From Arcticibacter tournemirensis (GTDB taxonomy: Bacteria > Bacteroidota > Bacteroidia > Sphingobacteriales > Sphingobacteriaceae): 64,000 bases of DNA. Shown here piece after piece: positions 1-64,000 of this stretch. Both the position numbers and the translations under genes were made by a program. The stretch covers positions 4,278,001 to 4,342,000 of the forward strand of contig NZ_VFPL01000001.1 of the NCBI RefSeq assembly GCF_006716645.1. The letters run 5' to 3'. The number at the start of each line of letters is the position of its first letter. Position 1 is the first letter of the stretch. The notes under the pieces were generated by a model, which saw only the letters and a program-made list of their open reading frames with translations, was not told the DNA's origin and searched no databases.

Positions 1-1368
1 AGTGTTCGAACCCTGCTTGTAGAACGGCTGCTCAACTAAAGAAACCGGATTAACGATATCATACCAGTCGGTGTTTGTAATACGATAGCCAACAGGGGGA
101 TTAGTACTGCTTAGTACACTTCCGTTATAGCCTATGAAAATCACATCAATAGGCACAGAAGTCCGGGTTACTGTAGTTCCTTCAAATACAGCTATGCCGC
201 AGGCGAAAGTCCCGCTGTTAATAAACAGGTTTGTATTGGGGGAGCCAAACCCATCACCGGTAGTGCCCGTAGCACCGTAGTTTCTTGAAACGATCCAGTT
301 TGCTTGCGCCATGCTTGTTGAGTTTTGCCCGTTAATGAGCTTCTTCGAATTGCCTACATAGAAATAAGTCCCTTTTGCCGCTGTACCGGTTTTAAGATCA
401 AACTTGTAAGTTCTCAAACCTCCCGTCGCCCAACCGTTGGCTGGGAATCCTGTAGGTGTATAGCCCGAGGTTTGATTACAGGTGACCAGCGAAAACGGCG
501 TAACCGAAAAATCTATATCCCTGGTAGCCAGCAACTGAATGTACTCTCCATCCAAATCCGTACCTTCCACATCGGTAACAAAACCAGAAACTACCACTGC
601 CGCCTGGGTTACAGTAGAACTGAGTACCGTAATGTCTTCAGGCCGGCGGATGCGCAGATGGGGCGTATACTTCCCTCCAGCGTTCTTGCTGTACGTCACA
701 ACGCCGAAAAAATTCGCCATGCCGGGTAAGGGGTTATTGGCAAAAGTTGCCGATGCCTCCGTGTGAAGTGTGAAATTATCAAAGCCATCGTTAACCAGTT
801 TATCGCCACTGTATGTATCGGTCGGCGCCGGTATAGGGTCAAATCCACCTTTTACGATAACAACTTCGGTACTTTCATATTTATCCGGATCGGCAAGAAT
901 ATAACTGCTCGGCACCCGGTTTATAGCAATGGGCTGATCTGAAGCTACCTTAGTAACCGCAGAACCTGTCAGTCCGGTTACCTGTAATAAACCATCAACA
1001 CGTTTCATTGTTCCACCCACAAGATTTACAATTACCGAATCTCCCGGCACATATTGTTCTGCCTCAGTGCCTATATTAATAGCAATACCCCTCAATTCGT
1101 TCAGGCGCAGCTTATCCTGAACCATCAGCAGTCCCGATGGCAGATTTTTACCGCTATGATCAGAAACCACAACTCCTGTAATTCCCGTGGAGCCAAGCAT
1201 CGATTTCTGGCTTAACGCAAAATCAGCATCTTTATAAAAGCTTCTCAGGTCGAAGATGGCGATATACGGACTTACCTCCGCCCCGGGGAAGTTACCTGTC
1301 TTCTCGCATCCTCCAAAGATCATCATTGAAGAGAACAACCAGGTTATATTTAGTATTATCTTTCTCAT
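1..1368 (-). CDS. DUF5689-type surface lipoprotein, 3' end cut by window
   Basis: A minus-strand reading frame is open from an ATG at 1368 to the window edge, at least 456 codons, so the C-terminus is missing. The N-terminus is a short hydrophobic stretch ending in a lipobox-like GGC, so it is probably a lipoprotein. The region after it (VSPYIAIFDLRSFYKD, then a segment with IAINIGTEAEQYVPGDSVIV) resembles DUF5689 domains, which in Bacteroidota are usually encoded directly after SusC/SusD pairs. The gene starts 21 nt after the SusD-like gene stops, so it is probably the last visible member of the same operon. Its biochemical role is unknown; a surface glycan- or peptide-binding accessory is the usual inference. 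Family call from memory of the motif, fairly confident. Confidence 0.75.
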   Translation of the reverse strand, partial: MRKIILNITWLFSSMMIFGGCEKTGNFPGAEVSPYIAIFDLRSFYKDADFALSQKSMLGSTGITGVVVSDHSGKNLPSGLLMVQDKLRLNELRGIAINIGTEAEQYVPGDSVIVNLVGGTMKRVDGLLQVTGLTGSAVTKVASDQPIAINRVPSSYILADPDKYESTEVVIVKGGFDPIPAPTDTYSGDKLVNDGFDNFTLHTEASATFANNPLPGMANFFGVVTYSKNAGGKYTPHLRIRRPEDITVLSSTVTQAAVVVSGFVTDVEGTDLDGEYIQLLATRDIDFSVTPFSLVTCNQTSGYTPTGFPANGWATGGLRTYKFDLKTGTAAKGTYFYVGNSKKLINGQNSTSMAQANWIVSRNYGATGTTGDGFGSPNTNLFINSGTFACGIAVFEGTTVTRTSVPIDVIFIGYNGSVLSSTNPPVGYRITNTDWYDIVNPVSLVEQPFYKQGSNT

Positions 1369-1389
1369 ATCTATCAATTTTATAACAGA

Positions 1390-2946
1390 TTAAGGCTTCT
1401 GCCACCAAACGAGGGTATTAATGTTGTCGCCTCCCATTCTTTGTACCGCTTTGCTGTAATTCGAAGCATTAGCAGAGCTAACATATACCGGATAGTTTAA
1501 TCTTGCCGGCATATTGCCGCCATTCCTTAGTCCCGCACCTTTAGGTAATACCGGGTGGCCTGTCCGGCGGTGTTCAAACCATTGCTGAAAATCGGTAAGG
1601 AACAGGCAATAGTATTTCTGCAAATGAATACGCTCCATTTTGCTGTCTCCGGCGGCGGCATCAAGGGGAAGAGTGTCATCCCAGCCAATATCAGCTGTCG
1701 ATATATACTCTGTGAACTCCTGGTTAGCAATATCCGTAGTAAAATCAGGTACCCAGTAGTGAATAGCGTTGGCAATGCCCTTGTAATAGTATGTGGCCGA
1801 TGAGCCGGTGATCCAGCCCTTTGCAGCTGCTTCAGCCAGAATGAACTGCACTTCAGCATAGGTCATGATAATACCGGCCAGAGGGCTTTTCTGTAAGGAA
1901 AATTCAGAATTGCCTGCAGAATAGAAAAAAGACTGCTTGGGCTCGCTGCTCCCGGGGGGATAACCGCTTTCTATCCCGGCAAAACCCGACGAGCCCTGTG
2001 CTATGCCCAGCCTGTTACGGGTACCGTTACCATACTGCGTACTGAGATCAATACGGGGGTCACTCCAGTTAGATAACTTGAGAATAAAGAAGTTGCACAG
2101 CGATGGAATAGTAAAATCCGCCTCGCGCAAGAGTGTAACATAGGGATTGGTAAAAGGGTCGGTGGTGACTACACCGCCTGTCCATTTCAGCACGGCCGAT
2201 TCGTCCGTAGAAGCGAACGTAGGGTATTTCGTCGGATTACCTTCTGCTATTTCCTTTATTTTAGCAATTACCTGCGCAGAAACTTCTGCTTTTCCCGACA
2301 CCCGCAACAGCAGGCGAAGATGCAAACTATTACAGAATTTACGCCACCGCTCAATATTGCCGTGATAAACAGGATCACTTGATTCCACGATCGCTTTATT
2401 TCCGGATAACAGCGTATTTGCCTCCTCCAGTTTATTGAACAAGCTTAGATAAATATCTTTCTGCGCATCAAAAGCGGGCTCCAGTATACCCAATTTACCT
2501 TTATTCGCCTCAGTGTAAGGCACGTCTCCATAAGAGTCAGTCAACAGAGAGAATACCCATGCTTCGCACACCAGGGAGATCCCTTTATACGAGTCGTTCT
2601 GGTATTCTGTACCTGAAGCGAGCTCGTAGATATCCCTGAAATTAGTGAGTTCAGAATACCATGCATTCCAGGTGTAATCGGCCAGGTTAGGCCGGAAGTC
2701 GTACCTGAATACGGCATTGTCGTCTTCACTCATCGTGACAGTAACCTGCATCAGTTCGTTATTAAAATTCCGGTTACGAACCAGGTTTGCGCTCAAAACG
2801 TTTACCAATGCCGGCGCCAGCAGTTTTTCGGGTGGTGAGTTTATAATACTGATGGGATCTGTATTGACCTCGTCAAAATCCTTTTGGCAGGCAGTGAAAC
2901 TGAAAACAGTTATTAAAACCGGCACAATAGCTAAAATTCTTTTCAT
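1390..2946 (-). CDS. SusD-like nutrient-binding outer-membrane lipoprotein (SusD-like_2 type)
   Basis: 518 aa. A signal peptide ends in the lipobox FTAC (Cys about residue 20), followed by QKDFDEVNTDP, the typical start of the SusD-like_2 branch of the SusD/RagB superfamily. The tetratricopeptide-type helical body and a C-terminal region with FQQWFEHRRTG fit the family and its usual length (about 500 aa). Such proteins form the lid of a SusC barrel and capture oligomers on the cell surface. It lies 7 nt downstream of the SusC gene and is followed by a DUF5689-type lipoprotein. The substrate cannot be read from the sequence; SusD-like_2 proteins are found with both glycan and peptide uptake systems. 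Confidence 0.93.
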   Translation of the reverse strand: MKRILAIVPVLITVFSFTACQKDFDEVNTDPISIINSPPEKLLAPALVNVLSANLVRNRNFNNELMQVTVTMSEDDNAVFRYDFRPNLADYTWNAWYSELTNFRDIYELASGTEYQNDSYKGISLVCEAWVFSLLTDSYGDVPYTEANKGKLGILEPAFDAQKDIYLSLFNKLEEANTLLSGNKAIVESSDPVYHGNIERWRKFCNSLHLRLLLRVSGKAEVSAQVIAKIKEIAEGNPTKYPTFASTDESAVLKWTGGVVTTDPFTNPYVTLLREADFTIPSLCNFFILKLSNWSDPRIDLSTQYGNGTRNRLGIAQGSSGFAGIESGYPPGSSEPKQSFFYSAGNSEFSLQKSPLAGIIMTYAEVQFILAEAAAKGWITGSSATYYYKGIANAIHYWVPDFTTDIANQEFTEYISTADIGWDDTLPLDAAAGDSKMERIHLQKYYCLFLTDFQQWFEHRRTGHPVLPKGAGLRNGGNMPARLNYPVYVSSANASNYSKAVQRMGGDNINTLVWWQKP

Positions 2947-2953
2947 GTTTCTC

Positions 2954-5900
2954 TTAATTAATACCTACAACTAAATTAAAACCATAAGTACGGGTAGACG
3001 GAAACTGGCCAACCTCAAAACCTTGGACGATATCCAGACCCTGCAGAGTACCGAATTCAGGATCGAACATAGGCCATGTCGACCAGATAACCAGGTTACG
3101 TCCATAGACACCAATGCTGGCCCGCGATAGCCTCAATGGCTTGAGTATAGATGCCGGCAGCTTATAGTCCAGTCGTGCTTCGCGGAACTTAATGAAGTCG
3201 GTCTTATAGGTTGCTCCCTCACCATTAGCAGTGCCCATGGTGTAATTGTAGAATGAAGTGATGTCTTTAGTCATTGTAGTATTGCGACTAAATGTACCGT
3301 CGGCATTTCTGACGACGCCGTTCCCGATGATCCCGCTGTACCTTCCCGGCAGGGTGGCTGTCAGCTTTCCAAAATCTGCCAGACGGCCATGGGTATACGA
3401 GTGCGCAACAGCTCCCTGCTGACCGTCAAACAGTACGTTCAAGCGGAATTGCTTAAAGGTAAACTCACTGCCGATGCTCGCTTTATATTTAGGAATGGTG
3501 TTCCCGAGATAAACGGGAGTAGAAGTTATTTGAGCCAGGCCGGAAACAGCATCATAGATTACCTGTCCGTCCGGAGAACGCTCAAAGCCAATACCGTACA
3601 TATCTCCGAGGCTGCCGCCTACCTTGGCAACGATCTGCGCACCTCCAACTACACTCGAACGTAAGATGATGGTGCTATCCGTGTTTGCCATCGAAACGAT
3701 CTTGTTTTTGTTCGTAGAGAAGGTTGTAAAAACTTTCCACTTGAAGTTTTTGCCCTGCACAGGCGATCCATTCAGAGCCACTTCGAGACCCGAGTTATCG
3801 ATTTGCCCTGCATTAATGATCTGTCGCGAGTATCCGGATGCACGATCGACAATCCTGTCAAGGATCTGGTTTCTGGTATTTCCTTTGTATACTGCAAAAT
3901 CAATACCCAGGCGACTTTTAAACATCCTGATATCGGTACCCAGCTCAAAAGTTGTTGTTTTCAGGGGCTTCAGGTTGGGGTTGGGAAGTGTTGCGGGGTT
4001 TTGCAGCGAACCATCCGGATATGTCCCGTTAGCCGCTAACGGGTAGGTATAAGCCGTACGATAGGCGATAGTCCCCCCACTGCCAGCCTGCGAAGCTGAA
4101 AATCTGAGCTTTGCAAATTCGAGCACATCGGGCATCTTAAAGTATTCTGATGCAACGAAGCTTAAACTTGCCGACGGATAGAAGAATCCTACGCTATTTG
4201 CACGATATGGATTAGCCAGTGTACTGCTCCAATCCTGCCGGGCTGTCAGATCCAGATAAAGGTAGTTTTTATAGCTTGTAGAAAACAATCCGTAAAAACT
4301 GTTAATACGGAAACGGCTGGTATCAGGTACGGACACCAGGGCATTAGCCGCATTCTCGAAACTATAGACATTAGGTTCAATCAGGCCATCTGCTCTGAGT
4401 TCTTTTTTATAGTAATGATTTCTCAATAAACTCCCGCCCGCTGTAGCGGTTATCCTGAAATCTTTATTCAGCGGTTTGTCGTACTTTAACAGGAAGTCGC
4501 CTGTAAACTCCTGCACATCGATATCCTGAGTGCGGTAAGAGCCTGTTGCTAAACGGGCAGCCGTCCATGGACGTTTTTGGTGCCGCTCATCAGCCGAGCG
4601 ATCAAGGGTCGCTCTAAGCTGCAGGCTTAACTCTTTAGAAAAGGTGTAGTTCAACTGCACATTTCCCGTAAGCCCGTTCCGGTTTGAGCCATTGATAAAC
4701 TCGTACGATATAGCATAGGGATTTTCCGGGGAGGTAGTGAAAATATCGTGTAGCTCCTGGTATTCTTTACCGTTTACCCAGTAATTTCTAAGCCAGTTAA
4801 TATCGGCGTTTGGTACCCAGAACACATACCAATACATCACCGACTGGTTGCCATAGCCCATTCCGGGCAGGTTGTTGCTGAATTTGTTGGTATAATTCGC
4901 TTTTACAGTTAGGTCAAGTTTCGGTGTGATCTTAGAATTAGTGGATAAAGAAACATTCGTACGCCGATAGCCGGTATTCGGAATGATCCAGGTGTTGTCG
5001 GCATGTGTAGCAGACAGACGATAATTCGTGTTTTTCAGTTTCCCACTTAAACTCAGCGAGTTTGTGAAAGTCCTGCCTGTTTCAAAGAACTTCTGAACCT
5101 GATTAGTATAAGGCACCCACGGCGTGGGCTCGGTCGCAGCTGCCTGGGTAACAGGATCATACTGAATAAACGATTGCCCGTTAAATCTCGGTCCCCAGGT
5201 TAAACTGGTAACGCTGTTAGTACCATAAGTATAAGTTGCCGCACCGTTTAATCCCTGGCCATATTCATATTGTAAATCCGGCCAGCGGTTAGCGCTTTCC
5301 ATAGAGGTGTTTGAAGAAAACGAAATGCTAACCGCCTTACTTTTGGCTTTGCCTGATTTTGTGGTGATAATAATAGCGCCATTTGCCCCTCTTTGTCCGT
5401 AAAGCGCCGAGGCTCCCGGCCCCCTCAATACTGTAACACTTTCAATGTCTTCGGGGTTGATATCATTAAGTCCGCTTCCAAAATCAGTAGGTTGAATCCC
5501 GTCTGACGGTCCGGATGCCGCTCCCCCTGTTGCCGTACGCTTGCCGCTGCCGTTATTGATCACCACGCCATCCACTACAATCAAAGCCTCGTTCTCTCCG
5601 GTAAAGTTGTTCTCTCCCCGCAGGATTATCTTGTTAGATCCTGTTGGTCCTCCGTTTGACCGCACCATATTCAAGCCAGGTACTTTTCCGGATAAAGCAT
5701 CGATCCAGTTGCCCGCGACCGCGTCGGTTAACTGTGTGCTGTCAATTTTTGTAATGGCATATCCTAAAGCTTTCTCTTCTCTGCGAATACCCAGGGCTGT
5801 AACTACCACTTCTGTTAAAGCTTTTACATCCTCCTTTAAGGTAACGTTTATGGTGGTTTGGTCACCAACCACTACTTCGGAGGCTTTAAAACCAACTAAA

Positions 5901-6439
5901 CTAAATACCAGCACGGCTCCATTGTCCGGAACTCTGATACTGTATCGCCCCTGGCCGTCGGTAATCGCGATCAGGCTGCTGTTTTTTACTCTGACATTCA
6001 CCCCCGGTAAGGGCTCTTTGTCATCGTCAAGCACGGTCCCTCTTATTATTATTTCTTTTTTCGGCTGCTGCTCTTTGGGCTTCGCCATAATAACCACCGT
6101 GTTGCCGTTAATAGTGTACATCAAAGGTTGGTTCAGAAAACATTGATTCAACACCTCTGTGAGGGATGCATCCTTCATACTGAGAGAAACCGTATTCGTT
6201 CCCTCCAGCATCTTCGAATTGTAAATGAAATTGTAACCTGTCCGGCTTTCCAGGTCCCTTAATACATTTTGCAACGAAACATTCCGTTTAACTATACTAA
6301 TCTTTTGCGCATAACCTGTAGCAGCGGCCACCTGTAAAAATGCAGTTAGTAATAAAACAAAACTCAGTTTCATTATCCGTAATAATTTAAAAGGTATGTA
6401 AAACTGTTTTTTACATAAAGCAGTATATTTTTTATACAT
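2954..6439 (-). CDS. SusC/RagA-type TonB-dependent receptor with STN signalling domain
   Basis: About 1161 aa from the start chosen at 6439 (MYKKYT); the frame extends to 6475, and MKLSF at 6373 would begin exactly at the signal peptide. Order of domains: signal peptide ending ATGYAQ, STN domain (VSLQNVLRDLESRTGYNFIY), a carboxypeptidase-regulatory-like beta domain (GTVLDDDKEPLPGVNVRVK), TonB plug (LRGENNFTGENEALIVVDG, SVTVLRGPGASALYG) and a long beta-barrel ending in a terminal aromatic-rich strand. It imports a SusD-captured ligand using TonB energy. The STN domain and the FecR and ECF sigma genes just upstream imply that ligand binding is signalled through FecR to the sigma factor, which then induces this operon. 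Confidence 0.95.
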   Translation of the reverse strand: MYKKYTALCKKQFYIPFKLLRIMKLSFVLLLTAFLQVAAATGYAQKISIVKRNVSLQNVLRDLESRTGYNFIYNSKMLEGTNTVSLSMKDASLTEVLNQCFLNQPLMYTINGNTVVIMAKPKEQQPKKEIIIRGTVLDDDKEPLPGVNVRVKNSSLIAITDGQGRYSIRVPDNGAVLVFSLVGFKASEVVVGDQTTINVTLKEDVKALTEVVVTALGIRREEKALGYAITKIDSTQLTDAVAGNWIDALSGKVPGLNMVRSNGGPTGSNKIILRGENNFTGENEALIVVDGVVINNGSGKRTATGGAASGPSDGIQPTDFGSGLNDINPEDIESVTVLRGPGASALYGQRGANGAIIITTKSGKAKSKAVSISFSSNTSMESANRWPDLQYEYGQGLNGAATYTYGTNSVTSLTWGPRFNGQSFIQYDPVTQAAATEPTPWVPYTNQVQKFFETGRTFTNSLSLSGKLKNTNYRLSATHADNTWIIPNTGYRRTNVSLSTNSKITPKLDLTVKANYTNKFSNNLPGMGYGNQSVMYWYVFWVPNADINWLRNYWVNGKEYQELHDIFTTSPENPYAISYEFINGSNRNGLTGNVQLNYTFSKELSLQLRATLDRSADERHQKRPWTAARLATGSYRTQDIDVQEFTGDFLLKYDKPLNKDFRITATAGGSLLRNHYYKKELRADGLIEPNVYSFENAANALVSVPDTSRFRINSFYGLFSTSYKNYLYLDLTARQDWSSTLANPYRANSVGFFYPSASLSFVASEYFKMPDVLEFAKLRFSASQAGSGGTIAYRTAYTYPLAANGTYPDGSLQNPATLPNPNLKPLKTTTFELGTDIRMFKSRLGIDFAVYKGNTRNQILDRIVDRASGYSRQIINAGQIDNSGLEVALNGSPVQGKNFKWKVFTTFSTNKNKIVSMANTDSTIILRSSVVGGAQIVAKVGGSLGDMYGIGFERSPDGQVIYDAVSGLAQITSTPVYLGNTIPKYKASIGSEFTFKQFRLNVLFDGQQGAVAHSYTHGRLADFGKLTATLPGRYSGIIGNGVVRNADGTFSRNTTMTKDITSFYNYTMGTANGEGATYKTDFIKFREARLDYKLPASILKPLRLSRASIGVYGRNLVIWSTWPMFDPEFGTLQGLDIVQGFEVGQFPSTRTYGFNLVVGIN

Positions 6440-6503
6440 TTGAATGGTTTGTTTTAATTTGTATGGTTCACTCAAATAATCAAGCAGTTACAGCAAACTA
6501 CAG

Positions 6504-6535
6504 TCGGGAGAGGGTTCAGCTCTCTCGATTTTTTC
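6504..6535 (+). terminator. Hairpin with T tract, antisense to the FecR-SusC transcript
   Basis: Arms 6504-6512 and 6520-6528 pair over 9 bp with one G-T wobble, loop of 7, followed on the plus strand by a run of six T. In that direction it looks like an intrinsic terminator although no plus-strand gene precedes it. On the minus strand the hairpin separates fecR from susC without a downstream T run. Confidence 0.5.
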
Positions 6536-6558
6536 TGTAAAGGACATCTTAAATAAAC

Positions 6559-7761
6559 TTATGGCATAACCGTTATCCTCCTTCCTTCCACTTTGAATTT
6601 AATGGTGCCCGTCAATTCTAAACTTTTCAAAAGCTCCGACAGATTACTCGTTTTAGAGAATTTGCCACCATATATTTTATCCTGCATCTCGCCATCGTAG
6701 TACACATCCATATCATACCACCGGCTGATTGTTGTCATGAGACTCTCTATAGATTCATCTCTGAACAGGAAATAGCCGTTCTTCCAGGCGACCGCCTTTT
6801 CTGTATCGGCCTGCCTGACCGTAAATCCTTTTTGACCAGATGTTGCAAGAGCTTCTTGTCCGGGCTTGATAAGCGACTCCATCACGCCCCTGTTCACTTT
6901 AACCGAACCTTCCAGTAAAGTTGCCCGCATATTGTCCTCATCTGAATAAGCAGCAATGTTGAAATGGGTGCCCAGCACCTTCACTTCCATATCCTTTGCG
7001 CTTACATAAAAAGGCTTCGTTTTATCTTTTGCAACCTCAAAATAAGCTTCACCGCTCAGTTCAACCCTTCTCGCATTCTCTTTAAAAACAGTTGGAAATT
7101 CCAAAGACGACATAGAATTGAGCCATACATTCGTTCCATCCGGCAGTATCAGCTGGTATTGTCCTCCCCGCGGCGTAGCAATCGTATTATAGGTCGTTTC
7201 TCCTGAAGTCCGGTCTCCGGATCTGGAGAGATCATAGATCAGCTGGCCGTCCTTTGCTTTAGTGATAACAACATTCTGTTGCTGTGCCAGACGGCCGTTT
7301 TTTGCCTCATCCAGCACGATCTTCGTACCGTCAGCCAGCGTAAGCACAGCCTTGTTTCCTCCGGGTACAATATCATTATGAACAAGTTGACTGGTTTCTT
7401 TAGAATGATGGCCTTTTTGTTTAAACAGATAGACTGTCAAGATGGCGGAAACCGAAACAAGAGCTATAATGGCAGCATACCTGAACATTTTGCGGTCTTT
7501 CCTTACACGCGGAGTAACAGCACCTTTCCGTTTCGTTGCTTCTTCTATCTTCTGCCACGCCAGTTCTTTATTGCTGGCAGAGAAGCTTTTAAGCTCAGGA
7601 TCAACAAAATGAGGGTTAGTAACCTTTTCAAATAATTCTCTGTTATGATCACTTTCCAGCAACCATTTATCCAGTTTTGCTCTTTCAGCAGTACTTAGTT
7701 CGTCCTTCAGGTACTTTAATACCAGGGCGCCTATTTCATAATGATTTTCAAACTCTTCCAT
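6559..7761 (-). CDS. FecR-family anti-sigma factor
   Basis: 400 aa. The N-terminal cytoplasmic segment (about 1-90) carries the anti-sigma region (LVLKYLKDELSTAERAKLDKW), a single membrane helix lies near 94-112 (AAIIALVSVSAILTVYLF), then a periplasmic FecR domain with the characteristic TPRGGQYQLILPDGTNVWLN and GEAYFEVAKDKTKPF, and a C-terminal DUF4974-like region. In this family the protein holds an ECF sigma factor at the membrane and releases it when the STN domain of the partner TonB receptor engages it. The gene sits between the sigma gene (58 nt upstream) and the SusC receptor, the standard order for these cassettes. Length and motifs are normal. Confidence 0.95.
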   Translation of the reverse strand: MEEFENHYEIGALVLKYLKDELSTAERAKLDKWLLESDHNRELFEKVTNPHFVDPELKSFSASNKELAWQKIEEATKRKGAVTPRVRKDRKMFRYAAIIALVSVSAILTVYLFKQKGHHSKETSQLVHNDIVPGGNKAVLTLADGTKIVLDEAKNGRLAQQQNVVITKAKDGQLIYDLSRSGDRTSGETTYNTIATPRGGQYQLILPDGTNVWLNSMSSLEFPTVFKENARRVELSGEAYFEVAKDKTKPFYVSAKDMEVKVLGTHFNIAAYSDEDNMRATLLEGSVKVNRGVMESLIKPGQEALATSGQKGFTVRQADTEKAVAWKNGYFLFRDESIESLMTTISRWYDMDVYYDGEMQDKIYGGKFSKTSNLSELLKSLELTGTIKFKVEGRRITVMP

Positions 7762-7818
7762 CGACTACACCATACAGACACGCGAGTTTCAAAAGCGGAT
7801 AAAAAACTCAAAAAAAAA

Positions 7819-8397
7819 TTATGATGCGTGCCACAGAAGAATGGCGAACAAGTCGGATGTAAGTTTAAGGCGAAGCAGCTGCAAAGCCCGCTGCTTTTGT
7901 TTCTTTACAGTATTTACAGACATGCCCAGCTCATCTGCAATCTCATGGTTTTTCTTACCTGCGAGAAAGCCCTTTAAAGAGATGATACGGTAATTTTCGG
8001 GAAGCGATTGTATCGCCATGTGGATTTCAGCCAGAACTTCTGATGTAATAATAGCGTCGATAACCGGCTGATCAGCGAGCTCTGTCAGCGACTGTTTCTG
8101 CGCATAGTTATCAACGATTTTATTATGCCGCAGGACATTAAAGCTGAGATGTTTTACAGTGGTGTACAGATAATTTTTCACCGCGCACCTTTCATACGCA
8201 ATGTTCTCCCGGTAATCCCAGTATTTAACGAATGCTTCCTGAACGATATCCTGAGCCTGCTCCCTGTTATTGATCAGCTGAACTGAAAAATAAATTAAGC
8301 GATCGTAATATTCGTCAAATATGGATTTGAGGTCCATTTCATTTCCAGACCCGCCTCTTTCTTCCCGACTCTTACCTTCGCCCTTTATACTATACAT
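7819..8397 (-). CDS. ECF-type RNA polymerase sigma-70 factor
   Basis: 192 aa if started at 8397, or about 172 aa from the internal Met in NEMDLKSIFDEYYDRL, which is the more typical N-terminus. Region 2 (DIVQEAFVKYWDYR) and region 4 (LPENYRIISLKGFLAGKKNHEIADELGMSVNTVKKQ, in two parts a helix-turn-helix) match the Bacteroidetes FecI-like ECF family. It directs transcription of the adjacent SusC/SusD operon when released from the downstream FecR protein. It is the first gene of the minus-strand cassette. Nothing unusual is seen. Confidence 0.95.
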   Translation of the reverse strand: MYSIKGEGKSREERGGSGNEMDLKSIFDEYYDRLIYFSVQLINNREQAQDIVQEAFVKYWDYRENIAYERCAVKNYLYTTVKHLSFNVLRHNKIVDNYAQKQSLTELADQPVIDAIITSEVLAEIHMAIQSLPENYRIISLKGFLAGKKNHEIADELGMSVNTVKKQKQRALQLLRLKLTSDLFAILLWHAS

Positions 8398-8692
8398 GTT
8401 TAATAAGCTAAACTCTAAAAACTTATCTGCAACGAAACGACAAGCTAAATTTATCGATTTTTATCAAATAAAATCTGTAGTTATCTACAAATACTATGGT
8501 TTCTGTAAAAATCTTCCTGCCGACAAAAGTACGCTGGGTTAGTATTACATCTTGTTAACAAAAAATGAAGTAATTATTAAATAATTAACACGCTGTATCT
8601 GTAGCTGAGGATTATCTCGCGTTCTTTATAACCACTTAAATCGCCTTTAATCTGATTTGCGGTTAAAATAATTTTAAATTAAAGGTGGGATA
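8398..8692. other. Intergenic region, no gene seen
   Basis: About 295 nt of AT-rich DNA upstream of the sigma-factor gene and downstream of the PIN toxin gene. It presumably holds the sigma-gene promoter; I could not pick a convincing TAnnTTTG element or any coding remnant. Confidence 0.5.
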
Positions 8693-9064
8693 TTATCCTT
8701 GGATAGGATTAATGCATACTAATTCCTTAATCCGTTCAAAATCAACCACATTTCTTGTATAGATTTCAAGCTGATGAACTGATGCTGTAGCTGCAATTAA
8801 GCTATCACCCAGTTTTAGATTATACTTTTTACGAATTTCGATAGCGACATTAAATATACCTTGATCTGGAAGAATTACTGGTGCATACTCGAAAATGTCT
8901 TTAAAGTACTTTTCTTCATCTTTCTTTAATCCACGGTAACCCAGTACTTCCACCCTGGATATCTCTGACAATACACAGGAGTCACTAACTATTAGCTCTC
9001 TTAAATACGCATATTCAGTCGAATATGAATAGATGATAATATTACTATCTAAAAGAAAGGCCAT
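8693..9064 (-). CDS. PIN-domain ribonuclease toxin (VapC-like)
   Basis: 123 aa, normal for VapC. The N-terminal LLDSNIIIYS carries the first metal-binding Asp, SRVEVLGY the Glu, and LKLGDSLIAATA the conserved Asp of the PIN fold, with a further Asp in the C-terminal NVVDF. PIN toxins are Mg-dependent endoribonucleases that typically cleave tRNA or rRNA. The ATG lies two bases after the stop of the preceding small gene, which fits a coupled toxin-antitoxin operon. Target RNA cannot be told from sequence. Confidence 0.88.
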   Translation of the reverse strand: MAFLLDSNIIIYSYSTEYAYLRELIVSDSCVLSEISRVEVLGYRGLKKDEEKYFKDIFEYAPVILPDQGIFNVAIEIRKKYNLKLGDSLIAATASVHQLEIYTRNVVDFERIKELVCINPIQG

Positions 9065-9066
9065 AC

Positions 9067-9297
9067 TTACGAAAAAGGCAATTCACGATCTGAACGCTGA
9101 CTCTTTTCCCATTCTGCTGCGTCACCAAACGAGGATAAATTATTGGCTTTGAAACTAACTATCCGATTTTTCAGATCAACTCTCGTTGTCTTATTAAAAT
9201 CAGTACGCCTTTTTTCGACCACCACGTTTAAAGTCTTTGCTAAAGCAATTATCTTTGCGAGGCTTTCCTCGTTATTCGACTTCAAAATAAGCTCCAT
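9067..9297 (-). CDS. Putative VapB-type antitoxin partner of the PIN toxin
   Basis: 76 aa. It begins MELILKSNNEESLAKIIALAKTLNV and ends in a polar tail (SQRSDRELPF). Similar small proteins starting with a beta strand followed by a helix that mentions residues/asparagine-rich turns are commonly encoded immediately upstream of PIN toxins in Bacteroidota. I do not see a clear AbrB or ribbon-helix-helix motif, so the assignment rests on size and on its position two bases upstream of the toxin. It should neutralise the toxin and may autoregulate the pair. Confidence 0.7.
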   Translation of the reverse strand: MELILKSNNEESLAKIIALAKTLNVVVEKRRTDFNKTTRVDLKNRIVSFKANNLSSFGDAAEWEKSQRSDRELPFS

Positions 9298-9319
9298 GTT
9301 ATTTTATTTCAGATACATA

Positions 9320-9327
9320 CAAAAATA
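9320..9327 (-). promoter_or_regulatory. Candidate -7 element of the toxin-antitoxin operon
   Basis: On the minus strand the sequence TATTTTTG matches the Bacteroidota -7 consensus TAnnTTTG and ends 22 nt before the antitoxin start codon. No matching TTTG -33 element is visible, so this is a weak call. Confidence 0.3.
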
Positions 9328-9493
9328 CTAAAATAATTATTCTTTATCTATATCCGTATTATATACAACGAATCGACATCCACCTCTATCCCTGGCCTTG
9401 TCAGAGCATCCAAACAGAGTGATCAACGGTGACGAAATCCTAGAATGGTTCGGGCACTCTTCTGCCCTGGTAGGAGATTGATTCGACATAACA

Positions 9494-9590
9494 GCACAGT
9501 GAGTGCAGGGTGAGTGCACGGTGAGTGCACCTTTTTCCGGCGAAAGGTGCACTCACCGTGCACTCACTGTGCTCTCACCGTGCACTCACC
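9494..9590. repeat. Mirrored array of 11-bp repeats forming a long hairpin
   Basis: Left half (9494-9531): three units of the form GCACGGTGAGT plus a partial fourth. Right half (9547-9590): four units of the inverse form GTGCACTCACC, with one or two changes in two of them. Positions 9510-9531 and 9546-9567 are perfect inverse complements (22 bp) around a 14-nt spacer, which itself can add three or four pairs. Small open frames across it are simply by-products of the repeats. It lies about 110 nt upstream of the orphan gene at 9703. Function unknown: a repeated protein-binding site or a transcript hairpin are both possible. Confidence 0.9.
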
Positions 9591-9702
9591 CCAATCCGTT
9601 CATGACCGGTGTTCCTATAAAGGTCATACAATTCTATAACTTTTCCTACCCGAAAATTGTTTATTACTATAAAATCTTCTTGTTTAACTAAATTTTAAGA
9701 AT

Positions 9703-10545
9703 ATGGCAATCAGAGACAAGGCGGGGAATCTGAGGGGGAAAGCTGGAGATAAGGTTAACCGCGTTTTAAATAATAAGAATGTAGTACAGACTATACCTGA
9801 TTATGTCCATCAGACACAGGAAACCAAAAAGTGCAGCGGAGAATGGGGATTGGTGAGCACGACGGGTAAAGTCATCCGACGGGCAATGAGTTACGTCTGC
9901 GAGGCATACGACAGCGGGATCACCAACCGCCTCAACGCCCTGATAAAAGAGTCTTTAGCCTCGGGCGGCAAGGCAATCCTGCAGCGCGACCTTCACGACG
10001 CCGACTTAAGAGGCTTCTCAGGTTTCGAGTTTAATATTAAATCGCCTGCAGGTAAGGCCTTTAAAGTCCAGCCTGTTGTGTCAGTTGACGAAAACTATAC
10101 TATTTTAATTTCCCTGCCCGCCTTTTCGGGACAGCAAAGTGTCGTCTACCCGCCGTCCCAGTCGCAGGTCCGTTGTTCTTTATGCTTCAGCGTCACAGCA
10201 TTGAACCTTCGCCAGGAGTATTATATCCGGATGGAGCGCAGGGAGGTCGACATTAAACTGAGAGAGAACGCAGCTGCTGAATGGAGTTTCACACCCATTG
10301 TTCCTGGGGGCTGCATTTTGTTTGTCTGCATGTCTCTTCACTACTATACTGAAGATAGTGTGGTTGGCAGAAGGTATTTGAATGGGAAGGACTGGTCGCC
10401 TGCCGAAATACTGACCGCCTTTCACGCTGGAGAAGGAAATACAGATGAAGATAGTGCCGGTGCACTGGAGAAGGAGCAGCTTGCCGGTTACCGGGGTAAT
10501 GAAATATTAAGGAACCTTGGAGGATCAACGGACAGGCAGAATTAA
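9703..10545 (+). CDS. Orphan protein of unknown function, paired with a DUF6266-like gene
   Basis: 280 aa, no signal peptide and no membrane helix. The basic start (MAIRDKAGNLRGKAGDKVNR) contains a GKAG turn that recurs at the start of the next gene product; the segment VVQTIPDYVHQTQETKK follows. The middle (residues 100-215) is predicted mostly beta from the alternation of hydrophobic residues. I do not recognise the family. It is followed 60 nt downstream by the DUF6266-like gene on the same strand, and preceded by the mirrored repeat array, so the three may be one unit. No catalytic motif is visible; a structural or assembly role is only a guess. Confidence 0.7.
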   Translation: MAIRDKAGNLRGKAGDKVNRVLNNKNVVQTIPDYVHQTQETKKCSGEWGLVSTTGKVIRRAMSYVCEAYDSGITNRLNALIKESLASGGKAILQRDLHDADLRGFSGFEFNIKSPAGKAFKVQPVVSVDENYTILISLPAFSGQQSVVYPPSQSQVRCSLCFSVTALNLRQEYYIRMERREVDIKLRENAAAEWSFTPIVPGGCILFVCMSLHYYTEDSVVGRRYLNGKDWSPAEILTAFHAGEGNTDEDSAGALEKEQLAGYRGNEILRNLGGSTDRQN

Positions 10546-10605
10546 TCCCGGGCTGTTTATACTTATAACTTACTACGTATAACTTAACACTAATATTAAA
10601 ATCAT

Positions 10606-11247
10606 ATGGGCATATACAGAAGAGGTATTAACGGGCCATTCTCAGGAAAAGCCGGAAGTGTGGTGGGCAGCAGATGGAAAAAGATCGATTATATCCGCGG
10701 GCTTTCGAGGCCCTCGCATAAAGAGGCCAGCGAGGCCCAGCTCCTGCAGCAACATAAGTTCGAGCTGATGACGGCGTTTCTCAGTCCTTTATCGAAAGTG
10801 TTTGAATTTAGTTATAAGGAAGATACCCGGTATAAAACGGCATATAATATTGCCCTTGGTTATAATTTGAAATGGGCTTTCGTAGAAAAAGAAGATGAAT
10901 GGATCATTGACTTCAGCAGGATAGTGCTTAGCCGCGGAAGTCTCCCGAAGCCAGTGGATGCCACCGCTGAATATACAGCAGAAGGTGCATTTCTGATCAG
11001 ATGGCAAACGCTTGTGAGGAATTCTTTTGTTTCTGCTGAAGACAAGGTCAGGCTCATATTATACAACAGCGTAGCGAACATCCATATCATCAACACTTCG
11101 GATTACGAGAGAAAAGATGGCGAGGCGATGATTAAGATAGAAGACGATGATGCAGCCCGGGGCATTTGGCATATTTTCATGTTCTATTCATCCCCTTCCG
11201 GAGATAACTCGTCGAGCCATTACCTTGGAGAAATAACGATCGAATAA
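10606..11247 (+). CDS. DUF6266-like protein of unknown function
   Basis: 213 aa, soluble. The N-terminus (INGPFSGKAGSVVGSRWKKI, then YIRGLSRPSHKEASEAQLLQQHKFEL) has the G-x-FSGK-x-G-x-VVG-x-x-WK pattern of DUF6266 proteins, a Bacteroidota-specific family without known function. The C-terminal half is beta-rich (IRWQTLVRNSFVSAEDKVRLILYN; GIWHIFMFYSS; YLGEITIE), reminiscent of an immunoglobulin-like sandwich. It follows the orphan gene at 9703, with which it shares the GKAG element near the start. It ends 45 nt from the stop of a convergent esterase gene. Function not assignable. Confidence 0.8.
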   Translation: MGIYRRGINGPFSGKAGSVVGSRWKKIDYIRGLSRPSHKEASEAQLLQQHKFELMTAFLSPLSKVFEFSYKEDTRYKTAYNIALGYNLKWAFVEKEDEWIIDFSRIVLSRGSLPKPVDATAEYTAEGAFLIRWQTLVRNSFVSAEDKVRLILYNSVANIHIINTSDYERKDGEAMIKIEDDDAARGIWHIFMFYSSPSGDNSSSHYLGEITIE

Positions 11248-11292
11248 GAGGCGCGATATTCTGTTTGATAACAAAAAGGCCCCGAACAAGCC

Positions 11293-12495
11293 TTATTTGA
11301 ATAAGAGAGGAGCAAAATCAGTGAGATAAATTCTCCAGTTCCTCCAGATGTGGCCGCCTTCCGACTCGTGATAGGTGTACTTATAACCCTTTTCGTCGAG
11401 CATCTTACGGAACTCCTCGTTTGCTTTATACAGAAAGTCTGTCTTGCCGATGCCGATCCAATATAGCTTTGGCTTCTTGCTAAACTGAACCTTCAGCTTT
11501 TCATCCATATTTTCATATACAGGGGATTTAGCATTCTTATCCGGCATGATAGCAGCCGAAAAGAGCCCGACGTAGTCGAACATGTCAGGATACTGTTTTG
11601 ATATGTGGAGTGAATGAAAACCGCCCATAGACAGTCCCGCAATGGCCCGGCCGGTTTTATTTTTAATAGTCCTATAGTTCTTATCGATAAAAGTGACTAC
11701 ATCAGGAAAGCTTTCTTCCATCGAGCCTTCCATCGTTTTAGGCAGCTGCATGGTAGGCTTGTAGTAGTTAAGGGATGATTCGCCGGGAGCAGCTTCCTGG
11801 GCTGCGTTACCATTAGTCATCACCACGATCATAGGAGAAGCTTTTCCCTGTGCAATCAGGTTGTCGAGGATCTGAGCTGTACGCCCTAACGCAATCCAGG
11901 CCTCTTCATCGCCACCCATACCATGGAGCAGATAAAATACGGGATATTGTTTGGTACTGGCTTCGTATCCCGGGGGAGTGTAAATGGTTATACGGCGGTC
12001 CATCTTCAAGGTGGGACTATTGTACCATCTACGGGATACCGTACCGTGGGGCACCTTATTTACTTTATACAGATCTGCCTTGCCGCCGCCAATCAGAAAG
12101 ACATTGGTAACAGAGGCAACATCGCGGATCAGGTATACATTATTGGGATCGGTCGTTTTAAACCCATCAACAATAAAGGAGTAACTATACAGTTCGGGGC
12201 TCAGCGGAGCAGCTGTCTTATACTCCCAAATCCCGTTAGTTCCTTTTACAAGACCGGCCACTCCGGGAGCGTCGGTCTTACCGTAGGGACTATCGACCCG
12301 TTGAGTCGGCAGGAAATCGCCGGTAACCTGCACCTTCGTTGCCTGAGGAGCATGAAGGCGAAATATTACTGTATTATCTGCAGCAACTTCCGGCGAAACG
12401 ATATTCTGGCCTCCCCATAACGCCTGCTGGGCGAATGAGCCAAGGTGCAGGCACACGACAATGATGGCAACTGCTATTCTTTTTAAGTATGTCAT
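11293..12495 (-). CDS. Secreted CE1-like esterase with N-terminal E-set (CBM48-like) domain
   Basis: 400 aa. Signal peptide ends near residue 22 (HLGSFAQQ). Residues about 35-125 form a CBM48/E-set beta domain (VIFRLHAPQATKVQVTGDF, WEYKTAAPLSPELYSYSFIVDG), followed by an alpha/beta-hydrolase of the esterase D/enterochelin-esterase type: oxyanion region YLLHGMGGDEEAW, nucleophile GLSMGGFHS, Asp in IGKTDFLY and His in ESEGGHIWRNW. Family members remove feruloyl or acetyl groups from plant polysaccharides. The gene stands alone between convergent and same-strand neighbours, so the substrate is uncertain; feruloyl- or acetyl-xylan esterase is a reasonable expectation. Confidence 0.9.
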   Translation of the reverse strand: MTYLKRIAVAIIVVCLHLGSFAQQALWGGQNIVSPEVAADNTVIFRLHAPQATKVQVTGDFLPTQRVDSPYGKTDAPGVAGLVKGTNGIWEYKTAAPLSPELYSYSFIVDGFKTTDPNNVYLIRDVASVTNVFLIGGGKADLYKVNKVPHGTVSRRWYNSPTLKMDRRITIYTPPGYEASTKQYPVFYLLHGMGGDEEAWIALGRTAQILDNLIAQGKASPMIVVMTNGNAAQEAAPGESSLNYYKPTMQLPKTMEGSMEESFPDVVTFIDKNYRTIKNKTGRAIAGLSMGGFHSLHISKQYPDMFDYVGLFSAAIMPDKNAKSPVYENMDEKLKVQFSKKPKLYWIGIGKTDFLYKANEEFRKMLDEKGYKYTYHESEGGHIWRNWRIYLTDFAPLLFK

Positions 12496-12681
12496 ATTAC
12501 AATCAGGCTATGGTTGGATCTCTATGTTTAAAGTATGTATCAAACTTAGATAAACTTGTTTTGATATGCAAAACATCGTTCCACCGGAAGCATCACTACA
12601 GTTCTTTCTTCATCATAATGTCGGTCTGTTCGTCGTCTCCCACTTTGAGGTCTACCAGGCAGAACGTGGATCAAATAGAGA

Positions 12682-13809
12682 TCATGACCGGGGTTTTTCA
12701 GTATTAACTGATTCCAGCCGGGCAAGTCTTCGGTTCCGTTTATCGGTTAAATATTTCCTTACAGGGATATCGTAAACAACCATTACGAGATACGCTGCCC
12801 CAATCAGCAGAATTAATGCGGCTATAATTATGAACGTCAGCTGCATAGTATCCGGTTTATGAGTGGTATAATAATTCCCGAACATCCATAACACTGCATA
12901 GTGGGTCATGTACAATGGATAAGAGATCTTTCCGGAAAACACGCAAACATTTTTCAAGCCCCCTGTCAACGTTACCCCTGCGCCTAAAGCGATCAGCAAA
13001 GGAAAGTAGAACACTACCACGAAAGGTTCAGACAACCAGTTCCACTTTGAGAATGGCATTAAAAAGGCCAGGAACAATAATGCGCCGATGCCTGCAAAGC
13101 CCAGCTTATTTTTGATGATCCAGTTCGAACGGTAGATAAGCAGTCCTGCCAGAAAAGAATACGCTATACGGGCAGCGCCATCCCAAAAGGTCGGTCCGCT
13201 CCAGCCGCCCAACAAATTGCCCGAGCGGTAAGCCACCCAGCAAATAGCCACGGCCGAGATGATCGTCAACAGCAGCAGGAGGCCACGTTTGATCCTATAG
13301 AGCACAAATGCATAGAAAATATTGGCTATGTACTCCCAAAACAGCGACCAGGAAGGCGCATTAAAGCTGAACAGGTTAAATCCGCGATCTTCTATTACGG
13401 GCAGGGGGATTAGCAGCAGAGAACAAACAAACGCGAGTATGATCTTACCGGTGCTGTACAATTCGGGATGGCCGCCAAACGGGTCGAACAAAAACGCCAG
13501 CAGACCTAACACCGACCCTGCTATAACCAGCGGATGCAGCCTGATGATCCTCGATTTAAAGAACTCTAGTACGCCCATTTTTGCAATACGATCGTCATAG
13601 GCATAGCCTATCACAAATCCCGAAAGGCAAAAGAAGAAATCGACAGCTAAAAAGCCGTGCGCGATGAAGTTGGTAGTGAAATCGGTGTAAGCCCATTCCA
13701 TAAAATGAAATATTACAACCGCCAGTGCGGCGACGCCTCTTAATCCGTCGAGTATTTCGAAATGCTTTTTTGTTTGCAGAGTTATTGCAGTAGTTTTATT
13801 GCTATCCAT
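12682..13809 (-). CDS. Acyltransferase 3 family membrane protein
   Basis: 375 aa with about ten membrane helices. The start (EILDGLRGVAALAVVIFHF) carries the conserved family arginine and the catalytic-type histidine, followed by AVDFFFCLSGFVIGYAY, the second signature. Proteins of this family (OafA, OatA, ExoZ types) transfer acetyl or succinyl groups onto surface polysaccharide, lipopolysaccharide or peptidoglycan. There is no fused SGNH domain and no glycan-synthesis gene nearby, so the acceptor cannot be named. The last residues (QNRRLARL...) form a basic cytoplasmic tail. Length is typical. Confidence 0.92.
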   Translation of the reverse strand: MDSNKTTAITLQTKKHFEILDGLRGVAALAVVIFHFMEWAYTDFTTNFIAHGFLAVDFFFCLSGFVIGYAYDDRIAKMGVLEFFKSRIIRLHPLVIAGSVLGLLAFLFDPFGGHPELYSTGKIILAFVCSLLLIPLPVIEDRGFNLFSFNAPSWSLFWEYIANIFYAFVLYRIKRGLLLLLTIISAVAICWVAYRSGNLLGGWSGPTFWDGAARIAYSFLAGLLIYRSNWIIKNKLGFAGIGALLFLAFLMPFSKWNWLSEPFVVVFYFPLLIALGAGVTLTGGLKNVCVFSGKISYPLYMTHYAVLWMFGNYYTTHKPDTMQLTFIIIAALILLIGAAYLVMVVYDIPVRKYLTDKRNRRLARLESVNTEKPRS

Positions 13810-13949
13810 TAATTTCCTATTCAGCCTTGATTTAAGGAGCCAGCGCAGCCTCCGAGCTAAAAATAAGTCAATTCAGCAACATATCTTCACATTTTCACAT
13901 AGATAAATCGATGGACAGGTAAATTGAGCACTATTGCGTTTATTTTTAG

Positions 13950-15521
13950 CTAATCACGTGTATAACGATCAATAAACGCTAACCAGTCGCTGTTAAAAGG
14001 AATAACCAAATAGTTACCTTCGGGCGTAATCAGCACTTTAGTGGGGAAGCCATTGACGTTGTAAGTGCTAAGTATTTTTTGATCTTCCATCGCTACCGGA
14101 AAGGTGTATTTAAATTCGTTCATGTAAGCAGATACTTTCTCTTTAGTGTCTTGACAAGCTATGGTGATAATATCCAGGCCCGCTGAAGTATCCGAAATAC
14201 TCTTCAAATAAAGCTTTTGTAAATCCGGATGCTCTATGCGGCAAGGGCCGCACCAGGTTCCCCAAAAGTCGACTAATATCCATTTACCAGCATTCTGAGC
14301 TGAAGAATAATTGCTGCCGTCTGTTTTCCTTATGAATATTGACGGAGCTTTATCCAGGCCTGTATTGATTGCCCTACGCCAGTAGGTGTTAAAATTTTCG
14401 CGCTGCGCAAAATTAGCTGCAAAATAAGCGGCTAACCCGGCCTTATGATCCACCGGATTGCGCAACGCTATTTGTGTAAGAGCCGACAACATCTGGTTTT
14501 TATCTCCATACTTTTTTAGATAGTTAACATAGGCCAGCTGAAAATACTCAGGTTGTTTATTTCCGAAAAGATATACCTCGCTACTAATATCATTAGGTTT
14601 GCGCAGGTCAGTAAGATCGGGACTATACTCAGCCGCTGTTTTGTAATATGCTCCGGCGGCCTGATGATCGCCGGCCAAAGTAAGGGCATTGGCCTTAAAA
14701 TAGTTGGCGGCGGCATAGAGGTAGCGGTTCCAGGCTCTTTTTGCTATGGCAATATCCGGTGCCGTGTTTACATTGATATTCTGAATAGCGCCCAAAGCCG
14801 ACTTCATAGTAGCCGACAATAAATCTTCAGCCTGGCGTTGCATCGTCTTCTCATTAGCTATGTCTTTGTACATCAACAAAGCATAAGTACCTGTTTTATC
14901 CTGAAAAGAGTTCTCCTGGGTAGTTTGAAAGGCAACAAATTCTTTTACAAGCTGTTTAGTCCGGGCAATATCCGCCGTGTTGCGGGGACTTTTGAGGGGC
15001 ATCCCTGGCTTGTCTTTAACCAGACTTTGCACTCCTGCCCTATCCGACTTCTCCAGTTCTTTATTGTTGTCGACATTTTGTTGGAGCCCATGCACCTTAG
15101 CCCACAAGAATAACGGCTTTGAAGTATTAACCACCAGCGGACTGGCATCGGTAGACATTTTATGTAAGGTATTATATATTGGCAATAAAAACTCATTGTA
15201 TTTTTTCTTCCAGTCGGCGTCGTTATTCTTCAGGCTGGCATCTTTAAACTTTTGTTTAACCTCATCTGAAAAGTAGAAAAAAATATCCTCATGTACGGCT
15301 TGCCGCAGAAAGCTGGCGTATTTCGGATCTGATGCCAGCTTTCGGGCATAGAATATGGCCGAATCAGGGTTCTTGTAGTAATTATTGTAAAATCCAGTCC
15401 GGTATTTTACAGCATCAGGATGTAACAATTGAGCTGAGGTATGAATTGATGAAAAAATCATCATCAATAGGCCTAACTTAAATAAACCAATTTTTTTGAG
15501 AAGGTGAAGGTGCAGGCTCAT
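13950..15521 (-). CDS. Secreted TlpA-like thioredoxin-fold protein
   Basis: 523 aa. Signal peptide near residues 10-30 (IGLFKLGLLMMIFSSIHTSAQ). Residues 30-380 are helical and of no recognised family; the C-terminal 140 residues are a TlpA/ResA-type redoxin domain with the active site WGTWCGPC and the conserved cis-proline region GFPTKVLI. Such proteins reduce or exchange disulfides in the periplasm or at the outer membrane. It lies between the acyltransferase and the Jet-like operon, all on the minus strand but with 130-140-nt gaps, so it is probably transcribed alone. The long N-terminal helical region is typical of Bacteroidota TlpA proteins, with unknown role. Confidence 0.88.
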   Translation of the reverse strand: MSLHLHLLKKIGLFKLGLLMMIFSSIHTSAQLLHPDAVKYRTGFYNNYYKNPDSAIFYARKLASDPKYASFLRQAVHEDIFFYFSDEVKQKFKDASLKNNDADWKKKYNEFLLPIYNTLHKMSTDASPLVVNTSKPLFLWAKVHGLQQNVDNNKELEKSDRAGVQSLVKDKPGMPLKSPRNTADIARTKQLVKEFVAFQTTQENSFQDKTGTYALLMYKDIANEKTMQRQAEDLLSATMKSALGAIQNINVNTAPDIAIAKRAWNRYLYAAANYFKANALTLAGDHQAAGAYYKTAAEYSPDLTDLRKPNDISSEVYLFGNKQPEYFQLAYVNYLKKYGDKNQMLSALTQIALRNPVDHKAGLAAYFAANFAQRENFNTYWRRAINTGLDKAPSIFIRKTDGSNYSSAQNAGKWILVDFWGTWCGPCRIEHPDLQKLYLKSISDTSAGLDIITIACQDTKEKVSAYMNEFKYTFPVAMEDQKILSTYNVNGFPTKVLITPEGNYLVIPFNSDWLAFIDRYTRD

Positions 15522-15653
15522 AAGTCAGTAGCGTTAATACTGTGAGAATGAATATTTAAACTTTTTCGATCAGATTTCTAATTTACAAAAAGGTTATTAA
15601 AAAAAAACCGGAAAGCTTCATAAAAGCCTAAATAAGATTTAGGTGATATTATC

Positions 15654-16514
15654 TCAGACCAACTGAATCAATACCTCCTGCTCCAAACCTTTTTTATAGC
15701 GATGCAATAACTGACTGAGTTCAAGTATGCCTCGCTCATCGACTTCTGACGCATGAAAACTTTTTTTTTGCCGGTCATATAATTTTCGATTGCCAAACCT
15801 GGCGATCAGTGATTCTATGTCGTTTGGAATAAAGAATTTTGCCCGTTCGCCTAATGAACGTTTATATTCATTCAGATAAATATTAATCCCGGCAAAATCA
15901 AAATCACCAAAGTGCAGATAGGAGTTAGGAATGCGGCGCAGCCAGTTCAAAAGGTCTTTGTTCTGATTTTGTGGATAACGGCTTACAAATAATGGAGAAA
16001 TCTCCTCGAACAGGTGTCGTTGTTCAGCGATCCTGCTGAAATTTTCCGCGTTTTCAACATTGACAATCAATACATCCGGATCCGGAACAAAAGTTTCATA
16101 ATTATGAATGAATTGAAAGGTGCCAGGAGGCGGCTGAATAATGATTTCTTTCCCACCCAGCATGGCAACGACGGGTTGGTAACTATTCACTAAAAACCCT
16201 TTAAATGTTCTAACCACCTTTCTCTTTGAATCCGATGCATGCCGCGCCAGATCAGCCCTCAAAAAGTCATCTTGACGCAGTGTAGCTAAATATGCTTCCA
16301 AATCAGATATAGAAAAGCGATTGTTAATGTATGCACGCAAAGACACAGGGTCAGGAACGTACAACGTGCTTTTTGTCCGCCCCTTTCTTTGGTCTATGAT
16401 AATCCCTTCTGATATCAGTTCGGCAACCAGAGCAAATTTAAGGCTGCTGGCGGGCAGGCGCTCTCCATGCGCTAACCGAAGTAACTTATCCGCCAATGCA
16501 CTACTCAGTTGCAT
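15654..16514 (-). CDS. JetD/MksG-like Toprim-domain protein of a Wadjet-type system
   Basis: 286 aa. The N-terminal part (residues 1-70) looks like a winged helix; residues about 145-260 are a Toprim domain with the acidic residues expected for metal-dependent DNA cleavage: Glu154 in VENAENF and Asp204/Asp206 in HFGDFDFAGINIY. JetD is the topoisomerase-VI-like nuclease of Wadjet systems that cuts plasmids after the SMC motor has extruded them. The gene is the last of four tightly coupled genes, overlapping the ATPase gene by 14 nt. It is clearly shorter than the roughly 400 aa I expect for JetD, mostly at the N-terminus. Confidence 0.82.
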   Translation of the reverse strand: MQLSSALADKLLRLAHGERLPASSLKFALVAELISEGIIIDQRKGRTKSTLYVPDPVSLRAYINNRFSISDLEAYLATLRQDDFLRADLARHASDSKRKVVRTFKGFLVNSYQPVVAMLGGKEIIIQPPPGTFQFIHNYETFVPDPDVLIVNVENAENFSRIAEQRHLFEEISPLFVSRYPQNQNKDLLNWLRRIPNSYLHFGDFDFAGINIYLNEYKRSLGERAKFFIPNDIESLIARFGNRKLYDRQKKSFHASEVDERGILELSQLLHRYKKGLEQEVLIQLV

Positions 16515-19500
16515 TTCCCATATTATTAGTGATTAGTCTCTTGATAAGAGTGGCATGCTTGCTATCCTTGGTCAGCAGATAAGTGTGTTTATAGTCAACG
16601 GCATTATACGATGTCGGAGAGCTGTTGATAAGCATAATATTGCGATCGTTAGCAAACTTAAGAATGCCTTTAACATTATTTGGGTGCAGCTTGCCGATTT
16701 CATCCATCATACAATGCAGCCTAAAATCCCTGAACCTTTTAGATGCGTTCTCTTTAAAAACATTCAACAGCATGATATTGATCATGGCCTTTACCAGCAC
16801 ATCTGTCCCTTCAGATCCAACATTTGTTAGCTTTTCGACCCAGCCGCTGTCATTTTCATTTTCAACGATCCTGAACTGGAGTTCAAAGGTATCCGAGAGT
16901 GTCACCTCACCTTGTTTTGATCCGGCAATTTCAGCTGCAAAGCTTTTCAGATAACTGACCGCACGTTTGTTGTTATGCACGGTATCATCATTGCTGAACA
17001 AATTGGCACCACCCAGTGAGATCGCGTAATCGTTATTGAACAAACGGATCTCCTGCAATAAGGTAACAATCTTATTTGCACTGGGAGACATCCGAAGTTC
17101 TATACCCCTGATCACACCGGCAAAATTACGTTCCACAAAGTCCCGGTTGATGTCGTTGATCACCTTGTTAATGATGGCTTCTTTAGAGACCAGTTCCGTC
17201 GTCTCTTTACTCACCTGGAAGACCAGGGTCGCAAAAAGTTCGTTGGTGCGCTTTTCGTATTCTTCAATTTTATTTTCCTCCAAAAACTCGCTAAGACTGT
17301 CGGCGAACCTGAGGTATTCTTCATCATCGATCAGACTGGTTTCAAAACCAAAAATATTCCCTGAAGAGAAATTACTCAGGAACCTGTTTATGCTGCCGCG
17401 CAGATCATTCATCCGTAATATAGCTTCATTGATCTTATCCGAGATTGCTGCAATCAGTTTTGTCAGCCGCAGACTGGTACCCGATTCATTACCTGTTTCA
17501 TCGAAATGATCAGCCAGCCGCAGAAACGTATCTGTTTTACTAAAGTCCTCAAACGCTTTCAGATCTTCTCCCATTTCCCTCAATGCCTGATTTTCGGCCT
17601 TAATGACCTCATTTAACTGGTCAACGGTCTCCTGTAGTTTTGCCTTTCCGGCCTCGTAGCGTTGCTGCTCTCCCGACAGTTTGGTTTCCGCCAGCTTTTT
17701 AGCCGCTTTAAAATCATCCACATGGTCAAACAACTCCCGTTTATCTTTATTATACTCCGCTACCTGATCACGGTTGGCCTCAATATATTCGAGCTCCGCT
17801 TCCACCTCCGTTAGTTCCTGGTCTAAAGCAGTGATGCGGGCAACGTCAGCGCCTTCGTTTTCCAGGGCCTTTTTACCCTGTTCATCAATTTGCTTTTTTC
17901 TTAGGACTATACGGTTCCGCTCTTCAGCAATATCAACTGCTGCTTTTTCCAGTTCAGTGTGTAAGGCCTGATCTTCGGCATCGAGCCGCTGATCTCTTTC
18001 CTTCTTTTTATCATCAAGCCGCTTTTTAATGGTTTTTTGAAACACCAAAAGTTGTTCCTCCGCCGATGATCTTTCTTCAATGGCGCTAACAATATGTGCT
18101 TTGATCGTTGTAACCTCTGCTTTTTGTTCACTTTCTGCCTTTCGCAACCACTCATCACGTTCCAGTATCGAAGCCTCACGACTTTCCCTAAGCTTCGTTT
18201 CTTCGTATTCACGGAGCGCGATCGAATCCTTTAGTGCTCTTATCTGCGGCTGATATTTCTTCTTTAGTTTGTCGGCCTCCACCATCTGTTCTTCTGTCAA
18301 TGCAGCCAGAGATACCTGGCAGGCCGCAATGTCGTTATTGAGTTGTTGGATTTCCTGTTCATAATCCGCAATAGACTTAACATCGCTGGTCACACCAGAG
18401 AGGTCGAGTTCAACTCCGTAAATCAACGGATGATCCGGCTGCACCATTTTAGGCGACAGCCCGGAATTGAAAAGTACCGACCGCTGATCAACCACTTTAC
18501 CAACACTCTGCTCCCAGCCTGGTTTATTTTCGTGCAGCCATTCGTAGAACGAATTCCTGCTGTTTGCAATAACCGCTGCGTTCTCTTCGGCCATCCTCCC
18601 GGCGGCGACGATCTGTGCTTCAATTTTTTCCCGTTTAAGCGTGTATTCAACCTCACTTCTTTTGACATCGAGGTCCCAGTTTTTTTGAAGTGATTCGATC
18701 TGCGTTCTACTGGCTGATCTTTCGTTTTTTATAACCAAAAGTTTCTGGTCGGCATTTACAATGGCCTTATTGCTGGCTACCAGTTCATTTTCAAACCAAC
18801 GCTTTAGTTCGGCTTCCTTCTTTTTTAACTCCAGTTGATGCACCAGTTCTCTTTTTTCGCTGAGTGCAGCTTCGGCATCCTTTTTAATATCCGCATGCTC
18901 CCGCTCAATGGCGGCCATTATCTTGTCATATTGTTTTCTTATCTCCTCCTTTTTGAGGTAAGAAGCGGCCCTGACATCATTACCTAAGGTATTCTTTTCA
19001 TTTATAAACTGGTCCAGCTGATTTTGTAACTGGAGAGCTAAAGCTTCATACTTATTGGTGATCTCCTGATAGCGACCGACCAATAAAGCCCGTTCCGCCT
19101 GCTTATTGGTTTTCCGGCTTTCCCATTCTGATCTTCTAGCAACGCGTTCTATCAGGCGATGAATACCGATCTGGTCATAGTTTTCCGTCTTGCGCCTTAT
19201 TTCCGTTAGTTTAGCATCCATCAAGGTGATCTCTTTATTGATCTTATCCCTTTTGTCCCGGAACTTCTGGTCCGCCTCTTCGACTTTTTTTACAGCAACG
19301 GCGTGTTTCTCCCTATGCTGGTCAAGTCGTTTAACATATCCAGGATAAGCTTGTTCCAGGCTGGAATGAACGTGGAAAAGTGAGCGAACGAGGTGTACTT
19401 TCTCCTGTTCCAGAAAGCCCACCGTTTTATGCAAGCCAGCTATCTTATCGGCCAGTATGCGAACTACGACCTCACCAGACCGGGAGCGTTCAGTCCATTT

Positions 19501-20178
19501 TCCGATATCCGATAGCTGTTGTTCAAAATTCTTTAAATGCAGAGCATACTGATCCAGATCGATCTTTATGTCTTCTTCATTCAACGACATGATGATCGTT
19601 TGCTTTATAAACTCAGCTTCCAGTTTAGAGTTTAGAAAAACATTCTGGATGGTACGCGGGAGGTTTTGATATTGCCGGCTTTCAATCATGGCATACTTCC
19701 TGAACTGTGCAGGAAGCCCTTTATTATTTCCATATAAAATATCCCGGTATTCTTCATAGCGTTCAATTTTACGGGTATAAACGGAAGTACCGGAAAATGT
19801 ATTCCTTACCTGGTCCCAAATCATTGCTTTATGATCGGTGCTGATATAATTGGCCCGGTCATAAGCGCCGTCTATAAAGCGAAAAGCGACCCTGCCCTGC
19901 GATTTGTAAGCAAGAACGCAAAAAAGACCGGTTTCCGTAACCACTTCATAAACAATAAATGAATTGCCGTGCGGCAAATAATAATCATCAAAAGACCGCT
20001 TGCCTTTCTCAATGCCCAGCTTCGTTTTATCTGCATTATAAAAAAACAGTATAGCGCGAAGGATGGTACTTTTTCCCACTCCCTGCGTTCCGATGAAGTG
20101 CACATTCCCCGCAATACCTATTTCCGCATAAGCAATATTGGCACTATTGATAAAAATGATTTTATTGAGGTATCTCAT
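16501..20178 (-). CDS. JetC/MksB-like SMC ATPase of a Wadjet-type system
   Basis: 1225 aa. Walker A near the start (GTQGVGKST, residues 30-38), long coiled-coil segments in the middle (about 270-870, very rich in Lys/Glu/Leu/Arg) and a C-terminal ATPase half with a signature-like GSEGTD segment and Walker B FRLHCMMDEIGK. This head-coil-head layout is that of MukB/JetC condensin-like motors, which extrude DNA loops. The second gene product upstream has the size of the KITE subunit and the first that of the kleisin. It overlaps the jetB-like gene by 17 nt and the jetD-like gene by 14 nt, so translation is coupled. A small hinge could lie near residues 530-600 (the WEQSVGKVVDQRSVLFN region). Confidence 0.9.
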   Translation of the reverse strand: MRYLNKIIFINSANIAYAEIGIAGNVHFIGTQGVGKSTILRAILFFYNADKTKLGIEKGKRSFDDYYLPHGNSFIVYEVVTETGLFCVLAYKSQGRVAFRFIDGAYDRANYISTDHKAMIWDQVRNTFSGTSVYTRKIERYEEYRDILYGNNKGLPAQFRKYAMIESRQYQNLPRTIQNVFLNSKLEAEFIKQTIIMSLNEEDIKIDLDQYALHLKNFEQQLSDIGKWTERSRSGEVVVRILADKIAGLHKTVGFLEQEKVHLVRSLFHVHSSLEQAYPGYVKRLDQHREKHAVAVKKVEEADQKFRDKRDKINKEITLMDAKLTEIRRKTENYDQIGIHRLIERVARRSEWESRKTNKQAERALLVGRYQEITNKYEALALQLQNQLDQFINEKNTLGNDVRAASYLKKEEIRKQYDKIMAAIEREHADIKKDAEAALSEKRELVHQLELKKKEAELKRWFENELVASNKAIVNADQKLLVIKNERSASRTQIESLQKNWDLDVKRSEVEYTLKREKIEAQIVAAGRMAEENAAVIANSRNSFYEWLHENKPGWEQSVGKVVDQRSVLFNSGLSPKMVQPDHPLIYGVELDLSGVTSDVKSIADYEQEIQQLNNDIAACQVSLAALTEEQMVEADKLKKKYQPQIRALKDSIALREYEETKLRESREASILERDEWLRKAESEQKAEVTTIKAHIVSAIEERSSAEEQLLVFQKTIKKRLDDKKKERDQRLDAEDQALHTELEKAAVDIAEERNRIVLRKKQIDEQGKKALENEGADVARITALDQELTEVEAELEYIEANRDQVAEYNKDKRELFDHVDDFKAAKKLAETKLSGEQQRYEAGKAKLQETVDQLNEVIKAENQALREMGEDLKAFEDFSKTDTFLRLADHFDETGNESGTSLRLTKLIAAISDKINEAILRMNDLRGSINRFLSNFSSGNIFGFETSLIDDEEYLRFADSLSEFLEENKIEEYEKRTNELFATLVFQVSKETTELVSKEAIINKVINDINRDFVERNFAGVIRGIELRMSPSANKIVTLLQEIRLFNNDYAISLGGANLFSNDDTVHNNKRAVSYLKSFAAEIAGSKQGEVTLSDTFELQFRIVENENDSGWVEKLTNVGSEGTDVLVKAMINIMLLNVFKENASKRFRDFRLHCMMDEIGKLHPNNVKGILKFANDRNIMLINSSPTSYNAVDYKHTYLLTKDSKHATLIKRLITNNMGNATE

Positions 20179-20734
20179 GCTGTATATCTTCGGGAATATT
20201 GATAGTCAGGACTAATTTTTCAAGGTAAGTAAACGAGGATAGCGTCTTATACTCCTGGGAAATATCATTTTCAAGTTCGATGAAATTATCCCTTACCAGA
20301 TGATCTAATACCTTTTCCATGATATCGGTATATTTCTCTTTCCCAGGAGCATATTTCTTTAAGCCTTCCAGTTTGTTTTTCAGGTCCGCGTCAACACTCG
20401 TCCGGGCCAGTATATCAGCTATACGAAAGCGGAACCCGGAACCAAAGCTATTGTCGTAGGTCTTCAGAAAATCCAGAATATCGATCCATTTCATGGCAAT
20501 TTCCAGCTTACGTTCTATTTCAGCACGGTTCTCTGCACGCACAAAATGATAATATTCGTCCCCTTCTTCAAGGATGAGGTTGATTCCTGAAAAGTATTCG
20601 TAATAGGCCTCGAAATCCTGGCTGATTGCATTATAAAGTTTTCGAATGGCATCTTTGGTGCTGTTGGAGCAAATGAACTGGCCTTTGCTGAGAATTTCGA
20701 AAACTTCCGCTGTTTGTTTGGGGATCTCGATCAT
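20162..20734 (-). CDS. JetB/MksE-like KITE subunit
   Basis: 190 aa, acidic and mostly helical (FEILSKGQFICSNSTKDAIRKLYNAI at the start, then DILDFLKTYDNSFGSGFRFRIADILAR). Sequence similarity alone would not identify it; the size, two winged-helix-like regions and position between the kleisin-like gene and the SMC ATPase gene match MukE/MksE/JetB. The ATG lies one base after the stop of the upstream gene and the 3' end overlaps the ATPase gene by 17 nt. In the family this subunit dimerises on the kleisin and contacts the SMC heads and DNA. Confidence 0.82.
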   Translation of the reverse strand: MIEIPKQTAEVFEILSKGQFICSNSTKDAIRKLYNAISQDFEAYYEYFSGINLILEEGDEYYHFVRAENRAEIERKLEIAMKWIDILDFLKTYDNSFGSGFRFRIADILARTSVDADLKNKLEGLKKYAPGKEKYTDIMEKVLDHLVRDNFIELENDISQEYKTLSSFTYLEKLVLTINIPEDIQHEIPQ

Positions 20735-20735
20735 A

Positions 20736-21935
20736 TTATAAAGGGTATATCAGTAAATATTCAGATTCGTGTTTGATTTGGTATTGGTCGGTTAACCGGA
20801 ACTGCGTATCATATTGTGAAATGAGCTGACAATAGATGGTCAGCCTATCCGCAAAAGAGACCGCCATGCCAAAATCGTACGATTCAAGGAAATCAAAAAG
20901 ATTGTTACTGCCTGCCAAGAAGCTGTTCTTTACTTCTTCCAGGTTAACCTGAGAGACCAGCTCAGCGCCCGTTTCCAGATAATCCTGAAGGTTTGTATCG
21001 GCTACAGACTGTCTGATCCGCTGTCCCGACCTTGAACGGGCCTGTACTTTCCTGATCAATTCAAGGCTGGCATCATCAACCTGTAGCTGATCCAGGGACA
21101 GCTTTAAGGCATAAGCGGGTTTGGCTTCAAACAGCAGTGGGTTTTGGGCGCCAAGTACTTGTACAATGTTGGTTTTGGTACGCAGCTCGAATTGATCCTT
21201 CAGGTATTTGAGCTGACGGATCTTCTCTACCAATATGCTCTGACTTCTGAGGCGGTTGAGATATTCGATGATTTGTTTCTGCGCATCGATCAGGTTATGA
21301 CGGCAAATGTTCAACTGACCTTTCAAGTTCAGAATGATCCTTTGCAGCTCTTCATCAGCGGCTATTTTAAAAAAAGTTTGCTCATCGTCCCCCGAAATCA
21401 GGTTATCTGTCAGGCTAATCAGCGTCGATATGTCATTGCGCTTGAGATCCAGATGCTCCAGTTTTGCCTTTTTTACCTGGTAATTAGGCTCGTTTTTAAA
21501 CGTATTGTCAATGTTCCTCTTCAGGTCGACCACGTTGCGGATGGCAATCGTTCCCGTCTTGCGAAGGGCGCTTTTTACTTGTCTGAGATAGGCATATCGC
21601 CGGCTTTCACTATTTTCCTGAAGGTAATATAAGATATTTTGCCGGATGGACTGCAGGTTTTCATTGATGTAAGATACATTGATCTCTTCATTTACCTCCA
21701 GTATCTGCTCGAAGAATTGAAGGAACTGGTCGTCCAGCTCCAAAAAGCTGCCGTTTTCACGCAATACAGCGTATTCAATTAAGATACGCAGCTTATCTTC
21801 ATTATACTCCAGTACTTCCAGCGCATCGTCATATTTGTAAGCGAGCACTTTTCGCTTCTCAAATATTTCGCTGATCAGCTTCTGTTCCCGGCTGAGTATA
21901 TTCAGCAGTTGTTTTATCGAGGAAAATGTTTTCAA
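20736..21935 (-). CDS. JetA/MksF-like kleisin subunit
   Basis: 399 aa, almost entirely helical with long amphipathic stretches and a winged-helix-like start (IKQLLNILSREQKLISEIFEKRK). It is the first gene of the four-gene operon, matching the jetA position; JetA/MksF bridges the SMC heads. The start codon is TTG at 21935 (no in-frame ATG lies between the upstream in-frame stop at 21954 and this codon), followed by AAA ACA. Family assignment comes mainly from the operon; on its own the protein would be called hypothetical. Its length is shorter than the roughly 480 aa I associate with JetA. Confidence 0.8.
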   Translation of the reverse strand: MKTFSSIKQLLNILSREQKLISEIFEKRKVLAYKYDDALEVLEYNEDKLRILIEYAVLRENGSFLELDDQFLQFFEQILEVNEEINVSYINENLQSIRQNILYYLQENSESRRYAYLRQVKSALRKTGTIAIRNVVDLKRNIDNTFKNEPNYQVKKAKLEHLDLKRNDISTLISLTDNLISGDDEQTFFKIAADEELQRIILNLKGQLNICRHNLIDAQKQIIEYLNRLRSQSILVEKIRQLKYLKDQFELRTKTNIVQVLGAQNPLLFEAKPAYALKLSLDQLQVDDASLELIRKVQARSRSGQRIRQSVADTNLQDYLETGAELVSQVNLEEVKNSFLAGSNNLFDFLESYDFGMAVSFADRLTIYCQLISQYDTQFRLTDQYQIKHESEYLLIYPL

Positions 21936-22459
21936 GTTAAGCGCATGTATAAATCAGCAGAATACCGTCAGGTTGAAAAAAGCAGGGCAGTAAAAAACAC
22001 TCTTTGATGTCTTTAAAAGCTAACGCATGTGTGTCCTGGATAATCATTCAATAAATTAAGGCTATAATAACATTCGAAAATAACAAATATTTGATTTTGC
22101 TTATGATACTGCGTGTTTTTCTTTGACAAAATCTGCGACGGAACGAGGAAGGCTCCCAGCATCTCCGCTTGATCCCTAAACGCTCAAAGCAAGAGTGGCC
22201 TTGACTCTAATTTTTATCCGTCTGTGTGTAGCTTAAAAAACTTCATGTACATTTGAAAGGGACGAAACGGTACAACCGATTCTTTTTCCAACGCCTTAGA
22301 TGCTGGTATTGTTAAAGTTTGTTGTAGGCCCCGCCGAAGGTGGTTGCCAATAGTGCAACATAAAAAAATTGCTGAATAATAAATCAGAACTACCATATGC
22401 TCGGCCGGCTACCTCTCATGGGACGATTATGCTTCCCTTTGTTTCTAAATCCAAGACTC
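21936..22459. other. Divergent intergenic region, no firm gene
   Basis: 524 nt between the Jet-like operon (minus) and the histidine kinase gene (plus). A minus-strand frame of 36 codons (21937-22047, starting MIIQDTHALAFKD) ends one base before the TTG of the jetA-like gene; it has no recognisable similarity and may be chance. A TACATTTG at 22248-22255 (plus) fits the -7 consensus for the kinase gene. The rest is non-coding as far as I can see. Confidence 0.4.
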
Positions 22460-25249
22460 ATGAAACAGAAAAAATTTGTCCTGCTGCTCCTACTACTGCT
22501 GCGCGGACTCCCAGGAACCATTTTTGCACAGCAGGAAGATGCGTTCCAGAAAATGAAAGCCGGCGACTGGTTTGAGGTACTCGTTGCAGATACCGCCCGA
22601 AAGCCTGCTGATGAAAGCTACCGCTATAACATCAGATATCTGTTAAAAAAAACCGACGCCTCGGGCAACCGGGAATATACACTGACGTTCGAGCGGATCC
22701 GAATCATACTCTCCCACCCCGGCATCGTAGCCCTTGGCTACGACTCTTATTACCCGCCTTACAGGCAGGGCATGGAAAAGCCTGACCAAAAACCCGTTTT
22801 CCAGTCCAGAGTTGATCCGAAAGGCAAGATTCTTTCCATGAAACCGGGTGCTGAGTTTTCCAGAATCAATCTTTACGAAATCGGGACCCGTAGTACTAAT
22901 GTTGGTAGATGGGTCGAATTAGAACCAATCCATAAAGAAACCGCGACAGTTATTTCCGCAATCATCATGAAAGCCATAGCAAACAGGGAGCAGGACTGGT
23001 ACAGTGGAACGCTCTATCGAAACTCAGGACTAAGCTTCGTGTTATCTGCTGCTTCGTTTCCTCTGAAACCCAATGTACTCATAGAGGGTCATATCAAAAA
23101 TATGACGGCTGAGCTTGCCGGTGAATATGCTCTTTATCTACCTGGTGTCGAGAAGGCGTTCCGGATTTCAGCTGATGGAAGCTTCAGAATGGCTTTTTTC
23201 CTTTCCGAGGGATCAGGCGCGCGCCTGAGAAACCGCCACCGGCTAGAAAAAACACCGGCAAAACCACATTCAGGTACCATGAAAGATGTTGATGTTGTGT
23301 TGGCCATGCGTACAGTCGATATCCCCCTGTTTTTCCGGCCCGGCGATACGCTTAGGATAACAGGTGATGCGCTCGATCCCGAAGGCAGCCTGCAGTTTTC
23401 TGGAAATACTGCTAAAATGGCGGCATTCGGGCTAGACATAGCCAAGGCTACCCTTAAAAAGAATACTCCCGAAATACCTTACGGCGTAAAATTATATTCT
23501 GCTGAAACCTTTATGAAGCAACAGGACGCGGACAGGGCTATCTTCGACAGGCTTAACAAAACCTACAGCGGACAGCTTTCACCGGTTACCGGGAACTATT
23601 ACCGGCTCTGGTTTGCCTTTACTCAAGCTAGCGAGAGACTGGACTTTCTTAGCAAGACCTCTTATAAAAGCAGTCCGGCTTCTACCAGAATGTTTGATGG
23701 GTTTCCGGAGCACTTTTTCGAGGCTGTTGACACCCTGCCCGTAATGATGACCGATTACAACAACGCAGTCTGGTATACTGATTTTATCAATACCTTCCAA
23801 TTCTATCTGAGCGCCAAAGTTGGTCAGCTTAATGGGGGAAGCAGTGGGTTTTTCCTTGGAGACTATGTTCTTTCGTTAAACCACCTTAGGTGCTTTCCTC
23901 TCTACCTTACGTTGGCCGACGCTTTTGAAAACCAGCTTGGAAACAACAGCTGGAAAACAGCCCAGACATTGAAGCCCTACTACGAGGACTTCATTAACAA
24001 TTGCGCAGATACCGTCTTGACCGGACTGGTACGACAGAAATGGGAAACCCTATCATTGTGGGCACCAGGAAAGCCGATTCCCTTAAAAAGCATCAAATTA
24101 GCAGACGGAGGTCTCCTGAATATGAACAGGTTTAAGGGAAAAGTGCTGAACATCACCTTCAACTTCCACTATCCGGATGAAATGAGACGGCTGTTGGAAA
24201 GGATCAAAAAGCAGGATCCCCAGAAAGTGCATTTCCTTATCGTGCAGCTCAAAGAACATAGCTATCCGCCCTCGAGCGTTGTCAGCGAACTGAAAAAGCT
24301 CTCTCAGGTAACCTTTGTAGAGGTCGCGCCCGACAACCAGGCGCTCAGAGAACTGGTGATGCTGGAGAATTTCGATATCAAAACCTTTGTTATGGATTCA
24401 GATCTTGGGATTATCCAGGACAACATTAACGATAGCCCCGATGAGCTCCCGAAAGATAAGAACTTTGAAGAGGCCGTACAAAAAGCACTTGAACCCAAAA
24501 AAATGAGCCGGCAGGAAAAGGCCGAACTGATCAAAATAACATTATGGAGCCTCGGCTCCATAATGTTTGCCGGTTTGGGCTTTCTGTGGATCTACAGGGC
24601 GAGGGTTTCGGCGATCAGAAGAAAGGAATCTCTGAAAAGACGAATCCAGGAACTAGAGATCAGGGCAATACGGTCACAAATGAACCCGCACTTTATGTTC
24701 AATGCATTGAATTCAATCCAATCTCTGATCAATGGCCACCAGTACAAGGAAGCAAACATTTACCTGGAAAAATTTTCATATCTCATGCGCATGGTGCTCA
24801 ATAATTCCGAAAAGACCTTTGTGAGCCTCTCGGATGAACTAGAAGCTGTATCGCTTTATGCCGAGCTGGAAAAGCTTCGCTTCGATTTTGAGTTTGGCCT
24901 CTACATTGGGGCAGAGATCAACAGCGAGCTCATTGAGATACCCGGCATGATCATCCAGCCGCTTGTAGAAAATGCCATTTTGCACGGGATCGCCCAGAAG
25001 GGAGCATCTGGATTATTGGCAATCAGGGTAAGCAGAGTGGGTATTTATCTGAGGGTGGAGGTAACCGACAACGGGACGGGATGGACAGAAAAGGAAGGCA
25101 GAAAACCATCCGGGTTCGGACTGAAGCTAGTTAGAGAACGGCTGCATCTTTTAAATGTTCATGGCGGAATAGGAAAACTGGAGATAATACCTAATTTAGG
25201 GATTCATGCAGAAGGAGTAACCGCTGTGCTCAGCATTCCCCTCGATTAG
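22460..25249 (+). CDS. LytS-type sensor histidine kinase with a periplasmic thioredoxin-like sensor lacking Cys
   Basis: 929 aa from ATG 22460 (MKQKKFVLLLLLLL signal peptide; the frame is open from 22397, but those extra codons would precede the signal peptide). Periplasmic part: a DUF4369-like beta region (ISADGSFRMAF; FRPGDTLRITGDA), a helical middle, then a TlpA/redoxin-like domain starting APGKPIPLKSIKL near residue 530, where the expected W-C-x-x-C site is replaced by FNFHYPDE. One membrane helix near 694-713, then the LytS family kinase core: QMNPHFMFNALNS with the phospho-accepting His about 744, N-box LVENAILHG and DNGTGW, GFGLKLVRERL. It should phosphorylate the LytTR regulator encoded 34 nt downstream. 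Ligand unknown. Confidence 0.9.
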   Translation: MKQKKFVLLLLLLLRGLPGTIFAQQEDAFQKMKAGDWFEVLVADTARKPADESYRYNIRYLLKKTDASGNREYTLTFERIRIILSHPGIVALGYDSYYPPYRQGMEKPDQKPVFQSRVDPKGKILSMKPGAEFSRINLYEIGTRSTNVGRWVELEPIHKETATVISAIIMKAIANREQDWYSGTLYRNSGLSFVLSAASFPLKPNVLIEGHIKNMTAELAGEYALYLPGVEKAFRISADGSFRMAFFLSEGSGARLRNRHRLEKTPAKPHSGTMKDVDVVLAMRTVDIPLFFRPGDTLRITGDALDPEGSLQFSGNTAKMAAFGLDIAKATLKKNTPEIPYGVKLYSAETFMKQQDADRAIFDRLNKTYSGQLSPVTGNYYRLWFAFTQASERLDFLSKTSYKSSPASTRMFDGFPEHFFEAVDTLPVMMTDYNNAVWYTDFINTFQFYLSAKVGQLNGGSSGFFLGDYVLSLNHLRCFPLYLTLADAFENQLGNNSWKTAQTLKPYYEDFINNCADTVLTGLVRQKWETLSLWAPGKPIPLKSIKLADGGLLNMNRFKGKVLNITFNFHYPDEMRRLLERIKKQDPQKVHFLIVQLKEHSYPPSSVVSELKKLSQVTFVEVAPDNQALRELVMLENFDIKTFVMDSDLGIIQDNINDSPDELPKDKNFEEAVQKALEPKKMSRQEKAELIKITLWSLGSIMFAGLGFLWIYRARVSAIRRKESLKRRIQELEIRAIRSQMNPHFMFNALNSIQSLINGHQYKEANIYLEKFSYLMRMVLNNSEKTFVSLSDELEAVSLYAELEKLRFDFEFGLYIGAEINSELIEIPGMIIQPLVENAILHGIAQKGASGLLAIRVSRVGIYLRVEVTDNGTGWTEKEGRKPSGFGLKLVRERLHLLNVHGGIGKLEIIPNLGIHAEGVTAVLSIPLD
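24540..24565. repeat. Perfect 12-bp palindrome inside the kinase gene
   Basis: Arms 24540-24551 and 24554-24565 (CATTATGGAGCC and its inverse) around a 2-nt centre, lying where the membrane helix is encoded. It may be chance codon usage, or a protein-binding site or transcript hairpin. Confidence 0.6.
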
Positions 25250-25283
25250 AAAAGATTGGAACCGAACCCAAAACAACATATAC

Positions 25284-26033
25284 ATGAGAATCAGTACCAT
25301 TCTTATAGATGACGAATCCAGGAGCAGGCAGAATCTGAGGCAGCTGTTGGAAGTTTACTGCCCGGATATCGACGTTGTTGCCGAAGCCGGCTCGCCTACC
25401 GAAGCGCTTAGCCTGATTGCTGTGCACCAGCCAGATCTGCTATTTCTGGACATCGAGATGGGCGAACTTTCCGGATTCGATCTACTCAAGATGCTCCATA
25501 GCCCGCAAACCTTCGAGGTGATCTTTGTCACGGCCTTCGACAGGTATGGGATCCAGGCGGTAAAGGCATGCGCCATTGATTACCTGCTCAAGCCCATAAA
25601 TATAATTGAACTATGCAACGCGGTAAACAAAGCTTTCGGACAGATCGGGCCAAAGAAAGAAAACGAAAAGCTGAGAGAACTGATGGCCAATATTGACCGC
25701 AGGGAAGAAGAACAGCGCATTGCAGTTCCACTTGCAGATAAGATCGAGTTTATTCTGATATCTAAAATACTGCGGCTGGAAGCGGAGGGCAATTACACCC
25801 ATTTTTATCTTGAAGGGGGAAAGCACTACCTGGTCTGCAAAACGCTCAAAGAGTACCAGGATCTGTTGGAAGGATATCAATTCATCCGTACCCATCAGTC
25901 ACATGTCATCAATTTCAAAAAGATCAGCGCCTATGTCAAAAAAGACGGCGGATACATCTCCATGGAGGACGGCAGTTCCGTTCCCATATCCAGACAAAAG
26001 AAGGATGAGGTTCTCTCCCACATCTTGCGCTGA
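25284..26033 (+). CDS. LytTR-family response regulator
   Basis: 249 aa. N-terminal receiver domain (TILIDDESRSRQNLRQLLE with the acidic pair; LLFLDIEMG with the phospho-acceptor Asp about residue 56; FVTAFDRYGIQAVKA with the switch Thr; LLKPI with the conserved Lys) and a C-terminal LytTR DNA-binding domain (LRLEAEGNYTHFYLEGG, RTHQSHVINFKKI, ISRQKKDEV). It follows the LytS-type kinase at 34 nt, so the two form a two-component system; in Bacteroidota such pairs often control adjacent or distant operons for cell-surface or stress functions. Targets cannot be told here. Confidence 0.95.
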   Translation: MRISTILIDDESRSRQNLRQLLEVYCPDIDVVAEAGSPTEALSLIAVHQPDLLFLDIEMGELSGFDLLKMLHSPQTFEVIFVTAFDRYGIQAVKACAIDYLLKPINIIELCNAVNKAFGQIGPKKENEKLRELMANIDRREEEQRIAVPLADKIEFILISKILRLEAEGNYTHFYLEGGKHYLVCKTLKEYQDLLEGYQFIRTHQSHVINFKKISAYVKKDGGYISMEDGSSVPISRQKKDEVLSHILR

Positions 26034-26083
26034 TTTTTCTACCATATTGGCTATGTTTTTAAAGGATAATTGAAGGCAGCTAA

Positions 26084-26206
26084 TTTCGTGACCAACATTC
26101 GCATGACCTGTTGGAACATCGGGTGGTAACTGTATCCGAGATAGCCTACCGGGTGAGCCCGGCCAGCATTTCCCGCCATTTCGGCTATGCGCCTAAATTA
26201 CTTTGA
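26084..26206 (+). pseudogene. Remnant of an AraC-type helix-turn-helix
   Basis: An open stretch of about 40 codons without a start reads HDLLEHRVVTVSEIAYRVSP and then ASISRHFGYAPK, the second helix-turn-helix of AraC-family regulators, with part of the usual FxSxxxFSRxFK region missing. It has stops on both sides and is joined in a different frame to a transposase remnant, so it is a fragment, not a gene. Confidence 0.5.
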
Positions 26207-26326
26207 TAACAGAAGTATCAATGCCTCCGCTGAGTCTTTCAATGTCAAGAAGCCTTCAGAGCACAATACAGATGAGTGGGAGATGTCAATTTTTTCCTCT
26301 TCAGACTCATGAAATTATTTGCCTAG
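26193..26326 (+). pseudogene. C-terminal remnant of an IS transposase (ISAon1-like)
   Basis: The plus-strand frame from 26193 reads LNYFDNRSINASAESFNVK, then after a short deletion continues in another frame AFRAQYR, a TGA stop, then VGDVNFFLFRLMKLFA and a stop at 26326. This is the C-terminus of the DDE transposases typical of Bacteroidota (NAGAESFNAKIKAFR..., FFLFRL). One frameshift and one in-frame stop show decay; the rest of the element is gone. No terminal inverted repeats were found. Confidence 0.75.
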
Positions 26327-26390
26327 TTCACAGATTTTGACACAGATCCATATTTGCCGGATGGAAAAGGTGGAAAATTCTGATCAAAAG

Positions 26391-26424
26391 CAAAAAAAGC
26401 AGCTCTTTTAGAACTGCTTTTAAA
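26391..26424 (-). terminator. Intrinsic terminator after tRNA-His
   Basis: On the minus strand AAAAGCAG pairs with CTGCTTTT across an 11-nt loop and is followed by a T run. It lies immediately downstream of the tRNA 3' end, as expected for its terminator. Confidence 0.75.
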
Positions 26425-26430
26425 ACCCGG

Positions 26431-26505
26431 GGTGGAATATGGGGCTCGAACCCACGACCTCCTGAACCACAATCAGGCGCTCTAACCAACTGAGCTAAAA
26501 CCACC
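26431..26505 (-). tRNA. tRNA-His (anticodon GTG)
   Basis: The minus strand folds into a cloverleaf: D-stem GCTC/GAGC, anticodon stem CCTGA/TCAGG with loop TTGTGGT (anticodon GTG), T-stem GTGGG/CCCAT with loop TTCGAGC. The extra 5' G pairs with discriminator C, the histidine identity pair. Read literally, positions 5 and 6 of the acceptor stem are T opposite T. CCA is not encoded. Confidence 0.93.
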
Positions 26506-26682
26506 GTGTTTTGGAGATGCAAAAATAAGTCATTTCTTTCATTATGCAAATTTTACTTTAAGAAACTTAAGGCTATGCACTAACAGACTGATATTCCACT
26601 GTTTAATTATGCACACTAAGAGGCGATGACATTGATCGATCGACAGATGTCCCCGCACAGGCGTTCTTTCGGTTTATCTTTT

Positions 26683-26690
26683 TACATTTG
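26683..26690 (+). promoter_or_regulatory. Candidate -7 element of rnhA
   Basis: TACATTTG matches TAnnTTTG and would give a leader of about 15 nt before the ATG at 26711. No -33 TTTG at the usual spacing was found. Confidence 0.35.
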
Positions 26691-26710
26691 CGCCTTACAT
26701 TTTGCTTTTC

Positions 26711-27172
26711 ATGATAGAGATCTTTACCGACGGAGCTTCAAGCGGCAATCCGGGACCAGGGGGTTACGGGGTGGTTTTAAGGGCTGGACAACACTATAAG
26801 GAGCTTGCCGGAGGCTTTCGTAAAACTACGAATAACAGGATGGAATTACTTGCTGTAATCGTCGGGCTCGAGGCTCTTAAGAATCCCGGACAGGAAGTGA
26901 TTATTTATTCCGACTCCAAATATGTGGTGGATGCCGTTGAAAAGAAATGGGTGTTTGGATGGCTGAATAAGGGATTTGCCGGAAAAAAGAACAAAGACCT
27001 CTGGCTCCGCTTTCTGCAGTTATACAAACTTCACAAAATTCGTTTTAACTGGATAAAAGGGCATGCCGGTCATCCAGAAAACGAACGCTGCGACCGTTTA
27101 GCAGTCGCAGCATATCAACAAAAGGAAAATTTACTCATCGATTCTGTATTCGAAGCAGAAAACGGGAAGTAA
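26711..27172 (+). CDS. rnhA: Ribonuclease HI
   Basis: 153 aa from ATG 26711 (MIEIFTDGASSGNPGPGGYG); the frame is open a few codons upstream from a TTG, but the ATG gives the normal N-terminus. Catalytic carboxylates are visible: Asp in FTDG, Glu in NNRMELLAVI, Asp in IYSDSKYVVDAV and a C-terminal Asp in ERCDRLA. It degrades the RNA strand of RNA-DNA hybrids such as Okazaki primers and R-loops. It ends 3 nt from the stop of convergent fbp. Length is that of the bacterial enzyme with no extra domain. Confidence 0.97.
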   Translation: MIEIFTDGASSGNPGPGGYGVVLRAGQHYKELAGGFRKTTNNRMELLAVIVGLEALKNPGQEVIIYSDSKYVVDAVEKKWVFGWLNKGFAGKKNKDLWLRFLQLYKLHKIRFNWIKGHAGHPENERCDRLAVAAYQQKENLLIDSVFEAENGK

Positions 27173-27175
27173 AGG

Positions 27176-28252
27176 TTAAATTACATTTCCAACTTTAGAA
27201 ATATCAGCCGAAGGCTCAACTTGTTTGTCTATCAATTTACCAAGCTCGGGTGAGAAATCCCGCATCATCTCTTCTGCCTTGAGCACCATATTCTCTGATC
27301 CAAGGAAAATAGCAGAACGCTGATGCAAGGAAGTCACTTCTTGCTCCAGGATCCTTTCAAAACCGTCGGTAGCGCGGCCTCCCGCTTGCTCAATAATAAA
27401 GGCCATCGGATTGCACTCATATACCAGTCGCAACTTGCCCCTGGGAGCACTCGCCGTTGTGGGATAAATAAAGATGCCTCCCTTTATAATATTTCTGTGC
27501 AAATCGGCCACCATAGAGCCAATGTATCTTGATGAATAGGGCCTGTTTGTTTCCTTATCCATCACCTGGCAATATTTAATATACTTCTTTACGCCGTCGG
27601 GAAAGTGTACGTAGTATCCTTCATTTATGGAGTAGAAGGTGCCGTCTTTCGGGATCGTCATATCGGGATGAGAGAGGCAAAACTCGCCAATGGACGGATC
27701 GAGCGTAAATCCGTTTACTCCTTTACCCGTGGTATAAACCAGCATGGCTGAAGATCCATAAACCACATACCCTGCAGCTACCTGCTCCACTCCTCTTTGT
27801 AACGCATCCTGAATGGTTGCTTTCCCTTCAATGGATTTTCTTCTGTAAATAGAGAAAATAGTTCCCACTCCTACGTTTACATCGATGTTCGATGAGCCGT
27901 CGAGGGGATCAATAGCGACAATGTACTTTGCATTCTGGGAAATTTCCGACTCAATGTACACGGGGTCGTCATTTTCTTCGGAAACCACAATACAACATTC
28001 TCCGCCGCAGGTAAGGGCTGAAATAAACTGCTCATTCGCAAAAACATCAAGCTTCTTCTGTGATTCGCCATGCGTATTCATGGTTCCGATCTCCCCCAGG
28101 ATATCTACCAATCCTGCCTTGTTTACTTCGCGGTTTACAATTTTGGATGCAATACCGATATCCCTCAACAAACGGGATAGCTCGCCCTTGGCATAGGGAA
28201 AGTCTTTCTGCTTTTCAATAATGAACTGGCCTAACGTTTTTACTACCGACAT
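27176..28252 (-). CDS. fbp: Fructose-1,6-bisphosphatase, class I
   Basis: 358 aa. Motifs for metal and substrate binding: [42 protein letters not shown], and [20 protein letters not shown]. It converts fructose 1,6-bisphosphate to fructose 6-phosphate in gluconeogenesis in the cytoplasm. It is convergent with rnhA (3-nt gap) and is preceded at 21 nt by a phosphodiesterase gene on the same strand. Gluconeogenesis would be needed when growing on amino acids or lactate, for example from the cell-wall catabolic genes downstream, but there is no direct link in the sequence. Confidence 0.97.
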
Positions 28253-28273
28253 ATACTTAGTGTATTTATTACA

Positions 28274-28768
28274 TTATCTATTTCCTAGTTCGATGATCTC
28301 TAATGTATGAATTTTTTCGTCAGAAATGCTGAATCTTAGCAAAGAACGTATTTTATGCCACCCTTGTTTGCCTGCGGCGCCGGGATTTAAGTGTAAAGTA
28401 CCAATTTTTTTATCGTATATTACCTTTAATATATGCGAATGTCCTGAAATGAACATTTTTGGCGGATCTTTATAGATTAAATTTCGCACCTGAGGACTGT
28501 AATGATCCGGATAACCGCCAATATGCGTCATCCAAACATCGACATCTTCACATTTAAACCGCAGATGCTCAGGATAAACCGTGCGAATATCTTTTCCATC
28601 GATATTTCCGAATACTCCGCGTAATGGTTTAAAGGCGGCAAGCTTGTCTGCCAGCTCTAAATTACCAAAATCGCCGGCGTGCCAGATCTCGTCGCATTGC
28701 TCAAAGTGCCTGAATACGGCATCATCGAGGAAACCGTGAGTATCGGAAATTAGTCCTATTCTTTTCAT
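28274..28768 (-). CDS. YfcE/MJ0936-type metallophosphoesterase
   Basis: 164 aa from ATG 28768 (MKRIGLISDTHGFLD); a longer frame exists but that Met gives the normal start. Metal-binding motifs DTHG, HAGDFG, GNID, THIGGYPDHY and SGHSH of the calcineurin-like fold, small YfcE subfamily. These enzymes hydrolyse phosphodiesters such as bis-p-nitrophenyl phosphate in vitro; the natural substrate is unknown. It lies 21 nt upstream of fbp on the same strand. The 5' region overlaps one of the degenerate intergenic repeats (CAATTGGC-like word at 28784-28800). Confidence 0.92.
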   Translation of the reverse strand: MKRIGLISDTHGFLDDAVFRHFEQCDEIWHAGDFGNLELADKLAAFKPLRGVFGNIDGKDIRTVYPEHLRFKCEDVDVWMTHIGGYPDHYSPQVRNLIYKDPPKMFISGHSHILKVIYDKKIGTLHLNPGAAGKQGWHKIRSLLRFSISDEKIHTLEIIELGNR

Positions 28769-28844
28769 TATATTAAGCTGTTGGCAATTGGCTTTTAGCA
28801 CATAACTAATAGCCGACCTCCTTATAATCTATGAATCCTTATTT

Positions 28845-28922
28845 TATTTCTTGATACTTACATCTTGATACTTGTATGCTATATCTTGATACCTGATACT
28901 AGTATCTTGATTCTTGTCTCTT
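28845..28922. repeat. Imperfect tandem repeat of a CTTGATACT word
   Basis: At least six copies of CTTGATACT/CTTGATACC or truncated forms lie in the gap between the phosphodiesterase gene and trmN6, spaced at 10-20 nt. It is non-coding. It resembles low-complexity intergenic repeats found in Sphingobacteriaceae chromosomes. Confidence 0.6.
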
Positions 28923-28957
28923 TCCCACAACACACGACCTGCAACCTGCAACCGCGC

Positions 28958-29686
28958 TCAAAATATCGTAAAAAAGTCTTTCAATGCTTCCTTGTATTGT
29001 TCTGAATAGCGTTTTTCACGTTCGTAAATAGCAAAAGAGGTTGTGCTGGCTTCTTTGCTATTGCTCAGTCCAAATGTAACGATCTTCCGGTGCGGAACCG
29101 AGGATGGAAAGGATGAAACTTCAATTTCGTTTAAAAGGAACAATCCTGCCTCGCGGGCATTGACTGCGGCTATCTGCACTGTAGCCAGAGGAAGGATAAG
29201 CGATAAGTTGCCGTTGGCGTTTAAAGAATCAGCAGTGAGACTCAGTAGATCCGAGAAAAAGTTATGGTCGGTATGCCTGGCCGTCTGCTTCCGGAGGTTG
29301 GCATTTTTGATGGAGTTCAGAAAAAACGGGGGATTACTGACTATCAGATCGTATTTTACAGGTGAACCGGTCCTGAGATAATCCTGAAAGGACCTAGCAT
29401 GGAGGCTAAGGCGGTCGGCAAATGGCGAACTTCTGAAATTTGCGGAAGCTGTTTCGGCTGCATGGGCGTCAATCTCTACGGCAACTACCTTTGCTGCCGG
29501 AAACCGCTGTGCAAGCATCAGTGCGATTACGCCTGTTCCCGTTCCTATATCTAATATGGTTTCAGGATAATCCGGCTTAATCAAAGTGCCTAACAATACT
29601 CCGTCAGTATTGATCTTCATTCCGCAATTAGCCTGATCCACTTCAAACTGTTTGAACTGAAACACCTGCGGCTTACTGACTTTCAT
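28958..29686 (-). CDS. trmN6: tRNA1(Val) adenine-37 N6-methyltransferase, YfiC-type
   Basis: 242 aa. SAM-binding motif LDIGTGTGVIALMLAQRFP and the catalytic N-P-P-F of N6-adenine methylases (IVSNPPFF), preceded by the family start FQFKQFEVDQANCGMKINTDG. It methylates adenosine 37 of valine tRNA. Its 5' end overlaps the VOC gene by 14 nt, so the two are co-transcribed. A gap of 190 nt with CTTGATACT repeats separates it from the downstream phosphodiesterase gene. Length matches the family. Confidence 0.93.
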   Translation of the reverse strand: MKVSKPQVFQFKQFEVDQANCGMKINTDGVLLGTLIKPDYPETILDIGTGTGVIALMLAQRFPAAKVVAVEIDAHAAETASANFRSSPFADRLSLHARSFQDYLRTGSPVKYDLIVSNPPFFLNSIKNANLRKQTARHTDHNFFSDLLSLTADSLNANGNLSLILPLATVQIAAVNAREAGLFLLNEIEVSSFPSSVPHRKIVTFGLSNSKEASTTSFAIYEREKRYSEQYKEALKDFFTIF

Positions 29687-30065
29687 AAAGTTCTATGGGC
29701 AACTGATCAGGGTCAGAAAAAAAGGTAAAGCGTTTTCCTGTTATTTCGTCGGTCCTTACCGGCTCTGCTTCTATACCGTGCTTTAAAAGCCCGGTGACCG
29801 CGGCATCAATATCATCGCATTTAAATGCGATGTGCCGCAGTCCGCATGCCTCCGGGCGCGACACCCTTGCGGGAGGCGCAGGAAATGAAAAAAGCTCGAT
29901 CTGGAAGTCGTTCCCAACCTTCAGATCCAGCTTATATGATTGCCGCTCTTCACGGAAAACCTCAGAGATTATCTGAAGGCCCAAAACCTCTGTATAGAAT
30001 TTTTTCGACACAGAATAGTCCGAGCAAATAATAGCGACATGATGAGCCGACTTCAAGTTGAGCAT
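29673..30065 (-). CDS. VOC-family (glyoxalase-like) protein
   Basis: 130 aa with two beta-alpha-beta-beta-beta modules: HHVAIICSDYSVSKKFYTEVLG and LRHIAFKCDDIDAAVTGLLKHG, ending FFSDPDQLPIELYE. Metal-binding type residues (His in HHVAI, Glu in IELFSF, His in LRHIAF, Glu in IELYE) are all present, so it could be a metal-dependent lyase or dioxygenase-type isomerase. The closest group is probably the YaeR/SMU-type glyoxalase-like proteins. It overlaps trmN6 by 14 nt. Confidence 0.9.
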   Translation of the reverse strand: MLNLKSAHHVAIICSDYSVSKKFYTEVLGLQIISEVFREERQSYKLDLKVGNDFQIELFSFPAPPARVSRPEACGLRHIAFKCDDIDAAVTGLLKHGIEAEPVRTDEITGKRFTFFSDPDQLPIELYESQ

Positions 30066-30162
30066 CGATTATTTCTAAAGCTATTGCGTTTTTGAGATAC
30101 GCAAAATTAGAAAAAAGCATTCAAGTTTTAAAGCTGGGGCAGAGTAGTTGTAATCAGTTGAT

Positions 30163-30202
30163 AGAGGGATGGAAAGGAATAACCCCAACCATCCCTCTCG
30201 TT
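30163..30202. terminator. Hairpin after the TonB gene
   Basis: Arms AGAGGGATGG (30163-30172) and CCATCCCTCT (30189-30198), ten base pairs with a 16-nt loop, between the TonB stop and the VOC start. The T-rich side is on the plus strand, so termination of the minus-strand tonB transcript is possible but not ideal. Confidence 0.45.
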
Positions 30203-31045
30203 TTATTCAGAAAACTGGAACAGTAAAGGTAAAGTATACTGAACCCTCACTTTCTGTTTATTCTGTATACCTGGCGACCAGGACGGAGACTTTTTAAGAA
30301 CACGCACTGCTTCCTCGTCGCATCCGAAGCCGATTCCCTTAATCACCTTTATATTGGTTAAACTGCCGTCCCTTTCGACGATAAAGCTAAGGAACACTCT
30401 GCCGGCGATACCATTTTCTGCAGCGCTGGCGGGATACCTTAGGTTTTTACGAAGGAACCGGGCAAAGGCTTCCATTCCACCGGGATATTCAGGAAACTTC
30501 TCTACGACATTGAAGTCTACAGGTTCATTTGAGTTCGTACCCTCTGTCACTCCGATTCCGGTCCCACCTGTAGTGCTTGCAGGCAGCGGACTGACATCTG
30601 ATGGTAATTCAACACCATCCTGTGTTTTTGTGCTGATCGTACTTCTTTCAAGCTCCCTGATTTCAGGCATCTCTTCAGTTACAAGTTCCTGGCGCACTAC
30701 CCTTGGGGGAACAAAACGAGTAGTTTTAATTTTGACGACATCCGCTTTCGGCGCAGGAGCTGGCGGAGTCGCCTCCTTTATTTTACTCATGTCGAGCAAG
30801 ATCACCCTGTCGTTGTCCGGCACCAGGGCAGAAACAGGCGATTGTATATCCGCTCCCTTCAGATTCTTGTAAACCACAGGAAAGCATACAGCCGAAATAA
30901 AAAGAACAGAGGCGGTTATCAGCGCTTTGTTAAGAGTGTAAGAATAGTTCCTTCTTAACTCATAAGCCCCATATTCCTGGTTTCTGTTAGCGAATACAAG
31001 TTCGAGCCACTCGCTCCTGTAAACATCAAATTTATCGTTTAACAT
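30203..31045 (-). CDS. TonB-family energy transducer
   Basis: 280 aa. Cytoplasmic start, one membrane helix near residues 37-56 (ALITASVLFISAVCFPVVY), a proline-rich periplasmic linker (EATPPAPAPKAD) and a C-terminal TonB domain (EKFPEYPGGMEAFARFLRKN, NGIAGRVFLSFIVERDGSL, KSPSWSPGIQNKQKVRVQYT). It couples the proton-motive force of an ExbB-ExbD motor to SusC-type receptors such as the two in this window. There is no ExbBD next to it. It is divergent from glnN with a 204-nt gap. Confidence 0.92.
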   Translation of the reverse strand: MLNDKFDVYRSEWLELVFANRNQEYGAYELRRNYSYTLNKALITASVLFISAVCFPVVYKNLKGADIQSPVSALVPDNDRVILLDMSKIKEATPPAPAPKADVVKIKTTRFVPPRVVRQELVTEEMPEIRELERSTISTKTQDGVELPSDVSPLPASTTGGTGIGVTEGTNSNEPVDFNVVEKFPEYPGGMEAFARFLRKNLRYPASAAENGIAGRVFLSFIVERDGSLTNIKVIKGIGFGCDEEAVRVLKKSPSWSPGIQNKQKVRVQYTLPLLFQFSE

Positions 31046-31249
31046 GATCTGAAGATTTAGTTCTATAGATAGGATGCATACAGCAGCCGGATTCCATAAT
31101 GGAGTATAATTTAAAATACCGGCAAGCTTAGGCGACTTTTATAATTACTGCATTTTTTTCAACGTTATTAGTTTTTTAGCAATATTTTCCAAATATTTGA
31201 CCCGAATTTTCGTATTTAACTTAAATATTGATAAAAAACATATAGTATT

Positions 31250-33424
31250 ATGTCAAATCTCCGTTTTCAGGCATTGAATGCCGTCCTCACCAGGACTGTC
31301 CCCGAAGTCACCTATCCCTCCTCTAAAGTTTCTGAATTCTATGCGTCGAATGTTTTCGACAGAAGAAAAATGAAGGAATATTTATCAAAGGAAGCATTTC
31401 AGAGCGTGACTAATTCTGTTATCCTTGGTGAGAGAATTGACCGGGAAGTAGCAGAACAGGTAGCCTCGGCAATGAAAGCGTGGGCAATGAGCTTTGGCGT
31501 AACACATTATACACACTGGTTTCAGCCACTTACCGGAACTACTGCAGAGAAACATGATTCATTCTTTGAGCCTGCAGGCGACGGTCTGGGCATAGAAAAA
31601 TTTTCCGGCGACGCCCTGGCACAACAGGAGCCGGATGCTTCAAGCTTTCCAAATGGCGGTATCCGCAGCACATTCGAAGCTCGTGGCTATACGGCATGGG
31701 ACCCTTCATCTCCCGCCTTTATCATGGGAAAAACCCTTTGTATCCCCACTGTATTCGTTTCTTATACAGGTGAGGCTTTAGATAACAAAGCTCCCCTTTT
31801 AAAGGCATTAAGCGCTTTGGATAAGGCGGCCGTATCTGTTGCACAGTATTTCGATAAAGGCATTGAAAAAGTGAACGCTTCGTTAGGAATCGAGCAGGAA
31901 TACTTCCTTGTTGACCTTGCTCTATTTAACGCACGCCCAGACCTTTATCTTACAGGAAGAGCTTTATTCGGCCATATGTCCGCTAAAAACCAGCAGCTTG
32001 AAGACCACTACTTCGGATCAATTCCTGAGCGTGTGCTGGCTTTTATGCAGGATGTTGAAATCGAATCCCTGAAACTTGGTATTCCATTAAAAACACGTCA
32101 CAATGAGGTGGCTCCTTCGCAGTTTGAGTGCGCTCCTATCTACGAAGAGATCAACCTGGCTATCGACCATAACCAGTTACTGATGGATCTGATGGACAAG
32201 ATTGCCCGCCGTCATAACTTCAAGGTTCTTCTGCACGAAAAACCGTTTGCTGGAATCAATGGATCAGGAAAACACAATAACTGGTCGCTTATAACCAATA
32301 CAGGTAAGAATTTGCTGGCACCCGGCAAAACGCCTAAGAATAACCTGATGTTCCTTACTTTCTTTGTGAACACCATTAAGGCTGTTTATGAGCATGCCGA
32401 TCTTCTCCGTGCATCCATTGCTTCGGTGAGCAATGATCACCGCCTTGGAGCGAACGAAGCGCCGCCTGCCATCATTTCAATTTTCCTCGGTACGCAGCTG
32501 AATGATGTACTCGACGAAATCGAGACTTCACGTGTTACCAGCAAGATGAAGCAGGAGCCTTCTTTATGGACCAATATTCCGAAGATACCTCAGATACTTC
32601 TCGATAATACCGACCGCAACCGTACTTCTCCTTTTGCATTTACAGGCAATAAATTCGAACTGCGTGCTGTTGGTTCTTCTGCAAACTCTGCAGGCCCGAT
32701 GACCGTGCTAAACATGATCGTTGCCGAACAGCTTAACAGATTTAAAGTTGAAGTGGATAAACTTCTGAAAAAAGGAGAGAAGAAAGATGTGGCCCTGATG
32801 ACTGTGATCAAAAAGTACATCAAAGAATCCAAGTCGATCCGCTTCGAAGGAAACGGATACAGTGACGAATGGGCTGAAGAGGCTGAAAAAAGAGGCTTAT
32901 CTAACATAAAGACTACTCCTAAAGCGCTGGATGTACTGATCAGCGAAAAATCGGAAAAGCTTTTTGAAGAGACCGGAGTATTTACCAAACGTGAAGCACA
33001 TGCACGTCACGAGATCCTGCTTGAAAATTACTATAAGAAATTGCAGATCGAGGCTCGCGTGATGGGAGAACTGGTGAACAATGTTATCATCCCTGCTTCT
33101 GTTGCATACCAGACCGAGCTGATCGAAAACGTAAAAGGACTGAAAGACATCGGGCTGGAAGAGGATTCGTATGCAGCCCAGGTTGAAATCATTACTAAGC
33201 TTTCGGTTCATATCAACTTCATACGCACCAATGTGCTTAAAATGGTTGACGAACGTAAAAAAGCAAATATCATTGAAGACGCACGCGAAAAAGCAATCGC
33301 TTACGACGAAAATGTTAAATCATATTTTGAGCCTATTCGTTACCACGTCGATAAGCTAGAACGCTTAGTGGCTGACGATAAATGGCCTCTCCCTAAATTC
33401 AGGGAATTACTGTTTATCAAATAA
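31250..33424 (+). CDS. glnN: Glutamine synthetase, type III
   Basis: 724 aa, the length of the GSIII class found in Bacteroidota. Motifs: GVTHYTHWFQPLTG, LGIEQEYFLVD, RHNEVAPSQFECAP and HEKPFAGINGSGKHNNWS (the glutamate and ATP/metal sites), ending with KFRELLFIK. It makes glutamine from glutamate and ammonia and is the main ammonia-assimilating enzyme of this phylum. It stands alone, with a strong hairpin terminator about 50 nt downstream. Upstream is the promoter region shared with divergent tonB. Confidence 0.97.
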   Translation: MSNLRFQALNAVLTRTVPEVTYPSSKVSEFYASNVFDRRKMKEYLSKEAFQSVTNSVILGERIDREVAEQVASAMKAWAMSFGVTHYTHWFQPLTGTTAEKHDSFFEPAGDGLGIEKFSGDALAQQEPDASSFPNGGIRSTFEARGYTAWDPSSPAFIMGKTLCIPTVFVSYTGEALDNKAPLLKALSALDKAAVSVAQYFDKGIEKVNASLGIEQEYFLVDLALFNARPDLYLTGRALFGHMSAKNQQLEDHYFGSIPERVLAFMQDVEIESLKLGIPLKTRHNEVAPSQFECAPIYEEINLAIDHNQLLMDLMDKIARRHNFKVLLHEKPFAGINGSGKHNNWSLITNTGKNLLAPGKTPKNNLMFLTFFVNTIKAVYEHADLLRASIASVSNDHRLGANEAPPAIISIFLGTQLNDVLDEIETSRVTSKMKQEPSLWTNIPKIPQILLDNTDRNRTSPFAFTGNKFELRAVGSSANSAGPMTVLNMIVAEQLNRFKVEVDKLLKKGEKKDVALMTVIKKYIKESKSIRFEGNGYSDEWAEEAEKRGLSNIKTTPKALDVLISEKSEKLFEETGVFTKREAHARHEILLENYYKKLQIEARVMGELVNNVIIPASVAYQTELIENVKGLKDIGLEEDSYAAQVEIITKLSVHINFIRTNVLKMVDERKKANIIEDAREKAIAYDENVKSYFEPIRYHVDKLERLVADDKWPLPKFRELLFIK

Positions 33425-33475
33425 AGGCTTCGTCTTTATTTGATTGCTATTAGCTTTTAGCAATTGGCTTTTTAC

Positions 33476-33506
33476 AAATAGCTGGCGAGAGCCGGCTATT
33501 TTGCTT
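33476..33506 (+). terminator. Intrinsic terminator of glnN
   Basis: Arms 33476-33486 and 33491-33501 pair over 11 bp (one G-T) with a GAGA loop, followed by TTTTG. It lies 52 nt after the glnN stop. Confidence 0.7.
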
Positions 33507-33605
33507 TAGAAGGCCCGGCTATAGCAGAAAGCCAGAAAAGTCAAAAGCTGAAAGTTAAAAGCTTAAAGTCAAAAGCTAAAAGCTAAAAGCTAAAAGCCAA
33601 AAGCC
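33507..33605. repeat. Degenerate AGCTAAAAGC intergenic repeat before purM
   Basis: A run of words such as AAAAGCTGAAAG, AAAAGTCAAAAGC and AGCTAAAAGC copies fills the gap between the glnN terminator and the purM promoter. It is non-coding and resembles repeats at 28.8, 38.6, 39.1-39.3 and 44.5 kb. Confidence 0.7.
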
Positions 33606-33636
33606 AATCGCTGTCAGCTAAAAGCTGACAGCGATT
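33606..33636. promoter_or_regulatory. 13-bp hairpin next to the purM promoter
   Basis: Perfect arms AATCGCTGTCAGC (33606-33618) and its inverse (33624-33636) with a TAAAA loop, ending 3 nt before the TACCTTTG -7-like box (33640-33647). The purM ATG (33653) is only 5 nt after that box. This could be an operator, a terminator for leftover readthrough or a repeat by-product. Confidence 0.5.
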
Positions 33637-33652
33637 TATTACCTTTGCCTCA

Positions 33653-34831
33653 ATGTCAGATCTCAAATACAACCAACGGGGCGTTTCAGCAGGAAAAGAA
33701 GACGTCCACAATGCCATAAAGAACATAGACAAAGGCATTTTCCCAAAAGCCTTCTGTAAAATAATCCCCGATATTTTGGGAGGGGACAGTGAATGGTGTA
33801 ATATCATGCATGCTGACGGTGCAGGGACCAAATCATCGCTGGCTTATGTTTACTGGAAGGAAACCGGTGATATCTCCGTTTGGAAAGGCATCGCCCAGGA
33901 CGCAATCATCATGAACCTCGACGACCTGCTTTGTGTGGGCGCCACGGACCATATCTTATTATCGTCTACTATCGGGCGCAATAAAAACCTCATACCGGGA
34001 GAAGTTATTGCAACTGTAATTAACGGTACGGAAGAAATTCTCGCCGAACTTCGCGACATGGGAATAGGCATTTATTCTACGGGAGGTGAAACTGCCGACG
34101 TCGGCGACCTGGTACGGACAATCATTGTCGACTCGACCGTTACCTGCAGGATAAAGAAAGACGACGTTATTTCGAACGACAGGATCAAGACAGGCGACGT
34201 TGTTGTCGGGCTTTCATCCTCGGGAAAAGCATCTTACGAAAAAGAATACAATGGCGGTATGGGTTCAAATGGCTTAACGTCTGCCCGTCATGATGTGTTT
34301 CATAAATATGTGGCAGAAAAGTATCCTGAAAGCTACGATCCCGGCGTTCCTTATGAGCTCGTTTTTGCCGGTGGTAAAAAACTGACAGACGAAATAGAGA
34401 TTTCACATGGTAAAACGCTAAGCGCCGGAAAACTGGTACTCTCTCCTACCCGCACCTACGCTCCTGTGATAAAGAAGATGCTTGAACAGTTCAGGCCGCA
34501 AATACATGGAATGGTTCATTGTAGCGGAGGCGCACAAACTAAAGTGCTCCATTTTATAGAAAACCTTCACGTCATTAAAGATAACTTATTTCCAGTTCCT
34601 CCTCTGTTTGAACTCATTCAGAAAGAATCAGGAACGAGCTGGGAAGAAATGTATAAGGTGTTTAATATGGGGCACCGCATGGAACTTTACGTTCCTGAAG
34701 CTATAGCTCAGGATCTGATTGCTATTTCTGAAAGCTTTAATATAGAAGCGCGTATAGTTGGCAGAGTTGAAGAATCTGACCGCAAAAGAGTTACCATTCG
34801 CTCTGAATTCGGGGAATTTATATACCAGTAA
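33653..34831 (+). CDS. purM: Phosphoribosylformylglycinamidine cyclo-ligase (AIR synthase)
   Basis: 392 aa. N-terminal ATP-binding half: MHADGAGTKSSLAYVYWKETG, DLLCVGATDHILLSSTIGRN, STGGETADVGDLV; C-terminal AIRS domain with VGLSSSGKASYEKEYNGGMGSNGLT and IHGMVHCSGGAQTKVLHFI. It converts FGAM to aminoimidazole ribonucleotide in purine synthesis. The Bacteroidota PurM is longer than the E. coli form, as here. It is followed 11 nt downstream by the YdeI-like gene. A TACCTTTG element ends just before the ATG, so the mRNA may be nearly leaderless. Confidence 0.92.
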   Translation: MSDLKYNQRGVSAGKEDVHNAIKNIDKGIFPKAFCKIIPDILGGDSEWCNIMHADGAGTKSSLAYVYWKETGDISVWKGIAQDAIIMNLDDLLCVGATDHILLSSTIGRNKNLIPGEVIATVINGTEEILAELRDMGIGIYSTGGETADVGDLVRTIIVDSTVTCRIKKDDVISNDRIKTGDVVVGLSSSGKASYEKEYNGGMGSNGLTSARHDVFHKYVAEKYPESYDPGVPYELVFAGGKKLTDEIEISHGKTLSAGKLVLSPTRTYAPVIKKMLEQFRPQIHGMVHCSGGAQTKVLHFIENLHVIKDNLFPVPPLFELIQKESGTSWEEMYKVFNMGHRMELYVPEAIAQDLIAISESFNIEARIVGRVEESDRKRVTIRSEFGEFIYQ

Positions 34832-34841
34832 AACCGCTGCT

Positions 34842-35339
34842 ATGCCACAGCACCCTCAATCCGTTACGTTTACTGCAACTCTTAGTCCTGTTGAGGGACC
34901 GATGATCCATCATGTTATCATTGTTCCCCAGGAGGTCTCTGCAACGTTCAGAAAAGAAAAGGGTGCAGTGCGCGTTTTATGTTCGGTGGAAGGAAAGGAA
35001 GAGTTCCCCTGTGCCCTGAATCCGAGGGGTGAGGAATATGTAATCATGGCGAGTAAACAGCTTATTCGCAAGCACCGGCTAAATGAGGGCGTTCCGTTCT
35101 CCGTTTCTGTTCGTTCGGATCTGAACGATGGACTTGAACTTCCTGAAGAGTTTGTGGAAGTATTGAACCAGGATGAGTATGCAAGCCAGTGCTTTGAAGC
35201 GCTTCTTCCTGGGCTTAAGAGAAGCCTGCTTTACTATATCCGTTCTGCAAAGAGCACGGATACCCGCATCAAAAGATCACTTCAGATTGCAGAGAAGGCA
35301 AAAACCAGACAATTGTATTCGCAGAAAAATAAAGACTAA
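34842..35339 (+). CDS. YdeI/OmpD-associated family protein with DUF1905 domain
   Basis: 165 aa from ATG 34842 (MPQHPQSVTF); a longer frame reaches into purM but that Met gives the normal start. The N-terminal half is the DUF1905 beta barrel (IHHVIIVPQEVSATFRKEKGAVRVLCSV), the C-terminal half a YdeI-like helix bundle ending ADTRIKRSLQIAEKAKTRQ-type residues (RIKRSLQIAEKAK). Members have been linked to bacteriocin resistance, but no mechanism is established. It lies 11 nt after purM and is probably co-transcribed. Confidence 0.85.
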   Translation: MPQHPQSVTFTATLSPVEGPMIHHVIIVPQEVSATFRKEKGAVRVLCSVEGKEEFPCALNPRGEEYVIMASKQLIRKHRLNEGVPFSVSVRSDLNDGLELPEEFVEVLNQDEYASQCFEALLPGLKRSLLYYIRSAKSTDTRIKRSLQIAEKAKTRQLYSQKNKD

Positions 35340-35354
35340 AGCCGCGGCGATTGT

Positions 35355-35362
35355 TACCTTTG
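35355..35362 (+). promoter_or_regulatory. Candidate -7 element of cvfB
   Basis: TACCTTTG matches TAnnTTTG, about 80 nt upstream of the cvfB ATG, in the 102-nt gap after the YdeI-like gene. No -33 box was found. Confidence 0.35.
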
Positions 35363-35441
35363 CAGAAATGTACTTGAGTATCAATAGCTCAGGAACGTCC
35401 AATAGAGTCCGCGGGATTCTGTAGATAATCCAATACCAATA

Positions 35442-36293
35442 ATGATAGAAATCGGAAAATATAACGATCTTGAAATAACAGCAAAAACACAGGATGGATA
35501 CATCCTCTCCGACGGAGACAGGGATATCTTACTTCCTCTTAACCACGCTCCTAAGGATGTATCTATCGGCGATAGCCTTTTCGTTTTTGTTTTCCTTAAC
35601 AAAGAAGGCCGCCTCGTTGCTACTACACAGAAACCGTACGCCTGCGTTGGCGACTTTGCGTACCTGAAGGTGATCGATGAAAACCGGGACGGCGCTTTTA
35701 TGGACCTGGGAATCGATAAAGATGTTTTTGTGCCTAACCGGGAACAAAAACGAAAAATGACTAAAGGTGAAAGCTATGTCGTTTATATTTATCTGGACGA
35801 GAGTACTAACCGGATGCTGGCATCATCACGACTGTCGGCATTTGTTGAAGAGGAAGATATCGAGCTGGAAGAGAAAGAAGAAGTGAGCCTGTTAATCACT
35901 GAAGCGACCGACCTGGGTTACAACGCCATCATAAACAATAAATACATTGGCCTGCTTTATCAAAATGAGCTCTTCTCTTATATCCATCCGGGCGATGTAA
36001 GAAAGGGATGGGTAAAGAGGTTCAGGGTAGATGGCAAGATCGACCTGAGCTTGCAGCCTTTAGGTTATGAGCATATCCTCGATTTAAAAGGCACTCTGTT
36101 CGAAGAGATCAAGAATAGCAATGGTGTGATTCCCTTAGGCGACAAAAGCTCTCCCGACGATATCTATAAACGATTTCAGATAAGCAAAGGCGCATTTAAA
36201 AAAGCTATCGGCGCTTTATATAAAGAGCGGAAGGTGGTGGTATCTGATTATGAGGTTCGCCTGTCGGATGCGGAGGCTGATACCGACTCATAG
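35442..36293 (+). CDS. cvfB: CvfB-type S1 RNA-binding protein
   Basis: 283 aa. Four OB/S1-like segments: YNDLEITAKTQDGYILSDGD; FAYLKVIDENRDGAFMDLG with DKDVFVPNREQ; LGYNAIINNKYIGLLYQNE; and a C-terminal winged helix (SPDDIYKRFQISKGAFKKAIGALYKERKV). This is the layout of CvfB (YitL), an RNA-binding regulator of virulence genes in Staphylococcus; in Bacteroidota its targets are unknown. It ends at a bidirectional terminator shared with the S46 peptidase gene. Length is normal. Confidence 0.92.
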   Translation: MIEIGKYNDLEITAKTQDGYILSDGDRDILLPLNHAPKDVSIGDSLFVFVFLNKEGRLVATTQKPYACVGDFAYLKVIDENRDGAFMDLGIDKDVFVPNREQKRKMTKGESYVVYIYLDESTNRMLASSRLSAFVEEEDIELEEKEEVSLLITEATDLGYNAIINNKYIGLLYQNELFSYIHPGDVRKGWVKRFRVDGKIDLSLQPLGYEHILDLKGTLFEEIKNSNGVIPLGDKSSPDDIYKRFQISKGAFKKAIGALYKERKVVVSDYEVRLSDAEADTDS

Positions 36294-36323
36294 CCATATT
36301 ATCCGGTCACATTATAAAAGAAG

Positions 36324-36365
36324 AACCTGCAGTTCGGGATTACCGGCTGCAGGTTTTTCTTTTTA
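36324..36365. terminator. Bidirectional terminator between cvfB and the S46 peptidase gene
   Basis: Arms AACCTGCAG (36324-36332) and CTGCAGGTT (36347-36355) with a 14-nt loop, T-rich on the plus strand and A-rich before it, so it can stop both convergent genes. Confidence 0.8.
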
Positions 36366-36378
36366 AGGAGATATCTTC

Positions 36379-38568
36379 TTATCTCTTAACCGCCTTTTTG
36401 GGCGTTGTCTTCGGAATATCTCTGCGGATGTCCAGTTCTGCAATGATATTTTTTGCACCGCCAAGTACATCAATACACCACAATACATAACGGGTATCCA
36501 CGCATATTGTACGTTTGTACTGTTTATCGAAGGCAATATCACCAGACATCGCTTCCCAGTTGCCGTCAAACGCCAGGCCTATCAGTTCGCCGTTTCCGTT
36601 AATAACAGGCGATCCGGAATTGCCTCCTGTAATGTCGTTGTTGCTGATGAAGTTGACAATGAGCGTTCCGTTCTGCCCGTAGTGCCCAAAGTTTCGGGTG
36701 TTATACGCATCAATAAAGCTTTGAGGTAAGTCAAATTCAGAATCACCAGGTACATACTTCTGCATCACTCCATCTATAGTGGTAACAATATTATAGGTAA
36801 TGCCGTCTTTCGGACTATAGTTCTGGACATTTCCATAGGTAATGCGCATCGTTGAGTTTGCATCAGGATACATCACTTTGTCCTTGTTCTTCTCAAGCAA
36901 TGCTTTGAGATAGAGGTTATCCAGCTTAGCCTTCGTTGTTTCGAATTCAGCTACAGAAGAGCCCATATTGATCTTGATAAAATCGGCTGGAACAAGGTTT
37001 ACTGCATACTGATATCCAGGATCGGCAGCGATATCATTAATTGTGATATTGCGGCTCAAAAAAGCTTTAAGCTTTTCAGGACGGATAAGTTCTGAGTTGT
37101 TCCACAAATAATCGGCGTACTTCTTAAATGTCTCCTCTGGGGTACCCTGCCAGTTATCCTGTGCAATAGTTGTATAGAACTTAGGATGCTGACTTTTAGG
37201 AATGTCGTTATAAAAAGCAGAATGAATGCTTACAAAGATCTTCTTATCGGCATTATCATTATATGTTTCTTCATATTCAGGCAAAGCTGCAGCAAGTTTG
37301 CTTTTTGCTTCCTGAAACTCCTTCTCTCCTTTTTTCGCAGCAACTACTAAACCAGCCAGCTGCCGTACCCATGCTGTAGCAAGAAATCCTTCGTTTATAT
37401 AGGTGCGTTCAATTGCAAAAGGCTCATAAGCTGCATAAGCGGCCTGATACTGACTGGTAAGCTGTGCATATTCCGGCTTAGATGCTGCCCATTTTGCAAA
37501 CTCTGCTTCCTGCTTTTGCTTTTGCTCGTAGATCTTCAGGCGCTTGAGCTGCTCTGTCTGACCGATGAAATATTTCCAGTAGTTAGCGATACCGGCGTAT
37601 TTAGAAGAAAGCTTTAATCTTGTAGCTACGTCTTTGTCCATCTCCTCCTTCCAGGCTTTCAGGCGAATATCCCGCAATTTTACAATCGTAGGCGACACTT
37701 TATCAGTGGCGAGCTTTACTCCATATGAAGTAAGGAACCTGTCGGTCCGGCCGGGAAATCCGTAAACCATTGAGAAATCACCATTCTTCATGCCTTTGAT
37801 AGAGACTGGTAGAAATTTCTTTGGAGTGTAGGGCTTGTTACTGGCAGAATAAGCTGCAGGCTTATTATCTGTTCCGGCATATACCCTGAATACAGAGAAA
37901 TCGCCAGTGTGACGAGGCCATACCCAGTTGTCGGTATCGCCGCCATATTTGCCTATCGACTGTGGAGGCGTGCCTACCAAACGAACGTCGGTGAACTTTT
38001 CGAAGATATAAAGAAAATACTGGTTGCCTTTATAGAAATCTCTTACAAAGCCATCGTATTTAGTGCCTTTAACAGCTTCAGCTGCGATCTGCGCTCCAAC
38101 TTCTTCAATCTTTGCGGCTTTCTGATCTTCAGGAAGGCCTTCAACGGCAGCTTTTACTTTTGCGGTAACATCCTGCATCCTCACCAGGAAATTTACAAAA
38201 AGGCCGGGGATCGGCTTTTCTTCTGAGAATGACTTCGCCCAGAACCCATTGTCGAGAATGTTGTCCTGAGGAGTAGAGTTAGATGCGATAGCATCGTAAC
38301 CGCAATGGTGATTTGTAAAGATCAAACCGTTCTTAGAAACAATTTCACCTGTACAAAAACCGCCAAATGACACAATAGCATCCTTGAGGCTCGCTTTGTT
38401 GATGCTGTAAAGGTCTTCAGGTGTAAGCTTGAAGCCCTGCTTCTTCATTTGTTCGTAATTCTTCCCGATGAGCATCGGGATCCACATTCCTTCGTCAGCT
38501 TTGGCAATTGAACTGAAGAGTATCGCCAGGCTTAAAAAGAATACAATAAATACATTATTCCTTCTCAT
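36379..38568 (-). CDS. S46-family dipeptidyl peptidase, DPP7-type
   Basis: 729 aa from ATG 38568 (MRRNNVFIVFFLSL, signal peptide). Catalytic triad: His in IFTNHHCGYDAI, Asp in RHTGDFSVFRVY, Ser in GGNSGSPVINGNGE. In the Porphyromonas gingivalis enzymes the residue 18 after the Ser is Gly in DPP7 (prefers hydrophobic P1) and Arg in DPP11 (acidic P1); here the aligned position is Gly (LIGLAFDGNWE), so a DPP7-like specificity is inferred. It removes dipeptides from the N-terminus of periplasmic oligopeptides. The gene is alone, with the intergenic repeat upstream. Confidence 0.9.
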   Translation of the reverse strand: MRRNNVFIVFFLSLAILFSSIAKADEGMWIPMLIGKNYEQMKKQGFKLTPEDLYSINKASLKDAIVSFGGFCTGEIVSKNGLIFTNHHCGYDAIASNSTPQDNILDNGFWAKSFSEEKPIPGLFVNFLVRMQDVTAKVKAAVEGLPEDQKAAKIEEVGAQIAAEAVKGTKYDGFVRDFYKGNQYFLYIFEKFTDVRLVGTPPQSIGKYGGDTDNWVWPRHTGDFSVFRVYAGTDNKPAAYSASNKPYTPKKFLPVSIKGMKNGDFSMVYGFPGRTDRFLTSYGVKLATDKVSPTIVKLRDIRLKAWKEEMDKDVATRLKLSSKYAGIANYWKYFIGQTEQLKRLKIYEQKQKQEAEFAKWAASKPEYAQLTSQYQAAYAAYEPFAIERTYINEGFLATAWVRQLAGLVVAAKKGEKEFQEAKSKLAAALPEYEETYNDNADKKIFVSIHSAFYNDIPKSQHPKFYTTIAQDNWQGTPEETFKKYADYLWNNSELIRPEKLKAFLSRNITINDIAADPGYQYAVNLVPADFIKINMGSSVAEFETTKAKLDNLYLKALLEKNKDKVMYPDANSTMRITYGNVQNYSPKDGITYNIVTTIDGVMQKYVPGDSEFDLPQSFIDAYNTRNFGHYGQNGTLIVNFISNNDITGGNSGSPVINGNGELIGLAFDGNWEAMSGDIAFDKQYKRTICVDTRYVLWCIDVLGGAKNIIAELDIRRDIPKTTPKKAVKR

Positions 38569-38668
38569 TATAAAATTGTTATCGGGAGCGAAATTACACA
38601 ATGTTGCGGAATTTCCATTGCCTGGCGGTTAGCAGTTGGCTATTAGCTTTGAGCTTTAAGCTCTCAAC

Positions 38669-39073
38669 TCACTTAGTATTATGCAGAAAGGGTTTGTTCG
38701 GGTCGGCTGGGAATGAAAGCATGTACTTTACGATCTTTTCGGCATCTTCCTTCTTCAGTTGAGGATGGGGTGTCATCTCACGCGATCCCCATAGCCCCTC
38801 GTTCGGTTTTACACCGATGATAACTTTATATGCAAGATGTGAGATATTCGCTTCAGAGGACTCGTATTCTGCCGCCAGCTGCCTGAATGAAGGGCCGATA
38901 ATTGCGCTGCTCTCGGCATGACAGCCGCCGCAGTCTTCTCTCGCAAAGAGCGCTTTCCCTTCTCCCAAATCCTTATCCGCAGTGTTCTCCGTTCCTGATG
39001 CGGTTTTTTCTTTCGACCGGCCACAGGAAGCAAGAACAATAAAAACCAGTAAAAACGGAACCAGAAATCGCAT
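38669..39073 (-). CDS. Small c-type cytochrome lipoprotein
   Basis: 134 aa. Signal peptide with lipobox VLASC (Cys 17), heme motif CGGCH (about residues 49-53), and the axial Met region SREMTPHP near 102. It is a class I cytochrome c attached to a membrane, of the sort that passes electrons to an oxidase or a dehydrogenase. It lies about 100 nt upstream of the S46 gene on the same strand and is divergent from the DeoR regulator. No partner enzyme is next to it. Confidence 0.9.
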   Translation of the reverse strand: MRFLVPFLLVFIVLASCGRSKEKTASGTENTADKDLGEGKALFAREDCGGCHAESSAIIGPSFRQLAAEYESSEANISHLAYKVIIGVKPNEGLWGSREMTPHPQLKKEDAEKIVKYMLSFPADPNKPFLHNTK

Positions 39074-39387
39074 AATTGAAGAATTAACTATATTCTAACA
39101 AAGGATAGCCTGCTTGGTTTTGAGAAGCCGATGGCGGCTTTTGGCAGTTGGCAATTGGCTATTAGCCTTCAGTTCTTTTAGCTTGTTAGCAAATCGCTGT
39201 AGCTGAGCTGTTGGCTATTGGCTGTTTGGCAATTGGGTAATAGTTGTTGGCTTTTTAGCTTTGGACTTTCACCTTTTGGCTGTCTGCTTTCACCTTTTAG
39301 CTTTCTGCTTCTCAAAACTCACAACTTTTCACTTTCAACTTTCAACTTTCAACTTATATTTGGGAACTAATTGAATCATGCCCGATT
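39074..39387. repeat. Intergenic region filled with degenerate repeats and the DeoR promoter
   Basis: About 314 nt between the divergent cytochrome c gene and the DeoR gene. From 39130 to 39355 it consists of words such as CAATTGGCTATTAGC, CTTTTAGCTTT and a final CTTTCAACTTTCAACTTTCAACTT tract. The last stretch abuts TATATTTG (39355-39362), a good -7 box for the DeoR gene. No coding sequence. Confidence 0.7.
39355..39362 (+). promoter_or_regulatory. Candidate -7 element of the DeoR gene
   Basis: TATATTTG fits TAnnTTTG 25 nt upstream of the ATG. The repeat upstream offers only TTTC instead of TTTG at the -33 position. Confidence 0.4.
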
Positions 39388-40131
39388 ATGTTAAAAGAGG
39401 AAAGACATACATACATCATCAAACAGATAAACCTTCACAACAAGGTGCTTTCGTCTGATCTGAGTATAGAACTAAATGTTTCTGAGGACACTATCCGTAG
39501 AGATCTGAATGAGCTCGCAGAAAGCGGAAAAGTCCTTAAAGTTTATGGAGGTGCACTGTCTAAATCTTTTCATTATCCCTTTCAGCAAAACGACATTTAC
39601 GCGCGGGAATCGAAAAAAGAGATTGCGCGAAAGGTGATCGGCCTCATTCAGCCCGGAATGGTGCTGCTGGCCGGAGGAGGCACTTCACTAATCGAGCTGG
39701 CAAGGCTAATGCCCGAGAACTTGCACTGCACTGTATTCACGGTAAGTCCACTCGTTGCCCTCGAACTTACCGAACGCTCGGGTGTCGATGTAATCCTGAT
39801 CGGAGGCCATCTTTCTAAAAACTCACATATAAATACCGGCGCGCTTACTATCAGTATCCTGGCGGATATTAAAGTCGACCTGTGTATCCTTGGAACGAAC
39901 GGCCTTTCCCTGGAAGAGGGAGTAACCGACTCCGACTGGGAAGTTGTGCAGGTAAAAAAAGCGATGATCAAAGCCTCTCAGAAGCTGGCTATGGTAAGTA
40001 TCGCCGAGAAGCTGAATTCAGTCCAGAAAATGAAGGTCTGCGGCTTAAATGCCATCCACTACCTGGTCACAGACCTTGACCCTGCTGATAAAATGTTGCA
40101 AGGCTATTCAAAGACGTTGACTGTGTTATAA
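39388..40131 (+). CDS. DeoR/GlpR-family transcriptional regulator
   Basis: 247 aa. N-terminal DeoR helix-turn-helix (LSSDLSIELNVSEDTIRRDLNELAESGKV) and a sugar-phosphate sensing domain (LLAGGGTSLIELARLMP, VILIGGHLSKNSHINTG, LGTNGLSLEEGVTDSDWE). Such regulators repress catabolic operons and release DNA when a phosphorylated sugar binds. It lies tail-to-tail with the D-lactate-type dehydrogenase gene (1-nt gap) at the end of the peptidoglycan locus, so MurNAc-6P or GlcNAc-6P is a plausible, unproven effector. Length is normal. Confidence 0.92.
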   Translation: MLKEERHTYIIKQINLHNKVLSSDLSIELNVSEDTIRRDLNELAESGKVLKVYGGALSKSFHYPFQQNDIYARESKKEIARKVIGLIQPGMVLLAGGGTSLIELARLMPENLHCTVFTVSPLVALELTERSGVDVILIGGHLSKNSHINTGALTISILADIKVDLCILGTNGLSLEEGVTDSDWEVVQVKKAMIKASQKLAMVSIAEKLNSVQKMKVCGLNAIHYLVTDLDPADKMLQGYSKTLTVL

Positions 40132-40132
40132 A

Positions 40133-42979
40133 TCAAACGCATTCATCAAGCAAATACACGATCGACTCGTAGTTCTTTCCCACGGCGTCGGACAAGTTCA
40201 TTTCGCAAGTCTTTGCTGTGGAGTAATATCCATCGTATTCCTTCTGCCTCACTTCCTCGGCTTCAGGAAGAGTCGCCGATTTGGTAAGCTCAGGGAACCA
40301 GAATCCTCTGTCGCCGGCCATACCGCAACAGCCCGCACTTAAGGGAACATCTACCTTATCGGCTAACTGGTGCGCTATCTTTAAAAATTTCGCTTCCAGT
40401 CCCATTTTCTGTAATGAACAAACCGGGTGTAATACGATCTCCTTCTTCGTTCTTTTAACCGTCACTGCGGGAAGAATATAATCCAGGATATAATCGATAC
40501 TGTCGAGGATCTTAATCTTGTCGAATTTGATCTTATTAGGCTCCGAGAGCGACGGTCGGCAATGATGGAGGGTAAATGTACACGAAGTAATATCGAGCAC
40601 CACAGGGAGGCGCCCTTCGTCTGTCCACTTCCAAAGTTTTTCTATGGTTTCGTTGGCTGTATAAGAGAACGCTTTGTTAAATCCTTTGGACGAGAACAGT
40701 TGTCCGCAGCAAGCGGACTGAATATCATCCGGGATCAGCAGTCCCATCCGGGCTTTTTCTGCAACATTGAGAAAAGTATCAATGATACTCTTCTTATTCT
40801 CCTGCGCTCCTCCCATATTCCTCGAAATACAGGTTGGGAAGTAAACGGCACCAACTGCGTTACCACTGTTTTGCGAACGCTTAATTTGTCCGGCCAGTCC
40901 TGGTGACGGCTTTAGCTGATTACTCCATAACGGAAAAAGAGGTACCACCTCCTTCATTCCTTTTGTAAGCTTCAAAAGGGAATTGTCGCCAAAGATCCGG
41001 TTCACTGCCATTCCTGCCTGGAGACCCATTTTAACTGACGTGGCAACAGTTCCGAAGTTTTTTGCAATGGTCAAAGCAACGCTGTTCGCAAAATCACTGT
41101 GATTTTCTTTTCTTAGTCGTTTTACCAGCATGCCGGTATTAATGTCGACCGGACAGGCAGTAGCGCAAAGTCCGTCGACCGCACAGGTATCTAGTCCATC
41201 GTACTGATATTGGTCCAGCAGTTCTTTATGCTGCTGCTTCTTACCCTGACTTTTCAGTTTCAGGAGCTCGCGTCTTACTACGATGCGCCTCCGTGGAGTA
41301 AGAGTGACGTTCCTGCTTGGACACTTATATTCACAGAAGCCGCATTCCATACACTTATCCACTTCTTCTTCTACCTGTTGAAGCTCCTTGAGATCCCGGA
41401 TATGCGCTTTCTTATCTTCATTTATGATTACTCCCGGGTTCAACAGGTTCTCAGGATCGACAACCTGCTTCAGGCTCTTCATGATCTGATAGACCTCCGC
41501 TCCCCATTCGGTCTCTACAAAGGGAGCCATATTCCTGCCGGTACCATGTTCTGCTTTCAGCGCTCCGTCGTATTTCTTAACCACCAGATCGACCACTTCG
41601 TTTAAAAAGCGGTCATACCGTTCAATCTCCGACTCCGAATCAAAGGCCTGTGTTACTACAAAGTGAATATTGCCGTCTTTAGCATGACCAAAAATGATGG
41701 CATTCTGGTACCCATGTTTTTTAAAGAGCTGCTGAAGATCGAGGATTGCATCTCCGAGCTGCTCTACCGGGAAAGCAATATCTTCGAGGATTACGGTGGT
41801 CCCACTCCTCCTCACCGCGCCGACGGCGGGAAACATTCCTTTCCGGATCTTCCACAGAAATGCCTGCTCCAGGGGGTCGGAAGTGAATACCGGGGGATAG
41901 AGCACCGACAGGCCGGGAGAAAGACCCAAAAAGCCACTCGTCTTGGCCTGGAGTTCAGCCTCATTATTGCCCTGATACTCCACCAGCAAAGCCGCCGCTG
42001 TTTCTGGCAACACTTTTAATACATCAGGAACGCCTTTAATATGCTCAACAGAACGCAATGAAGCCCTGTCCATTAATTCCACTGCTTCTGCCCCCGACAC
42101 AGTAAGCGGAACGATTGCCTGACACGCCGCATAAATATCTGGAAAGTAGAGCAATGCTGTCGATTTAACCGGATAATCCGGAACGGTATGCATCACTGCT
42201 TCTGAAATGAACCCAAGCGTTCCTTCTGATCCGATAAGCAGGTGAGCCAGAATATCAAGCGGTTCATGGTGATCTATGAAAGCATTTACCGAATATCCTA
42301 CCGTGTTCTTGGTTTTGTATTTACTCCTGATCCTGTTGTGAAGTTCCGGATTAGCACGGATCTGGTCGCGCAGGACCGCTATCTGCTGATATGCCTCCTG
42401 GCACTCTGTTTCAAACCGTTTATAATCCGCACTGTTTTCCGTAGAAAACACGTTACCGTCTGGCAGCACAAAACGTATGTACTTCGTTGTGTGATAAGAA
42501 TTTCGGCTCACACCGCAGCACATACCACTGGCATTATTAGAAAGTATGCCACCCATCATCGCAGAATTGATGCTTGCAGGGTCGGGGCCTATTTTTTTAA
42601 AGTACTTTTTTAAACGGGCATTTACTACCGAGCCGATCACTCCCGGCTCAACTCTTACAGAGGCTCCGTCGTCCTCAATTTTCAGCCCTTTCCAGTATTT
42701 GCTCAATTCTACCAATATGCCGTCGGTGATAGACTGACCGGATAAACTGGTACCAGCTGCCCTGAAAGTAAGAGGAATTTTATTCTCGTGAGAGAAACGG
42801 AATAACCCTTTAATCTCCTCCTCTGAGACCGGCTGCACTACCGCTTTCGGTCGCAAATGATAAAATCCCGCGTCCGATGCATACGATACAAGATCGATCA
42901 GGCGACATTTTATACGGTCTTCAGGTAGAACAGATTCTAAAAGTTTTCCTATGTTCATTTTCAAATTATGATTAGCCAA
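40133..42979 (-). CDS. FAD-linked oxidase/Fe-S dehydrogenase (D-lactate or D-2-hydroxyacid type)
   Basis: 948 aa. N-terminal FAD-binding PCMH domain (PLTFRAAGTSLSGQSITDG), FAD-linked oxidase C-terminal domain (IFGHAKDGNIHFVVTQAFD, KYDGALKAEHGTGRNMAPFV), a 2x[4Fe-4S] region (CMECGFCEYKCPSRN; CAVDGLCATACPVD) and a C-terminal CCG/GlpC-like region (ACCGQLF; SAGCCGMAGDRGFW). This is the architecture of single-chain D-lactate and D-2-hydroxyglutarate dehydrogenases (GlcD fused to GlpC; E. coli YdiJ type). It should pass electrons to quinone. In this locus D-lactate, released by MurQ, is the natural candidate. It is the last gene of the minus-strand operon. Confidence 0.88.
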   Translation of the reverse strand: MANHNLKMNIGKLLESVLPEDRIKCRLIDLVSYASDAGFYHLRPKAVVQPVSEEEIKGLFRFSHENKIPLTFRAAGTSLSGQSITDGILVELSKYWKGLKIEDDGASVRVEPGVIGSVVNARLKKYFKKIGPDPASINSAMMGGILSNNASGMCCGVSRNSYHTTKYIRFVLPDGNVFSTENSADYKRFETECQEAYQQIAVLRDQIRANPELHNRIRSKYKTKNTVGYSVNAFIDHHEPLDILAHLLIGSEGTLGFISEAVMHTVPDYPVKSTALLYFPDIYAACQAIVPLTVSGAEAVELMDRASLRSVEHIKGVPDVLKVLPETAAALLVEYQGNNEAELQAKTSGFLGLSPGLSVLYPPVFTSDPLEQAFLWKIRKGMFPAVGAVRRSGTTVILEDIAFPVEQLGDAILDLQQLFKKHGYQNAIIFGHAKDGNIHFVVTQAFDSESEIERYDRFLNEVVDLVVKKYDGALKAEHGTGRNMAPFVETEWGAEVYQIMKSLKQVVDPENLLNPGVIINEDKKAHIRDLKELQQVEEEVDKCMECGFCEYKCPSRNVTLTPRRRIVVRRELLKLKSQGKKQQHKELLDQYQYDGLDTCAVDGLCATACPVDINTGMLVKRLRKENHSDFANSVALTIAKNFGTVATSVKMGLQAGMAVNRIFGDNSLLKLTKGMKEVVPLFPLWSNQLKPSPGLAGQIKRSQNSGNAVGAVYFPTCISRNMGGAQENKKSIIDTFLNVAEKARMGLLIPDDIQSACCGQLFSSKGFNKAFSYTANETIEKLWKWTDEGRLPVVLDITSCTFTLHHCRPSLSEPNKIKFDKIKILDSIDYILDYILPAVTVKRTKKEIVLHPVCSLQKMGLEAKFLKIAHQLADKVDVPLSAGCCGMAGDRGFWFPELTKSATLPEAEEVRQKEYDGYYSTAKTCEMNLSDAVGKNYESIVYLLDECV

Positions 42980-43040
42980 TCCACGTCGGCTTTTCGGGTA
43001 CAGGCCCCAGTTGTAATACAGCCTGAGATCGAGCCGAAGT

Positions 43041-44513
43041 TTAAACTTTCGCTTTCCCGCTCTTTCCAGTTACTAACAATAACAGGTAAGTAATCAGGCC
43101 GTTAATGATGATTAGTTCAAAACCTATTGAATACCCAAACCAGGACCCTGAATTCCTATCTATTATAAACGAAAGAACAGGCGACAAAATACATATAAAA
43201 GGCACAAGTTTATCGGTTACTATCCTTTTTGTGGACATGCCGAAAGCAAATAAACCAACAAGCGGCCCATAGGTGTACCCGGCTGCTTTAAAAATTGCGT
43301 TCACTACAGAATCATCGTTAATAATCTTAAATCCAAGGATAACAAGAAGCATGATAAACGAAAAGATCACATGCACCATATGGCGGGTACGTATCAGCGC
43401 AGGGTCGTTATGATTTTCTTTCTTGTTAAAGCCAAGGAAATCTACGCAGAATGACGTAGTTAGAGCTGTAAGCGCCGAATCGGTGGTTGCAAATGTCGCG
43501 GCGGTTAATCCGAGCATGAAAACAACCCCTGGTATCAAGTTGAGATGATTTAAAGCGATTTCAGGAAACAAATGGTCGGGAGTCTGAAGCGCTGATACAT
43601 CAATATTGTTTGCCGAGGCATACATATAAAGCAGGGCACCGACGCTGAGGAAAAACAGGTTGATCACTACAAACACTGAAGTGAACGTGAGCATGTTCTT
43701 TTGTGCTTCACCAATATTTTTGCAGCTTAGATTCTTCTGCATCAGGTCCTGATCGAGGCCTGTCATCGCTATGGTAACAAATATCCCTCCTAAAAACTGC
43801 TTTACGAAGTGATTTTTATTCCCCAGGAAATCTTCCCAGAAGAATATCCTGGAGTATGAGCTATTCTTTACCGTCTCGAAAGTCTGAGCCAGGTTGAGAT
43901 TCAGGCTCTTTGATATAAACCAGATAGAGAGAATAACTGAAGACAGGAGAAATACCGTTTGAAGAGTGTCGGTAATGATAATTGTCTTGAGCCCGCCTTT
44001 AAAAGTATAGAGCCATATAAGCACAAGGCAGATTAATACAGTAGCCCAGAATGGAACATTCCATGCGTCGAATATGAACTTCTGAAGGACGATCGCTACA
44101 AGGTACAACCTGAAAGCCGACCCTATGGTTCTCGAAATAAGGAAGATCATAGCGCCCGACTTGTAGCTCCAGAATCCCAGCCGGTTCTCGAGGTAGGTAT
44201 AGATGGAGATGAGGTGAATCCGGTAATACAGAGGCAGCAACACCGTTGCTATCAGAACGAACCCCACAGCATTACCCAGAACAAACTGGAAATAACCAAA
44301 GCTGCTGTTCACAACTGCTCCGGGAACAGAGATGAAGGTAACGCCCGAAAGCGCTGTGCCAATCATTCCAAAGGCCACAAAATACCACTTTGAGTTACGG
44401 TTGGCAATGAAAAACGTTGAGTTATCGGCCGAATTCCGCGACGTGAAATATGAAATAATTATCAACAGGCCAAAATAGCCTATCAAAAAAGATAATAATA
44501 CAATTGGAGGCAT
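43041..44513 (-). CDS. Sodium:solute symporter (SSS family)
   Basis: 490 aa with about thirteen membrane helices. The family pattern is seen in GYFGLLIIISYFTSRNSADNSTFFIANRNSKW at the start (given here in motif form: FTSRNSADNSTFF, then GMIGTALSGVTFISVPG) and in LGLTAATFATTDSALTALTTSFCVDF. It drives uptake of a small solute with sodium. It lies between murQ (158 nt upstream, repeats in the gap) and the dehydrogenase gene (61 nt downstream), so MurNAc, another amino sugar or a muropeptide fragment is a plausible cargo. Confidence 0.9.
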   Translation of the reverse strand: MPPIVLLSFLIGYFGLLIIISYFTSRNSADNSTFFIANRNSKWYFVAFGMIGTALSGVTFISVPGAVVNSSFGYFQFVLGNAVGFVLIATVLLPLYYRIHLISIYTYLENRLGFWSYKSGAMIFLISRTIGSAFRLYLVAIVLQKFIFDAWNVPFWATVLICLVLIWLYTFKGGLKTIIITDTLQTVFLLSSVILSIWFISKSLNLNLAQTFETVKNSSYSRIFFWEDFLGNKNHFVKQFLGGIFVTIAMTGLDQDLMQKNLSCKNIGEAQKNMLTFTSVFVVINLFFLSVGALLYMYASANNIDVSALQTPDHLFPEIALNHLNLIPGVVFMLGLTAATFATTDSALTALTTSFCVDFLGFNKKENHNDPALIRTRHMVHVIFSFIMLLVILGFKIINDDSVVNAIFKAAGYTYGPLVGLFAFGMSTKRIVTDKLVPFICILSPVLSFIIDRNSGSWFGYSIGFELIIINGLITYLLLLVTGKSGKAKV

Positions 44514-44671
44514 CTTTTAAGTTGAAAGTTGTACGTTATAAGTTGTAAGTTATACGTTGTAAGTTGTAAGTAGCTAAAAGGCGAAAGCAGAAAGCTAAAA
44601 GCGGAAAGTCCAGAGTTAAAAGTGGAAAGTCCAAAGCTGAAAGCGATAGCTAAGCGCCAACAGCCAATCTG
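44514..44671. repeat. Degenerate intergenic repeat between murQ and the symporter gene
   Basis: Words of the same family (AGTTGAAAGTTGTACGTTATAAGTTG, AGCTAAAAG, GCGAAAGC) fill the whole gap, from one base after the murQ stop to the symporter start codon. No gene. A minor promoter could lie here. Confidence 0.7.
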
Positions 44672-45481
44672 CTACGCCCGAACAATCGCCTCTATCGCTT
44701 TACGCACATTTCCGTATTTTTCGAGTAAGTCGGAAGCCGTTTGTTCGTCCGTTCCGGTTTCTTTCATAATAATACGAACGCCTCTGCTATATAGCTTATT
44801 ATTCGTTAACTGCATGTCTACCATCTTATTACCTTTCACCCTTCCCAGTTGAATCATCACAGAAGTAGTGAGCATATTCAGCACAAGCTTTTGAGCGGTA
44901 CCCGACTTCATGCGCGTCGATCCTGACAGGAATTCGGGACCAACAACTACTTCGACAGGATACTGCGCTGCTGCTGCTACAGGGCTTCCGGAATTACAGA
45001 CGATGCACCCCGTTGCAATTCCGTTTTCATTGGCCTTTTTCAATCCTCCGATCACATAGGGAGTAGTACCTGAAGCGGCTATCCCCACTACTACATCGCT
45101 GGAATCGATTTCATATTCCTGGAGGTCGAGCCAGGCTTGCTCAGCGTCGTCCTCTGCAAATTCTACCGCCTTGCGGATAGCACTGTCGCCCCCTGCTATT
45201 ATCCCGATCACCCAGTCGAATGGCACGCCGAAGGTTGGAGGACACTCCGACGCATCTAATATCCCGAGTCGCCCGCTTGTTCCGGCGCCAATGTAAAACA
45301 AACGCCCCCCTTCTTTCATCTTTTCCGACGTTATGGCTGCGAGCTTCTCTATCTGAGGTATCGCCTTTTCAACAGCTAAAGGAACTGATTTATCTTCGTT
45401 ATTTATGTTAACCAGCACTTCCCTTAAAGACATCTTTTCAAGATCATTGTAATCTGAATCTTTCTCTGTTACTATTTCCAT
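44672..45481 (-). CDS. murQ: N-acetylmuramic acid 6-phosphate etherase
   Basis: 269 aa. SIS-fold sugar-phosphate site with the MurQ signature GAGTSGRLGILDASECPPTFG (shown as GAGTSGRLGILDASECPP), and GPEFLSGSTRMKSGTAQKLVL in two halves (EFLSGSTRMKSGTAQK). It splits MurNAc-6-phosphate into GlcNAc-6-phosphate and D-lactate in the cytoplasm. It is the diagnostic gene for peptidoglycan sugar catabolism, here in the middle of a minus-strand operon, 49 nt downstream of a class-A-like serine hydrolase. A MurNAc kinase to make its substrate is not in the window. Confidence 0.95.
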   Translation of the reverse strand: MEIVTEKDSDYNDLEKMSLREVLVNINNEDKSVPLAVEKAIPQIEKLAAITSEKMKEGGRLFYIGAGTSGRLGILDASECPPTFGVPFDWVIGIIAGGDSAIRKAVEFAEDDAEQAWLDLQEYEIDSSDVVVGIAASGTTPYVIGGLKKANENGIATGCIVCNSGSPVAAAAQYPVEVVVGPEFLSGSTRMKSGTAQKLVLNMLTTSVMIQLGRVKGNKMVDMQLTNNKLYSRGVRIIMKETGTDEQTASDLLEKYGNVRKAIEAIVRA

Positions 45482-45530
45482 TCTAATAATTTATATTCTA
45501 ATTGTCCTTTATTATATACTTCAAAACCGT

Positions 45531-46760
45531 TCATCTGAACCTGCTCAGATCCGGCTTATTCTTTCTATTTCTTTGTATTTCCTTTTGATGAATAATTTCC
45601 CCTAGTTCTTTAAAAAAGGGATACCCTATGGTTTCATAGTCATATTTATCGTCATTCAACACGCCGTCGCTGTTTACATAGATAGTGGCAGAGATCAAAA
45701 ACTCACAATTATTTTCAAGGTCTGCGATATATGCGTTATCCGTCAGGAAGCCATATGACCAGCCTGCCTTGCTATAGATCCGCATCTGGCGCGGAATGTT
45801 ACGCTTCTCTGCTCTGTATATAAAGAATTTAGCATAGCTGTCGAAAAACTCCGTGGTATCGTACCTTGGAAAATCACTCTCCCGAGGAAGCATTGATAAA
45901 TATTTATAGAGAAAAGAGTAGTCATCGGCAGTGAGTCCAAAGCGCTTATCCTTACTTACAGACTCGGGAAACAGTACCGATCTCAAGATCCGTTGCTGAT
46001 CTTCCAGCGGAAAGCAATTATGGCGTGTAAAATCCATAGGCTCCTTTATCAATACTTCATCACGGTTATAGTACGAATTGCCAATAGATACTTTCTTACT
46101 GAAGTCAAACTGAGCCTCGCTAAAGGCTGCTGGCAGCTGATATATCCGTTTTCCGTCTTTGAGAAAGCTGATTGGATTGGTATGCCTGTTCTCTTCATCT
46201 GTCATAGGCCAGAACCGTCGCGTGATACGGGTGTTCGTATACCCTTTCTTCCATAGCTTTTCATTCAGGGTTTGTTGTCCCACCCATTCGTAGAGCCTGT
46301 TATAGGCATCGTTGTCGCTTACCAGAAATATCTTTTTTACATAATGTGCTATAGACGGATAGCCGCTTTCTGAACTGACATCTTTCAACACGCTGGTTTG
46401 TCCGCTAAAAGCACTGTCGGTGATCATGTCGGTATACTTATCCAGTCCCTTCACGTTGATTTCATTCAGTTTTTCGAGCGCAAGCAATGCCGTTGGCAGT
46501 TTCACTGTAGAAGCAGGATTAAAATATCTTTCGCGGTCGGTGTTGAGATAGTAAGATTTAAAATGAGGCTTATTCTGTTTGTCTCTGTCAATGCGGGTAT
46601 AAATAACCTGGTACTGGTATGTTCCGGGATTATCAAGGACCTTTCTGAAAAGCGGGCTTCCCTTACTATAAAGCAATTCTGCGAGCCATTTATCAGTCTT
46701 TTGCGCAACTAATGATACACTTATCATAACAAACATTAGAAGTAAGCCTGCAAATTTCAT
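45531..46760 (-). CDS. Secreted class-A-like serine hydrolase (beta-lactamase fold)
   Basis: 409 aa. Signal peptide at the start (FAGLLLMFVMISVSLVAQ). Ser-x-x-Lys in STVKLP, Ser-Asp-Asn in VSDNDAYNRLYEW and a Lys-x-Gly region at KAGWSYGFLTDN give a penicillin-binding fold. It may be a D,D-peptidase acting on muropeptides, though beta-lactam hydrolysis cannot be ruled out. Its ATG overlaps the stop of the GH3 fusion gene by 4 nt (ATGA), so the two are translated together. It belongs to the peptidoglycan locus by position. Confidence 0.87.
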   Translation of the reverse strand: MKFAGLLLMFVMISVSLVAQKTDKWLAELLYSKGSPLFRKVLDNPGTYQYQVIYTRIDRDKQNKPHFKSYYLNTDRERYFNPASTVKLPTALLALEKLNEINVKGLDKYTDMITDSAFSGQTSVLKDVSSESGYPSIAHYVKKIFLVSDNDAYNRLYEWVGQQTLNEKLWKKGYTNTRITRRFWPMTDEENRHTNPISFLKDGKRIYQLPAAFSEAQFDFSKKVSIGNSYYNRDEVLIKEPMDFTRHNCFPLEDQQRILRSVLFPESVSKDKRFGLTADDYSFLYKYLSMLPRESDFPRYDTTEFFDSYAKFFIYRAEKRNIPRQMRIYSKAGWSYGFLTDNAYIADLENNCEFLISATIYVNSDGVLNDDKYDYETIGYPFFKELGEIIHQKEIQRNRKNKPDLSRFR

Positions 46761-49732
46761 TTTGCTTCTTTTTTTATAGACTTATAGATTACTTCCTGTA
46801 TTTCTGAACGGACATTCATTTTCAGAAGCCGCGTATTTTCTCCATCAGGACATACCCTGTTCGACATGAATATATAGACAAGATTATACTTCGGGTCCAC
46901 CCATACACAAATTCCAGTAAAACCGGTATGGCCGAAAGTCTGAGGAGAAACACTTAAGGACGGATAAGGTTCTTCCCGTTTGTCATTGTCTTTTTCGGGC
47001 TTATCAAATCCGAGTCCTCTCCTGCTTATATCACTATGGTATGCAGTGAAATAATCGATAGTTTCCTTCTTAAATAACCTGACACCATTTAGCTCTCCGC
47101 CATTTAAAAGCAGCTGGTACAGCTGCGCCAGATCATAAGCATTACTAAACAGCCCGGCATGTCCGGCAACACCGCCAAACATCGCCGCTCCGGGATCATG
47201 TACATCGCCTCTGATCTGCTGGAGACGAAAATACTTCTCGTTTTCAGTGGGTGCGATCTTATTTAAAGGCACATGTCCCAAGGGTTTGAAACCAGTACTC
47301 TTCATATGCAGAGGCTCATAGAATGTTGTGCGGGCATATTGATCGAGGCTCATGCCGCTAACCTGCTCCACCACCTTTCCAAGAAAAATAAAGTCGTTGT
47401 CGCTGTATATATACTTTCCCTGCGGCCCTAGCTTACTTTGCAGGATCCTTTTATAAAGGGTATCCGTCCAGTCCTTACGCATGTACATGTTTTCAGCCAC
47501 CCGGATGCTATATACATCATCCGGGGTTGATTTATAAAAACCAGGTTTCGGTTTCCCGGAAGCGTCGAGGGTTTCACGGTAAAAAGGTATGAATGACACG
47601 AGGCCCGCCTGATGAAGCAGGATATCTTTTAACTTCAGGCCAGCTTTATTCGTACCTCTTACCCAGGGAAGATAATCGCCGAGACTCTTTTCCAGATCAA
47701 GTTTTCCCTGTTCGTAAAGCTTCATAATACTAACGGTAGTTGCAGATATCTTGGTTACAGAGGCGAGATCGTAAACTGTTTCAACAGTCACGGGCTCTTT
47801 ATTGTCATAGTTCATATGACCATAAGCACGCTGAAACGCCACTTTCCCATCTTTAGCTACAAGCACCACACAACCAGGAGTAGCGCCCTGACGGATAGCG
47901 TTCAGAGCGACATCATCAATACGATTTAGCTCCTTCTCATCCAATCCAACCGCTGCAGGCTGCGCAGCAGGAAAATAAGAGTTGTAGATAATGCCGCTTC
48001 CGTAATGAAAGGCTCCGGGCACGCTCACAGGAAGTTTTCCCTTTGCGGTAATGTTACCCTGAAGCAAACTCACAGCTACATCGTGCATCAGGCTGTCGTC
48101 TTCATAACAAGCCACCAGGTTCTTTGCATTCCCAAAGTTACTGATAGCATAAGGATTGCCAAAAATAAAGCTAATGGCGTTGTCCTGCAGGCCGATTGCG
48201 CGGACCAGGGATACGGCCGCATTGCTGATTCCAAAATTATTGGCAGGATATTTCCTATACTGATGAAGACCCACGATCACAGCGTCATACCCCGACCCGA
48301 TTCTATTTAGAAGGCTGTCGGCAACGGTGCTATCTGCTGAATAACTGAAATAATAACAGTCGGCGCCAAACTGCTGCTGAAGGCTTTCGGCAAAATGGTT
48401 CTGCTTTTCTATGCCAACCCCTACATATGCTATCTTTTTACCCTTAGCAAGCGGCATAATGGAAGGACTGACACTGCTGAGCAAAGTAATCGCATTTTCA
48501 TATACCTCTTTCTTTACCCTAAGTACATCAGTGTTGAGATCAATGGTAAGAGCAGCGGTATCAATAGCTTTCTTAACTCCTAAGCCAAGGTTATATTTGG
48601 CCAGCAATACCCTGTATACTTTCTCGTCGATACCCTTCCAGCTTAATTTATCCTTACGGATAGCTTTTCTCACCTTGCGGATACTTCCTTTAACATCACC
48701 CGGCAGACAAAGCATGTCATTACCGGCGATTAACGACTGCACAGCAGCCTCGCCCTGAGGATAGAACTTGGAAACGCCTTTCATTTCAAGGGCGTCAGTA
48801 AACGTCAATCCGCGGAAGCCCAGCTGATCGCGAAGCAGCCAGCTTACATTCCTGGGAGAGAGAGATGTTGCACGGTTATGAGTACTATCAATAGAAGGAA
48901 TATACAGGTGTGCCACCATCACGCTACCCACTCCATCTTTAACCAGCTGCCGAAATGGATATAACTCCAGTGAATCGAGCTGAAGGATTGATTTATTTAT
49001 TACCGGAAGATCCAGATGTGAATCAACGGCCACATCGCCATGTCCGGGGAAATGTTTGGCACAAGCCATTATTCCCTCATCCTGCATTCCTCTCATAATG
49101 CTCGATCCAAACAAGGCTACTTTGTATTTATCCTCGCCAAACGACCGGAAGTTAATGACCGGATTAGCAGGATTATTGTTTATATCCACTACGGGGGCGT
49201 AATCCACCTGGATGCCTATGCGCCTGCACTGTGCACCAATGGCCTGTCCCACCCTGTATGCAATAGACGCATCCTGAACAGCGCCTATGGTGAGTTGATC
49301 GGGGAAAGGAATAACGTCTGAGAAACGCATTCCAACACCAGTTTCGCCATCTACACACACCAGAAGAGGAGTTTTTGCCTTTTGCTGCAAGCGGTTGACA
49401 ACCCCGGCCTGCTGCTGGGAAGTTCCCTGGAACAAACAGATGGAACCTATATTATACTTTCTTAGATATTTTGATACTTCGTCCTCATAAAACGCCACCC
49501 CATTTCCGCGTTTTTCAGACATTCTGATCACCATAAGCTGCGCGATCTTCTGCCTGCGCGACAACTTTTTCAGAGCGCTGTCCGCCCAATGTTTAGATGC
49601 AGGAGTTATTTCAAGGAAACGCTGAGCAAAAACAGCGGAAGAAGATGAAAGCAGTATAAAGAGCGAAAAGCACCTTATAATGGTACCTGAAGGCAGAAGA
49701 CGGTTGATCTGGAGACGATTGTTGATAAACAT
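46757..49732 (-). CDS. GH3 (NagZ-type) beta-N-acetylhexosaminidase fused to a serine hydrolase
   Basis: 991 aa from ATG 49732; the open frame reaches 49765 but would overlap the epimerase gene by 20 nt. Signal peptide to about residue 36 (FSLFILLSSSSAVFAQ). Residues 50-400: NagZ-type GH3 with KHFPGHGDVAVDSH, whose Asp and His serve as catalytic residues in NagZ. The C-terminal 400 residues: class-C-like serine hydrolase with SVTK, YSDND and GHTGFTG. GH3 removes terminal GlcNAc from muropeptides; the second domain may act as a peptidase or esterase. This fusion is known in Bacteroidota. Overlaps the next gene by 4 nt. Confidence 0.92.
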   Translation of the reverse strand: MFINNRLQINRLLPSGTIIRCFSLFILLSSSSAVFAQRFLEITPASKHWADSALKKLSRRQKIAQLMVIRMSEKRGNGVAFYEDEVSKYLRKYNIGSICLFQGTSQQQAGVVNRLQQKAKTPLLVCVDGETGVGMRFSDVIPFPDQLTIGAVQDASIAYRVGQAIGAQCRRIGIQVDYAPVVDINNNPANPVINFRSFGEDKYKVALFGSSIMRGMQDEGIMACAKHFPGHGDVAVDSHLDLPVINKSILQLDSLELYPFRQLVKDGVGSVMVAHLYIPSIDSTHNRATSLSPRNVSWLLRDQLGFRGLTFTDALEMKGVSKFYPQGEAAVQSLIAGNDMLCLPGDVKGSIRKVRKAIRKDKLSWKGIDEKVYRVLLAKYNLGLGVKKAIDTAALTIDLNTDVLRVKKEVYENAITLLSSVSPSIMPLAKGKKIAYVGVGIEKQNHFAESLQQQFGADCYYFSYSADSTVADSLLNRIGSGYDAVIVGLHQYRKYPANNFGISNAAVSLVRAIGLQDNAISFIFGNPYAISNFGNAKNLVACYEDDSLMHDVAVSLLQGNITAKGKLPVSVPGAFHYGSGIIYNSYFPAAQPAAVGLDEKELNRIDDVALNAIRQGATPGCVVLVAKDGKVAFQRAYGHMNYDNKEPVTVETVYDLASVTKISATTVSIMKLYEQGKLDLEKSLGDYLPWVRGTNKAGLKLKDILLHQAGLVSFIPFYRETLDASGKPKPGFYKSTPDDVYSIRVAENMYMRKDWTDTLYKRILQSKLGPQGKYIYSDNDFIFLGKVVEQVSGMSLDQYARTTFYEPLHMKSTGFKPLGHVPLNKIAPTENEKYFRLQQIRGDVHDPGAAMFGGVAGHAGLFSNAYDLAQLYQLLLNGGELNGVRLFKKETIDYFTAYHSDISRRGLGFDKPEKDNDKREEPYPSLSVSPQTFGHTGFTGICVWVDPKYNLVYIFMSNRVCPDGENTRLLKMNVRSEIQEVIYKSIKKEAK

Positions 49733-49745
49733 GTACCTTGTTCTT

Positions 49746-50876
49746 TTAAATTTTTTCAACACCAATACCTGGTTTACTATTCAGGGTGACTTTACCGTTC
49801 ACGACTGTCGCCCCCCGGTAAATATCGTTACTAATGAGCAGCGCTCCATCGAGGTCGGCCCAGTCTGTCATTGGGGCGAGCTGCGCAGCAGCAGATATGG
49901 CACATGACGTTTCGGTCATACACCCTATCATCACTTTCATTCCGAGTGCCCTGGCCAATGTGAGCATCTCATGTGCCTCACGCATTCCGGTACATTTCAT
50001 TAGCTTGATATTAATTCCTGTATATACTTTATAAGCCTTCAACACATCTTCCAGGCGTTGTACCGATTCGTCGCCCATGGTAGGTAACGGACTTCTTTCT
50101 GTCAGCCATGCATTATCGTCGATCTGCTCCTTAGGCATAGGCTGTTCTATAAATACGATCCCCTTTTCATGAAGCCAATGGGCCATATCAAGAGCCTGCT
50201 GCTTGTCTTTCCAGCCCTGGTTCACATCAACGCAAAGAGGCTTATCTGTTATTTCCCGGATAGTTTCGATCATCTGCTTATCTGTATCACGCCCGAGTTT
50301 CACTTTCAGTATCTTATAGGGGTCGGCCTCCTTTACTTTTTGCCGCACTACTTCCGGAGTGTCAATCCCGATGGTGAAGGACGTAACAGGAGTTTTTGAA
50401 GGGTCATATCCCCATATGCGGTACCATGGCTGCTTCATGATCTTTCCCACAAGGTCGTGCAAAGCAATATCCACAGATGCCTTGGCAGCCTTATTGCCCT
50501 CCTCTATACCGTCGACATAATTGAGAATGTTTTCCATCTCAAAAGGGTCGTCGAATTTGGAAAGATCAACTTTAGACAGGAACTTCAGCACTGTTTCGTG
50601 AGACTCACCAAGGTATGGAGGCATAGAAGCCTCACCGTATCCGGTAATACCGTTATATTCCAGTTCGGTAAGAACCACAGGGGTGGTAGTTCGCGAGCTG
50701 CTTGCCAGATTGAAAGCATGTTTGAGGTTTAACGTATATGGCTTAAACCGTAATTTCAACGTACCCTTACCGGCAAAGCTCTCTCTTGCGTCAGCAAGTA
50801 TTTTATTTGTACCTAACACCATAGATGCTCCTGTTATTAAACCTGATTTCTTAATAAAGTCTCTTCTTCCTGACAT
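49746..50876 (-). CDS. Dipeptide (L-Ala-D/L-Glu) epimerase, enolase superfamily
   Basis: 376 aa. A twin-arginine-like start (GRRDFIKKSGLITGASMVLG) is followed by the enolase-superfamily barrel: KVKLGRDTD with the catalytic Lys pair, DVNQGWKD, EQPMPKEQID, GDESVQRLEDV and a C-terminal Lys region IKLMKCTG. These enzymes epimerise L-Ala-D-Glu from peptidoglycan peptides to L-Ala-L-Glu, allowing normal dipeptidases to finish. It is preceded at 5 nt by an NlpC/P60 endopeptidase gene, whose product can release that dipeptide. The likely Tat signal would place it in the periplasm, unlike the E. coli enzyme. Confidence 0.9.
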   Translation of the reverse strand: MSGRRDFIKKSGLITGASMVLGTNKILADARESFAGKGTLKLRFKPYTLNLKHAFNLASSSRTTTPVVLTELEYNGITGYGEASMPPYLGESHETVLKFLSKVDLSKFDDPFEMENILNYVDGIEEGNKAAKASVDIALHDLVGKIMKQPWYRIWGYDPSKTPVTSFTIGIDTPEVVRQKVKEADPYKILKVKLGRDTDKQMIETIREITDKPLCVDVNQGWKDKQQALDMAHWLHEKGIVFIEQPMPKEQIDDNAWLTERSPLPTMGDESVQRLEDVLKAYKVYTGINIKLMKCTGMREAHEMLTLARALGMKVMIGCMTETSCAISAAAQLAPMTDWADLDGALLISNDIYRGATVVNGKVTLNSKPGIGVEKI

Positions 50877-50881
50877 ACCTG

Positions 50882-52120
50882 TTACTTGGATACTGTTTGA
50901 TATAAAGAATGCTTATCGATACGGCTTATACCTTCGGTTCCTACTGCCGTTAATATTCGTCGCGCGCTCAGCAGCGTACGCGTCTGATAGGTATCATAAT
51001 TAGTCGCCTCTTTCAGTAAGCTGTTTATTCTTACCATCCCCGCCGACTGGATGAATTCTCCCTTGCCAATATAGATTGCCGTATGAATGACCCTGGGTGC
51101 ACCTCCATCCGCCTTTTTCCGGCCGAAAAACAAAAGGTCGCCGGGGAGCAGGTTCTGCAGACATTTTTCAATGCTGACGGTATCATTTTCAAGAATATCT
51201 ACCGGTTCTCCTGTAAGTGCCTGCTGCGAAGCATCCCTGGCCAGGATAATTCCGTTGAGGTAGTAGCTCATCTTTGTAAAGCCGCTGCAGTCAACGCCTT
51301 TTACAGAGGTACCACCCCACAAATAGGGCACTCCTATCAACGACTTCGCCGTTCGGATAACTTCGGAAGCATCAGGATCAGGCCTCGCAACCCATTTCCT
51401 GTAAAGTTCTGCCTGCTTTACCGGTACATATCCTGTTCTTCCATCAGGGTATGCTATCCTATAAAATTTCTTATTCTTCCCCTTAAGCTCGAGGATATTC
51501 CCCGCCACGAGGTCTGAAACAGGTAAAGATCTTGTATCAGCTTCACTGTAGGCATGGCCATATTCAGATGTAAACACAACCCGCTCTGCATTCTTCCATT
51601 TCGTAAAAGCGGTTTCATCAACGACACTGATTCCTGCTTCCTCTGTCCAGGAGATATATCCTTCGGGAGTGCGGACAAGATAATACCCGCTTTCTTTTTT
51701 CAATATTTCAACAGGAGTGCCCAGGAGAGTTTGGGAAACCAGTTCAGCAGTATGTGTGGGCACGAAGCGGTTATTGCAAACCGACAAACTGGCAATACCA
51801 TATATCCGGTTTCCAAGATCGGCCGAGGGCAGTAAGTGTTCGTTTAAGACCGTTTGTATGTTTGATTGAGCAAGGGTCTTCCTTAGGTGAAGGAGAGCTT
51901 CCTTACTGGTAGTTTCAACCCGTATCGTAAGGGGGTTTTCCGATTCAATGATGGCATTAAATATCGAGGTCCTTTTGTCAGGAGCAAACTGCTTCTCCAC
52001 ACGATGAAGCAGCTCTTCGGCTCTTTTTACCTGCACTGAATCATTATCTGCATACGCCGGCAAAGAATGCTGTGCAGCAATAAATAAAACAAGTATCAGA
52101 TAAAACCTTTTCATAACCAT
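50882..52120 (-). CDS. Secreted NlpC/P60 endopeptidase with SH3-like domains
   Basis: 412 aa. Signal peptide ending near residue 24 (AAQHSLPAYA). Two bacterial SH3-type segments (SLSVCNNRFVPTHTAELVSQ; YEHGHAYSEADTRSLPVSDL-like region) precede an NlpC/P60 domain with GVDCSGFTK (catalytic Cys), HTAIYIGKGEFIQSAG (His) and the basic residue behind it. The family cuts gamma-D-Glu to meso-diaminopimelate bonds in muropeptides, as in YkfC. It is 5 nt before the epimerase gene, so the two would process the tripeptide together. The N-terminal 80 residues are of unknown fold. Confidence 0.9.
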   Translation of the reverse strand: MVMKRFYLILVLFIAAQHSLPAYADNDSVQVKRAEELLHRVEKQFAPDKRTSIFNAIIESENPLTIRVETTSKEALLHLRKTLAQSNIQTVLNEHLLPSADLGNRIYGIASLSVCNNRFVPTHTAELVSQTLLGTPVEILKKESGYYLVRTPEGYISWTEEAGISVVDETAFTKWKNAERVVFTSEYGHAYSEADTRSLPVSDLVAGNILELKGKNKKFYRIAYPDGRTGYVPVKQAELYRKWVARPDPDASEVIRTAKSLIGVPYLWGGTSVKGVDCSGFTKMSYYLNGIILARDASQQALTGEPVDILENDTVSIEKCLQNLLPGDLLFFGRKKADGGAPRVIHTAIYIGKGEFIQSAGMVRINSLLKEATNYDTYQTRTLLSARRILTAVGTEGISRIDKHSLYQTVSK

Positions 52121-52131
52121 CGCAAAAGGTA

Positions 52132-53997
52132 CTATTTCTTTAAATACTCTATACAGGTAATTTTACCGTCCATAGTGCTAAGCACCACCTTATTTTTATC
52201 AAGGGGCATTACGGGATTCAGCAAACTGTTCGAACTCTTGTACTGCCACAGAACCTTGCCGCTCTTTCTTTCTACTGCTGATGCAAGTCCTGAATGAGAA
52301 GGTACATACACTACTCCTTTGCTTTCAACAATAGCGGAAGGAGTTAATTCGTAGGGTAGCTGAAGTTCTGATTTCCAGTCTATCTGCATAGAATCGGCCC
52401 TTGTCGACACACCAAAAAGCTGTCCGTCCATTGTCTTCACATAAACCAGGGAGCCATCTGAGGAAAGCCCCATTGATTCGCGCACCCGTTTATCTTTTAT
52501 CTGCTTCCGCCATATTACATTACCAGTCTCAGCATCGAAGGAAGTCATATAGCGATCGGGAGCTACAATAAACACCCGTCCGTTTGATGCCACCGGATAA
52601 CAGGCAGCCGGCGAGAACATGCGGTTGGAGGTGCCATTGTTCCATTTCCAGGCAAGCTTACCCGAAGCCAGATCCAGGGCATAAAAATCGTTTGCCCAGC
52701 AGCCAAAATAGATCTTATCCTTATAAATCAGCGGTTTGGTAACCACAAACCCCTTTACGTCATCAAAATCCCATTTCAGTTCTCCGGATTCAAGCTTCAG
52801 CGCTCTGAAATGTCCGTCGGAACTGCCTATATAAACCGTTTTATCTTTAATGACGGGTGCCCCGAGAACAGGCTTTAATGCAGCAACTTTCCAAATAAGC
52901 TTTCCTGTTAAAAGAGAAAGGCAATAAATATGATTATCTGAAGAACCAGTCACTACATAATTACCGGCCACTTCAGGAGTTGAATAGATCTTTCCGCTGG
53001 TTTTATACAGCCACTTTTGTTTTCCGGTGTTCTTATCCAGGGCGTAAATATGGCCGCTGGTGTTCGTGGCTATAACCAAGCCTTTTCCACTGGCTGTCCC
53101 TGCTCCTACATCACTCTTATCCTGATATTGCCATAACACCTTCGCTTCCGGATATTTATCATTCACGGCATACGATGGCCTGAAGTACCGCTGCGTATCG
53201 CGCCCGAAGTGGTGATTCGTCATAGCAACCTTTAGCCATTGGCTTTGCGACTGGACAACTGGTCTTCGCACTTCAAATATTGCGTTTCCCCCCTCTAACG
53301 TTACGATATTATACCCGCCAATGCTGTCTTTTGCTCGGAGGTTAGAACGGCCCATCACTCCTGGAATTCCCTCAAAGTCGTAGAGCTGATTGGTATGACC
53401 ATGCCCGCAAAGGATGAGCTGTACGTTTTTCTTCTTTAACCTGTCTATTGCTTCGTACCAGTTATTCTGGGCAGAGTCCTGGGGATAGTGATTCAGATAA
53501 ATGACCGGCATTTCGGGATCTTTCATGTTGTTCAGCACCGAATCAAGCCATACAATATTTTCGCGCGGTACCTGGCCAGGCCCCATACGCATGTTTGGAC
53601 CTGAGCTTGTTGCAGCGAAAAGATAGCCTCCGCTAACAAAGGAAAAGGTCTCGGCTCCGAAAACTCTGCGGAAGCTGTTGCTGCCGCTTTCTGACCAATT
53701 AGAATCGTGGTTACCCGCAATTGCATACCAGGGCTTGTTGAGACTGTCAAGAATTTGCCGGGCTGTTTTTAGCTCTTCATCCGACCCAAACTCTGTAATA
53801 TCCCCGGTAACTACTACAAACTGTAATGCCGGGTTTTCATTTATATCCTTTACCGTTCTTCTTAAATCATCCGCTCCGCTGTGATTTCCTATATGTGTAT
53901 CAGTCACAAAAGCAAACTTCACAGTTTGTGCGTTTGCATGCTGCAGCAGCACAAAAGAGAATAATAAAAAGATCGTTCTATACATGATTTTGTTCAT
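52132..53997 (-). CDS. Metallophosphoesterase fused to a PQQ-type beta-propeller
   Basis: 621 aa. Signal peptide (IFLLFSFVLLQHANAQ), then a calcineurin-like phosphoesterase (FVTDTHIG, VTGDITEFG, AGNHDSNW, YLNHYP, CGHGH) up to residue about 250, and a C-terminal beta-propeller of PQQ/BamB-like repeats (KNTGKQKWLYKTSGKIYST; LLTGKLIWKVAALK; LASGKLAWKWN; AETGNVIWRKQI). It is likely periplasmic or surface-exposed. What it hydrolyses is unknown; a teichoic acid, phosphorylated glycan or nucleotide are possibilities. It lies between the GH9 fusion and NlpC genes, within the peptidoglycan locus. Confidence 0.9.
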   Translation of the reverse strand: MNKIMYRTIFLLFSFVLLQHANAQTVKFAFVTDTHIGNHSGADDLRRTVKDINENPALQFVVVTGDITEFGSDEELKTARQILDSLNKPWYAIAGNHDSNWSESGSNSFRRVFGAETFSFVSGGYLFAATSSGPNMRMGPGQVPRENIVWLDSVLNNMKDPEMPVIYLNHYPQDSAQNNWYEAIDRLKKKNVQLILCGHGHTNQLYDFEGIPGVMGRSNLRAKDSIGGYNIVTLEGGNAIFEVRRPVVQSQSQWLKVAMTNHHFGRDTQRYFRPSYAVNDKYPEAKVLWQYQDKSDVGAGTASGKGLVIATNTSGHIYALDKNTGKQKWLYKTSGKIYSTPEVAGNYVVTGSSDNHIYCLSLLTGKLIWKVAALKPVLGAPVIKDKTVYIGSSDGHFRALKLESGELKWDFDDVKGFVVTKPLIYKDKIYFGCWANDFYALDLASGKLAWKWNNGTSNRMFSPAACYPVASNGRVFIVAPDRYMTSFDAETGNVIWRKQIKDKRVRESMGLSSDGSLVYVKTMDGQLFGVSTRADSMQIDWKSELQLPYELTPSAIVESKGVVYVPSHSGLASAVERKSGKVLWQYKSSNSLLNPVMPLDKNKVVLSTMDGKITCIEYLKK

Positions 53998-54157
53998 TTA
54001 TCAGAAAATCAAAAACCGAATTCACGTTTCAAGTAAATAGCGCAAAAAGACGCAACCCCTCGTTCTATCTTTATAACGCTAAAATTACGAATTAGCGACT
54101 TAAATAACAAGCGCTTCATGCATTATTAATTTAAAACATGCATAAAAACGCAAGACT

Positions 54158-56665
54158 CTATTCTCCCTCATTCAGAAGCTTATCTATTTTTTCGAAGGAA
54201 TATCCTTTATGATGCAAAACCTTAATCAAACTGTCGAGCAGATTATAAAACTTATCTGTCCTCCTAACGTCAGTACCGATATGCATCAGCAACATAAAGC
54301 CGTTCATCCCATTTTTTGCATTCGCTTCAAAACTCAATATCGAGTTGTAGATATCTTTTGATGAAATATAGCTCTTACCCATATCAGGATAAGTATAGTC
54401 GGCCGTCGATCGCGTTCCCGGGCTAAAATTCACCAACTGCATTCCTTCCTCCTTTGTCCACTTTGCGACAGTACTGTTATACCACTCGTAAGGCGGCAGA
54501 AAATAAGAAGCATCCTGTTTTTCGATACCAAAGTACATCATTGCATCATAATTTCTGCGCAGATCCTCTTTAAATTGCTCTTCGGTGACCAGCATACTGT
54601 CTCTCCGTTTCCAGTCGCAATACAACAGATGCTGATCAGAATGCGCCCCCAGATAGTGATCGTCTTTTTTTAGTTCTATTATCAGTTTTTCAAACAACGG
54701 ATTCCTGTAAAAGCGACCGGTAAAGAAAAAAGAAGCTTTTACATGATTCCGTCTTAAAGTCCTTGCGATTATCTCTCCTCCATCTGCAAACTCGTCGCCG
54801 GTGAAAACCAGTGCGATATTTTTCTTAGTGGTATCACCCCGGATAATCGCTCCATGCGCATCAGTAACTACTTTTTTTTTTTGAACACCCTCCCGGTTTT
54901 CTGATTCCTTTGCAGCGAGCAGATAAACCAGGGAAGCTGTACCATCCATAGTAGGCTCGTTGGTACTATAATCGCCATAGTCATCATGATAAACTACAAG
55001 ATCAGATTGAAAATCAGCATATTCATCGTCGCCATACAAGGTGATTCCGCGCAAGCCCTTATAAATCGAGCCATAAACAGGTCCATCAACCAGCCCGCCG
55101 TCTATTGGATACTTATACAAATGTGTAAAGGAGGAATGCGGATCGGCTGGAGTATCACCGCCGGTTGGAAGACCATACACCATGCTGGTTCCCCAGGGAT
55201 TACAACCGAATAACCAGTCGAAATTTGCCTGTTCAAGTTCTCTGTAAGATTTGTCGCCACTAAGCTTTTCATATAAAAAACACTGGATAGCGAAGGACGT
55301 AGTCAAATTATTTGAACACCAGATAAAAGGCACACCCCGGTAAAAAGCGTTCTTCTTTCCCTTTTTCCATATATTTTCGATTCCTTCTTTATAAAAACCA
55401 GTCAGCTCTTTACGATCTCTGGCAATGGCTTCACCGGCCAGCTCGTAGTGACCGAAGTTATGAAAGGGATACCACTGATAATGACGGGCAGTATCAGCGC
55501 CCATCCAGGGTGTCACCTTCTCTTTTAAACCAAACTGAAAACCCTCATTGAAATACTTCTTATTGTTGGTCAGTTGATAAAGCGCTGCCGCACCAAGCTC
55601 CATATCATCCACCCAGTTATCTTCCTCGTAAAAATAAGGAGCAAGATTAGGAGCAGTTTGACACACTCCCGGTTTCTGAATTCCCAGTAAATAGGCGGAC
55701 AACGCTTTCTCCCTCAACAATGCGGAAAAAGCAGCATCGCTGCCCTGATAGACCTTCGATCCCAGGGCAAAAGCAGCGGCAAACTTTCCGGCTGTGGAAG
55801 CCACACCGGTAGCTCTGTTCTTGTATTTACCCAACCCCTGTGGCATTCCGGTAGCAAAATAAACGGGTCGCCCTTTTCCCGGACCTACCCCGTAATCCAC
55901 TGAATCGAGCGATGGAAGACGCATTCCTTTGTGATCGCGATCATCGGCCAGCTGATTGAAAAGCCAGTCTTCTTTCGGATGCATTTTCAGCAGCCATTCA
56001 ATTCCCCATTTTGCCTCATCCAGAACATCAGCCACCCCGTTTGAACCATTCAGTCCATTTGCCTGGTGCTCATCAGTAAAAGCGGAAGGGAAATCCCTGT
56101 ACGCTGCCAGAAGATGATAGGTTGCGTTGGCTGAAGTTGTAGAATACTGAAGATAATCAGATGCATCATGCCAGCCGCCGGCAACATCTATTCGCGTGCT
56201 GTCGGGCATAGGGCCATACATGGTATACCCATCGGTAGTATGACATGAATCCTTAAGATACGGATTGTAACCGCTTCGCTGCTGACGCATATAACGAAGC
56301 GCGAAGTCTGCTGTACCCTTATAAACATCGGCATCTATCCGGAAAACAGGCGACTTCACCGACCCTGCCCTGACGTAAAAGCTACCGGGAGTTTTGAATT
56401 CCGAAAAGTTCAGCCGGTACGACTCTTTGAAAGGACCGTAAGCTCCGAACCCGTGGCCTGCTTTTCCACGATATACAATTTTCTCAGTATTTGCATTGAT
56501 AAGTTCAAAATCACGGATATTCCCAGCTGATTTGCTTACCCATACTGCTACTTTTATACCACCGGGAGTATATCCAAGTTGGTTAATGCGGATCCAACTA
56601 TCGTCAGCAGCTTTTGTACTAAAAAAAACAAAAGCTGACAGTATTATAAAAATGCTTCTTTTCAT
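54158..56665 (-). CDS. GH9 glycosidase fused to a polysaccharide deacetylase
   Basis: 835 aa. Signal peptide (IFIILSAFVFFSTKA), N-terminal Ig-like CelD_N domain (IRINQLGYTPGGIKVAVWV), GH9 catalytic domain with the nucleophile-assisting Asp pair in GGWHDASDYLQYS and the proton-donor Glu in YSTNEPTMDGTASL, then a C-terminal CE4/NodB deacetylase domain (FTGDEFADGG and GAHSDQHLLYCDW with its metal-binding Asp/His residues, FLPPYEWYN). Both halves look intact. GH9 includes exo-glucosaminidases as well as cellulases; together with deacetylase a GlcNAc-containing substrate is likely. Its ATG overlaps the GHL10 gene by 4 nt. Confidence 0.92.
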   Translation of the reverse strand: MKRSIFIILSAFVFFSTKAADDSWIRINQLGYTPGGIKVAVWVSKSAGNIRDFELINANTEKIVYRGKAGHGFGAYGPFKESYRLNFSEFKTPGSFYVRAGSVKSPVFRIDADVYKGTADFALRYMRQQRSGYNPYLKDSCHTTDGYTMYGPMPDSTRIDVAGGWHDASDYLQYSTTSANATYHLLAAYRDFPSAFTDEHQANGLNGSNGVADVLDEAKWGIEWLLKMHPKEDWLFNQLADDRDHKGMRLPSLDSVDYGVGPGKGRPVYFATGMPQGLGKYKNRATGVASTAGKFAAAFALGSKVYQGSDAAFSALLREKALSAYLLGIQKPGVCQTAPNLAPYFYEEDNWVDDMELGAAALYQLTNNKKYFNEGFQFGLKEKVTPWMGADTARHYQWYPFHNFGHYELAGEAIARDRKELTGFYKEGIENIWKKGKKNAFYRGVPFIWCSNNLTTSFAIQCFLYEKLSGDKSYRELEQANFDWLFGCNPWGTSMVYGLPTGGDTPADPHSSFTHLYKYPIDGGLVDGPVYGSIYKGLRGITLYGDDEYADFQSDLVVYHDDYGDYSTNEPTMDGTASLVYLLAAKESENREGVQKKKVVTDAHGAIIRGDTTKKNIALVFTGDEFADGGEIIARTLRRNHVKASFFFTGRFYRNPLFEKLIIELKKDDHYLGAHSDQHLLYCDWKRRDSMLVTEEQFKEDLRRNYDAMMYFGIEKQDASYFLPPYEWYNSTVAKWTKEEGMQLVNFSPGTRSTADYTYPDMGKSYISSKDIYNSILSFEANAKNGMNGFMLLMHIGTDVRRTDKFYNLLDSLIKVLHHKGYSFEKIDKLLNEGE

Positions 56666-58191
56666 TTTTTAACTTTTACTGTCGCGGCATTAGATGGCGT
56701 ACTCTCATTCTTCATCCTGTCAATAGAGGTCACGAGATAAATGTATTTGCCGCTTTGTTTATCACTGCTATCAGTATAAGTGGTTGTTTTAGCGTTGAAA
56801 CTAACATGAATGATATGCTCCGGATTATTTATGTCTATCCGCTCGTTTTTATCAAACCGGTAAATAACATATCCGTAAGCGACCTCACCATCCCTGACAG
56901 CTATAGGCTCGCTCCATTTTAACAACACCCCTCCCGGAACCCGTGAAGCCTTTAGCTTAAGAGGCGACAGAGGAGGAACTGCATCCATCCATATCATTTG
57001 CGGCAACAATGCCGGGTACTTATAATAATCGTTCCTTAAAGAATCTTTGAATCCTGCAAGGTTATTGGTAAGCGATTTCGAACTAAAAAACACACTCCCC
57101 TGAACCCTTGGATTTTGCCGGAGATAACGGATCTGATTTGGGAGCTGCTGTTTATCCCGCCAGCCATCACGATCTTCCATGGCGCGGTAAACACTATGTC
57201 CGATATATACATGTTTCCCATTCGCTACGTTGCTCCACCAGTCCACCAGCTTTTCGTAAGCAGCTGCTGGATAATTAAAAGGGAAATAAACCTGTGGATT
57301 TATATAGTCGATCCAGCCCTCTGTCAGCCATTTCTTTGCATCTGCATACAAGGCGCTGTATCCGGAAAGGCCGTTTGTCTCCGAACCTTCCGGGTCATCT
57401 TTCTGATTACGCCAGATACCAAAAGGACTGATGCCGAACTTCATATACCGCTTTTCTGCATGGATGCTATCTGAAAGAGTTTTTATGAGCACATCCACAT
57501 TATTCCGTCGCCAGTCGTCAATTGAAGAAAACTCCTTTCCGTATTGAACGAAAGATGCGCTGTCGGGCAGAGGAGTTTTGCCCGGATAGGGATAAAAATA
57601 GTCATCAAAGTGGACGCCATCGATGTCGTAATTCCTAACCACATCCATAATGATCCCAATTATATAATTTCTCACCTCAGGCAGCCCCGGATTAAAGTAC
57701 TTCTTTCCGGCGTAGGTGAAAAACCACTCGGGTTTGGTTCTGGTAATATGCTGAATGGCCGTATTTGAGTCGATGGTATCGTTCGTTGCCCTGTAAGGAT
57801 TAAACCAGGCATGAAGTTCCATCCCTCTCTTATGCGCTTCAATAACTGCAAAGTCAAGAGGATCATAGAGCGGTTGGGGAGCAACTCCCTGCTTCCCGGA
57901 CAAAAACATGCTCCATAGCTCCCGGCTTTTACCATACACGGCGTCTGCGGACGGACGAACCTGCAGCATAATAGCATTGATACCCGTCTTCTGATGATCA
58001 TTCAGAATATTCACAAACTCCTGTTTCTGGACCTCCGAACTCAACCCCCGTTTAGAAGGCCAGTCTATATTTTGAACAGTGGCTATCCAAACTGCACGAA
58101 ACTCGCGTTTGGGAAGATGGAGGTTCTGAGCTAAAACTTCTATAGAAAAGAAAAAAAAAGAGACTAGAATACCGTTTTTTTTCGCAAACAT
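56662..58191 (-). CDS. GHL10-family (DigH/YddW-like) glycosidase
   Basis: 509 aa. Signal peptide (GILVSFFFFSIEVLAQ), then a GHL10 barrel (formerly DUF187): REFRAVWIATVQNIDWPSKRG, GINAIMLQVRPSADAVY, GMELHAWFNPYRATND, DIDGVHFDDYFYPYP with the expected acidic pair, and WIDYINPQVYFPF. A fibronectin type III-like module ends it (PPLSPLKLKASRVPGGVLLKW, KYIYLVTSIDRMKNES). E. coli DigH, of this family, cleaves peptidoglycan glycan strands that lack stem peptides, so a similar role fits here. It follows SusD after a terminator and leads into the GH9 fusion. Confidence 0.92.
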   Translation of the reverse strand: MFAKKNGILVSFFFFSIEVLAQNLHLPKREFRAVWIATVQNIDWPSKRGLSSEVQKQEFVNILNDHQKTGINAIMLQVRPSADAVYGKSRELWSMFLSGKQGVAPQPLYDPLDFAVIEAHKRGMELHAWFNPYRATNDTIDSNTAIQHITRTKPEWFFTYAGKKYFNPGLPEVRNYIIGIIMDVVRNYDIDGVHFDDYFYPYPGKTPLPDSASFVQYGKEFSSIDDWRRNNVDVLIKTLSDSIHAEKRYMKFGISPFGIWRNQKDDPEGSETNGLSGYSALYADAKKWLTEGWIDYINPQVYFPFNYPAAAYEKLVDWWSNVANGKHVYIGHSVYRAMEDRDGWRDKQQLPNQIRYLRQNPRVQGSVFFSSKSLTNNLAGFKDSLRNDYYKYPALLPQMIWMDAVPPLSPLKLKASRVPGGVLLKWSEPIAVRDGEVAYGYVIYRFDKNERIDINNPEHIIHVSFNAKTTTYTDSSDKQSGKYIYLVTSIDRMKNESTPSNAATVKVKK

Positions 58192-58204
58192 GCATTAATT
58201 CATT

Positions 58205-58243
58205 AAAAAAGCCCTCCTCGCAACATTGCAGTGGAGGGCTTTT
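58205..58243 (-). terminator. Terminator between susD and the GHL10 gene
   Basis: Perfect 11-bp arms AAAAGCCCTCC/GGAGGGCTTTT (58207-58217 and 58233-58243) with a 15-nt loop, followed by T on the minus strand. Since the downstream genes are on the same strand, it probably gives partial termination, with higher SusCD than enzyme expression. Confidence 0.85.
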
Positions 58244-58262
58244 CATTAGTAAATTCGACAAG

Positions 58263-60101
58263 TTACCATCCTGCTGTTTGCGTAAGAGTGTAGCCTTTAT
58301 CTTTGTATTCATTAATTTGCGTCTGTCCTACAGGAGAAAGATATGCTTCATCACCAAACGTATTCCGGTTAGCAGCATTCTGCACTCTATAGAATCCGAC
58401 CATTTCACTACCATTAGTTCCATTGTAGGTTACCACCGTTCCGTCAGCCTTCCTTACCTTTAAATTATCTTTATAAGTGGCAGCTAAAAAAGCAGGCATT
58501 TCTGTTGCAATATTAACCCAAGGCCCATAGAAATAATCATCGTTGGTACTAAAGTTCATGTAGTTAAGCTTCTTCCACCGCTTGAGATCCAGCAGTCGCG
58601 AATATTCAAACACAAATTCCATCCGTCTTTCACGACGAATTTCCCAGATCAGCGCAGGTACATCTGAATCACGAGCCGGATCAACTGGCAAAAAGTCCAA
58701 CTGTAATCCAGTGGTTTTCTTTACACCTTTTGCAATAGCTTCTGCATCAAGAGGTCTATTTCTTATAGCATTAATCGATTTATCAAGATCTGCCTGAGTA
58801 ACTGCTGTTCCACCTAAATGTTGAGCCAACACAGCTTTTGCTTCTATCCAATTTAGAACTACCTCTGCAAGGCGAATAACAGGTGCATCATTTGTGTTGG
58901 TATTACTTGTCCAGATTGATGGGTAAGGTTTCCCGATATAGGTAATAGCTTGCCTGGACGCAAATTTATACCCATACAGCAGAGTGGCAGAAGCGTTAAT
59001 TGGCTTATCTATAAAGCTCGCTTCAAAACGTGGGTCACGTGTCACTACAAGATCCTTTGGTGAAAAGCTGTTTGCGTTGGTGACACTCGAGTTTTGCCAG
59101 ACCTTTCCATCATTACATATAAACGACTTAATGAGCACCAGATTAGGATCCACTTCTACAGTTTCAGTACCGTTTGAGTATGAACCAACACTATGAGTAA
59201 CATTCAAAGCAGCATCATACGTTCTGTACATCAGAACTTCAGGATTTCCAGATAGGTTCTCAGACGCAAATAAGCTCTTAAAATCACTTCCAAAACTGTA
59301 CTTTCCACTATTCATCACCAACTCAGAAGCTTCAATTGCCAACTGAAGATATTTTTTCGCTCTCTCCGTATTTATATTGTGGTAATATTCATAAGTCCCT
59401 TCAAACAACATAAACCTCGAAATGAATGCCGCAGCGATATATCTGTTCAAATTTTGTTTTCCATCATCCAGCCTGATATTTTGCATTGCAAACACACAAT
59501 CGTCATAAACTTTATCCATTACCACTCCCCTGTTATCGCGATCTTTATATAACAGATCCAGTTCAGTCTCTTGTACATCTTTGTCAAAATATGGAACATT
59601 TCCAAAAACCTGTACCAGACGGGTATATTCAAAAGCTCTAAAAAAACGCGCAACCCCCATCCAATGATTATATGCCTCGCCCGGCAAATTTACCTTGGCG
59701 ACATTCTCAAGACGATCGATCAATATGTTAGACTTCCTCACCCATGCAAAATCCCACGTCGGTCCAGCATATTGTGTCAACCAAGCTGCGGTTTCAGAAG
59801 TTGATGCTCTGGTTGATGGTACCGCAATTTCAAAATTACTTTGAACCCCCTTCCTCGTAACATCATCGTTAAACGTATAACCTCGCGATGGAGCGTAGTC
59901 AACGCCAAATCCACTATTATACCCAGTGAAATAATTAGCATAATAAGCATTAGTGTATAAACGTATATCGGTTTCATTTCTCCAATACGCATTGTCTCTT
60001 GAGGCGGTTAACTGAGGTCGATCAAGCACATCCTTGTTACATGAAGCCAGTAGGGTAACTGCCGTAAACGCACTATATATAAATCTGTTATAATATTTCA
60101 T
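58263..60101 (-). CDS. SusD/RagB-type nutrient-binding lipoprotein
   Basis: 612 aa. Signal peptide with lipobox LLASC (Cys 21), then NKDVLDRPQLTASRDNAYWRNE, a SusD-type start. The body contains ARFFRAFEYTRLVQVFGNVPYF and the C-terminal IWEIRRERRMEFVFEYSRLLDLKRW of RagB/SusD. It is a surface lid that binds a ligand for the SusC channel encoded 12 nt upstream. In this neighbourhood the ligand is probably a peptidoglycan fragment. Confidence 0.95.
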   Translation of the reverse strand: MKYYNRFIYSAFTAVTLLASCNKDVLDRPQLTASRDNAYWRNETDIRLYTNAYYANYFTGYNSGFGVDYAPSRGYTFNDDVTRKGVQSNFEIAVPSTRASTSETAAWLTQYAGPTWDFAWVRKSNILIDRLENVAKVNLPGEAYNHWMGVARFFRAFEYTRLVQVFGNVPYFDKDVQETELDLLYKDRDNRGVVMDKVYDDCVFAMQNIRLDDGKQNLNRYIAAAFISRFMLFEGTYEYYHNINTERAKKYLQLAIEASELVMNSGKYSFGSDFKSLFASENLSGNPEVLMYRTYDAALNVTHSVGSYSNGTETVEVDPNLVLIKSFICNDGKVWQNSSVTNANSFSPKDLVVTRDPRFEASFIDKPINASATLLYGYKFASRQAITYIGKPYPSIWTSNTNTNDAPVIRLAEVVLNWIEAKAVLAQHLGGTAVTQADLDKSINAIRNRPLDAEAIAKGVKKTTGLQLDFLPVDPARDSDVPALIWEIRRERRMEFVFEYSRLLDLKRWKKLNYMNFSTNDDYFYGPWVNIATEMPAFLAATYKDNLKVRKADGTVVTYNGTNGSEMVGFYRVQNAANRNTFGDEAYLSPVGQTQINEYKDKGYTLTQTAGW

Positions 60102-60112
60102 TTCCTTAAATT

Positions 60113-63100
60113 TTAGAAATTTAGCTGAGCACCAAAAGAAACACTTTTAAAGGCAGGAACGCCTGCTCCGGTACGACCAGAATTATAGTTTTCTTTATTA
60201 TACATTGAGTATCCATTAATATATTCGGGATCGATAGGCAAACCATTTAAATGATCCCAAGTCCAGATATTTTCTAAGGACATATATACCCTAAGTGAGT
60301 TGACACTTATTTTACTCAGGAATGATTTAGGTAACGAATAACCGAAGGATAGATTCTTAAGGCGTAAATATGCCATATTCAAAAGATACCTAGATTGAAT
60401 CTGCATGTTGTTGGCGGAGTTACTTGCGCCATTATTATAGGCCCTTGGATAAAATGCTCCAGTATTATCTGGCCTCCAATAGTTGTCAACTATGGCAGCA
60501 GGCATTGCTCCGTCTGATGAGTTATATCCTGGAATCGCGAGAAAACCATCACCCCAAACTTTACGACTCCCCACCCCCTGGAAGAATACAGACAAATCAA
60601 AACCTTTGTAATCACCGCCTAATCTAAAGCCATACTCGTATTTGGGCTGAGAATTTCCAATCAACTCGAGATCGCCATGATCTCCAATTGTCGAACTACC
60701 GTTATTTATCTCTCCGTCGCCATTTATGTCAACAAATTTCACGTCACCAGGGCCGAAATAGAAATTAGAACTGTTCTGCAAAAATGTTTGGTAAACCGGA
60801 GATTCACCGTTTGGCCCGCTCTTCAATTTATACGCTTTCTTACCGGCATACAGCTTACTCTCATTTGTAGTCAGAGTTATCAATTGAGGATTCCCATTTG
60901 CATCCAAATCAAAATCATCCATCTGGAACAAACGATCAGTTCGATACCCCCAAATCTCTCCGATATTCTTACCGACGTAATAATTGCTTAAAGCTTGCGT
61001 AGATCCGTATTCCTTAACAATAGAATTTGCGTTAGAAATATTACCAGCCAAGTTAATTCCGAGCCCGTTTTCGAAACGATGATTAAAAGTAAGGGCAAAC
61101 TCCCACCCTTCTGTTCGAAGGTTCCCATAGTTACCATACGGAGCAATCGTTCCAAAAGTCACTGGTATACCTTCCTGAGGAACGAGCATATTTTTTGTAT
61201 CCCGCTGGTACCAGTCAAATGTCATCCCCAATCTATTGTTTAAGAGACTTAAATCAACTCCAAAATCAAGAGTATTAATCTCCTGCCAGGTGGGATCCGT
61301 CTTAATAGCACTTGGGGTGCCTACATAATTCAGTTTTGCACCGTCCCCGCCAATCCAGTTCGATATCCCGCTCGTGAGGATCGACTGATATAAAGTATTA
61401 GGAACCGTCTGATCACCGATCGATCCCCATGACCCTCTGAACTTTAATTGGTTTAAAGTCTGCTTAGACCATTCCATGAAACTCTCTTCGCTTACTACCC
61501 AACCGGCAGAAAAAGAAGGGAACCATTTCCACTGTAATGCTTCCCCGAACTTGGAAGTACCATCATGGCGTAAATTTCCTTCAAATAAATACTTATTCTT
61601 GTATGCATAGTTTACCCTTCCGAAATAACCGAGTTGTGATTCCCAAAGAGCCTCTCCTCCGCCTGTCCAGGTCCCGATTCCATAGGAGAACTGGGGATTG
61701 GTGATATCAGTAAGGTTGGTAACCTGAGTATAGTGATTTTCTGTGTCGTTCGTCACCCGGTTCAAACCAAGAATAAACTTAAAGTCATGATCCTCGTTGA
61801 GCTTCCAGTTATACGTTGAAAAAGCGTTAATTGTATTATTTCGAACATTCTCTGACAATCGGTACAAATGGTCTGGATTAGATCCATTAGCAGTATATGT
61901 TTGATAAACAAGATCATATGCTCGCATAGCACCAGCAGCGGTACTTGAAACAACCTCGCCCGCGTCATTTACATACACAGCATTCCCAGAATTATCGTTT
62001 CTCACCACCGGTGCAACCCACGAGTTCCTTGCTGTATACCTGGTACCGGGCCGGTTCCATACATGTTCTTGATTAGCAAAGGTATAATCAAAGTCTACTT
62101 TCCAGTTACTGGTAATATTTAACGTTCCGCCAAGATTGAGATTTAGGTAATTATAAAGTAAACTCGCAGTATTTGCTGCAGCGGTTTCACTTGCAGGACT
62201 GCGGATAGCATCACCATTTTCGTCATTCCCAAAAGGATAAATAGGAGCCCACCGGTATAAATATAACCATGGATCGGCAGTAGTAGAATTAGTTACATAA
62301 GGATATTCTTTATTCCTCCTGGAGTACATGGCACCCGCTCTTGCTGTAAAATACTTATTAATCTCGCTATTTACCCGCACGGAAGCATTGTACCGACTAA
62401 ACTCATCCTTTTTGGCGGGCTTCATCATTCCGGATTGATTCAACAAACCTAGACCAATATCATAGGATGTTTTATTGGCGGTTCCTCCAATTGAGAGGTT
62501 ATGTTGTTGTGTTGGAGCCCACTCTTTCACCATATAATCATACGGATTATAAGTCCTTACACCCATTTTACCAACACCAGGCTGAAAATACCAGTCCCGC
62601 CCATACACAGTGGGATCATCTGGGCCAATTGTACTACCATATTTTTCTTTCCATGCAACTGCTCTCTCATAGCTCTCCCTATTCACATAATAAAAAGCAC
62701 CAGCGAATGTACTTCCAACCCTTTCAACAGCATCCATTGTATATTTCAGAGAATTAACATCTCCCATTTTTAATTCCTTCCATGGATTCTGAAAAGAAAA
62801 GTTATTAGTATATGAAATCTGGGGCCTCCCCGTTCCAGTTCCCTTTTTTGTTGTTATCAAAACCACGCCGAAGGCCGCTTTTGCCCCATAAATAGAAGCA
62901 GATGCAGCATCTTTCAACACTGAGATTGAAGCAATGTCAGAAGGATTTACGAGCTGAATACTCGGAATTTCCACGTTGTCTACCAGTATCAAAGGAGATG
63001 AACCTCCTATTATAGAGCCAATCTGCCCTCTGATTTTAATGACAGGATCTGACCCTACTTCACCACTCGGAATTACCACACTCAAACCCGGTGTTGATCC

Positions 63101-63532
63101 CTGAATCGCCCTGCCAACATCAGAAATCGGTCTTCCATCTAAAGCCTTTTTAACATCAATGCTCGAAACAGAACCGGTTAAATTACTCTTTTTCTGCGTA
63201 CCATAACCTACAACCACGACCTCATTTAACGCTTTAGAATCTGAAGTTAGTTTAATATTAATGACACTCTCCTCTCCTACTGTTCTTTCTTGAGGGGTTG
63301 AGCCCACAAAAGAAAAAACAAGCACCTGTCCCGGTGACACTTTAATGGAAAAAGTTCCTTTGGAATCTGTACTCACTCCGGCGCTAGTTCCCCGGACCTT
63401 TACAGATACTCCTGGCAAAGGACTTCCGTCATCGGCAGAAGTAACCCTGCCTGTTACCGTCTTTTGTTGTGCCATGACTTGCACAATCATAAAGACCATA
63501 CTCATAAAGAGTGTAAGTAGTCTTCTTTTCAT
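60113..63532 (-). CDS. SusC/RagA-type TonB-dependent receptor
   Basis: 1139 aa from ATG 63532 (MKRRLLTLFMSMVFMIVQVMAQ signal peptide, in short MKRRLLTLFMSM); the frame extends to 63571 but the earlier Met would precede the signal sequence. No STN domain: after the signal peptide comes a carboxypeptidase-regulatory-like domain (GRVTSADDGSPLPGVSVKVRG), a plug (NEVVVVGYGTQKKSNLTG; ISVLKDAASASIYGAKA), and the barrel ending SVSFGAQLNF. So, unlike the SusC at 2954, it is probably not controlled through FecR. It imports the SusD-bound ligand. Confidence 0.96.
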   Translation of the reverse strand: MKRRLLTLFMSMVFMIVQVMAQQKTVTGRVTSADDGSPLPGVSVKVRGTSAGVSTDSKGTFSIKVSPGQVLVFSFVGSTPQERTVGEESVINIKLTSDSKALNEVVVVGYGTQKKSNLTGSVSSIDVKKALDGRPISDVGRAIQGSTPGLSVVIPSGEVGSDPVIKIRGQIGSIIGGSSPLILVDNVEIPSIQLVNPSDIASISVLKDAASASIYGAKAAFGVVLITTKKGTGTGRPQISYTNNFSFQNPWKELKMGDVNSLKYTMDAVERVGSTFAGAFYYVNRESYERAVAWKEKYGSTIGPDDPTVYGRDWYFQPGVGKMGVRTYNPYDYMVKEWAPTQQHNLSIGGTANKTSYDIGLGLLNQSGMMKPAKKDEFSRYNASVRVNSEINKYFTARAGAMYSRRNKEYPYVTNSTTADPWLYLYRWAPIYPFGNDENGDAIRSPASETAAANTASLLYNYLNLNLGGTLNITSNWKVDFDYTFANQEHVWNRPGTRYTARNSWVAPVVRNDNSGNAVYVNDAGEVVSSTAAGAMRAYDLVYQTYTANGSNPDHLYRLSENVRNNTINAFSTYNWKLNEDHDFKFILGLNRVTNDTENHYTQVTNLTDITNPQFSYGIGTWTGGGEALWESQLGYFGRVNYAYKNKYLFEGNLRHDGTSKFGEALQWKWFPSFSAGWVVSEESFMEWSKQTLNQLKFRGSWGSIGDQTVPNTLYQSILTSGISNWIGGDGAKLNYVGTPSAIKTDPTWQEINTLDFGVDLSLLNNRLGMTFDWYQRDTKNMLVPQEGIPVTFGTIAPYGNYGNLRTEGWEFALTFNHRFENGLGINLAGNISNANSIVKEYGSTQALSNYYVGKNIGEIWGYRTDRLFQMDDFDLDANGNPQLITLTTNESKLYAGKKAYKLKSGPNGESPVYQTFLQNSSNFYFGPGDVKFVDINGDGEINNGSSTIGDHGDLELIGNSQPKYEYGFRLGGDYKGFDLSVFFQGVGSRKVWGDGFLAIPGYNSSDGAMPAAIVDNYWRPDNTGAFYPRAYNNGASNSANNMQIQSRYLLNMAYLRLKNLSFGYSLPKSFLSKISVNSLRVYMSLENIWTWDHLNGLPIDPEYINGYSMYNKENYNSGRTGAGVPAFKSVSFGAQLNF

Positions 63533-63799
63533 ATTGATATATTTAATTATTGAATGGATAAATAAATTCAATCAGAACATTGCACGTTTATACGCATTGC
63601 ATTTTTATTTCGCAGAAATAGGCATTTGATAAAACACAAAGAAACCTCTATTTCACTAAGCGAATATATAATTATTAGTTTAGAAATTGAATGTTTTAGC
63701 GATTTTTACTTAAAAAAAAGCATAAACAAGCAAAAAAGAGTAACTAAATCGTTTAAATGGTTAATTTTTATGTATAATCATGCAGTATTTATCGTCTTT
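63533..63799. other. Intergenic region before the SusC gene
   Basis: 267 nt between the stop of the NamZ-like gene and the SusC start, both on the minus strand. AT-rich; I see no gene and no clean promoter, though the SusC promoter would be here. Confidence 0.5.
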
Positions 63800-64000
63800 T
63801 TATAAATACAGCAAATATCTCTTTCTTATTTCCTTGAATTTTTCAAGCTTCGGCTCCCAGGTCTTCCTAATTTCCACCTCTGTCAAACCTGCAACAATCT
63901 GCTTTTTCAAAAGAGCGGTACCGGCGAGTTTATCGAAGTTCCCCATCTCTTTACTCTGTTTATAATCGAAAAATTTTTCCTTGTCCGGGTAAGCAGCATA
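63800..64000 (-). CDS. NamZ-like (DUF1343) exo-beta-N-acetylmuramidase, C-terminus only
   Basis: 66 codons of a minus-strand gene ending at 63800 and running off the right edge. The product ends FDKLAGTALLKKQIVAGLTE, then a helix and W-x-P-x-LEKFKEIRKRYLLYL, the characteristic C-terminus of DUF1343 proteins. That family was shown to be exo-beta-N-acetylmuramidases (NamZ, GH171) in Bacillus subtilis, releasing MurNAc from glycan ends. Only the C-terminal end is visible, with no active-site residues, but the pattern is distinctive. It is the first visible gene of the peptidoglycan locus. Confidence 0.8.
   Translation of the reverse strand, partial: YAAYPDKEKFFDYKQSKEMGNFDKLAGTALLKKQIVAGLTEVEIRKTWEPKLEKFKEIRKRYLLYL

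Follow-up and report, generated by a model that had tools for sequence, protein, structure and literature searches.

A predicted Wadjet-kind SMC-nuclease operon of Arcticibacter tournemirensis outside the recognized types I, II and III

Does a compact cluster of four genes in Arcticibacter tournemirensis, whose parts are annotated in RefSeq as hypothetical or ATP-binding proteins, encode an SMC-nuclease complex of the Wadjet kind and, if so, of which type? In the characterized Wadjet systems, a trio built around an SMC protein extrudes DNA loops and a Toprim subunit cleaves the small circle once it is fully extruded (PMC10586767, PMC10123090). The wider Wadjet/Mks group covers a diverse sequence space (PMC7617805). 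The window considered here is a stretch of 64,000 nucleotides from contig NZ_VFPL01000001.1, in which positions 15654-21935 form a tight operon on the minus strand, transcribed in the order A-B-C-D from 21935 to 15654 (Table 1). A sequence-only reading of this DNA had assigned the operon to Wadjet/Mks by its architecture and had guessed at a distinct subtype. Both proposals are borne out below: the operon is a member of the broadly defined Wadjet/Mks group, by its order of kleisin, KITE, SMC and Toprim genes, and the profile, fold and motif evidence (MksE, DUF3584, MukF/JetA and MksG) agrees with this assignment. Judged by the models of Pfam, NCBIfam and PADLOC, it falls outside types I, II and III.

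The four genes had been described as overlapping. All four open reading frames are present and the overlaps hold for B and C (17 nt) and for C and D (14 nt), but A and B are separated by 1 nt. A profile of D, built from four sphingobacterial genomes and searched against GTDB species genomes, identified 135 relatives, of which the best 80 were retrieved; the homologues in these best 80 of the 135 loci show 45-66% identity for D. Among the same 80, the order A-B-C-D, with A as the first gene, is found in 66 of the 69 loci with enough upstream sequence, in agreement with the JetABCD-like layout proposed earlier, and C adjoins D in 74 of 77. The nuclease gene and the SMC trio are therefore inherited together. 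A chance or artefactual operon was considered and rejected, given the conservation of the D homologues and of gene order. The region upstream of A was inspected by eye for a Bacteroidota-type promoter and none is claimed.

Table 1. Coordinates of the genes and conserved motifs of the operon, in window positions
Feature	Position	Strand	Remarks
Gene A	20736..21935	-	JetA/MksF-like kleisin, 399 aa, TTG start
Gene B	20162..20734	-	JetB/MksE-like KITE subunit, 190 aa
Gene C	16501..20178	-	JetC/MksB-like SMC ATPase, 1225 aa
Gene D	15654..16514	-	JetD/MksG-like Toprim nuclease, 286 aa, short winged-helix N-terminus followed by Toprim
Walker A of C, GTQGVGKST, residues 30-38	20065..20091	-	G30, T31, G35, K36 and T38 invariant in 25 homologues
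ABC signature of C, GSEGTD (within VGSEGTD), residues 1121-1126	16801..16818	-	G1121, S1122, G1124, T1125 and D1126 invariant
Walker B of C, CMMDEIGK, residues 1156-1163	16690..16713	-	D1159, E1160 and G1162 invariant
Mid-protein conserved block of C, residues about 545-640	18259..18546	-	Probable hinge, judged from its position
Predicted catalytic Glu154 of D, V-E-N motif	16053..16055	-	E154-N155 invariant in 30 homologues
Predicted metal-binding DxD of D, Asp204 and Asp206	15897..15905	-	Invariant in 30 homologues; aligns with GDxDxxGF of JetD
C-terminal LEQE/LDQE motif of D, residues 277-280	15675..15686	-	Q279 and E280 invariant in 30 homologues

The unusual start codon of gene A is supported by an invariant first methionine and by the MxTFSS beginning conserved in 28 homologues. 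For this protein, the searches of Pfam, NCBIfam and PADLOC gave no match of note. Its AlphaFold2 model (pLDDT 74.9) carries a winged helix at both the N- and the C-terminus, joined by a long helical middle, and its top seven Foldseek matches in the PDB, at E 4e-4 to 9e-3, are MukF or JetA proteins; in VIA-align, MukF appears mixed with unrelated helical bundles of similar Z. The model thus points to a kleisin fold of the MukF/JetA type, as the sequence-only reading had suggested for the first gene. This is the weakest of the Wadjet features found in the operon, given the middling pLDDT and the helical bundles filling the VIA-align ranking. The assignment of the second gene, also read earlier as KITE-like, comes from its sequence: B matches the Pfam MksE model PF21980 over residues 6-174 (E 2.2e-42), a model that also detects JetB in type I loci, and is accordingly predicted to be a KITE subunit of the MksE/JetB family.

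Gene C matches Pfam DUF3584 (PF12128) over its whole length, residues 18-1194, with an E-value of 3.6e-57. The Walker A letters read HFIGTQGVGKST, the signature is either GSEGTD or GSDGTD across 25 homologues, and the residues expected to be central to ATPase function (K36, G1124, D1159 and E1160) are invariant in all 25. These observations uphold the SMC-type ATPase with Walker A and Walker B that had been recognized from the letters, and C is predicted to be an SMC subunit in which Walker A, signature and Walker B are intact. Near the middle of the protein, W547, L548, W555, G560, L569 and P576 are conserved amid an otherwise variable coiled-coil sequence, and this block is probably the hinge between two coiled-coil halves.

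Gene D matches Pfam DUF7281 (E 2.3e-10) and stays below the cut-off of Pfam JetD_C (13 bits against 22). Its AlphaFold2 model (pLDDT 88.4) consists of a winged-helix N-terminal part, residues about 1-90, and a Toprim part. In a VIA-align comparison with known structures, the best match of residues 105-286 is MksG (8b7f), with Z 11.9 over 156 residues at 3.4 A, and the topoisomerase VI A subunit (1d3y, Z 11.8), JetD (7til, Z 10.6) and Spo11 are also at the top; a gap then separates this group from the next family, at Z 7.2. Since 7til aligns from residue 206 and D from residue 101, about 100 N-terminal residues of JetD are absent from D. The motifs ENxxNFL, GDxDxxGF and RLEQE are common to the type I JetD of other Bacteroidota and to the MksG and JetD of solved structure, and Glu154 matches the glutamate of ENxxNFL, which is the site of the substitution in JetD(E248A) (entry 8q72), a catalytically dead protein. 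The glutamate and both aspartates that the sequence-only reading had picked out are thus invariant, and D is predicted, from sequence and model together, to be a Toprim nuclease of the JetD/MksG type with conserved Glu, DxD and C-terminal LEQE. The profile and structure-based searches that had been proposed as a check returned MksE and DUF3584 for B and C and the folds of MukF/JetA and MksG/JetD for A and D; sequence-only searches of the PDB with the four family profiles gave nothing useful. A phage or viral origin was rejected, as no homologue of D was found in IMG/VR or among GenBank phages.

Type I Wadjet (JetABCD or MksBEFG, as in E. coli GF4-3, P. aeruginosa PA14 and C. glutamicum) has the same kleisin-KITE-SMC-Toprim order. 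It shares with the operon the MksE- and DUF3584-type proteins, the MukF/JetA-like kleisin fold and a Toprim protein with E, DxD and a C-terminal LEQE. The two differ in the length of the outer subunits, already noticed as short: 399 aa for A against 482-508 aa for the type I JetA of other Bacteroidota, and 286 aa for D against 380-403 aa for their JetD. A Pfam search at curated cut-offs detected none of the type I signature families DUF3375, DUF4194, DUF3322 and JetD_C, and the first three were not reported even at E up to 1. PADLOC gave weak matches to JetC1 (6.5e-07, over the first 58 residues of C) and JetD1 (1.5e-05, over the Toprim region of D) and nothing credible for A or B, while NCBIfam named no protein of the operon at its cut-offs. 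The alignment of D with type I JetD by hhalign (P 4.5e-4, 33% probability) lies near the detection limit, and profile comparisons of A and B with type I and other lineages are too weak for confident alignment or placement. By the same approach, the SMC and the nuclease lie closer to L148, a locus with the rearranged order C-D-A-B, than to type I. Very weak sequence similarity to characterized Wadjet counts against a Wadjet identity, as do the non-recognition of A and B by PADLOC and the ordinary flanks of the operon in the window.

The other known systems resemble the operon in part. DUF2397, DUF2398, the TIGR02680-type SMC and the DUF2399 nuclease, which we take to be the families of Wadjet type II, were all absent from the Pfam and NCBIfam matches at E up to 1. 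The PADLOC models of type III (JetA3 to JetD3) gave chance-level matches, to JetD3 (E 0.011 over 30 residues) and to JetC3 (E 0.64, in the coiled coil). According to the literature (PMC10586767), types II and III share the overall layout of the operon. MukBEF and MksBEF without a nuclease share the MukF-like kleisin fold, the MksE subunit and the DUF3584 SMC, whereas the operon adds a Toprim nuclease as fourth gene; a nuclease-free MksBEF condensin does not describe the locus, since D lies directly 3' of C here and in nearly all sampled loci. Topoisomerase VI A and Spo11 share the Toprim fold and a winged-helix domain with D, but the operon has no B subunit and D carries the JetD-type LEQE C-terminus. 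A literature search returned no mention of DUF7281 and, by name, no further Wadjet type. A published survey of operons of the Wadjet group retained kleisins of 400-1200 aa (PMC7617805), and A falls just below this filter. Catalogues of defence systems built on type I-III profiles overlook the operon.

On these grounds, the operon probably encodes an SMC-nuclease complex of the Wadjet kind (JetABCD/MksBEFG), for which plasmid restriction is predicted. By analogy with the characterized systems, A, B and C would form a kleisin-KITE-SMC motor that extrudes DNA loops at the expense of ATP, and would assemble with D into one complex. On a small circular DNA, extrusion would reach completion and D would be switched on; the activated Toprim endonuclease would then cut the circle. 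Plasmids would be the natural targets, as in characterized Wadjet. Because about 100 N-terminal residues of JetD are missing, the details of how D is kept inactive and then released are probably different. A more tentative proposal, which we consider possible but doubtful, is that the operon represents a Wadjet type of its own, in which loss of the long N-terminal arm, an aid in keeping JetD shut, has left a nuclease that is switched on differently; such a type would perhaps act on a range of DNA sizes or shapes different from that of type I. A Wadjet nuclease as short as D would offer a smaller system for asking which parts of JetD serve autoinhibition and activation. The operon may also be a hidden obstacle when Bacteroidota, where genetic tools are limiting, are to be transformed with plasmids.

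Most of the D relatives among the best 80 of the 135 come from Bacteroidota of many classes, with single representatives in Ignavibacteriota, Nitrospirota, Thermodesulfobacteriota and an Altiarchaeales bin, metagenome bins in which foreign contigs are possible. Counting the window's own genome, D is present in three of six genomes of the genus and four of 37 of the family; in a sample of 296 genomes of the phylum, the one clear match was the own genome, a frequency too low to inform. The D tree mixes classes: it requires 26 changes of class label, where 6 would be the minimum. Genomic context varies as well. In the window, the operon is flanked by a thioredoxin-fold protein on one side and a two-component system on the other; in two Arcticibacter relatives its neighbours are a RhuM-family gene and an MFS transporter, and in Mucilaginibacter arboris the context is different again. 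The flanking genes in the window are ordinary and none is common to these other loci; neither of the two has an orthologue in sister genomes of the genus, so the empty-site comparison allows no insertion boundary to be drawn. Four plasmids carry a relative, among them a 157-kb Persicobacter plasmid on which the operon is complete and its products are labelled as hypothetical and ATP-binding proteins. Broken copies also exist, through IS66 insertion, internal deletion or frame breaks: an IS66-type element lies inside gene B of Algoriphagus antarcticus, and in the M. arboris SMC the stretch equivalent to residues 245-697 is missing. Each of the six genomes searched in the genus also encodes a canonical SMC-hinge protein at another site, which makes the operon copy accessory. 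The operon is an accessory, patchy and mobile system that has been transferred between classes and occurs in differing contexts, behaviour that favours the Wadjet reading.

This distribution bears on other readings of the locus. A defence system of the same build could be directed mainly at phages or other circular replication intermediates rather than at plasmids. Such a target would fit the AbiEii and Schlafen-type defence genes that neighbour some loci, the short D, which suggests a different control, and the presence of the operon on plasmids of 65 kb to 1.6 Mb, which implies that not every plasmid is excluded. Large plasmids, however, escape type I Wadjet (PMC10586767), so that carriage on plasmids is no strong argument for phage targets, and the characterized nuclease-bearing members act on plasmids (PMC10586767, PMC10123090); we consider this reading unlikely. 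It is quite improbable that the operon encodes a second condensin for the host chromosome, of the MksBEF kind, with D serving in topology or repair of that chromosome. The nuclease-free MksBEF does organize the Pseudomonas aeruginosa chromosome (PMC7485682), and the Toprim half of D is as near to topoisomerase VI A in fold as to JetD. A housekeeping condensin is nevertheless disfavoured by the patchiness, even within the genus, together with the canonical SMC in the same genomes. Transfer from class to class and decay in some hosts are likewise unlike a housekeeping condensin, and the operon holds no topoisomerase VI B partner for a D that ends in the JetD-type LEQE.

For the copy in the window, the broken sister copies elsewhere raise the question of whether it is real but no longer active. 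None of its four frames is broken and no invariant catalytic residue is lacking, which makes a silent copy very improbable. Genes recorded in the neighbourhood of the sampled loci comprise defence genes (AbiEii, RhuM, pAgo-type and Schlafen-type), which speak for the Wadjet reading, and integrase genes; they are listed for their presence only, with no enrichment claimed.

Beyond the window operon's own family, the closest relatives of its SMC ATPase (C) and Toprim nuclease (D) are the SMC and nuclease of L148, a locus in which the gene order is rearranged to SMC, Toprim nuclease, a third gene and MksE. A second four-gene Mks-like lineage, represented by loci L146 and L147, is encountered in Bacteroidota, with one case within Sphingobacteriaceae, the family of the window itself. 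This lineage is uncatalogued, and the L146 proteins matched none of the PADLOC defence-system models.

Among relatives of the window operon, the copy of Mucilaginibacter arboris (L008 and L016 being one locus) is decaying: its SMC lacks the equivalent of residues 245-697 of C, and its reading frame is broken near residue 1124. The kleisin (A), MksE/KITE (B) and D genes of this copy are intact. In Algoriphagus antarcticus, gene B is interrupted by an IS66-type element with TnpB- and TnpC-like ORFs. At L048, genes for a small HicB-like protein and a GNAT-family protein separate B from C, an arrangement that resembles the insertion of a toxin-antitoxin pair. L029 keeps A and D with unrelated genes in place of B and C, and is possibly a mis-assembled bin.

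Two distinct operon copies (L061 and L079) are carried by the Chitinophagaceae metagenome bin JAFKGR01. In both Arcticibacter relatives, the gene immediately downstream of D belongs to the RhuM family.

Coordinates within each locus and products of the features described
Locus	Positions	Feature	Product
L146	4235-10326	Second Mks-like lineage	
L147	7001-13123	Second Mks-like lineage	
L146/L147		Kleisin-position gene	437-456 aa
L146/L147		MksE-like protein	215-224 aa
L146/L147		MukB-like SMC	1056-1080 aa
L146/L147		Fourth protein	305-317 aa; EN and DWDxxG motifs
L148	8279-13454	Rearranged locus	
L148		SMC	887 aa; weak LmuB match
L148		Toprim nuclease	263 aa
L148		Third gene	398 aa
L148		MksE	182 aa
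L008	11517-16433	M. arboris operon	
L049	2403-5310	Interrupted gene B	
L048	3224-5118	Genes between B and C	
L029	4247-9861	A and D kept	MOSC-domain, cytochrome-like and peptidyl-prolyl isomerase-like ORFs replacing B/C
L006	887-1927	RhuM-family gene	
L007	6257-7273	RhuM-family gene
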